The notes under the pieces were generated by a model. The model searched no databases, was not told the DNA's origin, and was given only the letters and a program-made list of their open reading frames with translations. A stretch of DNA of 64,000 nucleotides from Paraeggerthella hongkongensis (GTDB lineage Bacteria; Actinomycetota; Coriobacteriia; Coriobacteriales; Eggerthellaceae), in contig NZ_PPTQ01000008.1 of NCBI RefSeq assembly GCF_003340345.1, forward strand, positions 62,001-126,000, given 5' to 3'. The position numbers were made by a program, and so were the translations under genes. Each line of letters opens with the position of its first letter. Within the stretch, counting starts at the first letter, position 1. Of the stretch, positions 1 to 64,000 are shown one piece after another.

Positions 1-625
1 CGCCCATTCTTCGCGGAAGGCAAAGCAGCAACGTCAAAGCCGTCTCGCGCGGCGAAGCGGAACAGGCAACCAAATGCTTGAGGACTCTTCGAGCCGCAGC
101 CGCGCCAGGAATTCCTCGTGCAGATTCGACGTATCGAGCAAGGGCCGATACCGTGGTCAAAAGCATGGGCCTCCCGTACCGCGTGTGCCCATCGCAGTTG
201 CGCGCGTACGTTCCGCACAGCTCGAATCCCAAGGCAAGAAGCTCCAACGCAGGCAAGACGGAAGCCATCTGCACGAAGCACAGCTCCGGCGAGCTCGCGT
301 ACAGATCTTCGCCCAATCGCACGAATGATCCAGGAGGAAACGAGCGCGCATGAACATGGCAGCGCACGCCGACGCGGTCGATCCGATCGCACGTACGGGG
401 CACGACCACATGCACGGGCGATTCGCGAGAAACGCGCCTGAGCGGCAATCCGCTTTCAAGAAGCAGGGAATCCCCGCGAGCGCGATCGACATCTACGGCC
501 TTGCGGCCCTGGAAAAACGCCGCGGTATCGGCATCGCGGCTGCGAGCCCGCGCCGCCTTGTCCGCATCGCCGATAAACTCCGACGATCCGACGGGATGCC
601 GAACGCGTTTTCCAGAGCAGGGCAC
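1..625 (-). CDS. Partial Coriobacteriia-type AbiEi/nuclease-like protein, possibly frameshifted
   Basis: This frame is open from the left window edge up to an in-frame TGA at 657-659, more than 200 codons without a stop. Read on the minus strand it contains segments such as SPVHVVVPRTCDR, YASSPELCFVQMA, LALGFELCGTYA and SASPRETALTLLLCLP. From memory of the family, these resemble a group of Coriobacteriia proteins with an AbiEi-like N-terminal part and a Vsr/DUF559-like nuclease C-terminus, which would lie beyond base 1. The only plausible in-frame start is GTG 623-625, and it has no good ribosome binding site. An ATG at 660-662 in another frame encodes a short stretch (SGALLWKTRSAS) that could be the missing N-terminus, so the gene may carry a frameshift near 560-620. 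The family assignment is inference. Confidence 0.5.
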   Translation of the reverse strand, partial: MPCSGKRVRHPVGSSEFIGDADKAARARSRDADTAAFFQGRKAVDVDRARGDSLLLESGLPLRRVSRESPVHVVVPRTCDRIDRVGVRCHVHARSFPPGSFVRLGEDLYASSPELCFVQMASVLPALELLALGFELCGTYARNCDGHTRYGRPMLLTTVSALARYVESARGIPGAAAARRVLKHLVACSASPRETALTLLLCLPRRMG

Positions 626-768
626 CCGAAGGCGGGCGTCGAACCTTCCCGACCGTCAACATTCCAACTCTGTTATATAGCTGATGTATATAGTCATATA
701 TTAAGACTAGCAAGGGTAACGCCCCTCATGTTGCGGGCAATCGTTTCGTTATCTTCACGTTATCTTGC

Positions 769-812
769 GCTGGATTCCTGCTAGATTCCCGCTAGACCCG
801 TGCTAGATTCCT
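769..812. repeat. 11-bp tandem repeat, four units
   Basis: Four consecutive 11-base units (GCTGGATTCCT, GCTAGATTCCC, GCTAGACCCGT, GCTAGATTCCT) follow one another without gaps. The period is close to one DNA helical turn, so each unit presents the same face of the helix. No protein-coding role is apparent. It could be a regulator array or simple slippage. Confidence 0.8.
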
Positions 813-983
813 GCAAGGTTTTCGCAAAACCACGCCCAGAAGACGGTAGGCGTGCATCCGCGCCGATGCACGCGCAGGCAAAGGCGAAAGCGGGATCGCG
901 GCTGAAAGCAAACGGCGAACAGGCGGGCCGAGACGAGCCCGCAGCTAGAGGAAGGCACACGGGTCAAAGTGGACGTACGGCTG

Positions 984-1145
984 GAAGCAGGTCCGCGGAC
1001 TGAAGCAGACGAGCAAGCCGAAGCAGGTCCGAGGGCTGAAGCAGGCGCGCAAGCTGAAGCAGGTCCGCAGGTTGAAGCAGGCCCGCAAGCCGAGGCGAGT
1101 ACACGGGCTGAAACAACCGTGCGGACCGAAGCGGAGCACGCCGAC
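984..1145. repeat. 18-bp tandem repeat, about nine units
   Basis: Nine consecutive 18-base units resemble GAAGCAGGTCCGCAGGCT, with increasing divergence toward the right end. The unit would encode Glu-Ala-Gly-Pro-Gln-Ala on the plus strand. No ribosome binding site or recognisable protein surrounds it, so I treat it as non-coding. It ends 61 bases before the palindromic-ended element at 1207. Confidence 0.8.
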
Positions 1146-1206
1146 CGGCGAAACGGACGGCTTGCAGGAACGCGCGCAGTAGCAGGACGCATTTGACACG
1201 GCCCGC

Positions 1207-1348
1207 TGTCAAAACGATCGAGTTTTGCGGCGATTTTCCGCCTTCTCGGGGTTGTTCGCTGATGCGTGGTTTTCGTTATCCCAGTTCAGAAGCTTATCGA
1301 CTTGCTTTATCCTGGTTTGAGGACCAGCAAAACTCGTCCGTTTTGACA
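1207..1348 (+). repeat. Palindromic-ended dispersed element, copy 1
   Basis: This 142-base element starts TGTCAAAAC and ends GTTTTGACA. Each end is itself a small hairpin of the form CAAAAC-N6-GTTTTG, and the two ends form inverted repeats of about 22 bases. Next to the right end is a second hairpin, CTGGTTTGAGGACCAG. A second copy lies in inverse orientation at 49653-49793; right arms and adjoining ~20 bases are identical, the middle has diverged. No open frame inside looks real and no target-site duplication is visible. It resembles a MITE or a structured regulatory repeat. Confidence 0.85.
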
Positions 1349-1491
1349 AAACTTCGAACTGAAGGTGGGGTCAGCGAGGACTGCAAGTCCCCGAAGCGCA
1401 AGACGGAGCCGGGCGCGCACCGCAAGCCTCCGAAACTGGGATGGAACCGGGTACGCGGGCAACGCCCGTCCTCGCCGCGCGACCGCCTCCT

Positions 1492-1527
1492 AAAACAACA
1501 CGGGACCCGGCGCGAAGCCGGGTCCCG
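1492..1527 (-). terminator. Intrinsic terminator after hppA
   Basis: A perfect GC-rich stem (GGGACCCGGC paired with GCCGGGTCCC) at 1501-1527 is followed, on the minus strand, by the T-rich run TGTTGTTTTA. It lies about 30 bases beyond the pyrophosphatase stop codon. Confidence 0.85.
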
Positions 1528-1554
1528 AAACGTGCAAGCTTTTCGAACGAGCGC

Positions 1555-3675
1555 TTACATCATCGTCTGAATCGCGACGAACAGCGGGGTGAACGTCAGC
1601 GAAACGATGGTCATCAGGTTGATGAGGATGTTCATGGACGGACCAGAGGTGTCCTTGAACGGATCGCCCACGGTGTCGCCGACAACGGCGGCCTTGTGAG
1701 CATCGGATCCCTTACCGCCATGATAGCCCTGCTCGATGTACTTCTTCGCGTTGTCCCACGCACCACCGGCGTTGGACATGAAGATGGCCATGAGCATACC
1801 CGTGGCAACGGCGCCGGCCAAGAAGCCGCCCAGCATAGCCGGGTTGAAGCAACCGATCGCGACCGGCACGATGATGGCAAGGCAACCGGGAAGCATCATC
1901 TCGCGCAGCGCGGAGCTGGTGGAGATAGCCACGCACTTGTCGTACTCGGGCTCGGCCTCGTACTCCATGATGCCCTTGATCTCACGGAACTGGCGACGCA
2001 CTTCCTCGACCATGGCATGAGCAGCGCGGGACACGGCGCCCATGGTGAGGGCCGCGAACATGAACGGCATCATGGCGCCGATGAAGATACCGGCGACGAT
2101 CAGCGGATCGGTGAGCGTCAGCTCGAAGTTCGGAATAGCATGGTGCATCGTGGCCTGGTAGGACACGAACAGCGAGATAGCGGACAGGCCCGCAGAGGCG
2201 ATGGCGAAGCCCTTCGCGATGGCAGCGGTGGTGTTGCCCACGGCGTCCAGCGCGTCGGTGCGGTCGCGCACTTCCTCGGGAAGGCCGGCCATCTCGGCGA
2301 TGCCGCCCGCGTTGTCGGCAACAGGGCCGTACGCGTCGACGCCGATGGTGATAGCGGTGTTGGAGAGCATGCCGGTTGCGGCAAGACCCACGCCGAACAG
2401 GCCGACGGCAATGCCGCCCTCAGCCGAGGCGAGCGGGAACGCAAGGTTGCCGAACGTGTACGCGCCGATGATAGCCAGCGCAACCAGCACGATCGGAGCG
2501 ATGGTGGACAGCATGCCCGTGCCGATGCCCTCGATGATGACCGTGGCGGCGCCGGTGTCGGCAGCCTCGGCGATCTTGTGGACCGGCTTGTACTTGTCGG
2601 AGCAGAAGTACTCGGTGATCTTGCCGATGGCAAGGCCGGCCACCAGGCCGCACAGCACCGAGCCGAACAGCCACAGCGGCTGCGCCTCGACGGACTGGGA
2701 GTTCCAGATGGAGAACAGGCAGAAGATCACGACGATCTCGATGCCGGCAGCCAGGTACGTGCCGCGGTTGAGCGCCTTGTGCAGGGCAGCGCCTTCCTTG
2801 GTGCGCACGGCGAACAGGCCGATGATGGACGTGAGGATACCGGTTGCCGCGATGATGAGCGGCGTCACCAGGGCCCACACGAGGTCGCCCGTGGCGAAGT
2901 ACCCGCCCAACGCGCCGAAGGTGGCGGCCAGGATGGTGGGGGCCAGGATGGCACCCGTGTAGGACTCGAACAGGTCGGCGCCCATGCCGGCCACGTCGCC
3001 TACGTTGTCGCCTACGTTGTCGGCGATGGTGGCGGGGTTGCGGGGATCGTCCTCGGGAATGCCCGCTTCCACCTTGCCCACGAGGTCAGCGCCAACGTCG
3101 GCGGCCTTCGTGTAGATGCCGCCGCCCACACGGGCGAACAGCGCAACAGCAGAAGCGCCGGTGGCGAAGCCTTCGACCATGCCGATGTTGGTGTGCATCT
3201 GAGCAACCTCGACGATGTCGATGCCGAACACCAGCAGGATAAGCCACAGCGACAGGCCCAGCAGGGCGAACGACGCCACGCACAGGCCCATGGTGAGGCC
3301 GGACTTGAAGCTGATGTTCAGGGCCTTGGCAACCGACTCCTCGGCAGCGTGAGCGGTACGCGTGTTCGCGCGCGTTGCCACGTGCATGCCAACGTAGCCG
3401 GCGGCCGCAGACATCACGCCGCCCGTGACGAACGCAAGCGCCGTGATCGGCGACAGGAATACCGCCATAACAACGGCCACGATCACCATGAAGATCACGA
3501 GCAGCTTGTACTCGCTCATCAAAAACGCCTTAGCGCCCTGCTGGATCTTCAGGGAGATGTTATTCATCTTGTCCGGACCCGGATCCTGCTTCAGAACCCA
3601 CGTTCCGAGGTAGGCTGCCATGCAAATGCCGATGAGGGCGCACACGGGAGCCATCCATGCGACTGCAGTAGTCAC
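1555..3675 (-). CDS. hppA: Membrane-bound cation-pumping pyrophosphatase
   Basis: Integral membrane pyrophosphatase of 706 residues, with about 16 hydrophobic segments. It hydrolyses pyrophosphate and pumps protons or sodium ions across the cytoplasmic membrane. The substrate signature DVGADLVGKVEAG and the run of DNVGDNVGD aspartates are intact. The residue after GNTTA (about position 484) is alanine rather than lysine, which in this family marks the potassium-dependent type. Whether it pumps protons or sodium cannot be settled by eye. The chosen start is GTG 3673-3675, seven bases after AGGAGG; an upstream TTG would place the ribosome binding site inside the gene. It is monocistronic, with a promoter at 3754-3781 and a terminator at 1492-1527. 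Confidence 0.95.
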   Translation of the reverse strand: MTTAVAWMAPVCALIGICMAAYLGTWVLKQDPGPDKMNNISLKIQQGAKAFLMSEYKLLVIFMVIVAVVMAVFLSPITALAFVTGGVMSAAAGYVGMHVATRANTRTAHAAEESVAKALNISFKSGLTMGLCVASFALLGLSLWLILLVFGIDIVEVAQMHTNIGMVEGFATGASAVALFARVGGGIYTKAADVGADLVGKVEAGIPEDDPRNPATIADNVGDNVGDVAGMGADLFESYTGAILAPTILAATFGALGGYFATGDLVWALVTPLIIAATGILTSIIGLFAVRTKEGAALHKALNRGTYLAAGIEIVVIFCLFSIWNSQSVEAQPLWLFGSVLCGLVAGLAIGKITEYFCSDKYKPVHKIAEAADTGAATVIIEGIGTGMLSTIAPIVLVALAIIGAYTFGNLAFPLASAEGGIAVGLFGVGLAATGMLSNTAITIGVDAYGPVADNAGGIAEMAGLPEEVRDRTDALDAVGNTTAAIAKGFAIASAGLSAISLFVSYQATMHHAIPNFELTLTDPLIVAGIFIGAMMPFMFAALTMGAVSRAAHAMVEEVRRQFREIKGIMEYEAEPEYDKCVAISTSSALREMMLPGCLAIIVPVAIGCFNPAMLGGFLAGAVATGMLMAIFMSNAGGAWDNAKKYIEQGYHGGKGSDAHKAAVVGDTVGDPFKDTSGPSMNILINLMTIVSLTFTPLFVAIQTMM

Positions 3676-3753
3676 GTGTCTCCTCCTTTTTTCGACCAAT
3701 ACGATATGCGACCTTTTCGCCGGGCATTCGAGCGAGAAAGTCGCAACCGCTTT

Positions 3754-3781
3754 ATTCTAGAGGATTTGCAGATAATGTGAA
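3754..3781 (-). promoter_or_regulatory. Probable hppA promoter
   Basis: On the minus strand, TTCACA (3776-3781) and TAGAAT (3754-3759) are separated by 16 bases and lie about 80 bases upstream of the GTG start. Both hexamers are close to the housekeeping sigma consensus. Confidence 0.5.
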
Positions 3782-3890
3782 CCCGTAATCGAGTTTTTTT
3801 GGATACATGAAATTGCAAGCGTTTCACCAGGAATCAGGCCGCGCATCGACAATCAGGGCGGATTCAAGCTGCAAACGAAGCGATATCCGG

Positions 3891-3896
3891 TATACT
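3891..3896 (+). promoter_or_regulatory. Candidate -10 box for the LTA-synthase-like gene
   Basis: TATACT lies about 55 bases upstream of the ATG at 3952. No clear -35 box is seen at normal spacing, apart from a weak CTGCAA at 3869. Confidence 0.35.
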
Positions 3897-3951
3897 TCGC
3901 CTTTTCACATCACCGACGATGCATGCATCTGAACCACGCGAGGAGCACGTT

Positions 3952-5865
3952 ATGCCCGGTATACGCCACGCACGCGCCGCACAAGACGCGGTGCGTGCGC
4001 TTTTCGCCCTGATCGCGGGCGCCGTCGATCGCTTCCGATCCCTGCCGTTCGCGAAAAAGGCGCGTCCCTTCGTTCTTGCGCTTGCCGTGCCAACGGCTTT
4101 CCTGCTGCTCGAAGTGCCCTACAACGCGAACCTGCTTTCCATGGATCCTTATTATGCGGGGTTGAACCTCGTCCTCTTGGCGATCCTTTTCGGCATCTGC
4201 TACTTCGTCGGGCAGCGCTCCCGCGCGGCTGTTGCGGCGTTTCTGCTGGCTTGCCTGGCGGCCGGAACGGCAAACCACTTCGTCATCATGTTCAAAGGCC
4301 AGCCCGTCGTGCCTGCCGACCTGTTCGCCCTGTCCACGGCCGCATCGGTGGGATCGGGCTACTCCTTCGAGCTTGACGCGAGCCTGCTTGCGAGCATCGC
4401 GCTGTTCTTGGGGTACTGCGCCGTGCTGTTCCTGATGCCGAAGCAGCGGCTCTCGTTCCGACGCGGCTTGACCAACGCCACGTGCGCGCTTGTTCTAGTT
4501 GGAGGCTTCGGATGGTCGCTAGCCGCCGTCGACATCGAAAAAGCCTTCGATTGCACGGTGGACGTATGGGGCGTCAAGGAATCGTACGCCGAGCAAGGAT
4601 CGGCGCTTTGCTTTCTCAAGCGCGTCCAAGACCTGAGCCCCGCCGAACCCGACGGATACGCGACCGCGGCCATCGAGGACATGCTGGACTCGTACGCAGA
4701 CGCCACGGCCATCCCGGAAGCGCATGCCGGCGAACTTGTCGAACAGCCCACGGTCATCGCCATCATGAACGAGACGTTCTCCGACCTGTCGCGCTACCCC
4801 GGCCTTGCCGACACCGAGGCCCGCCCCGCCCGGTTCCACGAGCTTGCCGCCGAAGCGCTCGAGGCCGGCGAAGCCTACGCCTCGGCCATGGGAGGCGGCA
4901 CCTGCAACAGCGAGTTCGAGTTTCTGACCGGGTCGAGCATGGCGCACCTGGGCGGAGGCGTGTATCCGTACGTGCTTTACGACCTGGACAAAGCCGAAAG
5001 CCTGGTGTCGTACTTCTCATCGATGGGCTACGCTACGCACGCGCTGCATCCGGCCGAGGGCACGAACTGGAGGCGCGACCGAATCTACGCGCAGCTGGGA
5101 TTCGACCGATTCAGCGACATAGCCTCCTTCGACGGCGCGGACACGTTGCGCGGCCTGGTCACCGATCGCGCCACCTACGACTACGTGCTGAACCTGTTGG
5201 CGGAAAACGAGCAGCCCCAGTTCATCTTCGACGTGACCATGCAAAACCACGGGGGCTACGACGTGGGCGGCCTTTCCGAAGAGATGAGCGTGAGCGTTCC
5301 TCTTCCCGACGGAACCACGTCGCCCGAGCTGAACGAGTACGCAAGCGTCATCCGCCAGGCAGACCAGGATCTGGCGTATCTGACAGAGCAGCTGAACGCG
5401 CTTGAGAGGCCGGTGGTCCTCTGCTTCTTCGGCGATCATCAACCCGGTTTCAGCGACTGGCTGTTCGAAGCCACGCACGAAGGCGTGTCCGCAGACGATC
5501 TGGGGCTCGATGCCGTGCAGTCGCGCTACGCTGTACCCTACCTCATCTGGGAAAACGATGCCGCGCGCGCAATCAAGCAACAGCGAGGAACCCCTGCCGA
5601 GCACGAAGCCGACGCCCTCGCCGCAGGACCGGTCGAGCAACGGTCGAGCCTGAACTACCTGGGTGCCAAGCTGGTGGATTCAGCAGGTCTTCCCACCACG
5701 AACTACCAGCGCTTTTTGCTGTCGACCAGCGAATCCATACCCGCCGTCAACCTCAACGGCTACCTGAGCGCCGACGGCACCTGGCACTGGCTCGACGAGG
5801 AAGCGGACGCCGAAAACCTGCTAGACGCCTACGCCTGGATACAGTACGACAACCTGTTCGGCTAA
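3952..5865 (+). CDS. LTA synthase family membrane phosphoglycerol transferase/sulfatase
   Basis: A 637-residue protein with about five N-terminal membrane segments followed by an extracellular alkaline-phosphatase/sulfatase-fold domain, as in lipoteichoic acid synthases and phosphoglycerol transferases. Family metal and catalytic residues are visible: Glu274 in NETFSD, the nucleophilic Thr317 in GGGTCNSEFE, and Asp495-His496 in FGDHQP. Such enzymes transfer glycerol-phosphate or phosphoethanolamine groups onto cell-envelope polymers. The start is ATG 3952, preceded by GAGGAG at seven bases; an earlier ATG at 3919 has no such site. It is followed by a hairpin terminator. The exact polymer or donor cannot be told from sequence. 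Confidence 0.85.
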   Translation: MPGIRHARAAQDAVRALFALIAGAVDRFRSLPFAKKARPFVLALAVPTAFLLLEVPYNANLLSMDPYYAGLNLVLLAILFGICYFVGQRSRAAVAAFLLACLAAGTANHFVIMFKGQPVVPADLFALSTAASVGSGYSFELDASLLASIALFLGYCAVLFLMPKQRLSFRRGLTNATCALVLVGGFGWSLAAVDIEKAFDCTVDVWGVKESYAEQGSALCFLKRVQDLSPAEPDGYATAAIEDMLDSYADATAIPEAHAGELVEQPTVIAIMNETFSDLSRYPGLADTEARPARFHELAAEALEAGEAYASAMGGGTCNSEFEFLTGSSMAHLGGGVYPYVLYDLDKAESLVSYFSSMGYATHALHPAEGTNWRRDRIYAQLGFDRFSDIASFDGADTLRGLVTDRATYDYVLNLLAENEQPQFIFDVTMQNHGGYDVGGLSEEMSVSVPLPDGTTSPELNEYASVIRQADQDLAYLTEQLNALERPVVLCFFGDHQPGFSDWLFEATHEGVSADDLGLDAVQSRYAVPYLIWENDAARAIKQQRGTPAEHEADALAAGPVEQRSSLNYLGAKLVDSAGLPTTNYQRFLLSTSESIPAVNLNGYLSADGTWHWLDEEADAENLLDAYAWIQYDNLFG

Positions 5866-5881
5866 GGTCGAGACAACGAAC

Positions 5882-5911
5882 AAGGCGGGAGACGATACCG
5901 TCCCCCGCCTT
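5882..5911. terminator. Bidirectional hairpin terminator
   Basis: The stem AAGGCGGG/CCCGCCTT lies between the convergent LTA-synthase-like gene and ribF. Neither side has a long T-run, though TTGTTCGTTG follows on the minus strand. Confidence 0.6.
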
Positions 5912-5940
5912 GCGCCATTCCCCGTTTTGCTCGCACAACC

Positions 5941-6864
5941 CTACAGGTTATCCCTCACCCATTGGATGTTGCCCTGCACGGTGGCTATGAGCTCTTCGAG
6001 GTCGTCGAACTTGCGCATGGGTCGCAACCAGTGCAGGAACTCCACCTTGATGGGCTTTCCGTACAAGTCGCCCGAGAAATCGAGCAGATGCACTTCGCAG
6101 GTGGCCGTCGCGCGATCGGCGAACGTAGCCGCCACACCCACGTTGACCGCAGCCTTGTAGCGAGCGCCGTCGACCACGGCCCACGCGGCGTACACGCCGT
6201 CGCCTAGCGGGCGCAGCTGATCGTCCACCACCAGGTTCGCCGTCCGAAATCCCAGGTCCGCGCCCTCTCCGCGCCCGGGCATCACCGTTCCCGTCATGAA
6301 GTACGCGCGTCCTAGAAGCCGGTTCGCTTCCTCGATGGCGCCGTCGGCCAAAAGCAGGCGGATGCGCGTGGCCGTTATGGGCGCGCCGTCTTCGCTCTTC
6401 AGGCTATGAGCGCGCACGTGCGTGCCCTCGACAGAGCCCCACGCATCCAGGTCGTCAACGGTCCCTGCCGCGCGAGCTCCGAACTTGAAGTCGAACCCCA
6501 CGTGCAGAAACGCCGGCGGCGTACCGTCGAACGTCTGCACGAGAAAGCGCTCGGGCGAAGACGCCGCGAATTCCCGCGTGAAAGGAAGCGCTACCACCGC
6601 GTCCACGCCGGTTTGCGCCAGCATGGCCAAGCGCTCGTCGTTCGTCATGAGCTTCTTGAGCCGATCGGGGTGAAACACCTCGTCAGGATCGATGTCGAAC
6701 GTCAGCGCCACGCTGCGTCCGCCGCTTTCGCGCGCCGTCTCGCGCGCGCAGTCAAGCAGGAACCGATGCCCGCGATGCACGCCGTCGAACACGCCGAACG
6801 CGCACGACGCGCCGGAGAAGAACGCATGGTCGAAAGATTCGTCCGCCCTATAGATCTTTGCCAC
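5941..6864 (-). CDS. ribF: Bifunctional riboflavin kinase/FAD synthetase
   Basis: Makes FMN and FAD from riboflavin in the cytoplasm. The 307-residue protein has an N-terminal adenylyltransferase domain with the GVFDGVHRGH nucleotide motif and a C-terminal riboflavin kinase domain (from GRAYFMTGTVMPG onward). The start chosen is GTG 6862-6864, giving VAKIYRADE. It lies inside the last codons of truB, so the two genes are translationally coupled at the end of the rimP-ribF operon. Longer N-terminal versions would overlap truB heavily with arginine-rich nonsense. Confidence 0.93.
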   Translation of the reverse strand: MAKIYRADESFDHAFFSGASCAFGVFDGVHRGHRFLLDCARETARESGGRSVALTFDIDPDEVFHPDRLKKLMTNDERLAMLAQTGVDAVVALPFTREFAASSPERFLVQTFDGTPPAFLHVGFDFKFGARAAGTVDDLDAWGSVEGTHVRAHSLKSEDGAPITATRIRLLLADGAIEEANRLLGRAYFMTGTVMPGRGEGADLGFRTANLVVDDQLRPLGDGVYAAWAVVDGARYKAAVNVGVAATFADRATATCEVHLLDFSGDLYGKPIKVEFLHWLRPMRKFDDLEELIATVQGNIQWVRDNL

Positions 6865-7861
6865 GAGACACCCCCGTCTGAAACACGCAGCGCGCCTGAT
6901 ACGCATCGCGCGCCTGATCGTAACCGTACAGCGCAACCAATTTGTTGTCGGCAATCACCGCAACCGTCTCCCCGTCCTTCGGACCCGTGCAGCTTTCGCG
7001 CACGCCCGAGGTGCATGCGCACAGCTCAAGATCGGCCGTCGAGCGACGCCGCTCGTACAGGGGATGCGCCGAAGCAGGCAATGGAGAGCCGTTCGCCACC
7101 TTCGGGACAGCCGCATCCTGCGCGAACAGGAAGCGCCCGCCCAAAAGCCGAATGGGATCGAGCGCGGCGCGGTCCTTGAGCTCCGCGAGCACGTCCAAGC
7201 TGACGCACTCTTCCAAGTCGAGCGTCCCCAGGCGCGTCCGCTCCAACGCGGCGACGTGAGCCGGGCAGCCGAGCGCCACCCCCACGTCGCGCGCCAATGC
7301 GCGAATATAGGTGCCCTTCGACACGTGGAACGCCACGTCCCAGGTGGGAAGCTCGTCGCCGCGGCCCTCGCGCACCTCGAGCAAGCGCGCCTCGTACACC
7401 TCGATGTCGCGCGGAGCCAGGTCGATGATATTGCCCGCACGCGCAGCTTCGTAAGATTTCTTCCCGTTCACCTTGATGGCGGAATACGCCGGCGGCAACT
7501 GCTTGCTAGCCCCCACCAGTCCCGCCACGAACGAAGCGGCGAAGACGGGGTCGGTCACGCAAGCCGGAACGTCGCCCGTCCGCGTCACGCGGCCCTCGGC
7601 ATCGTCGGTATCGGTCCCCACGCCGAACGCGATGGTCACACGGTAGTGCTTGTCGTGCGCGGTCAAATACGACCCGAGCCTGGTGGCGGGGCCGATACAG
7701 ATGGGAAGCACCCCGGTTGCCATGGGGTCGAGCGTGCCCGTGTGCCCCACGCGACGCTCCCCGAATATGGTCCGGCATCGATTCACCACGTCATGCGAAC
7801 TCATGCCGCCGGGCTTGTTGACCCCGACGACCAGCGAAAGCCCCGATGTTCCCCGCTTCAC
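6848..7861 (-). CDS. truB: tRNA pseudouridine(55) synthase
   Basis: Isomerises uridine 55 in the T-loop of tRNAs. The catalytic aspartate sits in the family motif GHTGTLDPMATGVL, and the protein ends with a PUA-like segment. It has 337 residues. The start is GTG 7859-7861, which overlaps the TGA of nrnA in the string GTGA, so it is read by coupling. Its own end overlaps the ribF start. Confidence 0.94.
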   Translation of the reverse strand: MKRGTSGLSLVVGVNKPGGMSSHDVVNRCRTIFGERRVGHTGTLDPMATGVLPICIGPATRLGSYLTAHDKHYRVTIAFGVGTDTDDAEGRVTRTGDVPACVTDPVFAASFVAGLVGASKQLPPAYSAIKVNGKKSYEAARAGNIIDLAPRDIEVYEARLLEVREGRGDELPTWDVAFHVSKGTYIRALARDVGVALGCPAHVAALERTRLGTLDLEECVSLDVLAELKDRAALDPIRLLGGRFLFAQDAAVPKVANGSPLPASAHPLYERRRSTADLELCACTSGVRESCTGPKDGETVAVIADNKLVALYGYDQARDAYQARCVFQTGVSRGKDL

Positions 7862-8877
7862 CCCGTGCACGCCCCTTCGCCAGCCTTGGCCCCAACCGTC
7901 TTCTCCAATGCGGCGTCCACCAAGGCCACCGCTTCGTCCAAGGAGCATTCGAGCGTGAATCCCGCAGCAGCCCGATGCCCTCCCCCGCCGAACGTGCGAG
8001 CGAGCGTCGCGACGTCGGTGTCGTCCTTCGCGCGCAGGCTTCCGCGCACGACGTCTCCCTGCTCGCGCAGCATGCAGGCAACGCGCACGCCCGACACTGC
8101 GCGCAGCGCGTCGATGATGGGCTCGGCGTCGGCCTTCACCGCGCCTGCCGACTCGAAGTCGTCAAGGGACAGCCAGCTCATGGCGTACGCGCCGCCGGCT
8201 CCAAACCGCATGCGGCCCACGGCGACGCCTTCGAGGCGCACCGAGGGGAGCGAGCGATTCTGGAAGATGGCCCGCGAAACGAACGCCGGGTCGGCGCCCG
8301 CTTCGACCATCTGAGCCGCGGCGCGCATGGCGGCCGCGTCGGTGTTCTGATACTGGAAGCGCCCCGTGTCCGTGACCAGCCCCGTGTAGCAGCACAGGGC
8401 GACGTCTCCCGAACGGTCGACGCCGAGCAGCCCCGCCACGTCCCACACGAGCACGGTGGTAGACGCCGCGTCCGGATCCACGTACACCAGGTCGGTCATC
8501 GTGGTATCCACCGCATGGTGATCGATGGTGACCGCAAGGTCGCATTGGTCGCGCAGCGCGGCCGCAGCCTCGGCGATGCGCTCGCGCGTGGGCACGTCCA
8601 CGGCCACGAACGTGCGCGCAGGCCCTTCGTACAGCTCGGCCGGAACAAGGTCGTCGGCACCAGGCAGGAACCGCAAGCGCTCGTCGATCGGCTCGTTTTT
8701 GGCAAGCACGCACGTCACGCGCTTGCCAAGCTGCCGCAATGCGGCAGCGAGCGCAAGCTGCGACCCGATGCAATCCCCGTCGGGACTCACGTGCCCGCAC
8801 AGCACGAAGTCATCGCGCTGCTTGAACGCCGCGGCAAGCGCCGCAAGATCGGTATTCGTTTGGGGGGTAACGGACAT
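7858..8877 (-). CDS. nrnA: DHH-family oligoribonuclease/pAp phosphatase NrnA
   Basis: Degrades short RNA oligonucleotides and dephosphorylates 3'-phosphoadenosine 5'-phosphate in this family. The 339-residue protein shows the DHH domain metal motifs (SPDGDCIGS near the N-terminus, TIDHHAVDT in the middle) and the C-terminal DHHA1 motif GGGGHRAAAG. It lies between rbfA and truB in the usual order for actinobacteria and firmicutes, and overlaps truB by four bases. Confidence 0.92.
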   Translation of the reverse strand: MSVTPQTNTDLAALAAAFKQRDDFVLCGHVSPDGDCIGSQLALAAALRQLGKRVTCVLAKNEPIDERLRFLPGADDLVPAELYEGPARTFVAVDVPTRERIAEAAAALRDQCDLAVTIDHHAVDTTMTDLVYVDPDAASTTVLVWDVAGLLGVDRSGDVALCCYTGLVTDTGRFQYQNTDAAAMRAAAQMVEAGADPAFVSRAIFQNRSLPSVRLEGVAVGRMRFGAGGAYAMSWLSLDDFESAGAVKADAEPIIDALRAVSGVRVACMLREQGDVVRGSLRAKDDTDVATLARTFGGGGHRAAAGFTLECSLDEAVALVDAALEKTVGAKAGEGACTG

Positions 8878-8889
8878 ACGGTCTCCCTG

Positions 8890-9330
8890 CTATTCGTCGG
8901 CCGATTCCGCCACCTGAGCGCGGGCGCGCTCGTCTGCAAGGGGGTCGGCGTCGGCGGGCACGTCCGCATCGGTCGGCTCGTCCACCTTGTTGCGCGCGGC
9001 ATCGCGCTCGAGCGCCGTAGCAATGCGCTCGGCCTGGTCGACGCTGCGATCCAGCAAGAAGCGCAGCTCGGGAGCGATGCGCCACGACAGCTTGCGAGCC
9101 ATGAGCGAGCGGATGCGGCCCGACGCCTTGGAAAACGCCGCCGCCACGTCCTCGTAGCGCTCGGGCTCGGTGGTGTAGAACACGTTGCACACGCTGCGGT
9201 CGTAGCTGACCTCGCAGCCCGTGATGGTCACGAGCTCAAGGCGGGGATCGGATATCTCGAACAAAAGGATGCTCGCGATGACCTCGCGGGCCTGCTCGTT
9301 CACCTTGCGGTTGGAAGAACTCTGTTTCAT
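8890..9330 (-). CDS. rbfA: 30S ribosome-binding factor A
   Basis: Cold-shock and 30S maturation factor of the KH-like RbfA family. The 146-residue protein has the typical core (ILLFEISDPRLELVTIT, VYYT-like CNVFYTTEP, and RIAPELRFLLDRS). An acidic, alanine-rich tail of about 35 residues (DADVPADADPLADE) follows the fold and is probably disordered. It is preceded by AAGGAG and follows infB after a hairpin. Confidence 0.93.
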   Translation of the reverse strand: MKQSSSNRKVNEQAREVIASILLFEISDPRLELVTITGCEVSYDRSVCNVFYTTEPERYEDVAAAFSKASGRIRSLMARKLSWRIAPELRFLLDRSVDQAERIATALERDAARNKVDEPTDADVPADADPLADERARAQVAESADE

Positions 9331-9363
9331 GATGCCATCTCCTTCCGAAGAGGGGTTATGCGC

Positions 9364-9412
9364 AAAACGCGCTCGTCAAGCCCAGTGTAACGTGGAACGT
9401 TTGACGAGCGCG
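9364..9412 (-). terminator. Hairpin with T-run between infB and rbfA
   Basis: The arms CGCGCTCGTCAA (9368-9379) and TTGACGAGCGCG (9401-9412) are perfect complements with a 21-base loop. On the minus strand the stem is followed by TTTTGCGC. It could terminate part of the infB transcripts or protect their 3' ends, lowering rbfA-ribF expression. Confidence 0.65.
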
Positions 9413-9438
9413 CAGATTATTGCAGTGACGGAGAACGG

Positions 9439-12186
9439 TTACTCGGTCCGCTCGACTTCCTTGATCTGGTAGCCTTCGATGTGGTCGCCCACCTTGAGGT
9501 CCTGGAACTTCTCGATGCCGATGCCGCACTCGTAGCCCTGCTTCACGGACTTCACGTCGTCCTTGAAACGACGCAGCGAAGCCATGACGCCCTCGAAGAT
9601 CACCGTGCCGTCGCGGACGATGCGCACCTTGTCGTCGCGGTTGATCTCGCCCTCGATGATGTAGCAGCCGGCGATCGTGCCCACCTTCGGCACCTTGAAC
9701 GTGTCGCGCACCTCGGCGATGCCGGTGTCCTCTTCCACGATGTCCGGGGACAGCAGGCCCACGCGCGCCGCATTGATCTCCTCGATAGCCTGGTAGATGA
9801 TGCGATACAGGCGGATGTCCACCTTCTCCTTCTCGGCCTGCTGCTTGGACTTGCCGGTCGGGCGCACGTTGAAGCCGATGATGATGGCGTCGGAGGCCGA
9901 GGCCAGCGTAACGTCGGTCTCGGTGATGCCGCCCACGGCCGAGTGCACGATGTTGATGCGCACCTCGGACTGGTCCATCTTCTCGAACGCGTCGCGCAGC
10001 GCCTCGATGGAGCCCTGCACGTCGGCCTTCACGATGAGGTTCAGGTCGGTTTGCTTGCCCTCCTCGATGCGGCTGAACAGATCGTCCAGGCTCATGTGGG
10101 ACTTGGCGTCCTGCTCGGCCAGGCGGGCGCGCAGCGCGCGCTCCTCAGCCAGCTTGCGCGCATCGCGCTCGTCGGCGAACACGCGGAACTCGTCGCCGGC
10201 GGTGGGAACGCTGTTCAGACCCAGAATCTCCACCGGATCCGCCGGAAGTGCCTCGTCTACGTGCTTGCCGCGCGGGTCGACCAGCGCACGGACGCGGCCG
10301 TGCGACGTGCCGGCCACCACGACGTCGCCCGGATGGAGCGTGCCGCGCTGGACGAGGACGGTGGCCACGGGGCCGCGGCCCTTGTCGAGGTTCGCCTCGA
10401 TGACGAAGCCGGAAGCCTCGGCGTTGGGGTTCGCCTTGAGTTCGAGCACATCGGCCTGCAGCAGGATGGTTTCAAGCACGTCGTCGATATGCAGGCGCTT
10501 CTTGGCCGACACCTCCACGAACATGTTGGAACCGCCCCACTCCTCGGGGATGATGCCGTATTCGGTAAGCTCCTGGCGCACGCGATCGGGATTGGCGCCC
10601 GGCTTGTCGATCTTGTTCACGGCCACCACGACGGGGACCTCGGCGGCCTTGGCGTGGTTGATAGCCTCGATGGTCTGCGGCATGACGCCGTCGTCAGCGG
10701 CAACCACCAGGACGATAACGTCAGTGACCTGGGCGCCGCGAGCGCGCATGGCCGTGAACGCCTCATGGCCCGGCGTGTCGATGAACGTGATCTGACGGCC
10801 GTCGATCTCGACAACAGACGCACCGATGTGCTGCGTGATGCCGCCGGCCTCGCTGGCCACCACGCCGGTGTCGCGGATGGCGTCCAGAAGCGACGTCTTG
10901 CCGTGGTCGACGTGGCCCATGACGGTGACCACGGGCGGACGCGACTTGAGGTCCTCGTCCTTGTCGTGGTACACCACCGCGTACTCCTCTTCGGGAGACA
11001 CGACGCGCACCTTGCGGCCCATGTCGTCGGCGATAAGCTCCACCAGATCGTCGCTCATGGACTGCGTCAGCGTGAGCACCTGGCCCAGCATGAACAGGCG
11101 CTTGATGATGTCGTTAGGCTGCACGCCCAGCAGCTCGGCGAACTTGCCGACGGTCGAGCCCTGCGGGATCTCCACCACGGAGTCGTCGAGCACCAGCTCG
11201 GGGTCGAGGCCCTTCTCGATGGCCTCCAGCTCCAAGCGTTCGCGCGTCTCGGCCTCGCGCTTCTGCTTGCGCTTCTTGCGGCGGCCTTCGCCCTCGCTCG
11301 ACGTGGTGGCGGCGGCAACGGCGGCGCGGGCCTCGGCCAGCACCTTGTCGCGCTGCAGCTTCTCGGCCTGCACGGCCATCTGGGCATAGCGGTCCTCGGG
11401 CTGGGTCTGCTGCGCCTCCAGCTCGGGAACGATCTGCTCCACATGGCCGCCCTTGCGGCCATGCTTCTTGGGAGCACGGTCGGGCTTGCCCGACTTGCGC
11501 GCGGAGGACGCTTCCTGCTTCTGCGCCTCGATGCGCTGCTTCTCGGCCTCGATCTGCGAAAGCAGCGAGTCGAAGCCGGACGCCTTTTTGGCGCCCAGCA
11601 CCGGAGCGGGCTTCTTGGGCGCCGGAGCGGGCTTGCCGCCCTTGCCGCTGCGCTGGCGCAGCGCTTCCTCGACGGCCTGCTTCTTGGCAACCTCGGCGGC
11701 CATCTTGGCCTGACGGGCGCGAGCGCGGGCTTCCGCAGCCTCGCGGGCTACGCGCTCCTTCTCGCTCTCGATCTGGCTGGCCAAGCTCTCGAACGGCGAC
11801 GACGCCGGCGCTTTGCGCGGATGGTCGCCCTCGTCGTGGGAGCCGCCCTCGTCGGACGGGCCCTCTTCGGCGCGACGGGCGCGCTCGGCCTCGCGGGCGG
11901 CGCGCTCCTGCTCCACGGCTTCGCGGCGGGCGCGCTCTTCCTCGGCGCGCTTGCGCTCGGCCTCGGCGCGCTCTTCCGCCAGCTTCCTGGCCTCTTCGTC
12001 CTCGAGCTGGCCCGCGCGCTGCTTGATCTCGGGCTCGAGGTTCTTGCGGATCTTCTCAACGTAGGCGTCGGCGAGCATGCTCGCATGGCTCTTCGCAGGG
12101 ATCTTCATCTGTTGCAGCTTGTCGAGCAGCTCTTTGCTCGACATATCGAATTCCTTCGCCAACTCATGTACGCGCATGCTGGCCAT
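9439..12186 (-). CDS. infB: Translation initiation factor IF-2
   Basis: GTPase that places initiator tRNA on the 30S subunit. It has 915 residues. An N-terminal IF2-N helix bundle ([20 protein letters not shown]) is followed by about 270 residues of highly charged Glu/Arg/Ala coiled-coil linker. The GTPase domain has [21 protein letters not shown] and NKIDKP. The C-terminal beta-barrel domains end the protein. The start ATG 12184-12186 follows AGAGGAG by seven bases. An N-terminal linker of this length is usual in high-GC actinobacteria. Confidence 0.96.
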
Positions 12187-12204
12187 ATACCACTCCTCTA
12201 CTTC

Positions 12205-12486
12205 TTAATTCGCTTCGCGCGAGGCCGTTGCGACGTCGGCGGCGATCCGTTCGTACTCATCGCCGCCGAGCGTCGTCTTGAGCGCCCGGTCGAGCTTTTT
12301 CTTCTTGCATGCGGCGGCGAAGCATTCTGCGGAGCAAACGTACGCCCCCCTGCCCGGCGCACGGCCGGTCCCGTCGAACGACACGGTGCCCGAAGGATCG
12401 CGCACGATGCGCAGAAGACCGGCTTTCGCCGCCGGCGTTCCGCATGCGATGCAGCTGCGCTGCCCCTTAGTCGTCGTCGTGTTCAT
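12205..12486 (-). CDS. rnpM: RNase P modulator RnpM (YlxR family)
   Basis: Small RNA-binding protein of the YlxR/DUF448 family, found between nusA and infB in many Gram-positive bacteria. In Bacillus it binds the RNase P RNA. The 93-residue protein has the family features RSCIACG near the N-terminus, RAPGRGAYVC in the middle, and a basic helix (CKKKKLDRALK). ATG 12484-12486 is preferred because AGGCGG lies eight bases upstream; a TTG two codons earlier is an alternative. Confidence 0.88.
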   Translation of the reverse strand: MNTTTTKGQRSCIACGTPAAKAGLLRIVRDPSGTVSFDGTGRAPGRGAYVCSAECFAAACKKKKLDRALKTTLGGDEYERIAADVATASREAN

Positions 12487-12512
12487 TCGCAAGGCCGCCT
12501 ACCTGGTAACTC

Positions 12513-13727
12513 TTAAGCCTCGTCGAGGTCCGCGTGGACGCCGCAGTAGCGGCTGCCCGGACGAGCGTGGTTGCGGCAGCGAACGCCGTCCTCGCCCACG
12601 TACGAGCACAAGCCCGCCTCGTCGTCCACGTCTTCCTCGTCGATCAGCATATTGCCCTCGGAGGGAAGCTGCTCGCTTGTAAAGCTTGCGCTCTTGATGT
12701 CGATGTGCCAACCCGTCAAGCGCGCGGCAAGGCGGGCGTTCTGACCCTCTTTGCCGATAGCCAGCGACAGCTGGTCGTCGGGCACGACCACCGTGGCGTA
12801 GTGGTTGTCCTCGTCGATGATGACGCGCGTCACCTTGGCGGGCGACAAAGCGTTGGCCACGTACACGGCCGGATCCTCTGCCCACTGGATGACGTCGACG
12901 CGCTCGTTGCGCAGCTCTTCGACCACCATGCGCACGCGGCTGCCCTTGGGGCCGACGCACGCGCCCACCGGGTCGAGGTTCGCCTCGCGCGAAGCCACGG
13001 CGATCTTGGAACGGGCGCCCGGCTCGCGCGCGATCGACTTGATCTCCACCATGCCGTCGTAGATCTCGGGGACCTCGATCTCGAACAGGCGACGGATCAG
13101 ATCGGGATGCGTGCGGGACACGACGATAGCCGGACGGGCCTGCTCGCCGCGCATCTTCGGCGCATCGGAGTTCGGGTCGCGCACTTCGATGATAAGCACC
13201 TTGAGGCGCTGGTTGTGACGGTAGTGCTCGCCCGCCGGGCGCTCGTTGCGCTCGTTGGGGCTGCGCTTGACGTCGTAGTGCGGAAGCTCCGCCTCCACGC
13301 CGTCGCGAATCTTGATGATAGTGAACTCGGGCGTGCCCTGCAGCACCGTGCCCGTGACCAGGTCGCCCACGCGGCTGGAGAACTCCTCGTAGATGGACTG
13401 ACGGCCCGCTTCGCGCACGATGGAGGCGATGACGCCCTTGGCGTTCTGCGCGGCGATGCGGCTCACGTCGGCCGGCGTGACGTCGCGCTCCTCGAACTCA
13501 AGGTACTCGCCGGTTTCCTCGTCGGGCTCTCCCACCGGAACCAGCTCGTACACGTAGATGTGCCCCGTCTGGCGATCGATGGTCACGCGAGCGTCCCACT
13601 CGAGGTCAAGAATGCGCTCGTAGCTCTTCGCCAGAGACACCTCCAGGCGCTCGATGAGATAGAACTCGTCGATCTTGCGTTCGTGGGCCAGCGCCTGCAA
13701 AGCCTCGATCAATTCTGAACTTGCCAC
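12513..13727 (-). CDS. nusA: Transcription factor NusA with C-terminal Cys/His tail
   Basis: Binds RNA polymerase and controls pausing, termination and antitermination. The 404-residue protein contains the N-terminal polymerase-binding domain, an S1 domain (around [17 protein letters not shown]) and tandem KH domains ([29 protein letters not shown]). After the KH2 domain comes an acidic linker and then an unusual tail with Cys374, Cys384, His387, Cys395 and His398. This spacing suggests a small zinc-binding knuckle not present in textbook NusA. rimP is upstream and rnpM downstream, the standard operon order. Confidence 0.95.
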
Positions 13728-13752
13728 GTCTTCGCTTCCTTTCCTCTTAAGC

Positions 13753-14226
13753 TCAAGCCTTCGAGCTGAAATCGATCATGCCCTTGAGATGGGCGCGCTT
13801 GATGGTGTCGAGCGGGATCTGCACGGAGGAGCCGTCCACGTCGAGCGTCACGACGCCCTCGCCAGCCCCCTGGATGGCGCCCGTCCACGTGCCGCGGCCG
13901 TCGAGCGGCTGCGCCTTGACCACGGCCGTCTGCCCCGCATAGCGCGCGAAGTGCTCGATCGTGCGCAGCGGGCGGTCGATGCCGGGCGAGGACACCTCGA
14001 GCGTGTAAGCCCCGGGAAACGGGTCCAGCTCGTCCATGATGTCGTTGATCCACGCCTGCGCGGAGGACAGCTCGTCAAAGCTCACGCCCTCGGGCGTGTC
14101 TATGAACACGCGAATGGTCGGAGCCTTCTTGGCGCCGACGACCTCCACGGTCACGACCTCCACGCCCTCCTGAGCCGCACGGGGTTCCAGCGCGTCAAGC
14201 AGCTGTTGTTCCTTTTTGCTGAGCAC
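13753..14226 (-). CDS. rimP: Ribosome maturation factor RimP
   Basis: Helps late 30S subunit assembly. The 157-residue protein contains the family signature YTLEVSSPGIDRPL with flanking domains. GTG 14224-14226 is chosen because AAAGGAG precedes it by six bases; a longer version from 14256 would start upstream of that site. It is the first gene of the nusA-infB operon. A hairpin with a T-run lies just upstream in its leader (14257-14281). Confidence 0.92.
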   Translation of the reverse strand: MLSKKEQQLLDALEPRAAQEGVEVVTVEVVGAKKAPTIRVFIDTPEGVSFDELSSAQAWINDIMDELDPFPGAYTLEVSSPGIDRPLRTIEHFARYAGQTAVVKAQPLDGRGTWTGAIQGAGEGVVTLDVDGSSVQIPLDTIKRAHLKGMIDFSSKA

Positions 14227-14256
14227 GCCTTCTCCTTTCTGTGCCCTAACATACAA

Positions 14257-14281
14257 AGAAAGCGGGTGAAACCCACTTTCT
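14257..14281 (-). promoter_or_regulatory. Possible leader attenuator before rimP
   Basis: AGAAAG-GGGT and ACCC-CTTTCT form a stem of about ten pairs with one internal mismatch, followed on the minus strand by TTTGTATG. It lies 30 bases before the rimP start. nusA operons are commonly controlled through leader terminators, so an attenuator is plausible, but it could equally end an upstream transcript. Confidence 0.45.
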
Positions 14282-14527
14282 CGTCTGCGAAAGTATGGTG
14301 CGCGCCGTCGCGCGCTTGCTGTTCTGCAATGCGCGAATATTTATACCATACGGCCCGCGTTTTGCCTAGTCTTGCCAAGAAGCTGCCCGCAAGTTCCCCA
14401 CATTTTGCGCGAGGGCCGCGCGAAGGGGCCCGCGCAGCCGAATCCGGACCCCTGCCGGCGAAATCGCCGAGGGACCGGCCGTTTGGGCGCAGGCACGGCG
14501 TACCCGTCATCCTGCAATTCAAACGGA

Positions 14528-14558
14528 CGAGCCCCGGCAGCGATTCCGCCGGGGCTCG
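14528..14558 (-). terminator. Terminator after the CmpB-like membrane gene
   Basis: CGAGCCCCGGC pairs with GCCGGGGCTCG around a nine-base loop, just beyond the stop at 14567. Only a short T-rich stretch follows. The rest of the 340-base gap down to rimP holds no gene. Confidence 0.7.
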
Positions 14559-14566
14559 AAGCCCGG

Positions 14567-15730
14567 CTATACGTCCGCGCGAGCGGAATCCTCCACGTTC
14601 ATGTCCATGGTCTGGAATCGGTTCTGCATGTACTCGTTGTCGAAGTGCTTGGCGTAGAACTGCTCGATGGGCGTCTCGGGGGCCTTCCCCGCCATGCGCT
14701 GGTACCAGCAGTCGATGGACTGGATGCTCATGATGCCGTCCACCAGCATGAGCGCCGCGCACACGGCCGTCACGCCGTAGCGCCAGTTCCACGGGATCAT
14801 GTTGATCAGCTTGAGCAACTGCGGCAGCAAGAGCTTGATCCACGCCATGCCCAGCACGCCCCACATCACCATGAACACGAAGTTCGTGCGCCCGTCGATG
14901 GACAGGAACGATCCCGTGTAATCCCATGCGCGAATGCCGAAGGCGAACTCCATGATCCAGCTGGTGAAAAACTCGAACGCACCGCCGATGACGGCGCTCA
15001 CCAAAAAGACCACCCAGATAGGCTTGTCATGGAAGCGGTTGAGCGCGATGGTCATGAGCAGCGCGCCGAAGCCGTAGATGGGCGAGAACGGCCCGAACAG
15101 CATGCCGGCGCGGTCCTGGTACTCGTGGAACAGAATGAAATGGTAGATCGTCTCGATGACAAGACCCAGGATGCAGCACACCACGAAGATCCAGAACAGG
15201 TTGAAGAAGTTCAGCGTGATGAATCCTTTTTTGGGCTTGCGCTGTCGCGCGACCTTGCGCTCCTGGGCGCGCTGCTCCTTGTCCATCTTCTTGAGCTTGT
15301 GCTGCAGCCGACGCTCCTCCACCAGTTGCGGGTCGAGGTACGCGGTCACCGCAATGAGGATGACCAGCTGGATCAGGTACCCGATGTGATGGGCGGAAAG
15401 GCCGAACAGCATCATGGTGCCGATGATGGACAGCACTGTCAAAGCGACCAGCGTGTTGGCCGCGGCCGCCGCATGCTCGCGCCGGTTGCGGATCAGGCGG
15501 TAGCCCAAGAACACGAAGAGCACGGCAGTGACCACGAGCACCACCATGAGGGCGGAGAAGATGATCACCGACGCCATGCGGTAGCCTTCGCCGCCGATGC
15601 CCTGGACGAACGCCAGGACCACCGGGATCAGATCGCCCAGCGACGTCAGGCCGCCCAGTATGCACAGCACGCCGAACAGCTTCAAAAGCCAGGGCATGCG
15701 CCCGTCTTCCTTGTTGTTCCCCTCTTGCAT
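14567..15730 (-). CDS. Putative ABC-transporter-type membrane protein (CmpB/DUF1113-like)
   Basis: A 387-residue integral membrane protein with about nine hydrophobic segments. The N-terminal half has four segments and then a basic cytosolic stretch (about 160-185, rich in Lys/Arg/Gln). The C-terminal half contains FNLFWIFVVCCILGLVIET and GPFSPIYGFGALLM, which resemble the PF06541 CmpB family, often annotated as putative ABC transporter permease. No ATPase partner is nearby and the function is unknown. The start is ATG 15728-15730, six bases after AAAGGA. It follows the GH3 gene by 77 bases on the same strand. Confidence 0.7.
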   Translation of the reverse strand: MQEGNNKEDGRMPWLLKLFGVLCILGGLTSLGDLIPVVLAFVQGIGGEGYRMASVIIFSALMVVLVVTAVLFVFLGYRLIRNRREHAAAAANTLVALTVLSIIGTMMLFGLSAHHIGYLIQLVILIAVTAYLDPQLVEERRLQHKLKKMDKEQRAQERKVARQRKPKKGFITLNFFNLFWIFVVCCILGLVIETIYHFILFHEYQDRAGMLFGPFSPIYGFGALLMTIALNRFHDKPIWVVFLVSAVIGGAFEFFTSWIMEFAFGIRAWDYTGSFLSIDGRTNFVFMVMWGVLGMAWIKLLLPQLLKLINMIPWNWRYGVTAVCAALMLVDGIMSIQSIDCWYQRMAGKAPETPIEQFYAKHFDNEYMQNRFQTMDMNVEDSARADV

Positions 15731-15807
15731 TCCCATTCCTTTCGATCGAGCGGCGCCGCCGTCTTCAACGGTCGGGCACGCAGCCTTCTTTCTACTGTGC
15801 AGCCGCT

Positions 15808-18210
15808 TCACGCTTGCGTTGCAGGGTCCTCGGAAGCCGAGGCGCCGGCAAGCACGCGACGAAGACGCTTGAACCCTCTGAAGAACCGATAGTTCAGTAT
15901 ATCAACCGCGCCGTCCACCAGCCCCATGTCGACGCCCGACATGGCAAGCGTGCGAAGCGGCGTGTCCATGACCATGCGCTCGGCCGCCGCGCGCGCCGCA
16001 GGGTCGCTGCGCGCGAGCAGCTTCAGCTCGTGGCGCAGAATCCAATGCACGGCGCATCCCACGAGCGACGCCTTGAGATCCCCTACCGTCGCATTGGGCG
16101 TGTAGGGGCGCATGGCAACGATGACCTTGGGATACGGCTTGGCGTACAGCGCCCTGAACGCCTCGTCGGCAAATCCCGAGGCATGCACCGCGCGATACGC
16201 CTGCGGCACCGCTTGCCCCGCGCGGGGAACGCCCGCCACGTCGAGGGCGACGCGCAGCCGCACGTCTTGGCTGGAAGCGGACACCCGCACATCGTAAGCC
16301 CCCTCGAACACCTCCCAAGAGGACGTTTCAGGATCGTAATGCGCGAACGCCCGTCGAGGAAGCGCCAGTTCGACACGGCGCTCCTCGCCCGGCTCAAGCG
16401 CTACCTTCGCGAACGCCTTGAGTTGCTGAACAGGGCGGATTCCCGCGTCGTCGAGCGGCGCCACGTACAGTTGCACGGCCTCCCTGCCGAACCGATCCCC
16501 TACGTTTCGAACCGTGCAAGACACGGCGAACCCATCGTCGACCGCCTCGATATGCAGGCTCTCGTACGAGAAGCGGGTGTAGGACAGCCCGTGCCCGAAC
16601 GGGTAGGCCACCTCCACGCCGGCGGCATCGTAGTACCGGTAGCCGGAGAACACGCTCTCCCGATAATGCGCCTGCCTTCCGGTAGCCGGGAAGAAGTCCG
16701 CGCACGGCGTGTCGACCAGGCGCACGGGCCAGGTTTCCGCAAGCTTGCCCGAAGGGTTCGCGCGACCGAGCAGCACGTCGGCGGTCGCCTTCCCGCCGCA
16801 GCAGCCCGCCAAGTAGCTCAGCAGGATGGCGTTCGGACGGTCGCGCCAAGGAAGCTCTACGGGCGACCCGCCCTGCAGAACCACCACGGTGTTCGGGTTG
16901 GCCGCGCACACGCGCTCGACCAGGCTGTCATGGCCTTCGGGCAGACCCATGTGGGAGCGGTCGGCTCCTTCCGACTCCGATGCGTCCGGCAGCCCGACGA
17001 ACACCACAGCCGCATCGCAGCGCCGCGCGACCGCGGCGGCCTCCTCAAGCTGAGCCTCGGTTGCCGCGCCCGTTTCGCGATCGTAGCCTTCAGCGTACGA
17101 GCATGCGGCTTGGGCGGCGACCAGCTCGTCGAACGCGCAGTCGAGCGAAACGGGGTTGATCTTGGACGACCCCGCCCCCTGGTAGCGCGGGTGCTTTGCG
17201 AACGCGCCGATCACCGCGATGCGCGCGCCCGGCTCAAGCGGCAGGGCGCCCTCGTTCTTCAAGAGCACCGCCGACTGCTCGGCAACCTCGCGCGCGACCT
17301 CGAGGCGCGCGTCAAGGTCGCGGATCCGGACGATGTCGCGCGCACGCTCGTGCTTGTCGTGCAGCTGAAGCACGCGGCGCACGGCGTCGTCCAAGCGCTC
17401 GCGGGATATGCGGCCCGCGCGCACGGCGTCGGCCACGTCAAGGCGATAATCAGGGCGAACCCCGGGCATGACCAGGTCCAATCCCGCCGGCAGGCTGTCG
17501 GCGTTCGAGCTTTCGGCGCCCCAGTCGCACACGTACGCGCCGTCGAAGCCCCACGCCTTGCGGCCAACCTCTTCCATAAGCCAAGGGTTCTCGGAGCAAT
17601 ACGTGCCGTTGATCAGGTTGTACGCGGTCATAATGGTCCAGGGCTTGCCCTGTTCCACAGCCAGCCGGAACGGCTCCAGGTACAGCTCGTGCAACGCCCG
17701 CTCGTCCACCACCGAATCGGAGATGAGCCGGTGCGTTTCCTGGTTGTTGCACGCGAAGTGCTTGAGCGACGTGCCCACGCCGCGGCTCTGCACGCCTTGG
17801 ATGTAAGCCGCGCCCAGCGTGCCGGCCAGAAAGGGGTCCTCGCTGAAATACTCGAAGTTGCGACCGCACAACGGGCTGCGCTTCATGTTCACGCCGGGGC
17901 CCAGCACCACGGCCACGCCCTGTTCGCGCGCCTCGTCGCCTATGGCCTCCCCCATGCGCCGTAGCAGGTCGACGTCGAACGAGCACGCCGAGGCGCTGGC
18001 CGTGGGAAAGCACACGGCGGGATCGCTTTGGGAAAGCCCCAGGTTGTCGGCCGCGCCCGACTGGTGACGCAAGCCGTGCGGGCCGTCGGACACCTCGATA
18101 GGGGCAACGCCCAGCCGAGGGCAGCCGCCGAGGACCCAGTAGCCCTCGCCGGTCAGGCATGCGCACTTCTCTTCGAGCGTCATCTGCTCGAGCACCGATT
18201 CGACGTCCAT
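15808..18210 (-). CDS. Glycoside hydrolase family 3 (beta-glucosidase-like)
   Basis: An 800-residue GH3 enzyme, expected to release terminal beta-linked sugars from glycosides. The catalytic nucleophile is Asp229 in AYVCDWGAESS, and the family motifs FEYFSEDPFLAG and KHFACNNQETHR are present. A C-terminal fibronectin-III-like domain (AVQLYVAPLD) and a ~120-residue extra C-terminal extension follow. No signal peptide is seen, so it is probably cytoplasmic. It begins 24 bases after the DUF2252 gene and may share its transcript. A sugar transporter is not adjacent, so the substrate is unknown. Confidence 0.9.
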   Translation of the reverse strand: MDVESVLEQMTLEEKCACLTGEGYWVLGGCPRLGVAPIEVSDGPHGLRHQSGAADNLGLSQSDPAVCFPTASASACSFDVDLLRRMGEAIGDEAREQGVAVVLGPGVNMKRSPLCGRNFEYFSEDPFLAGTLGAAYIQGVQSRGVGTSLKHFACNNQETHRLISDSVVDERALHELYLEPFRLAVEQGKPWTIMTAYNLINGTYCSENPWLMEEVGRKAWGFDGAYVCDWGAESSNADSLPAGLDLVMPGVRPDYRLDVADAVRAGRISRERLDDAVRRVLQLHDKHERARDIVRIRDLDARLEVAREVAEQSAVLLKNEGALPLEPGARIAVIGAFAKHPRYQGAGSSKINPVSLDCAFDELVAAQAACSYAEGYDRETGAATEAQLEEAAAVARRCDAAVVFVGLPDASESEGADRSHMGLPEGHDSLVERVCAANPNTVVVLQGGSPVELPWRDRPNAILLSYLAGCCGGKATADVLLGRANPSGKLAETWPVRLVDTPCADFFPATGRQAHYRESVFSGYRYYDAAGVEVAYPFGHGLSYTRFSYESLHIEAVDDGFAVSCTVRNVGDRFGREAVQLYVAPLDDAGIRPVQQLKAFAKVALEPGEERRVELALPRRAFAHYDPETSSWEVFEGAYDVRVSASSQDVRLRVALDVAGVPRAGQAVPQAYRAVHASGFADEAFRALYAKPYPKVIVAMRPYTPNATVGDLKASLVGCAVHWILRHELKLLARSDPAARAAAERMVMDTPLRTLAMSGVDMGLVDGAVDILNYRFFRGFKRLRRVLAGASASEDPATQA

Positions 18211-18234
18211 AAGGCATCCTCTCCTTGCGCCCTG

Positions 18235-19647
18235 CTACGACAGCGGTTCCGGACCGGCGTCAAGGCCGCCGTGGGCCAGCGCATCGACGAACACGCGGTA
18301 ATCAGCTTCGTTCTGGTCGGCGTAGGCGCGCGCGAAATCAGCTACGGCCCGGTCGAACGAACCCGATGTTCCCAGGTAGCCTGCGATGGCGCACCGATCG
18401 CCCGTGCGCGCATGAGCGCGTGCGAGCGTCCAGCCGCACAAACGGCCCGTGGCCTCGATCTCGGCGGCGGGCGCCGTTTCAAGATCGGTCGACGTCTTCC
18501 AATCCCAAAGCTGCCGTACGTAGTAATCGCGCTTGCGGCCCGTCTCGTCCGGCGCGCTCGTCCATCCGAGCAGCACGTCCCCCGCAGCCTGCATGAGCCG
18601 CTGCCCCTGCACCACGCGCTGGCCGTGGGACGCCCATCCGCTGGGTCCGCAATAACGCTCGAGCACCGAAGCCTGCGCTTCTTTCACCTGCAGCACAAGC
18701 GGATCGCGCACGTCTCGACCCACAAGCGCGATAATCCACGCTCGCGTGCCCACGCTTCCCACGCCCACCACCTTTTGGGCGGCGTCAAGGTATTCGTACT
18801 GATCGAACAGGCAGCATCGCTCGGGCGCAAGGCTTTCACGGTACCCCTCCAGAAGCTCGATGAGCGAGGCGGCCACGCGATCGGCCTCGGCAACGGACGA
18901 GAACCGATCGAGCGGAACCACGTTGGGGGGATCGAACGCGATGGTCGCTCCTGCTTCGCCCACCTGCACGAACCGGCCGAACGCACGGGCGCTCGTCTTC
19001 GAGAAGGCGCGTTCGAGCTGCTTGCGCACGCGGCGTTCCTCCTTTGCGGAAGCGCCCTGCAAGGCATGCGACAGCACCTCTTCCACATCGAGGCGCGCGC
19101 TGTGCACGTCAAGGGCCCCTTTGCGCGCGAACGAGGCCATAGCCTCGCGGTAGGCCGCCGTCGCAGAGCGCACCGCAGCGCGACGCCAACTGGGCTTGAA
19201 GCCGCGATTGCGCCCGCATATCTCGATGCTTGCAGCCAGGCGCTTGACATCCCACTCCCACGGCGCGGGCGCGGTTTCGTCGAAATCGTTGACGTCGAAC
19301 ACAAGGCGCCGATCAGGTGCCGCGAAACCGCCGAAGTTCGCTATATGCGCATCGCCGCACGCCTGCACCGCCAAGCCGGTGGAAGGAGTGCGCGCAAGGT
19401 CGGCCGCCATGCCCGCCGCGTTGCCGCGGAAAAAGGCGAACGGGGACGCGCTCATGCGCAGATGGCGCTCGGGCAGCAGGTAGCGCAAGCGATCCGCCTC
19501 CTGCTCCCTCAAAAGGTCGATGACCTGGGAGCGACCCGCCTGCACGGACCAGGCGGCATGGGATGCGCGCGGAACGGCGTCGCGCAGGGCCTTGCCGCGG
19601 GAAAGCCCGCTTCCGGCGGCCGCGCTGCAATCGCAATCAAGCTTCAT
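18235..19647 (-). CDS. DUF2252 family protein
   Basis: A 470-residue DUF2252 protein, a family with a kinase-like fold and no firmly known function. It contains the family motif CGDAHIANFGGF, followed by VFDVNDFDET, and later GTRAWIIAL and KEAQASVLE. The nucleotide-type Asp residues look intact. ATG 19645-19647 is preferred: GGAAGGGA lies eight bases upstream, whereas longer versions add more than 100 arginine-rich residues with no similarity to the fold. It sits between the LytTR regulator and the GH3 gene, all on the minus strand. Confidence 0.8.
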   Translation of the reverse strand: MKLDCDCSAAAGSGLSRGKALRDAVPRASHAAWSVQAGRSQVIDLLREQEADRLRYLLPERHLRMSASPFAFFRGNAAGMAADLARTPSTGLAVQACGDAHIANFGGFAAPDRRLVFDVNDFDETAPAPWEWDVKRLAASIEICGRNRGFKPSWRRAAVRSATAAYREAMASFARKGALDVHSARLDVEEVLSHALQGASAKEERRVRKQLERAFSKTSARAFGRFVQVGEAGATIAFDPPNVVPLDRFSSVAEADRVAASLIELLEGYRESLAPERCCLFDQYEYLDAAQKVVGVGSVGTRAWIIALVGRDVRDPLVLQVKEAQASVLERYCGPSGWASHGQRVVQGQRLMQAAGDVLLGWTSAPDETGRKRDYYVRQLWDWKTSTDLETAPAAEIEATGRLCGWTLARAHARTGDRCAIAGYLGTSGSFDRAVADFARAYADQNEADYRVFVDALAHGGLDAGPEPLS

Positions 19648-19772
19648 GGGACCATCCCTTCCGAGCGCGCGAAGCGCTCTGACCGCATACTGCCGCTTCG
19701 TGCAAGGCGCAGTGGAGAGTACAGTATAGGCGAGCGGCGCCGCAACGCCCGCCTTCCGCGAAACAGGGCGCA

Positions 19773-20522
19773 TCAACCGCGAAATCGGTCGCTTCGGCAA
19801 CAGAGGACGCGACCCCCTTCTCCGCAGGTCGCATCCACGAAGTACCGGTGGTACGCCTCGTGCATCTTGCGTCGCTCCTTCACGCGTACGGGAACGCAGG
19901 TGCCGTCGTTCAACACGAAGTCGTCCCGCACGTCGGCGATGTAGTCCATATTGACCAGGCAACTGCGATGGCAGCGCAGGAAGCGGTCGTCATCAAGCTG
20001 ATCCTGCACGTCGCCGAGCTTGGCGAAACCACGATAGCAAGCGCCGTCCACGGTGTGCAGCAAGACCGCATGGTCGCGGCTTTCCAAATACAGGATGTCG
20101 CCGTAGGGAATGTAGCGACGCCCGGTTCCCACGCGAAACGCCAAGCGGGGAACGGAAGACGGCAGCACTCGGTCGAACACGCGCTCGATCCCCTGTTCGC
20201 TTGCGGGCTTGATCAGGTAATCGGTTGCGCGCACCTCGTAGCTGTCCACGGCGTGCTCGCGCGATACGGTCAAAAACACGATATGCACGTTCGCGTCGAC
20301 GCTGCGCAAGGCGCGCGCAACGGACAGGCCGCTCTCCCGCTCCAGGTACACGTCCAAGAACACGAGGTCGAAAGGCTCTTCCGCGGAATCCGCGATCAGC
20401 TTCTGGCCCGCAGCGTACTCTTCGCAGCTGGCATGGATGCCGCGCGCCTGCAAAACGCGATCGAGAACCGCGCGCAACTCGGTGCGGTGGACGCCCTCGT
20501 CATCGCAAATCGCTATCCTCAA
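19773..20522 (-). CDS. LytTR-type response regulator
   Basis: A 249-residue regulator with an N-terminal receiver domain (acidic patch CDDEG, phosphoacceptor Asp in FLDVYLE, Thr/Lys at FLTVS and LIKPA) and a C-terminal LytTR DNA-binding domain (YIPYGDILYLESRDHAV through FLRCHRSCLVNMDYI). It probably pairs with the histidine kinase gene 160 bases upstream. The start chosen is TTG 20520-20522 giving LRIAICDDE, with AGGAAGG just upstream; a TTG at 20546 is the alternative. Confidence 0.88.
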   Translation of the reverse strand: MRIAICDDEGVHRTELRAVLDRVLQARGIHASCEEYAAGQKLIADSAEEPFDLVFLDVYLERESGLSVARALRSVDANVHIVFLTVSREHAVDSYEVRATDYLIKPASEQGIERVFDRVLPSSVPRLAFRVGTGRRYIPYGDILYLESRDHAVLLHTVDGACYRGFAKLGDVQDQLDDDRFLRCHRSCLVNMDYIADVRDDFVLNDGTCVPVRVKERRKMHEAYHRYFVDATCGEGGRVLCCRSDRFRG

Positions 20523-20684
20523 CTCGCCTTCCTGCCTTCCTCGCAAAGACGTGACCTTCTGGTTCTTACTCTGAACAGTTTACTCGCAATTTAACGGCAC
20601 ACCACTATTGACATGCGGCTATCGGCGACGAATCCGCCGCGATAGAACACTCGGGAGGCAGCGGCGCGAAGCTGAAGCGCCTCG

Positions 20685-22538
20685 TCAACTCCGCGCCGCC
20701 GCCCCGTTCCCAAGCTTCAGCACGAGGCGCACGACGATTGCGTCCTCGCCCGAATCGATCACCAGCGCGCCGTCGTGCGCCTCGACGATCTGGCGCATGG
20801 CGGGCAGGCCCCACCCGTGATCGCCCCCGTCGGACTTGCTCGTAGCATCGAACGATGCATCGGCGGGCATGACGTTCTCGCACCGTGCAACCAGCCGGTC
20901 GCCTTCGACGCGCATCGCGAAGTCCACGTACGGACGCCGATGCCCCGCAAGGCGCGCACGATCGCACGCCTCCGACGCGTTCGACAGCATGTTGGACAGC
21001 AGCACCGCAAGCTCGGTGTCGCGCAACGGCAGCTCCTCGGGAACGCGCACGTCGCACCGCACTTCAACGCCCCGCTCCTGAGCAGGCGCCAAATACCCCG
21101 TCAGAGCCGCGTTCACCACCAGGTTGCCCGAATAGCGAACCGGAGCCGTGGCATCATGGCCGCAAGCAAGCTCGTCCAGATAGGATCGACATCGATCGAA
21201 AGCGCCCTCTTCAAGCAGGCCCCGCAACGTTTCCACGTGATGGCGCAGATCGTGGCGCGCCATCCGGATGGCTTCTTCGGCACGGCGCATGTGCAGCAAA
21301 CTGCCCTTCGCGGCACGAACCTGCACGGACAGCTCCCGCACCTGCTCCTGCGCGGCGCTCATCCTCCTTACGCGAACGACCAGCATGCAGGCGAACACGG
21401 CGACCATAGCCAAGGCCGCGTACTCCTGCTGCCAAAGGCCGTACAGCGGCTCGTACGCGTTGTCGTCTAGCAGGTTCGCGCCCAAAGAGGCTCCCAAAGC
21501 CGCGCACGCGCACAAGATGTAGCGCGCCTCGGGGCTGCGCGACCCCAAGCCGATCGCCGCGCAGGCCGTCAGCATGACCCAGCATCCCAGCCTGAGCAAG
21601 GTTTGGTACACGCCGTACGCTTCGATGGTAGCCGGCCAAAGCGGAATGACCGCGGCCACCCATACGAGCGTGACCAGCGGAAAAACGAGCATAATCCACC
21701 GGGCAGCGCGTGCCCGCGACCGATCGAGCACGCCGGTCGAGCGCATCGCCACCGACGCCGCGCACACGAACACCGCCGTCCATGCCGTATCTTCCAGAGC
21801 GTAGACCCACGGGTCCCCCAAGCCCAGGCGCCACGCGATCCCCCGCCAACCCGCAACGGACAAAGCCAAGCACAGCAGGCCGAAATCCCGTACGACCGGG
21901 TCTTCCCCGCGGCGCCCGTACACGGCGAACGCGAACAGCGCCGAAACGAGCGGAAACAGCACGAGTACGCCCGATAGCAGGGAGTTCGCCAGCTCAACCT
22001 GTGCGATAGCCTGCGCCGAACCGATAAGGGGCGGGTACACAAGGCCGCTGTAGTAATGGGATTGGTTGCGAACCTCCAGCACAAGCTCGGTATGCTCGCC
22101 CACGATCAAAGCCGTTTCCGGGCCCGTCTTGTCCGACGCCACCGAAATCCCGTTCGCGTACAGCGTGTAGTCGGTGAACACTTCGGGCAGCAGGATGACG
22201 AGCGCGCGCTCGGCGCGCGATCCTTCGTAGCGCACGTCCAAACGGTACGTCGCGCTGCCGAACGCTGACGTGCCGTTCGGCAGGTACGAGAAGTTCGAGT
22301 ACTGCCCGATGAACGTCTCGATCGGGGCGGACCCGTCCACGGAAACAAGCCAGCCGTCCACGAGCGGGACGGGCCGGGCCACGTCGTCGTCGGAAAGCGC
22401 GATCGAACCGTCGTCCCCGTACGGCGGAGGCGCAGCGTATTTGTTATCATGGAAGTACGTGAACGAAAGCAGGCAGCCGACCGCAAGAAACACGACCGCG
22501 GCAGGGACGAGCGCACGGGCGATAGCGCGAACCGACAT
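20685..22538 (-). CDS. 7TM sensor histidine kinase (GHKL, LytTR partner)
   Basis: A 617-residue sensor kinase. One N-terminal membrane segment leads into an extracellular beta-rich domain (about 35-190), then seven membrane segments (about 200-410) as in 7TMR-DISM receptors. The cytosolic part has a short coiled coil, the His box ARHDLRHHVETL (about residue 427) and a GHKL ATPase with SNMLSNASEA and DHGWGLPAM. This resembles AgrC/LytS-type kinases that signal to LytTR regulators, and the matching regulator follows. ATG 22536-22538 has GGGAGGGG nearby; the upstream extension to 23063 is the antisense of another gene. Confidence 0.88.
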   Translation of the reverse strand: MSVRAIARALVPAAVVFLAVGCLLSFTYFHDNKYAAPPPYGDDGSIALSDDDVARPVPLVDGWLVSVDGSAPIETFIGQYSNFSYLPNGTSAFGSATYRLDVRYEGSRAERALVILLPEVFTDYTLYANGISVASDKTGPETALIVGEHTELVLEVRNQSHYYSGLVYPPLIGSAQAIAQVELANSLLSGVLVLFPLVSALFAFAVYGRRGEDPVVRDFGLLCLALSVAGWRGIAWRLGLGDPWVYALEDTAWTAVFVCAASVAMRSTGVLDRSRARAARWIMLVFPLVTLVWVAAVIPLWPATIEAYGVYQTLLRLGCWVMLTACAAIGLGSRSPEARYILCACAALGASLGANLLDDNAYEPLYGLWQQEYAALAMVAVFACMLVVRVRRMSAAQEQVRELSVQVRAAKGSLLHMRRAEEAIRMARHDLRHHVETLRGLLEEGAFDRCRSYLDELACGHDATAPVRYSGNLVVNAALTGYLAPAQERGVEVRCDVRVPEELPLRDTELAVLLSNMLSNASEACDRARLAGHRRPYVDFAMRVEGDRLVARCENVMPADASFDATSKSDGGDHGWGLPAMRQIVEAHDGALVIDSGEDAIVVRLVLKLGNGAAARS

Positions 22539-22568
22539 AGTGCCCCTCCCCGAAACGATAGGATCCTC

Positions 22569-23681
22569 GTGTCGCATCATACCAGAAACGAATCGAAGAC
22601 AAGGACGCTCAGCCGTTGCGCCCTTGCCGCATGCGCGGCGCTTGCCATAGGATGCGCCTGCCCGAGCGCGAATCAAGCCTGGGCGCACGAGGGCGTCGCG
22701 CTCTCGGATCGCTCGCTGGGAGGAGGCGGCGGGATTCTCGGCGGCGGGAGCTTGGGAAACGGCAGCGCATCCCCGACCGTCGAGCAGCCGTACGGCCAGA
22801 TCGTCAGGATCATACCGGGAAGGGGCATGACGACCATCTTGTTTCTGCCGGCGCTCCCCATCGATCCCGGATGGGGGCAGGTGCAGCACCCCGACCTGCA
22901 GGTTCTGTACTTGGACCGCCGCTATGCCGACGACCCTGCGGACTCCTGGGAGCGCTGGGCCGCCTACACGTGGAACGAAGACCACCTGATGTACGAAACG
23001 CCTGAAGGGGATGGCATCAGGGCCGTGTACGACGACGACTTCGCCAATCCGTCCATTCGGCATTGCGCAGTCTTCCGCCGCTCCGAAACCGTCGACTACC
23101 GCGACTTCTACCTTCGCGCCACGGCCGTCGTGCTCCAGGACGGCGAAACCGTGGAGACGGCCTTCGAGCCCGCGCTCATCACCTATCCCGAAGGCTCGCG
23201 TCCCTCCGACGACGAGAACGACCTCACGCCGCCGCCTTCAGTGGTCAATCCTCCCGAAACCGATTCGGGAGGCACGGGCGGAAACATTGGAGGCGTAGGA
23301 CAGGGCGAAAGCGAGCGCGTCCATCCCGAAGGCGGGCCCGAAGCGCCGGAGAGCAACGGGCCTGCCGCGCAGGAGGCATCTGAGCCGACGGGCGCAGGCG
23401 GCGTTCGCGCGAGCGACGCGCCCCAGGAGCGCACCGCGTCCGAGCCTGCGCAACCGTCGGTCGCCCCGGCACCCGAAAAAGCCTACGCCGCACAGGAACC
23501 AACCGTCGAGCCTGGCGCCGCCGCAACCCAAAAGCCAACCGTCGAGTCCGACGCCGCCGCAAGCGAGGTCGCGGACGAGCCCGCCGGCCTGCCCGGATTC
23601 GCCTGGGCCTTGGGCCTGACGGCCGGGGTCGTGGGCATAGCCGGAGGGGCGATCGCCGTCATGCGCGCCAAGCGCCGCTAA
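22569..23681 (+). CDS. Secreted, membrane-anchored surface protein
   Basis: I do not recognise a known family. The 370-residue protein has an N-terminal signal peptide (about 15-38, cleavage likely after AWA), a glycine-rich patch (LGGGGGILGGGSLG), a compact domain of about 130 residues with several Trp/Tyr, then a long Pro/Ala/Glu/Gly-rich spacer (about 220-330) with imperfect repeats around PTVE. It ends with a membrane segment and the basic tail RAKRR, like wall-spanning anchored proteins. GTG 22569 follows AGGA by five bases. Its start is only 30 bases from that of the divergent histidine kinase, so it may be a partner of that sensor. Confidence 0.7.
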   Translation: MSHHTRNESKTRTLSRCALAACAALAIGCACPSANQAWAHEGVALSDRSLGGGGGILGGGSLGNGSASPTVEQPYGQIVRIIPGRGMTTILFLPALPIDPGWGQVQHPDLQVLYLDRRYADDPADSWERWAAYTWNEDHLMYETPEGDGIRAVYDDDFANPSIRHCAVFRRSETVDYRDFYLRATAVVLQDGETVETAFEPALITYPEGSRPSDDENDLTPPPSVVNPPETDSGGTGGNIGGVGQGESERVHPEGGPEAPESNGPAAQEASEPTGAGGVRASDAPQERTASEPAQPSVAPAPEKAYAAQEPTVEPGAAATQKPTVESDAAASEVADEPAGLPGFAWALGLTAGVVGIAGGAIAVMRAKRR

Positions 23682-24379
23682 ACGCCGACGCCCTCCGCGA
23701 ACGCGCAGCACGCGCCCTCGGCAACCTCCACGATACCAAGGTAGTAGCCTTCGGGGGCGGCGCTTTCCACCGCCTCGCGCAGCGCCGTCGCCCAAGAAGC
23801 CGGGTGCTCGCTTGCGAAACGCGCCAAACGGCGCCCGTCGCCCGCGGGGCGCTGGCCCGTCGCCATCTCCCTGCAAGCCGCAGCCAAGTAGAGCAACTCC
23901 AGGCCAAGGTGGTCGGGGTACTGGTTGCTCGGCCCGCGCACGGCAAGGCCCGCGTCGCGCAGCAAAGCGCGCATCTCGAAGGCCGCATCGCCGAAGCCCG
24001 CCTCCCCCACGCGCCCGGGCACGGCGTACATGGTTTCCCAAGGCGGCGCCGCAGGCTTGGGCGGGCCGATGAACAACCGCGCGTACTCCACGTCCACGCG
24101 CTCGACGGCGGCATCGCGGCACGAGGAAGCGCCGCGCGCATAGCGCTTCAGCCGATCGACCCCCAAAGCAGCCCGATCATGACAGCGAAAAGCGCTGCCC
24201 AGCTGCTGGGAAAACGCATCCCAGAACGATTCGTGCAGTCCGATCGACGTTTCGGTGGTCATGGGCCGCAGCAAGCTGTTGCCAAGAAACGCGAACGTTT
24301 CCGCCCGGCTACGCCATACGTCCCGCCAGGTCGAGGTTGCCGCAAGCACCGACGCCGGCCACTCGGCGCATTCCATCAT
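23678..24379 (-). CDS. TorD/DmsD-family molybdoenzyme chaperone
   Basis: A 233-residue cytoplasmic chaperone that binds Tat signal peptides and helps cofactor loading of molybdoenzymes in this family. The hallmarks are EYARLFIGPPKPAAPPWE followed by QYPDHLGLELLYLA. The start ATG 24377-24379 lies within the string GGAGGAGTAGCTATG, directly after the NrfD stop codon, so the two genes are coupled. Its end overlaps the convergent surface-protein gene by four bases. Confidence 0.88.
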   Translation of the reverse strand: MMECAEWPASVLAATSTWRDVWRSRAETFAFLGNSLLRPMTTETSIGLHESFWDAFSQQLGSAFRCHDRAALGVDRLKRYARGASSCRDAAVERVDVEYARLFIGPPKPAAPPWETMYAVPGRVGEAGFGDAAFEMRALLRDAGLAVRGPSNQYPDHLGLELLYLAAACREMATGQRPAGDGRRLARFASEHPASWATALREAVESAAPEGYYLGIVEVAEGACCAFAEGVGV

Positions 24380-24381
24380 AG

Positions 24382-25608
24382 CTACTCCTCCGCTCCTAAA
24401 CTACGCTCCCAAGCCTTGTCGTCGGCCTCGGCGGGAGCGGGGTCGTAGCGCAAGAGCACTTTCGCCAGCAGCAAAAACGCCATGACGCCCACGGCCACCA
24501 TGCCCACGACGATCAGGATCTCGGGCAGCGTAGGAGCGTACGAGCTGGTCACTGCCCAACCGTCCATGCCGTACAGACCCCTTGACGAGCTGGACCCGCT
24601 CACCAGGCCCGGAGCGCCCGACACGTTCGGGAATATGAAGCTGGTGAACAAAAGCCAGATGCGCTTGCAAAACACGCCGACCACAACGCCTGTCGCCGCC
24701 AACGCGACCAAACCGGGGCGTCGGCGATTGCGCGCGAACACGAGGATGCAGAACGGAACGACCACGCCCACGATAACCTCGATCCAGAAGAAGGGAGCGG
24801 TTGCGCCCCACACCATCTGGCCGAACACCTCCATGCCGTGCTCGGTGCCGGGATAGGCCATGGTCAGCACCTCGCATCCCACCATATAGCCGTCCACCGC
24901 GATGCACACGGCAAGAAGGCCCGCCAGGTTCGCGATAAGCTTGCGCGACGTGGCGAACACGCGCTGCCGGTTCATCCACAGAAGCGACAGCAGCAAAAGC
25001 GCCAAGCCCGAATCCATGGCTGACGCCACGAACAGCGGGGCCATGATGGTGGAGTACCAGCCTTCGCGCGCAATCTGCAATCCGAAGATCCACGCCGTCA
25101 CCGAGTGCACCAGGATAGCCACCGGCAGGGCGAAGCGCGATACGATGGCCACCTTGTCCTTCGCACCGGGCTTGCGCGACGTCATGAAGTACAGGTAGAC
25201 CAGGTTGATGACCAGATACGTGCTGATCACGCATATATCCCATAGAAGCGGCGAAACGAAGTTGGGCGTTACCAGCAAGTTGAGCAGGCGCACGATGCCG
25301 CCCAGGTCGATCAAAACGAACGAGCCCGCGATGCAGATGCACACGAGCGATACCAAGATGGCGGGAAGGGCCACCTTCTTGTACTCCGCCACGTGGAAGA
25401 TCGACGCCGACGAAGCCACGATAAGGCCGCCCGCGGACAGCCCCACGAAAAACATGAAGCAGGCGATGTACAGGCCCCATGACGTGCCGTTCGACATGCC
25501 CGTGACGCCCAACCCGCCGACGAACTGGTACGCATACGCGCCCACGCCGACGGCCGCAAGGGCGGCCAACACGGCGAAGGCGATTTTATAGGTTCTTGTT
25601 AACTGCAT
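24382..25608 (-). CDS. nrfD: NrfD/PsrC-family quinone-interacting membrane subunit
   Basis: A 408-residue membrane protein with about ten transmembrane segments. As the anchor of the complex it would exchange electrons between menaquinone and the FeS subunit. It resembles the PsrC/NrfD family (ACFMFFVGLSAGGLIVASS near the N-terminus, GWYSTIMAPLFVASAMDSG in the middle). AAGGAG precedes the ATG. It is downstream of the FeS subunit gene and upstream of the TorD-like chaperone. Confidence 0.88.
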   Translation of the reverse strand: MQLTRTYKIAFAVLAALAAVGVGAYAYQFVGGLGVTGMSNGTSWGLYIACFMFFVGLSAGGLIVASSASIFHVAEYKKVALPAILVSLVCICIAGSFVLIDLGGIVRLLNLLVTPNFVSPLLWDICVISTYLVINLVYLYFMTSRKPGAKDKVAIVSRFALPVAILVHSVTAWIFGLQIAREGWYSTIMAPLFVASAMDSGLALLLLSLLWMNRQRVFATSRKLIANLAGLLAVCIAVDGYMVGCEVLTMAYPGTEHGMEVFGQMVWGATAPFFWIEVIVGVVVPFCILVFARNRRRPGLVALAATGVVVGVFCKRIWLLFTSFIFPNVSGAPGLVSGSSSSRGLYGMDGWAVTSSYAPTLPEILIVVGMVAVGVMAFLLLAKVLLRYDPAPAEADDKAWERSLGAEE

Positions 25609-25646
25609 GTAGGTTTCTCCTTAACGCACGGATCTGCGCAGCCGCT

Positions 25647-25680
25647 CGGGCGGCGCGACGCCGCAACGTCGCGCCGCCCG
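25647..25680 (-). promoter_or_regulatory. Strong hairpin between FeS and NrfD genes
   Basis: CGGGCGGCGCGACG pairs perfectly with CGTCGCGCCGCCCG around a six-base loop, with no T-run after it. It may be an mRNA-stabilising or processing element that sets the ratio of the soluble and membrane subunits. Confidence 0.6.
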
Positions 25681-25695
25681 GCCAAGCGATGCGAT

Positions 25696-26316
25696 CTAAA
25701 GTCCGATATAGAAAAGCTGCGGGCGCGTGCCCTTTTCTTCGAGCAGATGATGGGCTTCGGGCGAACACGCCAACTTCGAGATGTCGCTGTCGGGATCGTC
25801 AAGGTCGCCGAACGTGCGGGCGCGCGCCGGGCACACGCGCACGCACATGGGAATGTCCCCGTCGTCGGTGCGCTCCTTGCACAGCGTGCATTTTTCCATC
25901 ACGCCCTTGGCGCGTACGGGAACCCGCGCGTCGCCGTAGTTGAAGGCAGGCTCGCGCACCGGCTCGTCCCAGTTGAACACGCGAGCGTTGAACGGGCAGG
26001 CCGCCATGCACATGCGGCAGCCGATGCACTTGTCGTAATCGATTTCCACGCGCCCCGAAGCATCCTTGTAGGTTGCGCCCGTGGGGCACACCTTCTGGCA
26101 GGCGGCGTTCTCGCAATGCTGGCACTGCACGGGCAGGTAGACGCGCGTCAAGTTGGGATACTGCCCCAACGCGCCGTCGATGACGTCGCAGTCCTTGGTC
26201 AGGATGCGGTTCCACAGCATTCCCATAGGCACGTTGTTCTGCATCTTGCAAGCGTTCGCGCAGGTATGGCAGCCTACGCAACGGTTCAGGTTGATGGCGA
26301 TAGCCAGTTTCGTCAT
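25696..26316 (-). CDS. 4Fe-4S dicluster electron-transfer subunit (DmsB-type)
   Basis: A 206-residue protein with sixteen cysteines in four ferredoxin-like groups: CVGCHTCANAC, CQHCENAACQKVC, CIGCRMCMAAC and CTLC...CVRVC. It would pass electrons between the molybdenum subunit and the NrfD anchor. It lacks a signal peptide and is expected to be exported with the catalytic subunit. It lies nine bases after the molybdoenzyme gene. Confidence 0.93.
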   Translation of the reverse strand: MTKLAIAINLNRCVGCHTCANACKMQNNVPMGMLWNRILTKDCDVIDGALGQYPNLTRVYLPVQCQHCENAACQKVCPTGATYKDASGRVEIDYDKCIGCRMCMAACPFNARVFNWDEPVREPAFNYGDARVPVRAKGVMEKCTLCKERTDDGDIPMCVRVCPARARTFGDLDDPDSDISKLACSPEAHHLLEEKGTRPQLFYIGL

Positions 26317-26324
26317 GATTGCCC

Positions 26325-28739
26325 CTACGCCTTTCTAATCTCGACGAGCGTGTCGGAGAACGGGATAACCGGGCCGCACAGCAGCTCGTCGCCGCGCTCC
26401 ACCGTGGCGTCGTTGGTGACGGACTGCATGTTGCCGCGCGCCAGGTAATCGGCCGTAGCGCCTTCTACCAGGCGAATCGACCCCGGGCGAATGGAGGGAT
26501 TGGCGTGAACGCGCACCTCGAAGCTGCCGCGGTCGTTGAACACCTCCACCGTGTCCCCCGTAGCCAAGCCGCGCGCGGAAAGATCGGCGGGGTTCGCGTC
26601 CAACGTGGGCTCGAAGTACTGCTGGATCCACTTCGCATCGTTGAACTGGTTGTGAATGTGAAAGCGCGTGCGGACGTTGGCCAGCTGCAACGGGAACTCG
26701 CTGCGCAAAGGGTTCTGCGCGTTCGCCTCGAGCGTCGGCTCCCATTGGGGAAGCTCCTGCCCGAAAGGCACGAGGTTCTGATAATACAGATCCAACCTTC
26801 CCGAAACCGTATCGAACGCGAAGTCGGCGTACTCCTGACGCGGCTTCTCGATGCCGAGCAGGGGCCACGTGCCGTGATGCTCGTTGATCTGATCGATGGT
26901 AAGGGAAGCGATCTGCGGGTCTTCGGCTCCTGAAAGAATCGCCGACGCCAGTTCGGTCGAGTCTTTCGGCAGCGCGTCCTCGCAGCCGAGCCGCTTCGCG
27001 AACTCCTTTTGGATCCAGAAATCGGTGCGCGCCTCAAAGAGCGGGTCGATCACCTTGTTCTGCAGCACGATCTGGTTGTACCCCACTTTCACGGCGCCCA
27101 CTTCGGCATCAAGCTCGAAGCGCGTCGTAGCGGGCAGCACGTAGTCGGCCCATTTGGCGCCTTCGGTGAAGTACGGATCGATGGACACGATCAAATCGAG
27201 CGTACGCACCCAGTCCTCGGTTTTGGACATATTGGCGAAATGCTGGGCAACAAGGTCGCCGCAGCAGATGTAAGCCTTCACGCTGTTGGGCTTCGTGCGC
27301 ATGTCGTAAGCCGCCATCTCGTCCTCGGAGGGAACCAGAGTGTCCGGCAGCTCCCACGACCCCAGCGTTGTGGAATGGCCGTTCCAGCATCCGCCTACGA
27401 ACACGCCGACGTTCGCGCCGGGCTTGCAGATGTTCCCGGTCACGCCAGCTAGCACTGCTGCGGCATGGCCTGCGATATCGGCGTTGCCCATCTTGTCGTT
27501 GCCGCCCCATCCCAGCGCAAGCGACGACGGTCCTTTGGCGTACGCGCGCGCAAGCGACTCGATCTTTGCGGCGGGAATGCCCGTGATGCCCTCGGCCCAT
27601 GCCGCCGTGAACTCCTTTTGGCCTTCGACCAGCGCATCGTACGCTGTTCGAGCGCGCACTCCGTCAACGACGACTTCGCCGGACAGAGCCGCCGAAACGC
27701 CCGGCTGATTGTAGGGAACGGGCTGGCCCGTAGCCGAATCGATAACGAAGAACGGGTTCTCAGCGCCCGTCTGGGGCTTTTCAGCCTGCGGATCTTCCGC
27801 ATGCTGGCGCACAAGCCGTCCCGTCGAAGCATCGATCAGGAAGGGCAGCGACGTATGGGCTGCCATGAACGCTCGATCCGCCAGCCCTTCGTCGAGAATC
27901 ACCGACGTCATGGCAAGGAACAGGGCCGCGTCGGTGCCCGGCTCGATGGGAACCCATTCGTCGGCCTTGCCGGCCGTGGTCGAGAAATGAGGGTCTACCG
28001 ACACGATGCGCGCGCCGGCTTCCTTCGCCTCGAAGAACAGGCGAACCTGGGGCAGGCTGGACTCGCAGAAGTTGCATCCCACCATAAGCACCATGCGGGA
28101 GTTCACCCAATCGCGCGCCTCGCCCGTAGCCATGGCGAAACCGCCTCCATAGCCGATAGCGGGATCCAGACCGTTGCCCATTCCCACGTCGATACCGGCA
28201 TTGCCGCCGGTCTGCGCGCCCAGCAGCGACGCCAGAAACGGCATGTTCGCTTCGCTCGACGAGGTGACCATAACCGCCTGCTTGCCGTGATCGCGCTGGA
28301 TCTCCTTGATGCGCGAAACGATGCTATCGAGCGCTTCGTCCCAGCTTACCTGCACGAATTCGTTCGATCCCCGCTCGCCTACTCGCTTGAGAGGCGTCTG
28401 CACGCGCCCTGCCCCGTATATGTGCTGCACTTCGGAAATGCCCTTCAAGCAGATCGTTTCGTAACGATCATCCACGCACGTATTCGGCTCCACCTTCACC
28501 AGACGGCCGTCGCGCACCGTGCATTTGAGCGGGCACATGCCGCCGCAATGCTCCTGATGGTACGTGCAAGCCGTATGCTCTTCGCCCGATGCCGCGCGCT
28601 CGGCGCCCGAAGGACCGATGCCCGCGTACGCCACGGCGGGCGACAGCCAGCTATCGGGCGTGAACATGCCGGCCCCCGCTGCGGCCAAGCCGCAAGCGGC
28701 GAGGGACCCCGCGAGGAAACCGCGCCTCGTCAACTCCAT
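26325..28739 (-). CDS. Tat-exported molybdopterin oxidoreductase, catalytic subunit
   Basis: An 804-residue DMSO-reductase-family enzyme. It begins with a Tat signal (LTRRGFLAGSLAACG) and an FeS binding motif (HCGGMCPLKC, with a fourth Cys in TICLKG), then molybdopterin-binding domains (MVGCNFCESS, VDPHFSTTAGKAD, ALGWGGNDKMGN). The C-terminal cofactor domain is complete (NVRTRFHIHNQF, FNDRGSFEV). The substrate cannot be read from sequence. Coriobacteriia use many paralogues of this type on catechols, steroids, drugs and sulfoxides. It is followed by its FeS, NrfD and chaperone genes. A PucR-type regulator is read divergently. Confidence 0.92.
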   Translation of the reverse strand: MELTRRGFLAGSLAACGLAAAGAGMFTPDSWLSPAVAYAGIGPSGAERAASGEEHTACTYHQEHCGGMCPLKCTVRDGRLVKVEPNTCVDDRYETICLKGISEVQHIYGAGRVQTPLKRVGERGSNEFVQVSWDEALDSIVSRIKEIQRDHGKQAVMVTSSSEANMPFLASLLGAQTGGNAGIDVGMGNGLDPAIGYGGGFAMATGEARDWVNSRMVLMVGCNFCESSLPQVRLFFEAKEAGARIVSVDPHFSTTAGKADEWVPIEPGTDAALFLAMTSVILDEGLADRAFMAAHTSLPFLIDASTGRLVRQHAEDPQAEKPQTGAENPFFVIDSATGQPVPYNQPGVSAALSGEVVVDGVRARTAYDALVEGQKEFTAAWAEGITGIPAAKIESLARAYAKGPSSLALGWGGNDKMGNADIAGHAAAVLAGVTGNICKPGANVGVFVGGCWNGHSTTLGSWELPDTLVPSEDEMAAYDMRTKPNSVKAYICCGDLVAQHFANMSKTEDWVRTLDLIVSIDPYFTEGAKWADYVLPATTRFELDAEVGAVKVGYNQIVLQNKVIDPLFEARTDFWIQKEFAKRLGCEDALPKDSTELASAILSGAEDPQIASLTIDQINEHHGTWPLLGIEKPRQEYADFAFDTVSGRLDLYYQNLVPFGQELPQWEPTLEANAQNPLRSEFPLQLANVRTRFHIHNQFNDAKWIQQYFEPTLDANPADLSARGLATGDTVEVFNDRGSFEVRVHANPSIRPGSIRLVEGATADYLARGNMQSVTNDATVERGDELLCGPVIPFSDTLVEIRKA

Positions 28740-29071
28740 GTACTTCTCCTATCGTCTTGCTTGCATTCGGGTCGCGCCAAGCCCTTCGCACGCCGTGCCG
28801 TCCCCCTGGCCCTCGTCCGTCGCGCAACCCGCATCAGGCCGCAGTGTAGGAAACCTGCGAGAACGCGTCTTTATTCCATCCGCCGAAATACGCGGCCCAA
28901 GCTTTGTGCATATTGAACAAACGGGAGTATCATCCCAGGTGAAAAGATGCTGTAGCAAAGAGCGGGCAGCGAATCGCACCGCGTTTCACCGAATAATCCG
29001 AAACCTTGCGCCCCGTTCGAGGGACGAGGACGACCGGTCGTCTGACGGCGCTTCGGCGCGAAGGAGGCACT
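28740..29071. promoter_or_regulatory. Divergent control region of molybdoenzyme and PucR regulator
   Basis: This 332-base spacer separates the molybdoenzyme operon from the regulator gene. On the plus strand TTGTGC (28904-28909) and TATCAT (28928-28933) are 18 bases apart and could drive the regulator. I see no equally clear minus-strand promoter. No open frame here looks real. Confidence 0.4.
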
Positions 29072-30640
29072 ATGCGCTTCAATCTTGATCTTGTGCACGA
29101 CGAACTGGCCGACCTTTCGCCCGTTGCGCTGTTCGAGCATTCGACGCGCCTTGACCTCGACCGGATAGAACTGCTCGAGCGCACCAGCAAGCCTCGGGCG
29201 GGAAGCCTGTTCATCGCGGAAGCGGAAGCGCTCGAGCGCATCGACGTCGAAACGTTCGACGAAGGAGCGCTTTTGGTTTTGGGCTTGAGCTCGGCCGATG
29301 CCGACGCCCTGCCGCTGCCCGCCATACTGGTGCCCGACGCGCCTCGAACGCTCTCGGCAAGCTTGCTGCTCACCCGGCTGCTCGAGTTTCGCATGAGGCT
29401 TGATTCCTGGTCGGAGTCGCTTTTGGAGGCCATGGCGCGCGATGCGTCGCTGCAGGAGGTCATGGATGTGGCGGCCACCGCGTTTCGCAATCCCCTCATG
29501 GTGTCCGATTCCGCGCTGTACTACGTGCTGTGCGCCGGGCACCTGCCGGACGACTTCCACGACGAGCTATGGACGACCGCCATTGAAACGGGCGTGTGCC
29601 CCACCGAGCTCTACTTCGACCTTTGGATGAGCAGTTCCGAAAACGCCTTTCGCTGCGATCGGGCCTATTTTGTCAAAAACGCACCCCGAACCGGGCATTC
29701 CTATCTGGTTCGAAACCTGCTGCACAACGGCGCGTACCACGGATGCTTCGAGCTGGTCGATGCGAACGCACCCCTCACCCAAAGCGACCTGGTGCTCGCG
29801 GACCACCTGGGACGGCTGCTCGTGCTGATCCTCCCCCGGCAGATCTACCCCCAGCTGGACAAGTCTTCGAAAAACCCGATCGACGAGCTGCTTGCCGGCA
29901 ACGCCGTGCGCGGGCGCGTGCTGGCCTACGAGCTTTCGAAGCTCGGCTGGTCCCTTGACGACCCGTACTACGTCTGCCGCTTCAGCGGATCGGCGCAAAG
30001 CGAGCACTGGGAGGGCCCTCACCGCCAAACGCTGAGGCGGATCGAACGGCGGTACCCGCGCGCCCGGTTCCTCGAGGCCGAAGACGATGCCTACCTCATG
30101 GTCGCCCGAGAAAAGGACTACCCGCTTGACGAAATGCGCGAGCGCCTGGAGGAGCCGGCGGCCGACGACGGATTGCCGGCGCGCTTTCTGGCGGGGTTCT
30201 CGTCGGTGTTCTCCGACTTCCACTTCCTGCGCACCGCCGCGCAGCAAGCGAGCTTCGCCCTGGAGCACCTTGAGAACGGCTCGTCTTCCGGGCGAAAACT
30301 CCGCACGGTCGCCCGGTTCTACGACGATTGCTGGTTCGACGATCTATCCGACCGCCTGAACCTAACCGGAGACGCCCGCTGGCTGCTCGACGACCGCGTG
30401 GTGCGGCTCGCGCGCGTCGACGCGCGCGAGGACGCCCGGTACGTGGAAACCGCGCAGGCTTACCTTGAAAGCGGATGCAGCGCCACGCATGCCGCGGAGG
30501 CCCTGTTCATCCATAGAAACACGCTTTCGTACCGGCTGAAAAGGATAAAGGCCATCAGCGGGATGGATCTGGAGGACCCTTCGTCGGCGGGCACCGACCT
30601 GCTCAGGATCCTTCTATCGTGCAGGATCGTCTCCCGATAA
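29072..30640 (+). CDS. PucR-type transcriptional regulator
   Basis: A 522-residue regulator with a C-terminal PucR/CdaR helix-turn-helix (ETAQAYLESGCSATHAAEAL then FIHRNTLSYRLKRIK). The N-terminal ~280 residues are an uncharacterised sensory region without membrane segments. ATG 29072 follows AAGGAGG by six bases. Its divergent placement suggests it controls the molybdoenzyme operon in response to substrate, as regulators beside such reductases often do. This is inferred from position only. Confidence 0.82.
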   Translation: MRFNLDLVHDELADLSPVALFEHSTRLDLDRIELLERTSKPRAGSLFIAEAEALERIDVETFDEGALLVLGLSSADADALPLPAILVPDAPRTLSASLLLTRLLEFRMRLDSWSESLLEAMARDASLQEVMDVAATAFRNPLMVSDSALYYVLCAGHLPDDFHDELWTTAIETGVCPTELYFDLWMSSSENAFRCDRAYFVKNAPRTGHSYLVRNLLHNGAYHGCFELVDANAPLTQSDLVLADHLGRLLVLILPRQIYPQLDKSSKNPIDELLAGNAVRGRVLAYELSKLGWSLDDPYYVCRFSGSAQSEHWEGPHRQTLRRIERRYPRARFLEAEDDAYLMVAREKDYPLDEMRERLEEPAADDGLPARFLAGFSSVFSDFHFLRTAAQQASFALEHLENGSSSGRKLRTVARFYDDCWFDDLSDRLNLTGDARWLLDDRVVRLARVDAREDARYVETAQAYLESGCSATHAAEALFIHRNTLSYRLKRIKAISGMDLEDPSSAGTDLLRILLSCRIVSR

Positions 30641-30823
30641 GGCGCGCGGCCCGACAGCGCGCTGAGCGCTGCAACCTTCGGCAAGCTCGCTTCCGACAGC
30701 GCGTCCACGCGTGCGAAAGGCGCGCCCTTCTACCCAAAAGACGCGAAACGTGGCGATACCGTGGCGACCTGCATTTCGTGGTATCGTTCACCTGAAACGA
30801 ATCCCGAAACCGCAAGGAAAGCC

Positions 30824-31825
30824 ATGCACGCCACCCGCATCCGCACGAACCCCGACCTGTTCGAAATCGAAGTTCCGTTCGACAACATCAGCACCAGCGG
30901 AACGAACTGCTATCTGGTGCAAGACGGCGGCGACTCCCTGGTAGTCGACACGGGAGCCCCCACCGAAGACGGGTACCGCGTGCTTCATGCGGCTCTGGAA
31001 GAGCTTGGCGTGAACCCGGCCAGAACCTCGTACTTCCTGACGCACCTGCACTACGACCACGTGGGCCTTGTGGACCGCATCGCCCCGGCGAACGCAACCG
31101 TGTACCTGAGCGCGGAGGGGTTGCAGATGGCGCGCGACGGCGGCGTGGAAGAGCTTCACGAGGACTTTCGGCGCCTGGTGGAAGAGGGCGTGCCGCGCGC
31201 GGATGCGGATGCGCTCGTGCGCTCGGTGTCGGGCCCGCGCGTCATCGACATCGATCGGTGCGCGCCGGTGGTCGTGGGCGACGGGGACGTCATCGACGTT
31301 GGAAGCTACCGCCTTCATGTGGTGGCAACGCCCGGGCACACGCCCGACCACCTGTCGCTGTACGAGCCGCGAAGCAAAACGCTGATGGGAGGCGATCATG
31401 TGCTGTTCGTCGTCTCGCCCGGCGTCACCGTGTTCCCCGACGGATCCGACAGCCTGCAGGCGTACCTGGACAGCCTCGATCGCGTGAGCAACATGGAAAT
31501 CGAGACGCTGCTGGTATCGCACGGCAAGAACCGCCCCGATTTCCACGAGCGCATCGATTGGCTGAAACGCCATCATCTGGAAAGGCTCGACGAAACCGTC
31601 GGCATCATCGAGCGCGAGCCGGGCCTGCTAGGCCAGCAGGTGGTGCGGCGCATTCGCTGGAACGTGCCGCACGAGCGCTGGGACGACATCTCGCTCATGC
31701 AGCGCTGGTGCATCCTCATGGAGGGCATCGCCATCCTCGACCACCTCGCCGCCACCGGACGTGTGACGCGATCGAAGGACGGCGACGCCCGCAACGTCTA
31801 CTTCCCTGCTGCGATCAGCTCCTGA
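30824..31825 (+). CDS. Metallo-beta-lactamase-fold hydrolase
   Basis: A 333-residue hydrolase with the di-metal motif HLHYDH (residues 74-79), [13 protein letters not shown] and GGDHVLF further on, and a C-terminal alpha-helical domain of about 100 residues. The overall plan is that of the MBL hydrolases that resemble glyoxalase II or lactonases. The substrate is unknown. ATG 30824 has AAGGAAA nearby, so the shorter start is preferred over 30761. Its end overlaps the convergent acyl-CoA synthetase by 28 bases. Confidence 0.85.
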
Positions 31826-33489
31826 GCCATTTCGCGCAGCTTGAACTTCTGCACCTTCATGGACGGCGTCATGGGGAAGTCCTCCACGAAGAACACGTGC
31901 TTGGGCACCTTGTAACGCGCGATGCGCGGGATGGCGTAGGCGCGCACGTCCTCTTCGGTCATGTTCTCGTAACCGGGGCGCACGCGAACGAACGCGCCCA
32001 CCAGCTCGCCGAGCTTCTTGTCGGGAATGCCCACCACCTGCGCATCGAGCACGCCGGGCATGGTGAGCAGGAAGTTCTCCACCTCAAGCGGATAGACGTT
32101 CTCGCCGCCGCGAATGATCATGTCCTTGACGCGTCCGGTCACGCGGTAGTAGCCGTCTTCGTCAAGGGTTCCCAGGTCGCCCGAATGAAGGTAGCCGTCC
32201 GCGTCGATGGCGCGCGCCGTTTCCTCGGGCATCTTGTAGTAGCCCTTCATGACGTTGTAGCCCTTGCAGCACAGCTCGCCCGGCTGCCCGACGCCGCACT
32301 CCTCGCCGGTTTCGGGATCGACGATCTTCACCAGCACGGGCGGATGCTTGCGCCCTACCGTCTCGCACTTGTGCACGATGTCGTCGTCGGCGCTGGTCTG
32401 CGTGAACACGGGGCTCGTCTCGGTCAAGCCGTAGCAGATGGTGATCTCCTTCATGAACATGCGGTCCATGACCTCGCGCATGGTTTCGGGCGGGCACGGG
32501 CTGCCCGCCATGATGCCCGTACGCAAGCTGGTCAGGTCGAAGGAATCGAAATCGGGGTGGTTCAGCTCGGCGATGAACATGGTGGGCACGCCGTACAGCG
32601 CGGTGGCGCGCTCCTTGTGGACGGCCTGCAGCACCAGCCCCGCGTCGAACTCCTCCACGATGATCATGGTGGAGCGATGCGTGAGGTTGGCCATCACGCC
32701 CAGCACGCAGCCGAAGCAATGGAAGAACGGCACCGGCAGCGTCACGCGGTCCTCGGGACCGAGCTTCTGGCCTTCGCCGATGTAGAAGCCGTTGTTCAGG
32801 ATGTTGCGATGCGTGAGCATGACGCCCTTGGGGAAGCCCGTCGTGCCGGAGGTGTACTGCATCATGACCACGTCGTTATTGTCGAAGTGCTTCTCCGCCT
32901 CTTCGAGCGCGCTTTCGGGCACGTGCTGCCCCAGCAAGATGAGTTCGGGCACGCTGTAGCAGCCGCGATGCTTCTCCGGTCCCATGTAGATGATGTTCTT
33001 GAGGAACGGATAGTTCTCGGTTTCCAGGTGCCCGCGCTGCTGCGTGAGCGTTTCGGGCACCAGGTCGCGGATGATCTTGAGGTAGTCGACGTCGCGGTAC
33101 GCATCGATCACGCACAGCGCCTTCATGTCGGACTGCTTCAGCACGTAGTCCAGCTCATGGCTTTTGTACACGGGGTTCACCGTGACCATGACCACGCCGA
33201 TCTTGGCAGTTGCGTACATGAACGTCAGCCAGTCGGGAATGTTGCGGGCCCAGACGCCCAGGTGATCGCCCGGTTCCATGCCGATGGCCAGCAGGCCGCG
33301 CGCCAGGTTGTCCGTGCGCTCGTCGAAATCCTTGTACGTCCAGCGCAGGGAGCGGTCCGGGTACACGACGAACTCGTGGTCGGGGTCGATGGCCACCTGG
33401 TCGCGGAAATAGCGGCCGATGGTCTTTTCGGAATGCAAGGGATAATCCGCAGAGCCGGCAAGGGCTTCGGATGCAATGGGTTCAGGCAT
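31798..33489 (-). CDS. AMP-forming acyl-CoA synthetase
   Basis: A 563-residue adenylate-forming ligase that would activate a carboxylic acid to its CoA thioester using ATP. The phosphate loop [14 protein letters not shown], the motif CYGLTETSP and the hinge region [21 protein letters not shown] are intact, as is the C-terminal catalytic lysine region ([12 protein letters not shown]). It resembles FadD/CaiC-type enzymes. ATG 33487-33489 is the likely start, with AGGAA upstream. An XRE-cupin regulator precedes it, 51 bases away on the same strand. Confidence 0.9.
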
Positions 33490-33540
33490 GCAGGTCACTT
33501 CCTTGTTGTAAATCGAGCACGGGCAGCGAAGGCGGCGGGC

Positions 33541-34119
33541 CTACAGCGGCGTGTACACGACGGCGAGGAACTTGGCGTTCTGCCCGTCGTGCGCGCGCAC
33601 CTGGTGAGGCACGATAGAGTCGTAGTAGATGCTCTCGCCGGGATGCAGCACGTAGACTTCCTTGCCGTACTCGATCTCGATGCAGCCTTCCATGCCGAAC
33701 AGCCATTCCTCCCCTTCGTGGCCGACCAGCTCATGGTCGGTCTCGCCGGAGGGCGTGACGGTGATGACGAAGGGATCCATGTGGCGCGACGGACGCCCCG
33801 CCGCCAAGCTGAAGTAGCTCAAATCGCCGGCATCGCTGGCTGTTTGGAGCGACTTCACGCGCTCGACCTCGATCATCTGCTCGCGATCGATGTACGCCGG
33901 ACCCAAGTTCTCGTCATCGTCCATGAGCGTGCCCAAGCGAACGCCCAGCGCGCGGGTGATTTTGATGAGCGGAGCAAGCGAGGGCGGCAGCTTTCCAGCC
34001 TCAAGACCTTCGACGATCTCAACGTCACAGCTGCAACGATCCGCCAGGTCCTGCACGGACAGGTGATGCGCCTCGCGCAGCGTCGTGATCTTGTTTCCCA
34101 GCTTGTTCTCATCCATCAT
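33541..34119 (-). CDS. XRE-cupin transcriptional regulator
   Basis: A 192-residue protein with an N-terminal XRE helix-turn-helix (about 8-65: ITTLREAHHLSVQDLADRC) and a C-terminal cupin domain (about 115-190: GEEWLFGMEGCIEIEYG, VLHPGESIYYDS, HQVRAHD). Such regulators sense small molecules. They frequently precede an acyl-CoA synthetase gene in anaerobes, as here, and probably control it. It may start one codon later, at the second Met. Confidence 0.88.
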   Translation of the reverse strand: MMDENKLGNKITTLREAHHLSVQDLADRCSCDVEIVEGLEAGKLPPSLAPLIKITRALGVRLGTLMDDDENLGPAYIDREQMIEVERVKSLQTASDAGDLSYFSLAAGRPSRHMDPFVITVTPSGETDHELVGHEGEEWLFGMEGCIEIEYGKEVYVLHPGESIYYDSIVPHQVRAHDGQNAKFLAVVYTPL

Positions 34120-34342
34120 GCCAGCTTCCTCTCTTCATGATCGTTTTACCAAGGTAAATGGTAGCCTATGATTCGCTCTCAACCAATCGCGAAATAGGTT
34201 TTACGGAAGAACGGACATGCAAAACGGTTTAGCGTCGCAAGCGTCACAGATCCCGCGCGCGACGCGAGCTCAAAAACTTGGGCGCGAATGGGAGCCGCCA
34301 TGCCGCAGAGAACTTGCGAAGCGCATGGCGCACGCGGCGCAT

Positions 34343-34372
34343 CGTGAAAAAGCCGCCCCTGAAAAGGGCGGC
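34343..34372 (-). terminator. Terminator after the DUF1269 gene
   Basis: AAGCCGCCC pairs with GGGCGGCTT, followed on the minus strand by TTTTTC. It lies about 30 bases beyond the stop codon at 34401. Confidence 0.85.
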
Positions 34373-34400
34373 TTCGCGTAGTGCGGAACCAGAGCGGAGG

Positions 34401-34889
34401 CTAGTTCTTGAACAAGGCGTGCTTGAGCTCTTCCTCGTCTTTGATGGAGAGCGACGTTTGCAGCACGTCGCCGCCGAAGGGCCTGATGGCCTCGACGAAC
34501 TTGTCGGTGGTCATGCCGCCGACCACCATGAACACGGCGGCGCTGTCGTCGACGGAAAGCAGGTTGCGCACGCGATCCTGGAAATCCTTGTCTACGCCGT
34601 GCTTGACGATAGCGCCGGTCAAGGCGCCGATGCCGGCTCCGATGGCCGCGCCGAACACGGGCACGAAGAAGAGCACTCCGAACAGAACGCCCCAGAACAA
34701 GCCCCATACCGCAGACGTGCCTATTTTGGAATCGGGGGTGACCACGTCGTACTTGCCATCGGCGCGGCGGGCGATCACCGCCACGGACTGCAAGCTCACG
34801 ATAAGGTTCTTGTCGAGATCGAGAATCTTCTGGTAAGCGGATTTCGCCTCCATCTCGCTCGGATACCCGAGCACAACGAGCGTACTCAT
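34401..34889 (-). CDS. DUF1269 family membrane-associated protein
   Basis: A 162-residue protein of the DUF1269 type. It has a ferredoxin-like cytosolic N-terminal part (MSTLVVLGYPSEMEAKSAY), a central hydrophobic glycine-rich segment (WGVLFGVLFFVPVFGAAIG, GIGALTG) and a C-terminal globular part (AVFMVVGGMTTDKFVEAIR). The family is often stress-related but has no firm function. It is a single-gene unit with a strong terminator. Confidence 0.78.
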   Translation of the reverse strand: MSTLVVLGYPSEMEAKSAYQKILDLDKNLIVSLQSVAVIARRADGKYDVVTPDSKIGTSAVWGLFWGVLFGVLFFVPVFGAAIGAGIGALTGAIVKHGVDKDFQDRVRNLLSVDDSAAVFMVVGGMTTDKFVEAIRPFGGDVLQTSLSIKDEEELKHALFKN

Positions 34890-35075
34890 GCTTGATGCTC
34901 CTTTCTCTGGCTTTCATCGAGCCCTCACTGTACGCGCATGCGGCACCGCAGCAGCGAACGCTTCGGCTTTGGCACCCGTTCGGAACCGTTGCGAAACGTC
35001 GCCGAAACCAGCTGCGCGCCTGCGATCGTCCTTCCCCTCCCTATCGCGCTTGCACCGCGCGAGGCCGAAAAGCAA

Positions 35076-35104
35076 CCGGGCCGCAGCGCGATGCTGCGGC
35101 CCGG
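35076..35104 (-). terminator. Terminator of the fixX end of the Fix gene cluster
   Basis: CCGGGCCGCAGC pairs with GCTGCGGCCCGG, followed on the minus strand by TTGCTTTTC, about 45 bases beyond the fixX stop. Confidence 0.8.
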
Positions 35105-35146
35105 TCAGGCGAAACGGTACGGGGATCGGAGCGGGAATTTCCGATC

Positions 35147-35446
35147 CTAGCCGAAGCGGTACTCCACGCCCATGGTGGGCTGGGGGTTCTCCCACTTCTT
35201 CACGATGGTCGACCCGCAGGCTATGCGGCAGGTGCCGCACTCCAGGCAGCCGGCGTAGTCGAACGACTTCGCACCCGACTCGTCGACCTTGTAGAGGGCC
35301 GCCGGGCACACGCGCACCAGCTTGAGGAACTCCTCGTCGTCGGGGTCGTCCACCAGCTCGATGTGGGCGTTCTCCTCGTCCACCTCGTACTTGTCGAGGG
35401 CAAGGAACTCGTCGACGTTGACGGTGATGTCAGCAATAGCACTCAT
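35147..35446 (-). CDS. fixX: Ferredoxin-like protein FixX
   Basis: A 99-residue electron carrier of the FixABCX complex. It carries CLECGTCRIAC plus an upstream VCPAALY motif and ends in MGVEYRFG, as typical FixX does. ATG 35444-35446 overlaps the fixC stop by four bases (ATGA), so the two are coupled. It would take electrons from FixC and hand them on toward quinone or a partner dehydrogenase. Confidence 0.9.
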   Translation of the reverse strand: MSAIADITVNVDEFLALDKYEVDEENAHIELVDDPDDEEFLKLVRVCPAALYKVDESGAKSFDYAGCLECGTCRIACGSTIVKKWENPQPTMGVEYRFG

Positions 35447-36744
35447 AGGGCCTTCGTCGCTCCTCTCACTTCGCGAGCGAGCTTGAACAGCCCGCGCTTC
35501 TTCACGATGGGCATCATGCGCTTCACGAGCGGCTTCTGCGGCGCGCCGTCCACGCTGAACATGGCGTTGAAGATCTCCTTCACCATGGCGGGGTAGTCGG
35601 TGAACATCGAGTCCCAGTGCTCCATGACGTGGGGCCACTTGCTGAAGGTGCGCAGGTCCTTGATGACGAACGAGTCCTCCATCTTGGCCTTGTAGGAGGA
35701 CAGCCCCGCCTCGGAGACGTCGCCCTTGTCGATGGCCTCGACCGCGGCCTCGGCCGCCATGCGCCCGCTGGCCACGGCGAAGTCCATGCCGCGCACCTGG
35801 TAGCCCATGTTCATGCACAGGCCCGCCGTCTCGCCGGCGATGACGCAGCCGTCGAAGACGTACTTCGGGATCATGTTGTAGCCGCCCTCGGGCACCATGT
35901 GGCCGGAGTGCTCGACCAGCTTCGCGCCGCGGATGACGGGCGCCACGGCCGGGTGGTTCTTGAAGTCCTCGAGCATCTGGTACACCGGGTACGGGTTCGA
36001 CGCGTCGGCCGCCGTGGAGATGGTGGCCACGAGGCCCAGGCTGATCGAGTCCTTGTTGGTGTACAGGAAGCCGCCGCCCACGTTCCCGTGCGTGCAGTCG
36101 CCCACGAACAGCATCGCCGCGCCCTCGCCCTCCGGGCACAGGAAGCGGTCCTCGATCTGGGAGGCCGGCAGCTCGAACACCTGCTTGATGCCCACGGCCA
36201 TCTCGTTCGCCTTCGGGCGCGGGTTGCCCAGGCACTTCTCGGACAAAAGCGGGTTCACGCCCTCGGCCAGGATGACCACCTGCGCGGTGATCTCGTCCTC
36301 GCCCGCGCGCACGCCCACCACGCGGCCCGCCTCGTCCTTGATGAGCTCCTCCACGGCGATGCCGCAGATGTACTCGGCGCCCGCGTCCTCGGCCTTCGAG
36401 GCCAGCCACTGGTCGAACGGCGCGCGCAGGACGGCGTAGGAGTCCTTGCCTTCCTCCGCCAGTTCGTCGCTCGTGAAGTCGACGGCCATGCTCGAGCGCG
36501 CGTCCAGAAGCGCGATGCGCTCGTGGGTGATCTTGCGCTCGAGGGGCGCCTCCTGCTCGAAGTCCGGGAAGACCTCCTTGAGCGAATGCGAGTAGATCCG
36601 CCCGCCCGTCATGTTCTTGGCGCCGGCGAAGTTGCCGCGCTCGACCACGAGGACGCTCTTGCCGGCGGACGCGGCCACGTAAGCGGCCACGGCCCCGGCG
36701 CACCCGGACCCCACGACGATGATGTCGAAATCGGTCTCAGACAC
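35443..36744 (-). CDS. fixC: FAD-dependent oxidoreductase FixC
   Basis: A 433-residue flavoprotein related to electron-transfer-flavoprotein:quinone oxidoreductase. The N-terminal dinucleotide fold is DIIVVGSGCAGAVAAY, with KNMTGGRIY after it and the FAD-contacting GETAGLCMN later. In FixABCX this subunit delivers the lower-energy branch of split electrons to quinone. Its third-position base choice looks more uniformly G/C than in etfA and etfB. It is 137 bases after etfA on the same strand. Confidence 0.9.
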   Translation of the reverse strand: MSETDFDIIVVGSGCAGAVAAYVAASAGKSVLVVERGNFAGAKNMTGGRIYSHSLKEVFPDFEQEAPLERKITHERIALLDARSSMAVDFTSDELAEEGKDSYAVLRAPFDQWLASKAEDAGAEYICGIAVEELIKDEAGRVVGVRAGEDEITAQVVILAEGVNPLLSEKCLGNPRPKANEMAVGIKQVFELPASQIEDRFLCPEGEGAAMLFVGDCTHGNVGGGFLYTNKDSISLGLVATISTAADASNPYPVYQMLEDFKNHPAVAPVIRGAKLVEHSGHMVPEGGYNMIPKYVFDGCVIAGETAGLCMNMGYQVRGMDFAVASGRMAAEAAVEAIDKGDVSEAGLSSYKAKMEDSFVIKDLRTFSKWPHVMEHWDSMFTDYPAMVKEIFNAMFSVDGAPQKPLVKRMMPIVKKRGLFKLAREVRGATKAL

Positions 36745-36881
36745 CTTTCATCCTTTCTCGTCTTATGAAAATCAACAACACACCAGCTTCACCGCAAAAG
36801 CCCGCTCGCTCGCCTGACCAGCAAGGTTCGAGCTTCTTGAAGCGGGAGGCCTCCATGAGCCCTCCCGCGGATCGAAGCTTT

Positions 36882-37766
36882 CTACAGCGCTGCCGTCAAA
36901 GCCGGCAGTACATCCTTGATGTCTCCCACCAGGCCGAAGTCGCACTGCTTGAAGACCGGCGCGTTCTTGTCCTTGTTGATGGCGAACATCGTGCCGGCGC
37001 GATTGCAGCCCACCATGTGCTGCATCTGGCCGGAAATGCCGCAAGCCACGTAGACCTTCGGCGACAGCATGAGGCCGGACACGCCAACGTAGGTCTCGGT
37101 GGGAAGCCAGTCCACGCCCTCGGTCAGCGGACGCGAGCAACCCAGGCCGGCGCCCAGCTTTTCGCACAGCGCGCGAGCCAAGTCAAGCTCGGACTCCTCC
37201 GCGAAGCCACGGCCCGCAGCCACGACCACGTCAGCCTTGCCCAGGTCAACGCCGCTCTTTTCGATGGGCTTGGAGGACACGAGCTTCACCGGATTGGCCG
37301 GGGCAACCCAGGCCACGTCCTCGACCGCGTTCGCGCCGCTTGCCTCGGCGCCTTCGAACGCGCCAGCGGAAACCGTGTAGATGGCCACGTCGCCCGCAGC
37401 CTTCTGCACGCGCTCGGCCACGCCGCCGAAGTACAGGCTCTTCGCGCCGTCGGCGGCGAATTCCATGACGTCGGTGATAACGGCGGCGCCCGCATGCGCG
37501 GCCAGGCGGCCGGCGATCGTCTTCATGTGACGCGTGGGCTCGACCAGCACGACGCTCGGCTGCTCGGCGTCGAACACGGCGATCACGGTATCGGCGGCGT
37601 CGTCCAAAACGGAGCCTTCGGGTACGGACACCTTCGCAACTTTGTCGGCAACGGCAGCGGGCGCATCGCCAAAGGAAACGAGGACGACCTCATCGGCCAT
37701 GGTGCGGGCTCCGGCAGCAAGCTCGCGGGCAGCGTCGGCGCGCTCGGCAATAACAAGTGCTTTCAT
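36882..37766 (-). CDS. etfA: Electron transfer flavoprotein alpha subunit (FixB)
   Basis: A 294-residue EtfA/FixB. The C-terminal FAD domain shows VGVSGLMLSPKVYVACGISG, MVGCNRAGTMFAINKD and CDFGLVGDI, all typical. With EtfB it forms the NADH-oxidising flavin-bifurcation module of the Fix complex. It lies 48 bases downstream of etfB. Confidence 0.92.
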   Translation of the reverse strand: MKALVIAERADAARELAAGARTMADEVVLVSFGDAPAAVADKVAKVSVPEGSVLDDAADTVIAVFDAEQPSVVLVEPTRHMKTIAGRLAAHAGAAVITDVMEFAADGAKSLYFGGVAERVQKAAGDVAIYTVSAGAFEGAEASGANAVEDVAWVAPANPVKLVSSKPIEKSGVDLGKADVVVAAGRGFAEESELDLARALCEKLGAGLGCSRPLTEGVDWLPTETYVGVSGLMLSPKVYVACGISGQMQHMVGCNRAGTMFAINKDKNAPVFKQCDFGLVGDIKDVLPALTAAL

Positions 37767-37814
37767 GGGTATGCTAGCCTTTCTCTCGGACAGCGGATTA
37801 TCGGAAGACGGAAC

Positions 37815-38573
37815 CTACAGGGCGGCCTTGAGGGCTGCAGCGAACTGCTCGATCGCGCCATCAGCCGAAGCGTCGAGGATCTCGAGCTTGCGGTCGGCCT
37901 GATCGGGAGCCTTGCAGGAGACAACGTCGATAGCGCCGTCGACAGCCGCCTCGGCACCGGCCACGTTCATCGGCTTCTTGCCGGCAGCCAGGATGTCCTT
38001 CATGCCGGGAATGCGGGGCAGCGCGATATCGGGCGACACGGACACAACGGCGGGCAGGGGCACCTCGACGGTTTCGACGACGTCCTCGAGCGTACGCTCG
38101 ACGATGAGCGACGAGCCCTGCGCCTCGATCTTCGTTGCGCCGTTCACCACAGGAAGGCCCAGCTTCGCAGCCAGCTGCACGTCGACCTGCTGCGCGTAGT
38201 TGTCAGCGGAGCCGTCGCCGCACAGGATGAGGTCGAACGCGCCCACCTTGCCGACCAGAGCAGCCAGCGCCTCCGCCGTCGCGCGGGCATCCATGTTCGC
38301 GTATGCATCGTCGGCGGCCATGAACAGCTCGTCCACGCCGCGAGCCAGCACGTTCTTCTTCAGCTTGGAGTCGTCGATGGAAGCGGGGCCCGCCGTCATC
38401 GCAACCACCGAGGAGCCGTCGTTGGCTGCGGCCAGCTGCGCCGCGGCCTCGAGAGCGTTCAGATCGTACGTGGACACGATGCCCTTTGCCTTGGAGTAAT
38501 CCAGGGAGCCGTCCGCGGACACCTGGATGTCCTGATCGTCGGGAACCACCTTGAAAGCAGCAACGATTTTCAT
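37815..38573 (-). CDS. etfB: Electron transfer flavoprotein beta subunit (FixA)
   Basis: A 252-residue EtfB/FixA. It contains the nucleotide-binding signature region DLILCGDGSADNYAQQVDVQLA and the following VSVSPDIALPRIPGMKDILAAGKKP segment. It heads the fixABCX gene row and is read divergently from the enoyl-CoA hydratase gene across a 514-base spacer. Confidence 0.92.
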   Translation of the reverse strand: MKIVAAFKVVPDDQDIQVSADGSLDYSKAKGIVSTYDLNALEAAAQLAAANDGSSVVAMTAGPASIDDSKLKKNVLARGVDELFMAADDAYANMDARATAEALAALVGKVGAFDLILCGDGSADNYAQQVDVQLAAKLGLPVVNGATKIEAQGSSLIVERTLEDVVETVEVPLPAVVSVSPDIALPRIPGMKDILAAGKKPMNVAGAEAAVDGAIDVVSCKAPDQADRKLEILDASADGAIEQFAAALKAAL

Positions 38574-39087
38574 CCTGTACCTTTCCCTTCTCGTTTGCCT
38601 TTATAAAGCGTTCGGACGCGACCCGCCGTCTTCGAGGGGAACATGCGGCGGATTCGGCGCGTTGAGAGCAGTTTGCACCGCTCGCCGCGCGGCGTCATCG
38701 CAAGATCGCCGTGAAAGCATCATTACTTACAATTTGACTATGCCTGCGCGCCCGTCCGCGCAGGTTCCATCGCCCGCGCGGCGCCACGGCGCAACGCCGC
38801 GCCCCCGCCGCGGGAAGCACTGCGCAAACGCGTTTCATAGCCCCTGATCAATGGCATCATTACGTATCCCTACTACTTTTTTTGCGATGCACCGATTTTT
38901 AAGTATCGCCGAATTACCATGCGCCTTGCGATGCAACGGCATAGCTGCGATCGCTAGTATTCAGGGCAGTTGTTCGAGCGAGTAAAACACGACGGCGGCA
39001 CGCTGCAATCGAGCCGAATCACGTGCGGAACATCGCTCGGCGCCACGCGCGGCTTCGCGCGAAATCGCAACCAGTCAAGGAGGAGCA
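38574..39087. promoter_or_regulatory. Divergent fixA/enoyl-CoA hydratase control region
   Basis: The 514-base spacer contains no convincing gene. It holds two identical GCATCATTAC sequences, at 38717-38726 and 38854-38863, each in an AT-rich setting within GC-rich DNA. Between them is a strong hairpin (GCGCGGCG 38776-38783 with CGCCGCGC 38795-38802). This looks like a shared regulatory region for the two transcripts. The regulator that would bind is unknown. Confidence 0.5.
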
Positions 39088-39873
39088 ATGGCAGATTACT
39101 ATGGTACCGACACCGTCGTATCCGAACTTCGCGAGGACGGTCTGCTGATCATCCGCATCAACCGCCCCGACGTGGCAAACGCCCTTAACGGCGTCACCTC
39201 CAAGGCCATGGAGAACATCATGAACAACGCCGAGACCGATCCCGCCGTGCGCGCGATCATCGTCACCGGCACGGGCAAGGTGTTCTGCGCGGGCGAGGAT
39301 CTTTCCGAGCTGAGCGAAGGCGGCGAGTGCCAGACCGTGACCGAGCATGGCTTCGGCGGCCTGACCGCGCGCCTGTGCTCCAAGCCCGTCATCGCCGCAT
39401 GCAACGGCTCCGCGGCCGGCGGCGGCATGGAAATCGCCCTGTCCTGCGACATGGTGGTTGCCGCCGAGAACGCCAAGTTCGGCTGCACCGAGGTTGGCCT
39501 GGGCATCATCGCTTCCACGGGCGGCATCGTGCGCCTGGCGCGCGACATCAACCGCAAGGATTGCATGGAGCTTCTGCTGACCGGCAAGAAGATCAAGGCT
39601 CCCGAGGCCAAGGCTCTCGGCCTGATCAACTACGTCGTGCCGGCCGAAGAGGTCATGGACCGCGCTATCGCGCTGGCCGAAGAGTGCCTGAAGAACGCTC
39701 CCCTCGCCCTCAAGTGGACGAAGAACATCGTGCACGCCGCCGACCAGATGTCCGAAGAGGATGCCATGCGCTACTCCGACGCCGCGTACCGCTTCCTGGA
39801 GAAGACCGCCGACGGCATCGAAGGCCCGGCCGCTTTCGTCGAGAAGCGCACGCCGGTTTGGCAGGGCAAGTAA
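39088..39873 (+). CDS. Enoyl-CoA hydratase/isomerase (crotonase family)
   Basis: A 261-residue crotonase-fold protein. It has the oxyanion-hole region CAGEDLSEL and CNGSAAGGGMEIALSCD, followed by the active-site segment FGCTEVGLGIIASTGG, with the catalytic glutamate region intact. It resembles CaiD-like hydratases and would hydrate or isomerise an enoyl-CoA. AAGGAGGAGCA lies before the ATG. Beside fixABCX and an acyl-CoA synthetase it suggests carnitine- or crotonobetaine-like metabolism. No acyl-CoA dehydrogenase or CoA-transferase is present in the window. Confidence 0.88.
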   Translation: MADYYGTDTVVSELREDGLLIIRINRPDVANALNGVTSKAMENIMNNAETDPAVRAIIVTGTGKVFCAGEDLSELSEGGECQTVTEHGFGGLTARLCSKPVIAACNGSAAGGGMEIALSCDMVVAAENAKFGCTEVGLGIIASTGGIVRLARDINRKDCMELLLTGKKIKAPEAKALGLINYVVPAEEVMDRAIALAEECLKNAPLALKWTKNIVHAADQMSEEDAMRYSDAAYRFLEKTADGIEGPAAFVEKRTPVWQGK

Positions 39874-39926
39874 CTCCCCTTTATCAATCCACTCGGTCCG
39901 CGCGGGCATTCGCGCGGCCATCCGCC

Positions 39927-39956
39927 ACGTGCCCGGGCTGCGCAGCCCGGGCACGT
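39927..39956 (+). terminator. Terminator after the crotonase gene
   Basis: A perfect 30-base palindrome (ACGTGCCCGGGCTG and its complement around CG) followed by TTTCATT, about 55 bases beyond the stop codon. Confidence 0.8.
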
Positions 39957-40130
39957 TTCATTGGCGGGACGGAGCAAGACGAACGAAACGACCGAAGCGC
40001 CAAGGGCGGCGAAGCGCCAGAGCGGGCAACGGGCGCGCCGCAAGACGACCGGGCGACTACTGGGGCGACGCTTCCTTCGCCCTGCCCTCGCCTCGCCGTC
40101 CCGCGCCGCCGGGCGCCGGGCGCCGTCAGC

Positions 40131-40604
40131 TTACTCCACGTTCGACATCACGCCGCCGTACATCTTGTACCCGACGGCCTTCGATTCGCAGTAGACGCTC
40201 TCGACGTTCAGAGCAGCCTTGGCCTTTTCGATAAGGCCGATCACCGCTTGGTCGCTTCCGTGCACGCTATCGAACACGAGCGTATCGTTTTGGATAATGG
40301 TGCCGTCTTCGGCGGCATAGCCGCCTTCAGCCTCGTACACCGTGTAGCCCGACCCTGCTTCGACGAACAGCGGGATGAGGATGTCCTTCGCCTCGTCCAT
40401 CGTAAGCACCTGCTTGCCGGCATCCTTGTCGTACAGCCCGAAGTACAGGCAGTACACGATCTCCTGCTGGTCGGTCACGCCGTTGACCAGCGACGGCGGC
40501 TCCTGCGAAGCTCCCTGCGCGCCCGTGCATCCGACCATCACCGAAGCGGCGAGCGCCGTTGCGCACACGCACGCGCACAGCTTCCCAAACGTTTTCGTCT
40601 TCAT
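40131..40604 (-). CDS. Small lipoprotein, DUF3574-like
   Basis: A 157-residue protein with a signal sequence and lipobox (about residue 26: SVMVGCTG), so it is probably membrane-anchored outside the cytoplasm. The mature part (VYCLYFGLYDKDAG, YTVYEAEGGYAAEDGTII, DTLVFDSVHG) resembles DUF3574 proteins, which have no known function. This call is from memory of the family. It lies between the crotonase terminator and an unrelated membrane gene. Confidence 0.65.
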   Translation of the reverse strand: MKTKTFGKLCACVCATALAASVMVGCTGAQGASQEPPSLVNGVTDQQEIVYCLYFGLYDKDAGKQVLTMDEAKDILIPLFVEAGSGYTVYEAEGGYAAEDGTIIQNDTLVFDSVHGSDQAVIGLIEKAKAALNVESVYCESKAVGYKMYGGVMSNVE

Positions 40605-40703
40605 AGCAGCCTCCCTTGTCTCGATGCGGCCTATAGTAGCACCGAGCCACGACGGCTGCGACCGAAACCAAGCGAGCGAAGCATTTCGTCCGCAAGAAGG
40701 CCG

Positions 40704-42002
40704 CTACGAGGCCTTTCCGCGTCCGGCGGCATCGTCAAGTTCGCCTGTAAGACGCTCTTTGAGCGTCAGCTTGCGCGGGGCGAACGGATGGGGCAAAGGC
40801 ACGTCGCGGCCGATGGAGCGCATCGCGACGTCCCACAGCACCCGGTTGCCGCAATAGTACAGGTAGCGTTTTCTTATCTGGGGGATCTTCCGCTCGTCGA
40901 AGCGCCCCGATTCGGCGAACCCATCGAGGATCGCGTCGCTTTTCTCTTTCGCCACGGCCCTTCGCCACGCGAGCACCGCATTCGCCACGAACACGCCCAC
41001 CGTATAGGGCAGCACCAGCGCCCGAACGAGCGCGATCATGTCCTCGCGCCGATAGCTTGAAAGCGCCGCAGCCTGGCCTCCCAAAAGGCTCGCGTCCAGC
41101 GCGCGGCCTTCGCTCGAGGCAACCCATTGCTGCACGTCGGACACCCACACCCCCGCGAACACGATGGCCGCGCCCGAGAACACCGCCGCCGCCAGCCCCA
41201 TTCCCTTGAGCCACCAGCGAACGCTGCCCATCCAGTATTGGGGAACCGTATAGGTGTACAGCAGCAGCAAAAGCGCCGCGAACACGATCGATGCGCCCAC
41301 GATCAGCGGATCTTGCTGCAAGAAGTAGTCGGTAGCCACCTTCAGAACGCTTTGAACCTGGTACAGCCAGGAAAACCCGCCCGCCAGCATGGTTTCGGCG
41401 GACAGGCCCCAATCCTGCACTACGGACATGACCCAGGAAAGCAGCATGCTGGCAACGGCCACGATGATGAAGAACGCCGGCAACGTGACGGACACGCTGG
41501 CCATGCCGCGCAGAAAGGCGCCGTCGAACCGCAGCGCAAGAAAGTAGAACAGTAAAAACCCGCCCATGAGCACCGCGGCGAACGCCAGGTACGTGGCAAG
41601 CGTAGAGGGAATCGCCACGCCCGGGAAAAGCGAGAGCACCGCGCGAACGATCAGCGCGAACACCGTCGCCGCCACGATGGAGCCGCAGCTGAGGACCCAC
41701 GCTCGCTGCACGCGATCGCGGTCGGTGTCAAGCTCGTCCACCCCGTTGCGCTCCACGACGTCGACAAGCTCCAGGTTATGAATGCGCCGCATTGCGCATG
41801 CCGTCTTCAGCGAGAGCGCAACCGAAAGCGGCAGGAACAAGGCCAGGCCGACCCAGGCGGGCAGCGCGGCGCAAAACGCCGCGAACAGAAGCACGGGAAT
41901 CCCCCATCGATACCAGCTGTCGAACGGACGCGCAACCCAGGCGCGCATGCGCCGCAGGCACGCCATCGCGACGCGCTCGATGTCTTTGATAGTCGAATTC
42001 AT
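40704..42002 (-). CDS. Multi-pass membrane protein of unknown function
   Basis: A 432-residue protein with about eight hydrophobic segments between residues 30 and 370 and basic ends. I do not recognise a family. Its C-terminus (YLYYCGNRVLWDVAMRSIGRD, PFAPRKLTLKERL) is soluble and basic. ATG 42000-42002 gives MNSTIKDIERVAM, but its ribosome binding site is weak. Any longer start would read through a low-complexity region. It sits just left of a repeat-rich spacer. Confidence 0.65.
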   Translation of the reverse strand: MNSTIKDIERVAMACLRRMRAWVARPFDSWYRWGIPVLLFAAFCAALPAWVGLALFLPLSVALSLKTACAMRRIHNLELVDVVERNGVDELDTDRDRVQRAWVLSCGSIVAATVFALIVRAVLSLFPGVAIPSTLATYLAFAAVLMGGFLLFYFLALRFDGAFLRGMASVSVTLPAFFIIVAVASMLLSWVMSVVQDWGLSAETMLAGGFSWLYQVQSVLKVATDYFLQQDPLIVGASIVFAALLLLLYTYTVPQYWMGSVRWWLKGMGLAAAVFSGAAIVFAGVWVSDVQQWVASSEGRALDASLLGGQAAALSSYRREDMIALVRALVLPYTVGVFVANAVLAWRRAVAKEKSDAILDGFAESGRFDERKIPQIRKRYLYYCGNRVLWDVAMRSIGRDVPLPHPFAPRKLTLKERLTGELDDAAGRGKAS

Positions 42003-42099
42003 ACCAGCAGTGTACGATCGGGCGCAAGGGCGAACAAGCAACGCCACGGAAACGACGGAAGGCCGCCCGCGCTGCGACGAGGCAGTCGGCAAGCGCGGG

Positions 42100-42156
42100 G
42101 GATCGCATGCCCACGAACGGATCGCATGCCCGCAAGCGGATCGCAGCCCGCGAACG
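42100..42156. repeat. 19-bp tandem repeat, three units
   Basis: Three consecutive 19-base units: GGATCGCATGCCCACGAAC, GGATCGCATGCCCGCAAGC and GGATCGCAGCCCGCGAACG. The array ends 53 bases before the inverted-repeat element at 42210. Confidence 0.8.
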
Positions 42157-42209
42157 CGAGCCCACGGGCGCGCCCCGCACCCGCGAGAGGGCCGTGCGCT
42201 CGCAAAATC

Positions 42210-42387
42210 GCGTTCGCTGGCGGTTTTTGACGGTTTGAGGTCGTCATGCGACGCGCCACAAGTGCATTCCAACATTTACTGCATCAGCGCAAAGCCCTGA
42301 ACTGGGGTGATACGATGCAAGCTGTTCGTGTGCACCCACGAAGGCTCGCCCAACAACCTCAAACCGTAAAAACCTGCCAGCGAACGC
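42210..42387. repeat. MITE-like inverted-repeat element
   Basis: The left arm 42210-42244 (starting GCGTTCGCTGGCGG) and the right arm 42353-42387 (whose complement starts GCGTTCGCTGGCAGG) match over about 35 bases with a few differences. Weaker similarity continues outward to about 42195 and 42402. The 108-base centre has no credible gene. It is not the same sequence as the element at 1207 and 49653. There is no transposase inside. Confidence 0.75.
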
Positions 42388-42714
42388 CCTATTTGCTGCG
42401 CAACCCGGAACGGCCGAGCGAACAGGAGCCCATCGAGCGGAATTCGCCCAAGTGCGACCGGTCGAGGGCGCGCGACGCCGAGCGCGAACGTGCGCCGCCA
42501 ATCGCGAGAAGTCGCACGCGGGCAACGAAGGTCCGCCCGCGCACGATCGCAAGCGGGCGCACTTGCCGGACGACGCCCGACCAGGCGCGCCCGCTCCGCA
42601 AAGGCGCACGCCGCCGGACGCAAGCGGGCGGCGCAAGCTCGTGCCTGTGCCGCCCGCGTTTCGCGCCCTCGCATGAAAAGCCGCGCCCGCCCTGAAGACG
42701 CGCAGCGCCCCAGG

Positions 42715-43773
<1,059 letters not shown>

Positions 43774-44259
43774 CTACACGTCCTTGCTGTTTCGGGACAT
43801 GGCTATTTTGCCGGTGCGGATGATCTCCTTGATGCCGTAGGCGCGGAAGAGGTCCTCCATGCCCTTGAGCTTGTTCTCGTCGCCGGTGGCCTCGATAGTG
43901 AGCGAGCTTCTTCCCACGTCGACGATCTTCGCGCGGAAGACGTTGGCGATCTCGATGATCTCGCTGCGCCGCTCGGGCGATGCGTTCACCTTGAACATCA
44001 CCAGTTCGCGCTCGATGGCGGCGTCGTTGGTGAGGTCGGTGATCTTATGCACGCTGATCAGCTTGTGAAGCTGCTTGGTAATCTGCTCGAACGCAACCTC
44101 GTCGGCTTTGACGATGGCCGTCACGCGCGACATGGTGGGATCTTCGGTAGGACCGACGGACAGCGACTCGATGTTGAAGCCGCGCCGCGAGATGAGCCCC
44201 GTCACGCGCGAGAGCACGCCGGGCTTGTTCTCCACGAGAACAGACAGGATGTGCCTCAT
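43774..44259 (-). CDS. ilvN: Acetolactate synthase small (regulatory) subunit
   Basis: A 161-residue regulatory subunit with the ACT domain (HILSVLVENKPGVLSRVTGL, RRGFNIESLSVG) that mediates feedback inhibition by valine, plus the C-terminal domain. ATG 44257-44259 overlaps the ilvB stop (ATGA). Confidence 0.95.
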   Translation of the reverse strand: MRHILSVLVENKPGVLSRVTGLISRRGFNIESLSVGPTEDPTMSRVTAIVKADEVAFEQITKQLHKLISVHKITDLTNDAAIERELVMFKVNASPERRSEIIEIANVFRAKIVDVGRSSLTIEATGDENKLKGMEDLFRAYGIKEIIRTGKIAMSRNSKDV

Positions 44260-46166
44260 CGTCCCTCCCCTTTCTGCCCGGCTGCGGGCACGTCGATGCG
44301 CACGGCGCCCACCGCCACGTCGATCGCCCCCATGACCTCGTCGAGCGCGCGGCCCGGCGCCACCATGGGATACACGTTCTGATCGCGCGAAATGGCCACG
44401 TCGAGCAAATAGGGGCCCGGCGCCTCCAGCATGCGCGCAAGCGCCGCATCCAGCTGATCGGGATGCTCCACGCGCTCGCCCTGCCAACCGTACGCGTCGG
44501 CCAGCTTCACGAAATCGGGCGTCGCGTCCAGCAGCGTAGCCGAGTAGCGGCCCTCGTAGAACAGCCGCTGCCACTGATGCACCATGCCCAGGCAGCGATT
44601 GTCCATGATGAGCACCTTCACCGGCGTACCGTGCACGGCGGCCGTGGCCATTTCCTGGCTGTTCATTTGGAACGACCCGTCGCCGGCCACACACACCACG
44701 CGCTTTTCGGGGCAGCCGATGGCCGCGCCGATGGCCGCCGGAAAGCCGAATCCCATGGTGCCCAAACCGCCCGACGACAAAAACGTGCGCGGCGCCTCGC
44801 GATCGATGCTCTGAGCCGCCCACATCTGATGCTGGCCCACTTCGGTGACCACGATGCTCTTGTGCGGGTCCAGCAGAGCGGACAGCTTTCGCATGACCAC
44901 CTCAGGCACGATTTCTTCGGGATTGTCCCCCAGATCAGGATGGTAGAACGGGTAACGCGAGCGCCACGCCGCTATCTTCTCGACCCAATCGCTCGTCGCA
45001 GGCTGGGCGTTCTCCTTCTCGAGCGCCGCCACGATGCCGGCCAAAACGCCCCTGAGGTCGCCCACGATGGGAATCTGCACCTCGCGGACCTTGCCGATCT
45101 CGGCAGGGTCGATATCGATGTGGATCACGTCGGCCCGGGGCGCGAACTCGTCGAGCTTCCCCGTGACGCGGTCCGAGAAACGAGCGCCCGCAGCGATGAT
45201 CAGGTCGCTTTCCGTCATGGCCAGGTTGGCGTACTTGGAGCCGTGCATGCCCACCGGCCCCAGGTTGAGCTTGTGCGAAGCCGGGAACGCCCCCTTGCCC
45301 ATAAGCGTGGTGACCGCGGGAATCTGCATGAGCTCGGCCAGGCGGATCAACTCGTCGGAAGCGCCGGACGACACGATGCCGCCGCCCACGTACAGCACGG
45401 GGCGCTCGGCCTGCTTGATGCGGGCCACAGCCTGCTTGATCTGCTTGGCGTTGCCGCGATACGTAGGCTTGTAGGACGGCAGGTTCACTTCGTCGGGATA
45501 GGAGAACACCATGCTTTCGGAGGCAAGGTCGCTTGGCACGTCGATGAGAACCGGGCCGGGTCGCCCGGTTTTGGCGATATGGAATGCCTCGCGAAACGTG
45601 CGGGTCAGCTCGTCGGTCGACTGCAGCAGGTAGCTGTGCTTGACCACCGGCATGGAAATGCCCACGATGTCCGATTCCTGGAACGAGTCCGTGCCGATCA
45701 CGCCGCGCGGCACCTGGCCCGTGATGACCACGAGCGGCACGCTGTCCATGTAGGCGGTCGCGATGCCCGTGACCGTGTTGGTGGCGCCCGGCCCGCTGGT
45801 CACGATGACCACGCCCACGTTGCCCGTGGCGCGGGCGTACCCGTCCGCCTCGTGCACCGCGCCTTGTTCGTGCCGAGACAGCACGTGCGTGATCTGCTGG
45901 GAATCGTACAGCGCGTCGTACATCTTGATGGCCTGGCCGCCCGGATAGCCGAACACCACGTCTACGCCCTCGGCCTCGAGGGAGGCGATCACCGCTTCAG
46001 CCGCGATCATCGTGGATCCCTGCTTGGCGGTGCCGCTTCCCAACCCGCGCGGAGCGCCCACTGCAGCCGCGCTGGCCGCGGCTCGCGGTGCCGACGCTTT
46101 CTGTCGACCCGCCGCACCGCACGCGGCAGGATCGCGCGCATCGCGTTCTTCGATTCGTTCGCTCAT
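44256..46166 (-). CDS. ilvB: Acetolactate synthase large subunit
   Basis: First common enzyme of branched-chain amino-acid synthesis, a thiamine-diphosphate enzyme. The 636-residue sequence shows VFGYPGGQAIKMYDAL, SRHEQGAVHEADGYARA and the cofactor motif VAGDGSFQMN...NRCLGMVHQW. The first ~50 residues (Ala/Arg-rich) precede the usual start TMIAAEAV. The ATG 46164-46166 is kept because it overlaps the ilvD stop as ATGA. A shorter start near GSTM cannot be excluded. Confidence 0.96.
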   Translation of the reverse strand: MSERIEERDARDPAACGAAGRQKASAPRAAASAAAVGAPRGLGSGTAKQGSTMIAAEAVIASLEAEGVDVVFGYPGGQAIKMYDALYDSQQITHVLSRHEQGAVHEADGYARATGNVGVVIVTSGPGATNTVTGIATAYMDSVPLVVITGQVPRGVIGTDSFQESDIVGISMPVVKHSYLLQSTDELTRTFREAFHIAKTGRPGPVLIDVPSDLASESMVFSYPDEVNLPSYKPTYRGNAKQIKQAVARIKQAERPVLYVGGGIVSSGASDELIRLAELMQIPAVTTLMGKGAFPASHKLNLGPVGMHGSKYANLAMTESDLIIAAGARFSDRVTGKLDEFAPRADVIHIDIDPAEIGKVREVQIPIVGDLRGVLAGIVAALEKENAQPATSDWVEKIAAWRSRYPFYHPDLGDNPEEIVPEVVMRKLSALLDPHKSIVVTEVGQHQMWAAQSIDREAPRTFLSSGGLGTMGFGFPAAIGAAIGCPEKRVVCVAGDGSFQMNSQEMATAAVHGTPVKVLIMDNRCLGMVHQWQRLFYEGRYSATLLDATPDFVKLADAYGWQGERVEHPDQLDAALARMLEAPGPYLLDVAISRDQNVYPMVAPGRALDEVMGAIDVAVGAVRIDVPAAGQKGEGR

Positions 46167-47836
46167 GAGACGTACGCCCCCTTGTCTGCAGATGAGACGA
46201 GCTTCGCGTATTTCGCGAGCACGCCATGATCGTGTTTCGGCGCGGGAAGGCGAAACGCCTCGCGACGCCGGGAAAGCTCGTCGTCGCTCACGTGCAGGGT
46301 GAGCGCGCCGCCTTCGATGTCCACCGTCACCTGATCGCCTTCCTTAACGAGCGCGATAGGCCCGCCCGCCGCGGCTTCAGGGCTCACGTGCCCGACGGCC
46401 GGGCCCTTCGTCGCGCCCGAGAAGCGCCCGTCGGTGATGAGCGCGACGCTCGTGGACAGGCCCATCCCCGAAATGGCCGACGTGGGAGTGAGCATCTCGC
46501 GCATGCCCGGGCCGCCCTTGGGGCCCTCGTAGCGAATGACCACGACGTCGCCCGAAACGATCTCGCCCGCGTAGATCGCCGCGCAAGCCGCCTCCTCGCT
46601 GTCGAAGCAGCGCGCCGGTCCCGTGTGCTTCATCATGGACGGATCGACCGCCGACTTCTTGACAACGGCCCCGTCAGGCGCGATGTTGCCGTGCAGCACC
46701 CGAAGCGCGCCCACCGGCGAGAACGGGTTGTCGTGCGAACGGCACACCTCGCCGTCGGCCGGCTTCGTGCACGACGCCAGATAGTCGTCCATCGGCCCCA
46801 TGCACGTCACGGCCGTGCGGTCGAGCAGCCCGAGCTTCGCCAGCTCGTGCATGACCACCGGCACGCCGCCCACCTCGTACAGGTCGCTGAGCGGGCGCGG
46901 GCCCGAAGGCTGCAGCTTCACCAGATGCGGAGTGCGCGCGCTTGCAGCGTCCCAGTCGTCCATGGTCACGGGGCATCCCGCTTCGCGCGCGATGGCCGTC
47001 AGATGCAGCACCGTGTTCGTGGAGCCGCCGAACGCCATATCGCACTCCATGGCGTTGTGCACGGCGGCGGCGTTCACGATGTCGCGCATGCATACGCCCC
47101 GCTCCAGCAGCTCCATCACCTTCATGCCGGCGTGCTTCGCCAGGCGGATGCGCTCGGAATAGACCGCCGGCACCGTGCCGTTGCCCGGCAAGGCGATGCC
47201 CAGGGCTTCGCACAAGCAGTTCATGGAATTCGCCGTGAACAGACCCGAGCAACTGCCGCACGTAGGGCACGCCGTGTCCTCGTAGTGCTTGAGCTCTTCA
47301 ACCGTCATGGATCCCTGCTGAACGGCAGCCGCGCCATCGAACAACGTGTTGAGATCGGTGGAGGGGCCGCAGCCGCCGGGCTGCTTTCCGGCCAGCATGG
47401 GGCCGCCGGACACGAACACCGTGGGAATGTTCACGCGCAGGGCGCCCAGCAGCATGCCCGGCACGATCTTGTCGCAGTTGGGAATGCACACGAGGGCGTC
47501 GAAGGCGTGGCCCTGCACGGCACATTCCAGGCTGTCGGCGATGACCTCGCGCGACACGAGCGAGTAATGCATGCCGTCGTGGTTCATGGCGATGCCGTCG
47601 CACACCCCGATGGTCGAAAGCTCGAACGGCACGCCGCCCGCCATGTAGATGCCGGCCTTTACGGCCTCGGCGATTTTATCCAGGTTGTTGTGTCCGGGAA
47701 TAACGTCGTTTCGGGAGTTGAACACCGCAACGAGCGGGCGCTTCAGCTCCTCGTCGGTGATGCCGTCCGCCTTGAGCAAGCTGCGGTGGGGGGCGCGCGC
47801 CACGCCGGCGGTAACGGCTTCGCTTCTCAGCTGCAT
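46163..47836 (-). CDS. ilvD: Dihydroxy-acid dehydratase
   Basis: Dehydrates dihydroxy-acids to the keto acids of valine and isoleucine. The 557-residue FeS enzyme has the cluster cysteines in [11 protein letters not shown] and [13 protein letters not shown], and the C-terminal [20 protein letters not shown]-like segment. ATG 47834-47836 follows AAGGAAGGAG. It is the first gene of the operon and is preceded by a T-box-like leader, so it should respond to amino-acid starvation. Confidence 0.96.
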   Translation of the reverse strand: [557 protein letters not shown]

Positions 47837-47863
47837 CTGGCTCCTTCCTTCGAGTCCGACCAT

Positions 47864-48152
47864 AAAAAAATCCTGTTGCACGTAAGCTGCACCAGGACCT
47901 CAGAAGGAAAGCGGATACGACGCGACGAAGACGCGCGGCCTATCTCAATCGGACTGATAACGGAGTCGCCGGTTCAGCCTACTTGCCCGCGGGTTCCCGA
48001 AGATCGTCCGGGCGAGCCGCGCAACGTTCGAACCGAACTGCTCGGAGGTGGCGTTCAGGCCGCCCACCACCGGCTCGCAGCATCCGCCGGCTCTCTGAAG
48101 ATGGGTTCGTCCCTACTGTCCTCGTCAACGCATTTCGTTCTATGAAGTTGTT
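47864..48152 (-). ncRNA. T-box riboswitch leader of ilvDBNC (candidate)
   Basis: Read on the minus strand, the leader has Stem I hallmarks: an AGTA loop side (48114-48117), AGAGAG (48091-48096), GATGCTG (48078-48084) and the return strand GAACGCCACC leading into TCCGAGCAG. By position this return strand matches the GAA-N-specifier-A arrangement of glycine T-boxes and would place GCC (Ala) at 48050-48052. A terminator follows: arms 47888-47897 and 47871-47880, then seven Ts (47864-47870). Its 5' arm contains TGGT, which could pair with a tRNA ACCA end. A canonical AGGGTGG box is not seen. Leader class is fairly clear; specifier assignment is tentative. Confidence 0.6.
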
Positions 48153-48159
48153 GCAGGCC

Positions 48160-48187
48160 AGTATACCCCAGCTTGCCGCGCGCACAA
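48160..48187 (-). promoter_or_regulatory. ilvD operon promoter
   Basis: On the minus strand TTGTGC (48182-48187) and TATACT (48160-48165) are 16 bases apart. Transcription would start near 48152, just before the T-box-like leader. Confidence 0.6.
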
Positions 48188-48493
48188 GCGAAACTTCGAC
48201 GGGCGCGCGGCGCGCGCAGGAAATTCACACGAGCCAACTCGGAAATGAGGCGGACAGGACCGAGAGACAACGTCGAAGGTGCCCGTACCGCGATTCGATG
48301 CCAGAAAGCAACATGCATGCCCAAGATGACAATCCGTCAACCAGTCAGTCAGAACCGAGCAACGGTTTCGCCGGCGAACGCGGCGAAAAGCACCGAAACC
48401 GTACACTTTCTTTTTACGTACGCGTCCTGAAGCCGATACGGAACGCGTCATACGTCTGCCGTCGATCGCCTGGCCGCGAAAGGAGGAGCCGCC
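48188..48493. other. Spacer upstream of the C39-like gene
   Basis: This ~300-base stretch separates the ilv promoter from the next plus-strand gene. It holds a hairpin (TTTCGCC with GGCGAAA, 48366-48388) and a possible -10 box TACACT at 48402. I see no gene in it. Confidence 0.5.
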
Positions 48494-49411
48494 GTGACGA
48501 ACCGAAACCTGCCCGACATGCCGTTTCAGGGCACCGGGCCGCAGCCGCACGTCGGCTTGCCGCAAAGCGAGCGGCACCTGCCCAACCGAACGCACGGCAT
48601 CCGTTTCGACGTCTCGTTGCAACGGCCCACTGCCGACGAGGCGCGCGACCCCTTCGCCACCGTGCGTCCCGCCACACCCGACCTGCACCGCGGCAATCGC
48701 CCGCCATCTGCGGGAACGGCCTCGATGCGGATACTTTCGGCCATCTTCGCCATTGTCGCAGTAGGGGCCGTGGGCACGATCGGAGGCACGCTCGTTTCCC
48801 GCGGCATCGCCGCAGCGCCCGAGGCCGACAGCGTCCCAGCTGCCGAATCCGCGCCCAGCCAAAGCGTCGATGCAGCCGGGAACAGCACCGCGCCCGCTTG
48901 GAAGAAAGCTTCTGCCCCCGCGCTCTTCCAGAACGATCCCGCCTGGTCATCCGATCCTTACGGATCGGGTACCATCGGCTCATCGGGCGGCGCGCCCCTG
49001 TGCTTGGCCATGGCGCGCATCGGCGTCACGGGAGACACCGACATGGGACCGTCCGTCGTGGCGGCTTTCGCGCGCAGCAACGGCTACGTCGAAAACCCCG
49101 ACGGCCTGCTTACGGAAGGCGCGCGCCAACTGGGGCTGAAGGTGAACTCGGTGGAGTCGAGCGAGCTGGCCATCAGGAAAGAGATCACCGCGGGACGCCC
49201 CGTGATCGCATCGCTCGACAGCGACTCCTCCGCCAGCAAGCCGTCCTACGTCGTGCTGGTCGACATCGATCGGCACGGCATGCTGGTGGTGAACGACCCG
49301 AAGCGCCGCGACCACGCCGTCCACAGCCGATCCTTCAACGACGTGGTGCGCCGAGCGAACGCGCTTTGGTCCTACCAGGCCGCACCCGCCTCCAAGCCCG
49401 CATCGTCGTAA
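48494..49411 (+). CDS. Membrane-anchored C39-like peptidase, apparently inactive
   Basis: A 305-residue protein. The basic N-terminal ~75 residues are cytosolic, one membrane segment follows (about 78-100), and an extracellular peptidase_C39-like domain completes it. The domain frame is recognisable (FQNDPAWSSDPYG, GAPLCLAMARIGVTGDTD, GARQLGLKV, MLVVNDP). However, the usual catalytic Cys of GCGPT is Gly (SSGGAPLC), and the usual GHF/Y histidine is replaced in PSYVVLVD. It is therefore probably a binding or scaffold protein rather than a protease. GTG 48494 follows AAAGGAGGAG. Confidence 0.75.
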   Translation: MTNRNLPDMPFQGTGPQPHVGLPQSERHLPNRTHGIRFDVSLQRPTADEARDPFATVRPATPDLHRGNRPPSAGTASMRILSAIFAIVAVGAVGTIGGTLVSRGIAAAPEADSVPAAESAPSQSVDAAGNSTAPAWKKASAPALFQNDPAWSSDPYGSGTIGSSGGAPLCLAMARIGVTGDTDMGPSVVAAFARSNGYVENPDGLLTEGARQLGLKVNSVESSELAIRKEITAGRPVIASLDSDSSASKPSYVVLVDIDRHGMLVVNDPKRRDHAVHSRSFNDVVRRANALWSYQAAPASKPASS

Positions 49412-49500
49412 GCCGCCCCGCGTGCAAGCGGGCGTCGCGGCGCAGCGGGACGACCGACGACGGCGCGCGTGCCTAGGGCATGCACCTGGCCGCGCGCGCC

Positions 49501-49620
49501 GGTGCATGTGCGAACCCGGCCGCCGGCGTATGTGCGCGTCCGTCCGTCGGTGCACGTGCGCACCCGACCGCAGGCGCATGTGCGCGTTCGACCGCGGGCG
49601 CATGTGCGCGCCCGACCACC
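49501..49620. repeat. 24-bp tandem repeat, five units
   Basis: Five 24-base units begin GGTGCATGTGCG or GGCGCATGTGCG and end around CCGACCGC. A more diverged sixth unit lies to the left (49477-49500). It ends 32 bases before the palindromic-ended element, repeating the layout seen at 984-1348. Confidence 0.8.
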
Positions 49621-49652
49621 GACGCGCGAATACCGGCCCATCGGGGCATTCC

Positions 49653-49793
49653 TGTCAAAACGGACGAGTTTTGCTGGTCCTCAAACCAGGATAAAGGCAA
49701 GTCACAACTTCGTGACCTGGGGAAATAGAAATCGGAGTCTCGCGAAACCTCCTCCGCAGAGCAAAACCGCCGCAAAACTCGTTAGTTTTGACA
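49653..49793 (-). repeat. Palindromic-ended dispersed element, copy 2 (inverted)
   Basis: This 141-base element reads TGTCAAAAC...GTTTTGACA and is the reverse complement of the copy at 1207-1348. The arm with CTCAAACCAGGATAAAG and the outer hairpins CAAAAC-N6-GTTTTG are conserved, while the central ~60 bases differ strongly. Conserved ends with a variable middle point to selection on, or mobility through, the ends. Confidence 0.85.
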
Positions 49794-50042
49794 GCGCGAG
49801 GGTTTTACGCTCCGCGGGCGCGTCCAATCGCACGTTCGGACGCGCCCGCACGCAATCCCCCGCACAAGACCGCACGCCCGGGGGCTTCCGCATCCTCCCG
49901 CACGCCCGCACGCAACCGAGCGCCAGAGGATTCCCAAGCCCCACCGCGCCCCGCCGCGCTACCCCACGCAAGCGCCCGCGCCCTCCTTCTCACACTTCCC
50001 CTGATTTGAGGGTCCCGCCCGCCGCATTCAACCGCGATCCCC

Positions 50043-50071
50043 TCGAAACGCAGCGATCCCCTTCCTATAAT
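50043..50071 (+). promoter_or_regulatory. Promoter of the gamma carbonic anhydrase gene
   Basis: TCGAAA (50043-50048) and a perfect TATAAT (50066-50071) are 17 bases apart, about 70 bases before the ATG at 50140. Confidence 0.6.
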
Positions 50072-50139
50072 AAAGTACGAACATGAAGCAGCGAGGCCGA
50101 GCGCCCACCGCGCGAACGGCCCGTCACAAGGAGGCCCGC

Positions 50140-50694
50140 ATGGACTACCGTCAACTCGAGATCCATCCCGAAGCGCGCATCGCGCCCAACGCCACCCTCA
50201 TCGGCAACGTATCCGTCGGCAAAGACGCCGTCATCCTGTTCAACGCCACGCTGCGCGGCGACTACGGATCGAAGATCGTCATCGGCGAGGGAACCAGCGT
50301 CCAGGAAAACTGCTGCGTGCATCTGGGCGCCGCGAGCGACTGCGTCATCGGCTCCGGCGTGACCGTCGGCCACGGAGCCATCGTGCACGGCTGTACCATC
50401 GGCGACAACACGCTGGTCGGCATGGGTTCCATCATCATGGACGGAGCGAACGTCGGATCGAACTGCATCGTAGGCGCCGGGTCCCTCGTTACCGGCGGAA
50501 CCCAGATCCCCGACGGCATGCTGGTCATGGGCTCGCCCGCAAAGGTGCGGCGCCCCCTCACCGACGACGAAATCGCGCAAAACCGCGTCGACGCCGAAGG
50601 CTACGTCGCCATCGGCAAAGACCTCGTGGAAAACGGCATTATCTACGAAGGAGCGAACCTTCCTCGCGATATCATGACCATCGCCGTCAAGTAG
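50140..50694 (+). CDS. Gamma carbonic anhydrase family protein
   Basis: A 184-residue left-handed beta-helix protein with hexapeptide repeats. The metal histidines of gamma-class carbonic anhydrases are in place: CCVHLG, VTVGHGAIVHGC. The family hydrates carbon dioxide or acts as an acyl-carrier scaffold. ATG 50140 follows AAGGAGG. It is followed after 79 bases by a cysteine synthase-like gene, an order that recalls the CysE-CysK hexapeptide pairing, but no serine acetyltransferase signature is present. Confidence 0.88.
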   Translation: MDYRQLEIHPEARIAPNATLIGNVSVGKDAVILFNATLRGDYGSKIVIGEGTSVQENCCVHLGAASDCVIGSGVTVGHGAIVHGCTIGDNTLVGMGSIIMDGANVGSNCIVGAGSLVTGGTQIPDGMLVMGSPAKVRRPLTDDEIAQNRVDAEGYVAIGKDLVENGIIYEGANLPRDIMTIAVK

Positions 50695-50718
50695 ATTCCG
50701 TATGCGCGTAAACGCGCA

Positions 50719-50728
50719 ATGGTACAAT
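50719..50728 (+). promoter_or_regulatory. Extended -10 promoter before cysK
   Basis: TGGTACAAT, an extended -10 type with TG before TACAAT (50723-50728), lies about 45 bases upstream of the GTG at 50774. It suggests cysK can be transcribed separately. Confidence 0.45.
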
Positions 50729-50773
50729 GGATGCTTACCGCATACGAACCCGAACCATGATCGAGGAACCATC

Positions 50774-51706
50774 GTGATCTACGACAACGTGCTTGACGCC
50801 ATGGGGCGCACGCCCCTCATCCGCCTGAACAGCCTCTCCGAAGAAGGATCCGCCCAGATCCTCGCAAAGTACGAAGGCGTGAACGTAGGAGGATCGGTCA
50901 AGACCCGCACAGCCTGGCAGATGATCGACCAGGCCGAAAAGCGCGGTCAACTGAAACCTGACAGCATCATCGTGGAACCGACGAGCGGCAACCAGGGCAT
51001 CGGGCTTGCGCTCGTGTGCGCCGTCAAGGGATACGCCGCTCGCATCATCATGCCCGACTCCGTGTCCGTCGAGCGCCGCAAGCTCGTGCGCCACTACGGA
51101 GCTGACGTGATCATCGTGCACGACGACGGGGACATCGGCAAGTGCATCGCCGAATGCATCGCCACCGCCGAGCGCATGGCAGCGGAAGACCCGCGCGTCT
51201 ACGTTCCCCAGCAGTTCGAGAACGAGGACAACCTGTTCGCCCATAAGTACCACACCGCGCTCGAGATCGTCGAGGACGTCGAAGGCCCCATTCACGGCTT
51301 CTGCTCCGGTATCGGCACGGGCGGAACCATCTCCGGCGTCGGACAGATCCTCAAGCGCCTGTACCCCGACGTGGAGATATGGGCGGTCGAGCCCGAAAAC
51401 GCCGCCATTCTTTCCGGAGGCGGCATCGGCACGCACCTGCAGATGGGCATCGGCGACGGCTTGATCCCCGCCATCCTCGATCAGGAGATCTACGACGACA
51501 TCTGCATCGTTTCGGACGAAGAGGCCCTCGACACCGCTCGCGCCCTCGCTCGCCAGGAAGGCCTGCTCTGCGGCGTGTCGTCGGGCACGAACGTAGCCGC
51601 CGCGCGCCGCCTTGCCCGCAAGCTCGGCGCCGGCAAGACCGTGGTCACGCTTCTGCCCGACACGGGCGAGCGCTACTTCTCCACCGAGCTGTTCGACGGC
51701 GAGTAA
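50774..51706 (+). CDS. cysK: Cysteine synthase-like PLP enzyme
   Basis: A 310-residue fold-type II PLP enzyme that would make cysteine from O-acetylserine and sulfide. The PLP lysine lies in GGSVKTRTAW, the substrate loop is TSGNQGIGLA, and the phosphate loop is GTGGTISGVG. Two positions differ from the common forms (SVKDR and TSGNTG), so a related activity is possible. GTG 50774 follows GAGGAA by six bases. Confidence 0.82.
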   Translation: MIYDNVLDAMGRTPLIRLNSLSEEGSAQILAKYEGVNVGGSVKTRTAWQMIDQAEKRGQLKPDSIIVEPTSGNQGIGLALVCAVKGYAARIIMPDSVSVERRKLVRHYGADVIIVHDDGDIGKCIAECIATAERMAAEDPRVYVPQQFENEDNLFAHKYHTALEIVEDVEGPIHGFCSGIGTGGTISGVGQILKRLYPDVEIWAVEPENAAILSGGGIGTHLQMGIGDGLIPAILDQEIYDDICIVSDEEALDTARALARQEGLLCGVSSGTNVAAARRLARKLGAGKTVVTLLPDTGERYFSTELFDGE

Positions 51707-51725
51707 GCCGCACGAAGCGATCGTA

Positions 51726-51766
51726 CCGCAGCCGCCTGCGCGCCCACCGGCGCAAAGCGGCTGCGG
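51726..51766. terminator. Hairpin between convergent cysK and WalJ-like genes
   Basis: CCGCAGCCGC pairs perfectly with GCGGCTGCGG around a 21-base loop. It serves both strands, but neither side has a strong T-run. Confidence 0.55.
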
Positions 51767-51779
51767 CGAGCGAACCCGT

Positions 51780-52586
51780 CTACTCCACGCTCACGAGCAT
51801 TCCCTGGTACGCCGCCTGCACGGTCGCACCATGAGATGCGCGCGACACCACCGCAGCCAAAGACTCCTCGGGCAGACGGTACGTGTTGTTGTTCTGCGAG
51901 ATATGCATGGCAACCACCCGCTCCAACCGCGCACACAGCAACGCGTCCAGTTCGTCAGCCGCCTGAACGTTCGACAGGTGGCCCACGTCGGACCCGATGC
52001 GACGCTTGACCGGATACGGGTACGGCCCCTCTTGCAGCATCCGCACGTCATGGTTGCTCTCCAGCGCCAAAATGCGCACGTTGGACAGGCCCTCGTGCGC
52101 CTCGCCCGTCACGATGCCGGTATCGGTCACGAACCCCAGCGCGTCGCCGTCCGAGCTTTCGAAACGAAACCCGCACGACGCAGCCGCATCGTGCGAGGTG
52201 GCGAACGCATGCACGCTCATCCCCGCAAGCGAGAGCGCATCGCCGTTCGCCAAAGCGCGCAGGTCGCATGCTCCCTCGAGCGCGCGAATCTCCTTGCTCG
52301 CAAGGCGCACAGCGCTGTTCACGTACACGGCAGGAGCAATTCCCTGCTTCGCCAAACCGCGCAGCACCACGCCCAGGCCCTTCGTGTGATCGCCGTGGTC
52401 GTGCGTGATCAGGACGGCTGCAAGGTTCGCCGGGTCGAATCCCGCCTCGTCGACACGCGCGAAGAAGTCGCGCTTGCAGATGCCGCAATCAACCAGCACG
52501 CCCGCACCCGTAGCAGCGTCCTCGATCACGGCAGCGTTACCGTAGCTGCCGCTTGCCAGCACATGCAGCTTCAACCGATGGTCCAT
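51780..52586 (-). CDS. MBL-fold hydrolase, WalJ/YycJ-like
   Basis: A 268-residue metallo-beta-lactamase-fold protein. The N-terminal HVLASGSYGN and the metal motif THDHGDHTKGL place it with the YycJ/WalJ branch, whose members have 5'-3' DNA exonuclease activity. Later metal ligands are seen in FVTDTG, ESNHD and GHLSN. ATG 52584-52586 follows AAGGAA. It is the last gene of the trxB-prfA-prmC-PNP-walJ row. Confidence 0.85.
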   Translation of the reverse strand: MDHRLKLHVLASGSYGNAAVIEDAATGAGVLVDCGICKRDFFARVDEAGFDPANLAAVLITHDHGDHTKGLGVVLRGLAKQGIAPAVYVNSAVRLASKEIRALEGACDLRALANGDALSLAGMSVHAFATSHDAAASCGFRFESSDGDALGFVTDTGIVTGEAHEGLSNVRILALESNHDVRMLQEGPYPYPVKRRIGSDVGHLSNVQAADELDALLCARLERVVAMHISQNNNTYRLPEESLAAVVSRASHGATVQAAYQGMLVSVE

Positions 52587-52679
52587 GGATTCCTTCCAAA
52601 CGATACGGTGCGCCAAACGCCTGCCCGACGGGTTCCCGCCGAGTTTCCAAAGCGCTTGACGCGCGCGGATTCACTGTTG

Positions 52680-53513
52680 TTATAACTGTTCGATCACGCC
52701 CGTGATCAGGCGCGCGAAATCAGCTTCGCGCGTCTTCGCCACATCGAGCACCTCAACGCCGGTGGGGCTTGCGCCCCCGATGCCGCATCCCATGTTCGAG
52801 ACAAGCGACACGCCCAGCACGCGCATGCCCATATGGCGCGCGGCTATAACCTCTTCGCACACGCTCATAGCAACCGTGTCGGCTCCCCATGATCGGAACA
52901 TGCAAATCTCGGCCGGCGTCTCGAAGCTTGGGCCGAGCAAGCCCAAATACACGCCTTCCTGCACGCGTATCCCCCGTTCAGCCGCCACATCATGGGTGAT
53001 GGAGCGCAACTGCGGGTCGAACGCGTCGAACATGGAGAAGAACCTATCGGACAGGTTGGCCGGATCGGGTGCGGCAATGGGGTTGCGCCCCGTGAAGTTG
53101 ATCTGGTCGGACATGATGCAGAAATCGCCCACCTGGTAGTTCACGTTGAGCGCGCCGACGGCGTTGGTGGTGATGAGCGTATCGACGCCGAGACGCTGCA
53201 TGAGCCACACCGGATACGCCACTTCCTGCGAGGAGTTTCCCTCGTAGCCGTGCAGGCGGCCCTGCATGGCCAGCACGCACTTCCCGCCCAGCGTTCCGCA
53301 CACGAACCTGCCCACGTGCCCTTCCGCCGTGCTCGTGTTCATGCGCGGAACCTCGACGTAGGGAATCAACTCCGCATCGGCGATCTCGTCGGCCAGCGGA
53401 TTCAGGCCCGAACCCAGAATCAAGCCGATGCGCGGGCGCCGATCGCCCAGGCGCTTTCGCATGGTGTACGCCGAAAGCGTAAGATTATCGTCCAAGATGT
53501 TTCGTTCCAGCAT
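52680..53513 (-). CDS. Purine nucleoside phosphorylase
   Basis: A 277-residue type-I PNP that splits purine nucleosides with phosphate. The phosphate and base motifs GLILGSGLNPLAD, GRLHGYEG and ITTNAVGALN are present. The family signature GMSTVPEVIVARH appears as AMSVCEEVIAARH, so the Val-Pro pair is altered. This may shift substrate preference. It lies between prmC and the WalJ-like gene, on the same strand. Confidence 0.9.
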   Translation of the reverse strand: MLERNILDDNLTLSAYTMRKRLGDRRPRIGLILGSGLNPLADEIADAELIPYVEVPRMNTSTAEGHVGRFVCGTLGGKCVLAMQGRLHGYEGNSSQEVAYPVWLMQRLGVDTLITTNAVGALNVNYQVGDFCIMSDQINFTGRNPIAAPDPANLSDRFFSMFDAFDPQLRSITHDVAAERGIRVQEGVYLGLLGPSFETPAEICMFRSWGADTVAMSVCEEVIAARHMGMRVLGVSLVSNMGCGIGGASPTGVEVLDVAKTREADFARLITGVIEQL

Positions 53514-53606
53514 GGCGACCCCTTCCCTTGGTTTCGCACCATTATAGCGAAGCAGCCGCCTCGCATGCGCGCGCCGCGCTCCGCCGTGCCGCCATGCCGT
53601 CGCAGG

Positions 53607-54611
53607 CTAGCTGCAGGCATCCGCCTTGCGCGCGGTCAAAACGCGGGGGCGTTGCGCCAGGTCGCGCACGATGCGCACATCCTGAAAGCCCGCTTCGCGC
53701 GCCAGGGCCGCCGCTTCGTCCAAATGCCCCTCGTGCAGCTCGAACGCGAACGCGCCGCCAGGCTTGAGCGCAGCGCCGCACCACGGCAACAACCGGCGCA
53801 GCACGTCCAAGCCGTCCGATCCGCCGTCAAGGGCAAGCTCCGGCTCGAAGTCGGCCACCTCGCGCGGAATGTCGGCCAGCACCGCCGTAGGCACGTACGG
53901 CGGATTGGAAACCACCAGATCAAGCGCGCCTATCATGCAAGAAGGAACGCATTCCCCCAAATCGCCCGCAAGCACCTCCACTCGCTCGTCCAAGCCGAGC
54001 GCCCGCGCGTTGTCGCCGGCAAGCGCAACGGCTTCGGGCGCGATGTCCGTGGCAACCACGTGCGCAAGCGGATGCTCGAACGCGATGGAGCACGCGATGC
54101 AGCCCGACCCCGTGCACAAATCGGCCACCAGCAACTCGGGAGCAGGAGCCTGCGCATCGGACGCATCTTCGGAGGCATCCCGCTCGTCAGCGGAATCGGC
54201 AGCAGCTTCGGCAAGAGGGGCTTCAAGCGCTTCTTCCGCCCAAGCATCGGCCGCAACGCGCTTCGGCGCCGGCGGCAGGAGCGACAGCGCCTCGCTCACC
54301 AGCACCTCGGTTTCGGGACGCGGGATGAGCACCCCGGGGCGCACCTGCACGGTGATATGGCGAAACCCCACCTCGCCGGTGATGTACTGCAAGGGCTCTC
54401 CGGCGCCGCGACGCGCCACGAAACCGCGCAGCACGTCGCGCTCGTCCAGAGACAAGGGCTGGTCGAAGTTCGCGTACAGCTCGATGCGGCTCAGGCCCGT
54501 GGCCTCGGACAGAAGCCATTGCGCAGAAATGCGCGGGTTCTCGTCGCCTTTGCGCTCCAGATAGCCGACCGTCCAATCAAGGGCGGCCTTGATAGTCCAA
54601 ACGTCGCTCAA
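53607..54611 (-). CDS. prmC: Release-factor glutamine methyltransferase with acidic insert
   Basis: Methylates the GGQ glutamine of release factors. The 334-residue protein has the N-terminal helical domain, VLIPRPETE, the SAM loop DLCTGSGC and the catalytic NPPY (VSNPPYVP). Between IPRPETE and DLCTGSG there is an extra, Ala/Glu/Asp-rich segment of about 45 residues (112-158) that is likely disordered. It starts one base after the prfA stop, as expected for the pair. Confidence 0.94.
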   Translation of the reverse strand: MSDVWTIKAALDWTVGYLERKGDENPRISAQWLLSEATGLSRIELYANFDQPLSLDERDVLRGFVARRGAGEPLQYITGEVGFRHITVQVRPGVLIPRPETEVLVSEALSLLPPAPKRVAADAWAEEALEAPLAEAAADSADERDASEDASDAQAPAPELLVADLCTGSGCIACSIAFEHPLAHVVATDIAPEAVALAGDNARALGLDERVEVLAGDLGECVPSCMIGALDLVVSNPPYVPTAVLADIPREVADFEPELALDGGSDGLDVLRRLLPWCGAALKPGGAFAFELHEGHLDEAAALAREAGFQDVRIVRDLAQRPRVLTARKADACS

Positions 54612-54612
54612 C

Positions 54613-55686
54613 CTAAACCGCAGCTTCCAGCTTCTGCGCGCGATCGGCGGCCTGCAACGCGGTGATCACGTCGCCCAGGCCGTCGCCGAGTAGCACGCCG
54701 TTGTACGTGCCGTTGAAGCCGATGCGGTGATCGGTCACGCGGTCCTGCGGGCCGTTGTAGGTGCGGATCTTCTCGGAACGATCGCCCGAGCCGATCTGAG
54801 CCAAGCGCTCGGCACCCTCGGCAGCCTGCTGTTCGGCCAGCATCTTCTCGTACAGGCGCGCGCGCAAAACGGCCATTGCGGCGATCTTGTTCTGCAGCTG
54901 CGACTTCTGATCCTGCGACTGCACCACCAAGCCCGACGGCAGGTGCGTGATGCGCACGGCCGAGTCGGTGGTGTTCACGCACTGGCCGCCCGGGCCGCCG
55001 GCGCGATACACGTCGATGCGAAGATCGTTCTCGTTGATATCGACTTCGACCTCGTCGGCTTCGGGAAGAACAGCCACGGTGGCCGTGGATGTATGGATGC
55101 GACCCTGGCTCTCGGTCTTGGGGACGCGCTGCACGCGATGCACGCCGGACTCGAACTTCATGACCGAGTACACCTTGTCGCCCTTGACCTTGAACTGAAC
55201 CTCCTTGAAGCCGCCGGCCTCCGAAGCCGACACGTCCATGGTCTCGGTCTTCCAGCCCTGCGCAGCAGCGAAGCGCTCGTACATCTTGTAGAGGTCGCCG
55301 GCGAAAATGGCCGCCTCGTCGCCGCCCGCGGCAGCGCGGATCTCGACGATGATGTCCTTGTCGTCCGCCGGATCGGCCGGAATGAGCATGAACTTGATGT
55401 CCTCTTCAAGAGCGGGAAGCCTGCTCTCGATCTCGGCCATCTCCTCCTGAGCGAACTCCTTCATATCAGGGTCGGAGAGCATCTCCTTGGCGGCAGCCAA
55501 ATCGTCGGACGCCTGCACGTACTCGCGCGCCTTCTTTGCAAGGGGACCCTGGTTCGCGTACTCCTTGGCCAGGCGGTTGTATTCCTTCTGATCAGCAAGA
55601 ACGGCCGGATCGCCCATCTTGACCTGAACGTCCTCGTAGGCCTCGATGATCTTGACCAGCTTCTCGCGCATATCGGTATCCTGCAT
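54613..55686 (-). CDS. prfA: Peptide chain release factor 1
   Basis: A 357-residue RF1 that ends translation at UAA and UAG. The GGQ loop ([16 protein letters not shown]) and the codon-reading PxT tripeptide ([14 protein letters not shown]) are both present. ATG 55684-55686 has AAGGA upstream. It is followed immediately by prmC. Confidence 0.96.
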
Positions 55687-55826
55687 GGTGTGTGCTGTCC
55701 TTCGTAACGTGGTTCACCTGATCGCACGCGCCGCGCGCGACGAGTGCCCGCCCCCGTGCAGGAGCGGGCACCACTGCGTAACTGGTTTATGATAGCAGAT
55801 CGAAAAGCGCTTCGCAGCAACCAGCA

Positions 55827-56798
55827 CTAGATCGCCAAGTACTCCGAAGCCTCTTCAGCGCACACCGCGCCGTCGGCGACGGCGGTGACCACCTGGCGGA
55901 GAAACTTCGTGCGCACGTCGCCGGCCACGTACACGCCCGGCACGTCGGTGGCGCCCGACTCGTCGGCCACCACGTACCCGGTTTCGTCCAGCTGCAAGGC
56001 CCCCTTCAAGAACTCCGTGTTGGGCTCGGTGCCCACAGCCACGAACAGGCCGCTCACGGGGATGTCGCGAATCTCCCCCGTCTTCAGCATCTCCACGCGC
56101 ACGCCCGCAAGCGCGCCTTCGTCGGCCATCAGCTTGCGCGGCGCGGCGCTCCAAACGAACTCCAGGTTCTCCAGATCCTCCAAGCGCTTATGGTAGATGG
56201 CCGTAGCCCGCAGCTTGTCGCGCCGATGCACCAGGTACACCTTCTTGCAGATGCGCGACAGGTAGATGGCGTCGCCCACGGCCGTATTGCCGCCGCCCAC
56301 CACCATGACCTCCTTGTCGCGGAAGAAGTTGCCGTCGCACGTGGCGCAGTACGACACGCCGCGACCCTGCAGCTCATCTTCGAGCTCCAGCCCCAGCTTG
56401 CGCGGGCGGGCTCCGGTGGCCACGATGACGCTTTTCGCGCGGTATTCGCCGAACGCGGTGGTCAGCACCTTGGGCTCCTGCGCGAAGTCGACCGACACGA
56501 CCTCTTCGCCCACGTGGCGCACGCCGAAGCGATCCGCCTGCTGCTTCATGGAAAACGCCAGCTCGAAGCCGTCCGCTCCCTCGGGAAATCCCGGATAGTT
56601 TTCCATGTGCTCGGTTTGGGCAAGCTGCCCGCCCGGCGAAATGCGCTCGAACACCACAACGTCGAGCCCTGCGCGAGCCGCGTACAGACCGGCGGTCAGC
56701 CCGGCGGGTCCCGCTCCGATCACGGCAACGTCCATAGCCTCAGGATGGGAGCCCTTGCACTCCTGCGAGGTTTCGTTCAAGGGGCGATCTTCGTTCAT
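55827..56798 (-). CDS. trxB: Thioredoxin reductase
   Basis: A 323-residue NADPH-dependent flavoprotein that reduces thioredoxin. The FAD fold [17 protein letters not shown], the redox pair CATC, the NADPH loop [10 protein letters not shown], and the C-terminal [16 protein letters not shown] are present. ATG 56796-56798 follows GGAGG. A hairpin (GTGCCCGC with GCGGGCAC, 55744-55771) lies after it. The matching thioredoxin is at 60875. Confidence 0.94.
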
Positions 56799-56987
56799 GT
56801 CAAGCCTCCAAACATCGTCTTTTTTCAACGATCAGTATACGGTAGAAGCGATGTGCGTTGCGAGGGCGTTCCTCAACGGCAGCGTTACGGTTTCGTTGTG
56901 CGTTCGTGGGAAAACGGCCGCAATGGCAACGATGCGCTAGGATGGGGCGCGACAAAGAGCGCACGGCGGCGCGATAGGAGCCACACT

Positions 56988-58121
56988 ATGGACAAGCAAC
57001 GCGAAGACCTGCACACTCTCTACCTTGCCGGAGGCTGTTTCTGGGGATTGGAGGCATACCTGAAGCGCCTGCCCGGCGTGCGGCGCACGGTTGCGGGCTA
57101 CGCGAACGGATCGACCGAAAACCCCAGCTACCGCGACGTATGCCTATGGAACACCGGGCACGCGGAAACCGTTTCCGTCACCTACGATCGCACGATCCTG
57201 CCCACCGACCTGCTCCTGGACGCCTTCTTCGAGGCGATAGACCCCACGAGCCTCGACCGGCAGGGCAACGATCGGGGAACCCAGTACCGAAGCGGCATCT
57301 ACTGGCAAGACGAGGCCGACCTGCCTTCCATAGAGGCCGCCGTGCTGCGGCAGCAGGCTTCTCACATTGAGCCGATCGTCACCGAAGTGGAACCGCTCGA
57401 CGGCTTCTACCCCGCCGAAGACTACCATCAAGACTACCTGGCCAAGAACCCCGGAGGCTACTGCCATATCCACCTGGGAGCGGCCGACGAGTTCGCGCGG
57501 CGAACCGGCCTGCAGGAAGGGCGCCCCTGCATCGAGCACGACGGGCTGTGCGAAGCCGTGGACACCCCGGGCGTGCACAAGCTCGACCACGACCTATGCG
57601 CATCGGCCGGCTGCGATCCGCAAGACGCGCCCTGCGTCGATCCGAACGATCCCGAAACGGCGGCCCAGCTCATCCGAGAGCAAGGCTACGCCGCCCCCGA
57701 CGATGACCTGCTCAAGCAAACGCTCGACGAATCCCAGTACCGCGTCGTGCGGCGCAACGCCACCGAGCGGCCGTTCTCCCACCCGTACGACCACCTGTTC
57801 AAACGCGGAATCTACGTGGACGTAACCAGCGGAGAACCGCTGTTCTCGTCCGCCGATAAGTTCGACTCCGGTTGCGGTTGGCCGGCGTTTTCGCGCCCCA
57901 TCGCCCGCAGCGTGGTAACCGAGCACCTTGACCACAGCCTGGGCACCCTGCGCACCGAGGTGCGCAGCAACGCCGGAGACGCCCATCTTGGGCACGTGTT
58001 CTCGGACGGCCCCGCGCAAAGCGGCGGGCTTCGCTACTGCATCAACGGCGCAGCCCTTCGCTTCGTCCCCTACGACCGCATGGACGCGGAAGGCTACGGC
58101 TACCTCAAGCCACTGGTCTAA
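56988..58121 (+). CDS. msrAB: Fused methionine sulfoxide reductase MsrA-MsrB
   Basis: A 377-residue fusion that repairs both stereoisomers of oxidised methionine. The MsrA part has the catalytic GGCFWG (Cys17) and a later GYCH (Cys159). The MsrB part has [15 protein letters not shown] and the catalytic [11 protein letters not shown] (Cys351). Between them, residues 181-216 form a linker with five cysteines (181, 188, 204, 209, 216), which is not usual. The MsrB part lacks the two CxxC zinc motifs. ATG 56988 follows TAGGAG. trxB is divergent beside it. Confidence 0.94.
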
Positions 58122-58145
58122 AACCGCCGGCCTCGACCAAGCGCG

Positions 58146-59498
58146 CTAGCAAGAGCTGCAGCTGGGATCCCCGTCCAAGCTGCAGCTGCGCTCGCGCTCG
58201 CGGCTGCGGTGCCGGAAGCGCAAGAGCGCGCCCGCGGCAACCGACAGGATCATCTGCACGATGGTGACCGAGATCCAGATGCCGTCCAGCCCGAACGCCC
58301 ACGCCATGCCGAACACCACGGCAACGACAAGGACGGCTTCACCGTACACGATGGCGTTCGACGCTTTCGCATCGTCCACCGCATAGAAGTAGGACGTGGA
58401 TGCGTGCGTGAAGCCGTAGAACACGTACGCCGTCGAGAACACGGGCAGCGCCCAGGCGATGAGCCCCGTGGTTTCGGGCGAGGCGCCGAACAGCAGCGGC
58501 ACCTGATGGCGCAGCAGGTACATGGCGGCCAGGCCGATCACGCCCAAGCTGATGGTGATGAGGTAGTTGGTGTTGCGGAAGCGCCGAACGGCGTCGGCGT
58601 CGCCCGACCCGTAGTAGCGCGAGATGAGCGGCTGGGAGCCGTCGCCCACGCCCTGGATGAGCATCTGGATCACGCAAGCCGTGTACGACACCACCGCGTA
58701 CGCCGCGAGCGCCGTCTCGCCGCCGTAGGTTGCCAGGTTCACGTTGATGGCCACAACCGTGGCTTCGGGCAAGAGCGTAAGGCCGAACGGGGCCAATCCC
58801 AGCTTGAGGGCATGCGCGGCTATCCTGCCGTCTATACGCAGATCGGCGCGGCTGATGCGGTTCTCTTTGCGCAGGAAAAAGCCGGCAACCAGCACGAACG
58901 CGGCAATTTGGGACAAAACCGTGGCCTCGGCGGCGCCCGCCGTTCCCATGCTCAGCGCAATCACGAACACGTAGTCGAGCACCACGTTCATGAGCCCTGC
59001 CAGCACCTGCACCGCCATGGCGAAGGCGACCTTGCCCTGGTTTCTAATGAGCGGCGTGCAGCCCGTCACCATAATCTGAAACGGCACGCCCCAAGCGATG
59101 ACCCCGATATAGGAGATGGCCTGGTTGAGCGTTTCGCCGCGCCCGCCCAAAAGCTCGCAGACAGGGCCCGCGAACAAAAACAGCAGCGCCATGATGGGAA
59201 TCGAAGCCAGAAGCAGCATGAGAAACGTCGTGCCCACCGCACGCCGCGATTTCTCCTCGTCACCCGCGCCGCGCGCGATGGAGGATATCACGCCGCCGCC
59301 CATGCCCACGCCCGTGCCCACCGCCATGATGAACGCGACCACGGGAAACGCCACGTTGATGCCAGCCAAGCCGGCGTCGCCCACGGCATGCCCCACGAAG
59401 ATGCCGTCGACGATGCTGTACACGCCCGCCAACGTGAACGTGAGCATCGTAGGGATTATGTACTTAAGGTACTCGCGTACCATGCTTTTCTTGATCAT
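58146..59498 (-). CDS. MATE-family efflux transporter
   Basis: A 450-residue transporter with twelve hydrophobic segments, driven by sodium or proton entry, for drugs or small cations. The N-terminal GIFVGHAVGDAGLAGINVA and the second half NTNYLITISLGVIG fit MATE proteins. After the last segment comes a basic stretch and a cysteine-rich tail (CSLDGDPSCSSC). That tail is encoded over two AGCTGCAGCT palindromes (58154-58163 and 58178-58187). CGGAG lies eight bases before the ATG. Confidence 0.92.
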   Translation of the reverse strand: MIKKSMVREYLKYIIPTMLTFTLAGVYSIVDGIFVGHAVGDAGLAGINVAFPVVAFIMAVGTGVGMGGGVISSIARGAGDEEKSRRAVGTTFLMLLLASIPIMALLFLFAGPVCELLGGRGETLNQAISYIGVIAWGVPFQIMVTGCTPLIRNQGKVAFAMAVQVLAGLMNVVLDYVFVIALSMGTAGAAEATVLSQIAAFVLVAGFFLRKENRISRADLRIDGRIAAHALKLGLAPFGLTLLPEATVVAINVNLATYGGETALAAYAVVSYTACVIQMLIQGVGDGSQPLISRYYGSGDADAVRRFRNTNYLITISLGVIGLAAMYLLRHQVPLLFGASPETTGLIAWALPVFSTAYVFYGFTHASTSYFYAVDDAKASNAIVYGEAVLVVAVVFGMAWAFGLDGIWISVTIVQMILSVAAGALLRFRHRSRERERSCSLDGDPSCSSC

Positions 59499-59640
59499 GC
59501 CGATTCTCCGCTGCGGATCTTGCCCTGAAATGTTCCGGATGGTACTCTAAACCTTAAAGCTGCTTGAAGGTAAACCCGCCCGAGCAGGATTCTTGGAATC
59601 TCCAAACAAACAGGAGCCAGGTCAGGATAGGAGAAGCGCC

Positions 59641-60456
59641 GTGAACGCAACGCCGCGCTACTACGACATCAAGGACGCAGCGCGCTGTCTGGGCGTTGCC
59701 CCTTCCACGCCGCGCTACTACGACATCAAGGACGCAGCGCGCTGTCTGGGCGTTGCCCCTTCCACGCTGCGCTACTGGGAAAGCCAGGGGCTTGTCCGCG
59801 CAAGCCGCGACGAGCGCAACGACTACCGGCGATACGCGCTGCACGACGTGCTCGAAGCAGGCGAGATCGCCTTTTACCGCCAGCTGGGCGTGCCGGTGCG
59901 CGACCTGGCAAGCTATCGGGCCATGTCCATCAGCGCACTTGACGATGCGCTCGGACGCACCGAAGACAGCATCGAGCGGCGCATCGCGGAACTTGAGACC
60001 ATGCGGACGCGCCTCGCCCGTCAACGCTCGCTCAACGCCGTGGCCGAGGAGTTGAGGGTTTCCGGCATGCGCCCGGCAACGCCCGCCATCGAACGTCTGA
60101 CCAGCATCGACTACAACACGTCCGTACCGTGGAACGCGCTCATAGACGAGCCATGGTGCTACGCCGTGCTGATACGAGCCGAAAACCCCTCCGTCGTGCA
60201 CGAAGCCGTGGCCGACGAAGCAGGGAGCGCTTCCCCGCTTTGGGTGCGCACGCCTTCCGACAACGAACGCACCTGTCGGGAATGCCTGCTCAAAACCACG
60301 CCGGAGCTTGACGGCAACAACGCAGCCGAGCTGTTCGACGCCGCGACCCGCTCCGGCCTGCGTCCTCGCGCTTTGGTGGGCACGTACCTGGTGACCGCAA
60401 CCGAACCCGAAGACGGATCCCGTTGGGATTACTACCGGTCTTGGATCGTGACGTAG
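59641..60456 (+). CDS. MerR-family regulator with internal tandem duplication
   Basis: A 271-residue regulator with an N-terminal MerR helix-turn-helix and a C-terminal GyrI-like effector domain (PWNALIDEPWCYAVLI through VGTYLVTAT). In the DNA-binding part the 19-residue block TPRYYDIKDAARCLGVAPS occurs twice in a row (residues 4-22 and 23-41) before the normal continuation TLRYWESQGL. Without the duplication it would be a standard 252-residue protein. GTG 59641 follows AGGAG by seven bases. It could bind drugs and control the nearby divergent MATE gene, a common MerR pairing. Confidence 0.85.
   Translation: MNATPRYYDIKDAARCLGVAPSTPRYYDIKDAARCLGVAPSTLRYWESQGLVRASRDERNDYRRYALHDVLEAGEIAFYRQLGVPVRDLASYRAMSISALDDALGRTEDSIERRIAELETMRTRLARQRSLNAVAEELRVSGMRPATPAIERLTSIDYNTSVPWNALIDEPWCYAVLIRAENPSVVHEAVADEAGSASPLWVRTPSDNERTCRECLLKTTPELDGNNAAELFDAATRSGLRPRALVGTYLVTATEPEDGSRWDYYRSWIVT
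59650..59763 (+). repeat. Perfect 57-bp tandem duplication within the MerR gene
   Basis: Bases 59650-59706 and 59707-59763 are identical. The 57-base unit is exactly 19 codons, so the reading frame is kept. A third, diverged start of the same unit follows (ACGCTGCGCTACTGG). Perfect identity points to a recent event and allows simple slippage in either direction. Confidence 0.95.
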
Positions 60457-60641
60457 CCCGACAAGCGGGCAGGCGGCAAAGCCAACCGACGGCGAACCGT
60501 CGAGTCGAATTCGCCGTAGCCCGATGCGCCGTCAAGCCGCTATCGGTGCAGCTCCCCATTCCAAGACCGTAAAAGCCTCGCTGGCGTTTCGGAAGGTGGA
60601 AGGGGACGTCTGCGCACGGCAGCGTCAGATGCCCTGGTTTT

Positions 60642-60792
60642 TGCACGATTCTTTCCCCAATGTTGCGTCCGAGAGGCGTACGAAGAGGCGGACATCGACG
60701 CGACCGCGCGTTTTGCCTGGTCGCGATCATTCGCCGCCGGCGGACGGGCCTCAACATGCACTCGCGCGCAACATTGGGGAAAGAATCGTGCA
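60642..60792. repeat. Inverted-repeat element with 26-bp perfect arms
   Basis: The arms 60642-60667 (starting TGCACGATTC) and 60767-60792 are perfect 26-base complements. About ten more bases match imperfectly on the inner side. The 99-base centre is GC-rich without a gene. No target-site duplication or transposase is visible. It resembles a MITE inserted downstream of trxA. Confidence 0.85.
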
Positions 60793-60819
60793 CGGAGGAA
60801 CGACCCCGTCGCGTCGCGC

Positions 60820-60847
60820 AAAAAGGGAGCCGCATGCTGCGGCTCCC
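60820..60847 (-). terminator. Terminator after trxA
   Basis: GGGAGCCGCA pairs with TGCGGCTCCC around a three-base loop, followed on the minus strand by TTTTT. It lies 28 bases after the trxA stop codon. Confidence 0.88.
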
Positions 60848-60874
60848 TTTGCGATAGCACATTAGGATGCTGGT

Positions 60875-61183
60875 TTAGCCCAGCATCGCCAGGATGTTCT
60901 GCTTCGGCTGCACGCCCACAGCCTGCTGCTTGACCTGGCCATTTTCGAATACGACAAGCGTCGGGACGCTCATCACGCCGTAGCGCTGGGCCACATCCGG
61001 GCTCTGGTCGATGTCCACCTTGTAAACGGCCGCCTTGCCGGCCACTTCGCTGGACACCTCGTCAAGCGTGGGGGCGAGCATCTTGCACGGTCCGCACCAC
61101 GTGGCGAAAAAGTCCACGAGCACCGGTCCCTGCGCGTCGAGCACCTTGGACTGGAAATCAGCAGAAGAGATAACCTCGCTCAT
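60875..61183 (-). CDS. trxA: Thioredoxin
   Basis: A 102-residue thioredoxin that reduces protein disulfides and supplies reductases such as MsrAB. It has the active site FFATWCGPCKM and the cis-proline loop MSVPTLVVF. GGAGGTTGTT precedes the ATG. It is a single gene with its own terminator. Confidence 0.96.
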   Translation of the reverse strand: MSEVISSADFQSKVLDAQGPVLVDFFATWCGPCKMLAPTLDEVSSEVAGKAAVYKVDIDQSPDVAQRYGVMSVPTLVVFENGQVKQQAVGVQPKQNILAMLG

Positions 61184-61408
61184 AACAACCTCCTTTACTT
61201 GGCGACGCCTCCTTCGGGGAAGCCACGCCGCTCGAACCGAGCTTGCGCATCGGCTCTTCGTTCATTTGCGTGTATTCTAACCGGAAGCCGCACATGCTGC
61301 ATCAAATGTTACCAAATAGGGGATAAATCTAGAGAAACCCGACATATCGGGCCGCAGCAACCTTGAAACGAACCCGCTATAATAATGCGGATCAGAGAAA
61401 GGACCCGC

Positions 61409-62386
61409 ATGAGCATCCAATCCTCCGCACGCGAACCCTTCGTTCAGCACGCCGCCCGAGCCAAGTCCAAAGAGCCCGGGACCAACCCGGACACCGCACC
61501 TTCGTCCCTGCACCCTCCCGCTTGGGACGGGCATGCGGCATCGCCGGTCAATCTCGTGCTGGAAGGCGGCGCGATGCGCGGGCAGTTCACCGCCGGCGTC
61601 CTGGACTTCTTCATGGACCAAAAGCTGTTCTGCGAGCGCGTTATCGGCGTGTCGGCGGGAGCGCTGTGCGGATACAACTACGTGGCCGGCCAAAACGGGC
61701 GAGCATGCTACCTCAACATGAAGTACTGCGATGATTGGCGCTACCTGTCCATGAAAAGCTTCGTGCGCACCGGCAACGCCTGCGGCCGCGCGTTCACGTT
61801 CGACGAGATTCCCAACGTGCTCGAACCGTTCAACTACCCCGCCTTCGACCAATCGCCCATGCAGTTGGTGGCGGTTTCCAGCAACTTGAGGACGGGCGAA
61901 GCGGACTACCACGAGTTCACCGACTCGGCAGCCGACCTTCCCTACCTTATCGCGTCATCGTCCATGCCCTTGGTCAGCCAGATCGTCGACATCGACGGCA
62001 AGCTGCTGCTCGACGGCGGAACCTGCGACAGCGTGCCCATCGTGTACTCCATGCTCACGGGCGCGAAAAAACACATCGTGGTCCTGACGCAAGCCGCGGA
62101 CTTCGTAAAAACGCCGAACAAGCTCATGGCCATCCTTCGCCAGCGCTACGCGCTGTACCCGTACTTCCTCGAACGCCTGCAGCATCGCCATTACGACTAC
62201 AATCGCATGTACCGCGCGCTCCCCCGCTTGCAAGACGAGGGAAAGCTGTTTCTCATACAGCCGCCCGAGCCGGTGACCATAGGAAACATGGAAAAGGATC
62301 CGGAAAAGCTGCTGGCCCTGTACGAACAAGGTTACGGCGAGGCGGCCAAGCGCTGGCCCGCGCTTCAAGCGTACCTGGAACGGTAG
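61409..62386 (+). CDS. Patatin-like phospholipase
   Basis: A 325-residue patatin-family acyl hydrolase, expected to remove fatty acids from lipids in the cytoplasm or at the membrane. The oxyanion loop GGAMRG, the nucleophile GVSAG and the catalytic aspartate in LLLDGGTCDS are all present. A ~50-residue N-terminal extension is low-complexity. ATG 61409 follows AAAGGA. A TATAAT lies at 61378-61383, though without a good -35 box. Confidence 0.9.
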   Translation: MSIQSSAREPFVQHAARAKSKEPGTNPDTAPSSLHPPAWDGHAASPVNLVLEGGAMRGQFTAGVLDFFMDQKLFCERVIGVSAGALCGYNYVAGQNGRACYLNMKYCDDWRYLSMKSFVRTGNACGRAFTFDEIPNVLEPFNYPAFDQSPMQLVAVSSNLRTGEADYHEFTDSAADLPYLIASSSMPLVSQIVDIDGKLLLDGGTCDSVPIVYSMLTGAKKHIVVLTQAADFVKTPNKLMAILRQRYALYPYFLERLQHRHYDYNRMYRALPRLQDEGKLFLIQPPEPVTIGNMEKDPEKLLALYEQGYGEAAKRWPALQAYLER

Positions 62387-62395
62387 CGCGCACCG

Positions 62396-63253
62396 CTAGT
62401 CTTCGCAGCCATCGCGATCGTCGGGGTTTTCCAGACGCTCGCCAGCGTCGTGGTTGCGGGCGTCCTGCGCCCGAAACTCAGACACGAACCCGGCCGAGAA
62501 TATGCCCGCCGGAATGGCCACCACGCCGATGGACAGCACCATGGTGACGAACCCGACGAAGCGTCCCAGCGCCGTAACGGGCACCAGGTCTCCGTACCCG
62601 GTCGACGTAATGGTGGTCATGGCCCAGTACATGCCCGTGAGCACGCTGTCAAACTTATCGGGCTGCACCGGGTTCTCCACTTGGTACATGAGCACGCTTG
62701 CCGTAACGGTGAGCAGGCCCAGCACCATGAACGACGCGATGATCTCGGACCGGCGCTTGTGAAAGACGCGCGCGATGGAGCGTAGACCCCGCATGTAGCG
62801 GGACAGCTTGATGAGGCGGATCAGGCGCACGATGCGCGCGGCGTTAAGCGCCGAAGGCGATACCGGAACAAGAAACACCAGCAAACCGGGCAGAAACGCC
62901 AGCAAATCGATAACGCCCATGGGCGAGAGCGCGTAGCGGGCGCGGGCGCGCAGCGGCGACAGCCCGGCGTGCGCAAGGTCGGCCACCCACAGCCGTGCAA
63001 GGTACTCCACGCCGAAGCATACGCTCGATGCCAGTCCGAACGCCAGGAAAACCTGGGAGAGCGCATAGGGAACCCCGGGGTTCGAGTCGACGAACACCAG
63101 CAACGCGTTCAGCACGATCAGGACGAAGAGTCCCACGCCCACGACGCGCGCGAGTCCGTGCGCGCCCGACAAATCTTCGAGCGCCAGGTAAACCTGCTGC
63201 TTGAAGCGCGACGTGCGATCGAACCGCGCTTTCCCTTCTCCCGCCATCGCCAT
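62396..63253 (-). CDS. Voltage-gated-type potassium channel
   Basis: A 285-residue ion channel with six membrane segments. The fourth segment carries regularly spaced positive charges (RIVRLIRLIKLSRYMRGLR), typical of a voltage sensor. The pore has MTTITSTGYGDLVP, with the filter TGYG and Ser where Val/Thr is usual. A short acidic, cytosolic C-terminus follows. It is convergent with the patatin gene, ten bases apart. Confidence 0.9.
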   Translation of the reverse strand: MAMAGEGKARFDRTSRFKQQVYLALEDLSGAHGLARVVGVGLFVLIVLNALLVFVDSNPGVPYALSQVFLAFGLASSVCFGVEYLARLWVADLAHAGLSPLRARARYALSPMGVIDLLAFLPGLLVFLVPVSPSALNAARIVRLIRLIKLSRYMRGLRSIARVFHKRRSEIIASFMVLGLLTVTASVLMYQVENPVQPDKFDSVLTGMYWAMTTITSTGYGDLVPVTALGRFVGFVTMVLSIGVVAIPAGIFSAGFVSEFRAQDARNHDAGERLENPDDRDGCED

Positions 63254-63279
63254 CCGCCCCGTTTCGTCCGAGAGGAACG

Positions 63280-63603
63280 CTACGCCTGCTCGAGCGTGAC
63301 GGCAGTGCCCGAAGCGGTTACCATCAGCATGTTGCCCTGGCCGAGCACCTCGTAGTCGATGTCGACGCCGACCACCGCATGGGCGCCCATTACCGCGGCG
63401 CGCTGCTCAAGCTCCTGAAGCGCTTCGGTGCGCGCCTGAGTAAGCTCCTGCTCGTAGCCTTCGCTGCGCCCGCCTACGATGTTGCGAATCCCCGCGCCGA
63501 AGTCGCGCAGGAAGTTGACGCCCGTGATGACCTCTCCGAAAACGACGCCGTAATAACCAGAGATGCGGTACCCATCGACAGAGGGCGTGGTGGTAACGAT
63601 CAT
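63280..63603 (-). CDS. YbjQ/UPF0145 family protein
   Basis: A 107-residue protein of the YbjQ family, which forms pentameric rings and has been called a heavy-metal-binding domain. It has [15 protein letters not shown] and [18 protein letters not shown] 63601-63603 follows AAGGAG. The function in this organism is not known. Confidence 0.9.
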
Positions 63604-63673
63604 GAAACGCTCCTTCTCGTAACTGCAGTACGTGTACCTTCGAAGCATACCATGTCTGCCGATGTCTCATTGC

Positions 63674-63681
63674 GATACAAT
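63674..63681 (+). promoter_or_regulatory. Candidate -10 box for the antiporter gene
   Basis: TACAAT (63676-63681) lies about 45 bases upstream of the ATG at 63726. The -35 region is weak (TGTCTG). Confidence 0.3.
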
Positions 63682-63725
63682 GGCACTTCATCAGGACTGA
63701 CGAGAACAACGTGGAAGGGTCCTCA

Positions 63726-64000
63726 TGCCGACCGATCTCATATCCTTGTCCATCATCGCGCTCGTCGCGGCGGCATGCCCCATCGCCGCCAAGCTCATCC
63801 CCAACAAACTGATCCCCGAAACGGTGTTCCTGCTTATAGCGGGCGCGCTGCTGGGCCCCTACATGGCAGGAGCAATCCAGCCGACCGACTCCGTGGACCT
63901 GCTGGCCGACCTGGGACTTGCGTTTCTGTTTTTGCTTGCCGGCTACGAGATCAACCCCAAGAGCCTCACGGGTTCGCAAGGCAAGCGAGGGCTGATCACC
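63726..64000 (+). CDS. Cation/proton antiporter, N-terminal part
   Basis: The first 91 residues of a membrane protein that runs off the right edge. ATG 63726 follows GGAAGGG. The sequence (ISLSIIALVAAACPIAA, LIPETVFLLIAGALLGP, DLGLAFLFLLAGYEINP) fits the start of a CPA2-type sodium or potassium/proton antiporter. The rest of the gene is needed to say more. Confidence 0.82.

Follow-up and report, generated by a model that had tools for sequence, protein, structure and literature searches.

Several systems of short, repeated palindromes have been described in bacterial genomes. In REPINs and REP-BIMEs, which are linked to RAYT transposases, two inverted palindromes surround a diverse spacer, and the many intergenic copies persist by vertical inheritance (PMC8049555, PMC1525189); they are also targets of IS3-family insertion (PMC1525189). 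The ERIC, Correia and RUP families of MITEs are non-coding intergenic elements of 100-210 bp with inverted ends, found in tens of copies (PMC10969869). Small palindromic repeats are usually viewed as genomic junk or parasites, and whether such repeats are functional, and what maintains them, is a long-standing question.

The elements presented here are like both groups in these respects, the link to RAYT transposases apart. They were noticed in a stretch of 64,000 nucleotides (hereafter the window) of a Paraeggerthella draft genome of 2.86 Mb, the source genome, in which a first-pass annotation had described two inverted copies of one 142-bp sequence. This sequence, family A, belongs to a superfamily of inverted-repeat elements of the Eggerthellaceae that are small, intergenic and non-coding. 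At 142 bp, with 22-bp terminal inverted repeats and an intergenic position, it has the build of a MITE, whereas the target-site duplication and the autonomous partner expected of one, and present in the ERIC, Correia and RUP comparison, were not found, in 66 copies and in two draft genomes respectively; the families described here also share a core and not their ends, and the elements were restricted to the Eggerthellaceae in these searches, similarity to ERIC, Correia or RUP being judged by Rfam and pattern searches. Paired inverted palindromes with a diverse spacer are equally the build of a REPIN, but no linked RAYT (Y1) gene was found, the length is nearly fixed, families with different ends have a central core in common, and no ends on their own were seen outside interrupted copies. 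Distribution and anatomy are thus like those of both groups, yet the elements cannot be filed as MITEs without reserve, having neither target duplication nor partner, or as REPINs, the source genome having no Y1 transposase. No report of such elements in Eggerthellaceae was found in the literature searched, which covered few subscription journals, and the set is apparently new.

Family A in the window and in two genomes

The window contains two copies of family A together with one element each of two further families, B and D, with the following features:

1207-1348, plus strand: family A copy 1, 142 bp; orthologous copy in P. hongkongensis, L080
1207-1228, plus strand: left inverted end of copy 1, TGTCAAAACGATCGAGTTTTGC, an imperfect palindrome by itself
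1268-1288, plus strand: central core of copy 1, alignment columns 62-82, common to families B, C and D
1307-1327, plus strand: right block of copy 1, columns 101-121, TTATCCTGGTTTGAGGACCAG
1327-1348, plus strand: right inverted end of copy 1, GCAAAACTCGTCCGTTTTGACA
42195-42402, minus strand (core on minus): family B element, 208 bp, inverted ends of about 50 bp, degenerate copy
49653-49793, minus strand: family A copy 2, 141 bp, centre one base shorter; orthologous copy in P. hongkongensis, L079
49653-49674, minus strand: right inverted end of copy 2, no mismatches to the 22-bp end pattern
About 49712-49732, minus strand: central core of copy 2, with CCAGGTCA as its last bases on the minus strand; located by counting along the sequence
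49772-49793, minus strand: left inverted end of copy 2, one mismatch to the 22-bp end pattern
60646-60788, plus strand (core on plus): family D element, 143 bp, ends CGATTCTTTCCCCAATGTTGCG and CGCAACATTGGGGAAAGAATCG

The first-pass annotation had the coordinates and ends of the two inverted copies right. Both start with TGTCAAAAC and finish with GTTTTGACA, and the near-identity that it saw at their right ends corresponds to a CTGGTTTGAGGACCAG block common to the two. The hairpin that it drew at each end, CAAAAC-N6-GTTTTG, is present in the sense that GTTTTG and CAAAAC flank six bases at all four ends, save for one substitution on the loop side of 49772-49793. Four matches to the 22-bp end pattern were found in the window (up to three mismatches), against 0.00 expected from 100 dinucleotide shuffles. 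Immediately to the left of copy 1, at about 960-1190, lie degenerate tandem repeats of a gaagcaggtccgcgggct-like unit.

As a description of the element, two copies fell well short. The wider search with the 22-base ends that had been proposed returned 71 matches in the whole source genome and none for a reversed control; nearly all of these form pairs at a spacing of 120 bp, which amounts to about 38 copies of family A. This is contrary to the outcome, no further copies and one old duplication, that the annotation had named as its own refutation. The genome of Paraeggerthella hongkongensis DSM 16106, the only other one of the genus in the set searched, likewise has 71 end matches and about 37 copies. 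Beyond these two, 138 other Eggerthellaceae genomes yielded one single hit, with two mismatches, and a scan of named-species genomes matched P. hongkongensis only, records of the source genome itself being possibly absent from that set. A phage or plasmid origin was considered and rejected, with no blastn match and no match to the end pattern in viral contigs; the bare 16-base core pattern matches 44 viral contigs.

Whole copies extracted from both genomes number 66, of which 60 are exactly 142 bp long, and 61 sequences were aligned. The ends are invariant or nearly so. Inside them lie a left block (GGCGRTTTT), a core at about columns 62-82 that reads GCGTTTTnCATCATnCCWGGTCA overall, and a right block (TTATCCT-N6-AGGACCAG), separated by two spacers, at about columns 38-60 and 83-99, that are fixed in length and near-random in sequence. 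The centre, which had been taken to be free, therefore carries an almost invariant core at fixed spacings. Solitary ends were seen in interrupted copies only. At one locus (G000 C3:16044-16266, L010), three left ends stand in tandem, about 40 bp apart, beside one full copy.

All 66 copies lie clear of genes, as judged with a simple codon-usage caller on the stretches around them, and the flanking genes have no favoured orientation (16 ++, 13 --, 12 -+ and 8 +-). A coding role was rejected, 142 not being a multiple of three and no frame being consistent. A promoter for neighbouring genes was rejected as well: CCWGGTCA-N18-TTATYCT is promoter-like in families A and C, but family B has no second box and there is no orientation bias. 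Replication-strand bias, taken from the sign of GC skew (20 versus 14), was uninformative. Elements adjoin several contig ends of both draft assemblies, and a perfect 23-bp palindrome around one locus (L053), also at a contig end, was taken as an assembly artefact.

Probable constraint in place and sister families

The two species have 31 family A loci in common, of which 26 are intact in both and five are split by an insertion sequence on one side. These were compared as hand-built ortholog pairs, with regional divergence taken from the 21 pairs of equal length. The ends differ by 5.6-6.9%, the left and right blocks by 6-8%, the core by 9%, and the spacers by 18-22%, whereas the flanks differ by 30% and have 0.81 gaps for every 100 bases, a figure that falls to 0.15 within the element. 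Ends and core thus evolve about three times more slowly than the spacers beside them, and the element has about five times fewer indels than its flanks. Between paralogs at different loci, about 60% of spacer positions differ against 8% of end positions. Paralogous ends are hardly more different than orthologous ends, which is contrary to the prediction of neutral decay and argues for constraint in place. On this two-species comparison, selection appears to hold ends, core and length intact where they stand.

Families B, C and D were detected where one species lacked family A and had another inverted-repeat element in the same gap. Their ends differ from those of family A and from each other, and all four families have the central core (about CATCATnCCWGGTCA) in common, near the middle of the element. 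Family B, of 208 bp with ends of about 50 bp, has about 42 copies in the source genome against three end hits in P. hongkongensis; family C, exactly 151 bp in 11 of 11 copies, is found in P. hongkongensis and not in the source genome; and family D, of 142-144 bp, is present in both. That B and C are each nearly confined to one species suggests either spread after the split or loss in the other species. Several family B sites are without the element in the sister species (e.g. L205/L222), most gaps differing beyond the element, and family A sites are mostly shared and ancestral. Precise swapping of families at one site, of A for B or C at three sites and of D for B at three more, was considered and rejected as unnecessary, since the whole gap differs and chance sharing of long gaps suffices. 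At window position 38830, a core-like sequence (GCGTTTCATAGCCCCTGATCA) has no clear inverted ends and is possibly a decayed element.

A sequence-only model of family A also gave weak matches in 11 other Eggerthellaceae genomes. The best of these are full-length or nearly so and belong to inverted-repeat elements, 125-163 bp long, whose core is the same but whose ends are different; some of the weaker matches are probably due to chance. In one other genus, the ends TGGACAAAAACGCGAGTTTTC occur 120 bp apart at about a dozen loci and form a 142-bp element once more. When its consensus is laid without gaps over that of family A, 54-57 of about 141 positions agree when the shift lies between -1 and +1, and 28-38 agree when it lies outside this range. 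Length and core are retained while the ends change.

Mobility, proposed protein docking and alternative readings

Since the flanks of different family A copies are mostly unrelated, the copies must have been dispersed, which is most naturally read as the outcome of a non-autonomous mobile origin. The first-pass annotation had offered a choice between such a mobile element and paired sites for a protein; the dispersed copies and conserved ends point to both at once. Neither a transposase gene with matching ends nor a longer gene-bearing element with the same ends was found in the two draft genomes. Among the 66 copies, there was no convincing excess of direct target-site duplications of 3 bp or more, and an excess at 2 bp consists of palindromic GC. 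The source genome, which is 99.9% complete, has no match to Y1_Tnp (PF01797), and neither of two matches in P. hongkongensis adjoins the ends of a family A-D element.

The elements are themselves hit by a 1551-bp IS3-like element, which has the rve integrase core and HTH_21 domain typical of the IS3 family. Its full copy at L130:813-2363 (G000 C34:104312-105862) lies in a family A copy and has a single reading frame of 479 amino acids. Six of eight insertions (two in the source genome, four in P. hongkongensis) hit the left end of family A, with point and orientation identical throughout; one is in family B and one elsewhere, so that seven of eight fall in elements that cover roughly 0.5% of the genome. 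In the copy of the source genome that can be read on both sides of the insertion, AAAC is duplicated. The four family A elements interrupted in P. hongkongensis are intact in the source genome. The REP-targeting IS3 elements IS1397 and ISKpn1 provide a known parallel (PMC1525189). Like these and ISPsy8, the 1551-bp element enters one fixed point of a repeated palindrome, but what it enters is a 142-bp element, always at the left end and in one orientation.

On balance, we regard the elements as MITE- or REPIN-like in origin and retained as candidate protein-docking sites, a probable reading in which mobile origin and host role are combined and in which most of the doubt concerns function. The copies would have spread as non-autonomous elements through some protein acting on their palindromic ends, which would account both for dispersal to unrelated sites and for the lopsided numbers of families B and C. 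Once in place, ends and core, held at set distances, would be bound by at least one host protein to form a nucleoprotein complex; if loss of this complex were costly, the conservation of ends, core and length would follow. The conserved core, the fixed spacing and the constraint in place all point towards such a complex with a host role, and its effect may be on how the chromosome folds, on transcription or on the way in which the element is copied. A bolder and distinctly tentative extension is that these are an ancient Eggerthellaceae class of dispersed nucleoprotein elements, in which a dedicated protein, bound to the two ends and the core at their fixed spacing, co-diversifies with the ends from genus to genus, copies are maintained by the host, and the whole is a domesticated replicator unlike REPIN/RAYT. 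With ends, core and length seemingly under constraint at loci common to two species, and with an architecture that recurs in other genera under different ends, the question of whether such repeats are functional, and what maintains them, can be put to the test in gut bacteria that grow in culture; the related Eggerthella lenta already has genetic tools (PMC9734109).

The same conserved ends could instead form the stem of a structured RNA, be it a processing site, an attenuator or a small RNA. Single copies do fold strongly (z -6.0 and -4.4), as expected from their inverted ends; departures at four predicted stem pairs are mostly to G-U rather than A-C; and in families B and C the two outer arms of one copy complement each other better than they do the arms of other copies, for which repair of imperfect palindromes may be an alternative source. 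Yet compensatory double change was found at one of 19 consensus pairs across 61 family A copies, and columns 11/132 and 12/131, which pair the two ends, combine at random, as do hairpin columns 27/32. There is also no strand or orientation preference relative to genes, and an Rfam search with the element at two thresholds gave no match. The two ends behave like independently constrained DNA sites, as separate binding sites would. A structured RNA is thus a rather improbable explanation, and action of the elements as RNA is disfavoured, although the G-U departures and the outer arms of families B and C leave room for an RNA or hairpin role.

The other readings turn on mobility. An ordinary old MITE family, spread by a transposase that has since been lost and now decaying without function, would explain the short, non-coding, dispersed and intergenic inverted-repeat copies as well as the absent partner, its conserved ends reflecting common origin. 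We consider this unlikely, as it does not fit ends and core that evolve about three times more slowly than spacers, indels about five times rarer than in flanks, end variation that is equal in orthologs and in much older paralogs, or a length and core that recur in another genus. True REPINs, in which two inverted REP sequences are copied by a RAYT (Y1 tyrosine) transposase, match in their inverted palindromic ends, diverse spacer and long vertical inheritance (PMC8049555), but are very improbable given the distribution of Y1_Tnp set out above and a conserved central core that does not figure in the REPIN descriptions consulted. The inverted repeats around a core, followed in families A and C by a TTATYCT box, could also be read as an invertible (phase-variable) promoter or a recombination site that flips itself or the DNA between inverted copies, and one inversion does have its breakpoint beside a copy (see below). 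All 26 intact orthologous pairs keep their orientation, however, there is no bias towards gene starts, and family B is without the second box. The first-pass proposal that the two window copies might invert the 48 kb between them fared no better: in P. hongkongensis the same pair lies 48.0 kb apart (C12:28039 and C12:76084), the interval is collinear and the flanks are on the same sides. Such an invertible switch is accordingly a barely credible account of the elements, and protein docking on elements of mobile origin is the reading that we retain.

Rearrangements beside copies

Two differences between the species are associated with copies, and are given as associations only. In the inversion just mentioned, of 1.4 kb, one breakpoint lies 30 bp away from a copy of family A (G000 C12:29217-30620, L139, versus G001 C3:75826-77229). 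A 7.2-kb segment between two direct family A copies (G000 C4:22003-29358, L142) is missing in P. hongkongensis together with both copies; judged by eye, it carries molybdopterin-oxidoreductase-like and iron-sulfur-like genes.

At a further site, of two P. hongkongensis copies 3.7 kb apart (L038 and L039), one has the left flank and the other the right flank of a single copy in the source genome (L008), either through deletion by recombination between direct copies or through misassembly at a contig end. Finally, one family B copy (L205:479-880) has an 11-bp perfect inverted repeat in its flanks, and the corresponding B-less site of the sister species (L222:8826-8960) is without the right arm, as if, in this single case, insertion had produced an inverted rather than a direct duplication.

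Follow-up and report, generated by a model that had tools for sequence, protein, structure and literature searches.

A probable T-box variant with a conserved alanine specifier precedes the ilvDBNC operon of Paraeggerthella hongkongensis

The leader of the ilvD-ilvB-ilvN-ilvC operon in a 64,000-nucleotide stretch of the Paraeggerthella hongkongensis genome (hereafter the window) descends from T-boxes, as judged by the homology of its Stem I, Stem II and Stem IIA/B, and carries the alanine codon GCC at the specifier position. It is probably a variant that acts in a T-box-like manner rather than a standard member, since two commonly defining features, the T-box antiterminator and a specifier that matches the operon, were tested for and are not found in it. 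We favor, with moderate confidence, a model in which this leader attenuates transcription, its GCC would read tRNA-Ala(GGC), and uncharged tRNA-Ala would turn the operon on. In the literature searched (open-licence papers, with the TBDB and RegPrecise tables outside the search) we found no report of an alanine T-box before ilv genes or of T-boxes in ilv leaders of Coriobacteriia.

The leader is approximately 310 nt long and lies on the minus strand. Its parts and the genes that follow are listed below in window coordinates.

48160..48187, minus strand: sigma-70-like promoter, from sequence (TTGTGC 48187..48182, 16-nt spacer, TATACT 48165..48160)
near 48153, minus strand: predicted transcription start, from the promoter position
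48040..48131, minus strand: T-box Stem I (RF00230 alignment; covariation in 38 homologues; score of our own model)
48114..48117, minus strand: AGUA, 5' side of the specifier-loop S-turn (sequence; AGUA in 40 of the 47 ilvD leaders on the tree)
48050..48052, minus strand: specifier GCC (alanine), inside GAA-C-GCC-A at 48056..48049 (RF00230 alignment, conservation, control register)
48045..48048, minus strand: CCUC strand of the lower Stem I helix, which pairs with GAGG and holds CTC (compensatory changes at both variable pairs)
48043..48041, minus strand: invariant GAG, six bases past the specifier (alignment)
47973..48036, minus strand: Stem II, which has a further S-turn AGUA (47983..47980) and the apical insert CGGACGAUCUUCGG (RF00230 alignment; leader alignment)
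47952..47972, minus strand: Stem IIA/B, with F-box-like CCGUUA (RF00230 alignment)
47967..47965 with 47954..47952, minus strand: possible GAC/GUC pseudoknot in IIA/B (GAC...GUC in most homologues)
47914..47944, minus strand: putative Stem III hairpin, GAUA...UAUC (sequence; suitable position)
47890..47894, minus strand: UGGUG, proposed acceptor-end site, complementary to the CACCA end of tRNA-Ala(GGC) (UCCUGGUGC near-invariant; tRNA sequence)
47871..47897, minus strand: intrinsic terminator hairpin (predicted fold)
47864..47870, minus strand: U7 run of the terminator (sequence)
46163..47836, minus strand: ilvD, dihydroxy-acid dehydratase (PF00920 1e-125, PF24877 1e-78)
44256..46166, minus strand: ilvB, acetolactate synthase large subunit (PF02775/PF00205/PF02776)
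43774..44259, minus strand: ilvN/H, acetolactate synthase small subunit (PF10369, PF22629)
42715..43710, minus strand: ilvC, ketol-acid reductoisomerase (TIGR00465 1.6e-130, over cut-off)

Of 47 homologous leaders, 42 have a TATAAT-like hexamer 15-60 nt upstream of Stem I. The protein encoded by ilvD shares 98% identity with its P. hongkongensis counterpart. The start of ilvD is most likely the ATG at 47836, which follows the Shine-Dalgarno sequence AAGGAAGGAG; that of ilvN/H is an ATG near 44259, within an open frame that reaches 44823.

A local covariance-model search matched RF00230 (T-box) to positions 48137..47941 of the minus strand with 65.5 bits (E 7.1e-14), which falls under the gathering cut-off of 93 bits, and a scan of the window with Rfam at gathering thresholds gave zero matches. 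The cut-off is strict for this family, since the two canonical T-boxes elsewhere in the genome also score below it (pheS, 67.4; Trp-transporter, 76.9). These two and the ilvD leader are the three T-boxes found by a whole-genome RF00230 search; from the translated downstream proteins, one reads Phe before pheS and the other Trp before a putative Trp-type (ECF-like) transporter. The RF00230 alignment and covariation place in the ilvD leader a Stem I with S-turn and specifier loop (AGUA / GAA-N-codon) and the conserved GAG, and the covariance model places the Stem II S-turn (AGUA) and the IIA/B (F-box) element (CCGUUA). An alternative terminator is present as the hairpin with its U7, and the genome encodes a cognate tRNA, tRNA-Ala(GGC), whose 3' end is complementary to the UGGN site (CACCA against UGGUG). 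The antiterminator with its 7-nt T-box bulge, AGGGUGGNACCGCG, is missing from the leader, and the alanine specifier is unlike the amino acids of the controlled ilvDBNC genes. The window leader also departs from class II (ileS) translational T-boxes, which have a Shine-Dalgarno-sequestering hairpin and no terminator: it ends in a terminator with U7. An earlier note, made from the letters of the window, had proposed a T-box leader with Stem I features before an ilv operon; the RF00230 match and the covariation of Stem I in relatives bear this out, and the coordinates it gave for the leader features are correct.

Support for Stem I came from comparison among species. Folding energy alone was uninformative for the leader (z = 0.73), so of the fold that the earlier note had recommended as a check, the minimum-energy structure lent no support, while covariation did reveal Stem I. 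Across 38 homologous sequences, pairing was standard in 95.2% of Stem I cells and 12 of the 23 pairs had changed on both sides. The covariation score was 0.318 compared with 0.168 in shuffles, none of 500 shuffles equaled it, and a shift of the partner by one to three columns abolished the signal. Our own Stem I model scored 116 bits on the window leader, a sequence that is within its training set. The Stem II apical insert (48012..47994, minus strand) recurs among homologues, the outgroup ilvD T-box included, where two leaders (L288/L289) carry GCGGACGACCUCCGC; lineage forms are GGACGAUCUUCGG, GGCUUACCGCC and GGGACACCACUC. In some of its forms the insert includes a CACCA-like stretch that is complementary to UGGUG. 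We considered whether this insert and the terminator arm might meet in a loop-loop contact and rejected the idea, as the complementarity differs between species.

The register of the specifier is fixed from both sides, by the S-turn side (GAA-N-codon) and by the distance of six bases to the invariant GAG. The covariance model pairs its consensus GAAauucaCC with GAAcGCCaCC in the leader, which makes the codon GCC, and counting six bases back from the GAG also gives GCC. Applied as a check to 32 further family T-boxes, this counting rule failed to read one. Among the 31 readable ones, 30 gave UGG, UUC or AUC (Trp, Phe, Ile), and the remaining one gave TAG, before a trpE-like gene. The proteins downstream of these controls comprised trp genes, pheS, Trp-type transporters and BASS-type transporters; they were read by eye, and only that of L014 was scanned, which identified a BASS-family protein.

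We then mapped 47 leaders onto a gene tree built from their neighboring ilvD genes and read their specifiers by the same six-base count. GCC was found in 35 of the 40 leaders with an intact AGUA S-turn and in one of the 7 without it (Fisher p = 2.7e-4, an indicative value only, given the non-independence of related species). Along the tree, parsimony required 2, 4 and 2 changes at the three codon positions, compared with approximately 12 at each flanking base. The alanine specifier that the earlier note had read thus agrees with the covariance-model alignment, the control register and this conservation; GCC is kept across related genera while its neighbors vary, and the model put no Ile, Leu or Val codon in the specifier. 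The note's alternative, CTC (Leu) a few bases on, is rejected. CTC is part of the 3' strand of a covarying helix, seen as GAGG/CCUC, AGGG/CCCU, GGGG/CCCC and AAGG/CCUU (the last read from L039). A hairpin GGUGGGC/GCCACC, present in the minimum-energy fold of the window, was likewise dismissed as the cause of GCC conservation, as it is unformable in many homologues (in L036, GGUGGAC faces GCCCCC). Two ilvD leaders with an intact S-turn (L059/L199 and L065/L211) read GGC (Gly), one base off GCC, and L215-L218 and L070 read AAG. All of these may represent further specifier changes or decay.

The downstream end of the leader lacks the usual expression platform. The canonical sequence AGGGTGGNACCGCG was not found in the window leader, and the canonical motif GGUGGNACCGC occurs in 0 of 47 Eggerthellaceae-type ilvD leaders, compared with 32 of the 32 other family T-boxes examined. 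This extends to the whole set of leaders what had been noticed in one. The terminator with TGGT in its 5' arm, also noticed earlier, is present as the hairpin 47897..47871 followed by T7, with TGGTG at 47894..47890. Among 24 distinct terminators, the 5' arm UCCUGGUGC is almost invariant and the facing 3' arm is variable. Since these terminators were picked by a pattern requiring GGYGC, some of this uniformity follows from the selection itself, which bears less on the constancy of UCC and on the difference from the freely variable 3' arm. Moreover, the predicted terminators leave the second G of UGG unpaired, and this base is conserved nonetheless. A base kept where the terminator has no use for it suggests another partner, and UGGUG is complementary to CACCA. 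The terminator segment folds with -16.7 kcal/mol, and with -6.7 when UGGUG is held unpaired, a cost of 10 kcal/mol. An upstream partner for a classical antiterminator was sought and rejected, as the linker ahead of UCCUGG is rich in pyrimidines and shows no conservation. We place less weight on the UGGUG site than on the specifier in our model, since in some GCC leaders (L041, L046, L050, L053, L066) the site is CGGUG or missing.

In the mechanism that we favor, uncharged tRNA-Ala would bind with its anticodon paired to GCC in Stem I and its elbow docked onto the tip of Stem I, and the CACCA at its 3' end would pair with UGGUG. Because UGGUG lies in the terminator's own 5' arm, this pairing would stop the terminator from closing and the operon would be transcribed, while with charged tRNA-Ala the terminator would form. 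We infer tRNA binding, the sensing of charging and the sign of the response. Against the model stand the missing canonical antiterminator (discriminator) motif, the two S-turn-intact leaders that read glycine, and a specifier whose mismatch with the operon products contradicts the rule that in verified T-boxes the specifier matches them (PMC2494555). The usual ilv-type specifiers, too, are pathway products and not alanine (PMC2494555, PMC12452182). Physiologically, the coupling may reflect the shared draw of valine and alanine on pyruvate. A connection to alanine synthesis by way of alanine dehydrogenase or AvtA was rejected: the best genome matches to the two families (20 and 87 bits) stayed below the respective cut-offs, so no gene backs a valine-to-alanine route.

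An order-wide survey of Coriobacteriales found the same Stem I before ilvD in three families. By GAA-N-codon, the other ilvD leaders of the order read Thr (ACU, ACA, ACC, ACG) or Ile (AUA, AUC, AUU). Here the gap between specifier and helix is one base shorter, and a frame shifted by one would read CAC/CAU/AAC/GAC. Spacing alone is compatible with both frames, but the third base spans all four Thr and all three Ile codons, as expected of a real codon, and this exclusively synonymous change favors the Thr/Ile frame. Outside the order, the ilvD T-box of three genomes from another family of the same class has CUG (Leu), and two of these three (L289, L291) carry canonical GGUGGUACCGC; their orthology is argued from the Stem II insert, which L289 and L288 have in common with the Coriobacteriales leaders. 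On this comparison, the ilvD-leader specifier has switched in evolution, from Leu outside the order to Thr/Ile and Ala inside it, and, judged from few genomes, a canonical Leu T-box was the likely starting point of the Coriobacteriales forms. The alanine reading together with the missing tRNA-tail sensor motif suggests that the switch was re-tooled in this lineage.

The survey also brought several arrangements to light. In the f2/f4 ilvD leaders (L193, L195, L220-L259), the terminator appears to be replaced by CUCGC-UUUCUC ... GAGAAAGCGAG-like hairpins that cover the Shine-Dalgarno sequence, which suggests translational control with the same Stem I. In two genomes, a canonical Ile (AUC) T-box (L010/L011; G071:C9:1127176-1127408 and G072:C9:35835-36069) precedes a BASS/PanS-like transporter gene, and non-canonical GCC ilvD T-boxes (L280, L258) lie approximately 1.35 kb downstream; with these tandem T-boxes, the family uses a standard Ile T-box beside an Ala one. 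In two other Actinomycetota families, a GCC T-box in the same register (L286, L293) lies before a MocR/class I aminotransferase-like gene, approximately 1500-1610 from the match start, and is a putative second non-alaS Ala T-box. The ilvD of Collinsella bouchesdurhonensis (NZ_LT699739.1; L095/L193) is 82% identical to the window ilvD and sits inside the Eggerthellaceae tree beside Senegalimassilia, which suggests horizontal transfer; its leader reads AUU.

Could the leader instead be a decaying T-box that has stopped sensing any tRNA, with GCC and UGGUG retained for unrelated reasons and expression fixed at one level by the terminator alone? S-turn and specifier are visibly lost in several lineages (L055, L057, L058, L074, L080, L081), and the canonical T-box sequence is lost from all of the family's ilvD leaders. 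We nevertheless hold decay to be unlikely, as most leaders retain the S-turn, GCC is held against fast-changing neighbors, and Stem I is still compensating; moreover, where the S-turn decays the specifier decays with it, a coupling that implies function in the intact leaders. That the true ligand is a branched-chain tRNA, through the other frame (CUC, Leu) or through GCC read with a mismatch by tRNA-Val(GAC), would suit an operon that makes valine and isoleucine precursors; L058 and L203 read GUC, and CUC is the commonest Leu specifier in TBDB (PMC7778990). This is very improbable, however, given that CUC forms one strand of the covarying helix, that Val (GUC) is one base away and yet GCC prevails among intact leaders, and that the family's Ile (AUC) T-boxes use the standard register.

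A sensor of tRNA-Ala (in relatives, tRNA-Thr) could also follow another logic, its specifiers reporting on amino acids tied to the substrates pyruvate (alanine) and, via 2-oxobutyrate, threonine, with binding lowering expression or with total tRNA rather than charging being sensed. The loss of the discriminator from all Eggerthellaceae-type ilvD leaders would fit such a sensor, as would orthologue specifiers that are Ala and Thr, with Ile only in some, and f2/f4 leaders that appear to end in a Shine-Dalgarno-sequestering hairpin and not in a terminator. We consider it rather improbable: Leu is the reading of the outgroup ilvD T-boxes, of which L289 shows the complete canonical motif, and this argues for a switch that was ancestrally of the usual ON type; UGGUG, in turn, has stayed in the arm of the terminator, a place where its pairing would open the hairpin and not close it.

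With class I (transcriptional) T-boxes (RF00230), the leader shares Stem I (S-turn, specifier loop, tip), the Stem II S-turn, IIA/B and an intrinsic terminator before an amino-acid biosynthesis operon; it differs in the mismatched specifier, the missing antiterminator and the UGGUG inside the terminator 5' arm. The B. subtilis ilvBNC-leuABCD T-box, as cited in PMC12452182, likewise controls ilv genes from their leader but reads Leu, as does the outgroup ilvD T-box (CUG) of the same class, whereas the leader here reads Ala. The alaS T-box, for example that of Clostridium acetobutylicum, shares the alanine specifier and the tRNA-Ala ligand (putative here), but controls alanyl-tRNA synthetase and not ilv genes (PMC4695836). 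In TBDB, Ala T-boxes prefer GCU over GCC (0.72 vs 0.09; PMC7778990). Actinobacterial ileS translational T-boxes (PMC1262725) also occur in Actinobacteria, and the f2/f4 orthologues may sequester the Shine-Dalgarno sequence as they do; the window leader differs from them in its terminator, full-length Stem I, gene and specifier.

Beyond the favored model for this one leader, we tentatively raise a broader possibility, which we do not hold to be the probable one: a T-box sub-family in which the antiterminator was lost, UGGUG was built into the terminator and the tRNA itself would act as antiterminator, and in which the ilvD specifier switched from Leu to Ile/Thr and Ala, placing branched-chain synthesis under tRNA-Ala in Eggerthellaceae. 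The missing discriminator poses the question of by what other means charging would be sensed. T-box specifiers serve to predict the function of genes and transporters on the assumption that the codon names the operon's amino acid, a rule that the conserved Ala specifier here breaks. The series of orthologues that read Leu, Ile, Thr and Ala makes specifier switching, and the rewiring of regulation between amino acids, directly testable.
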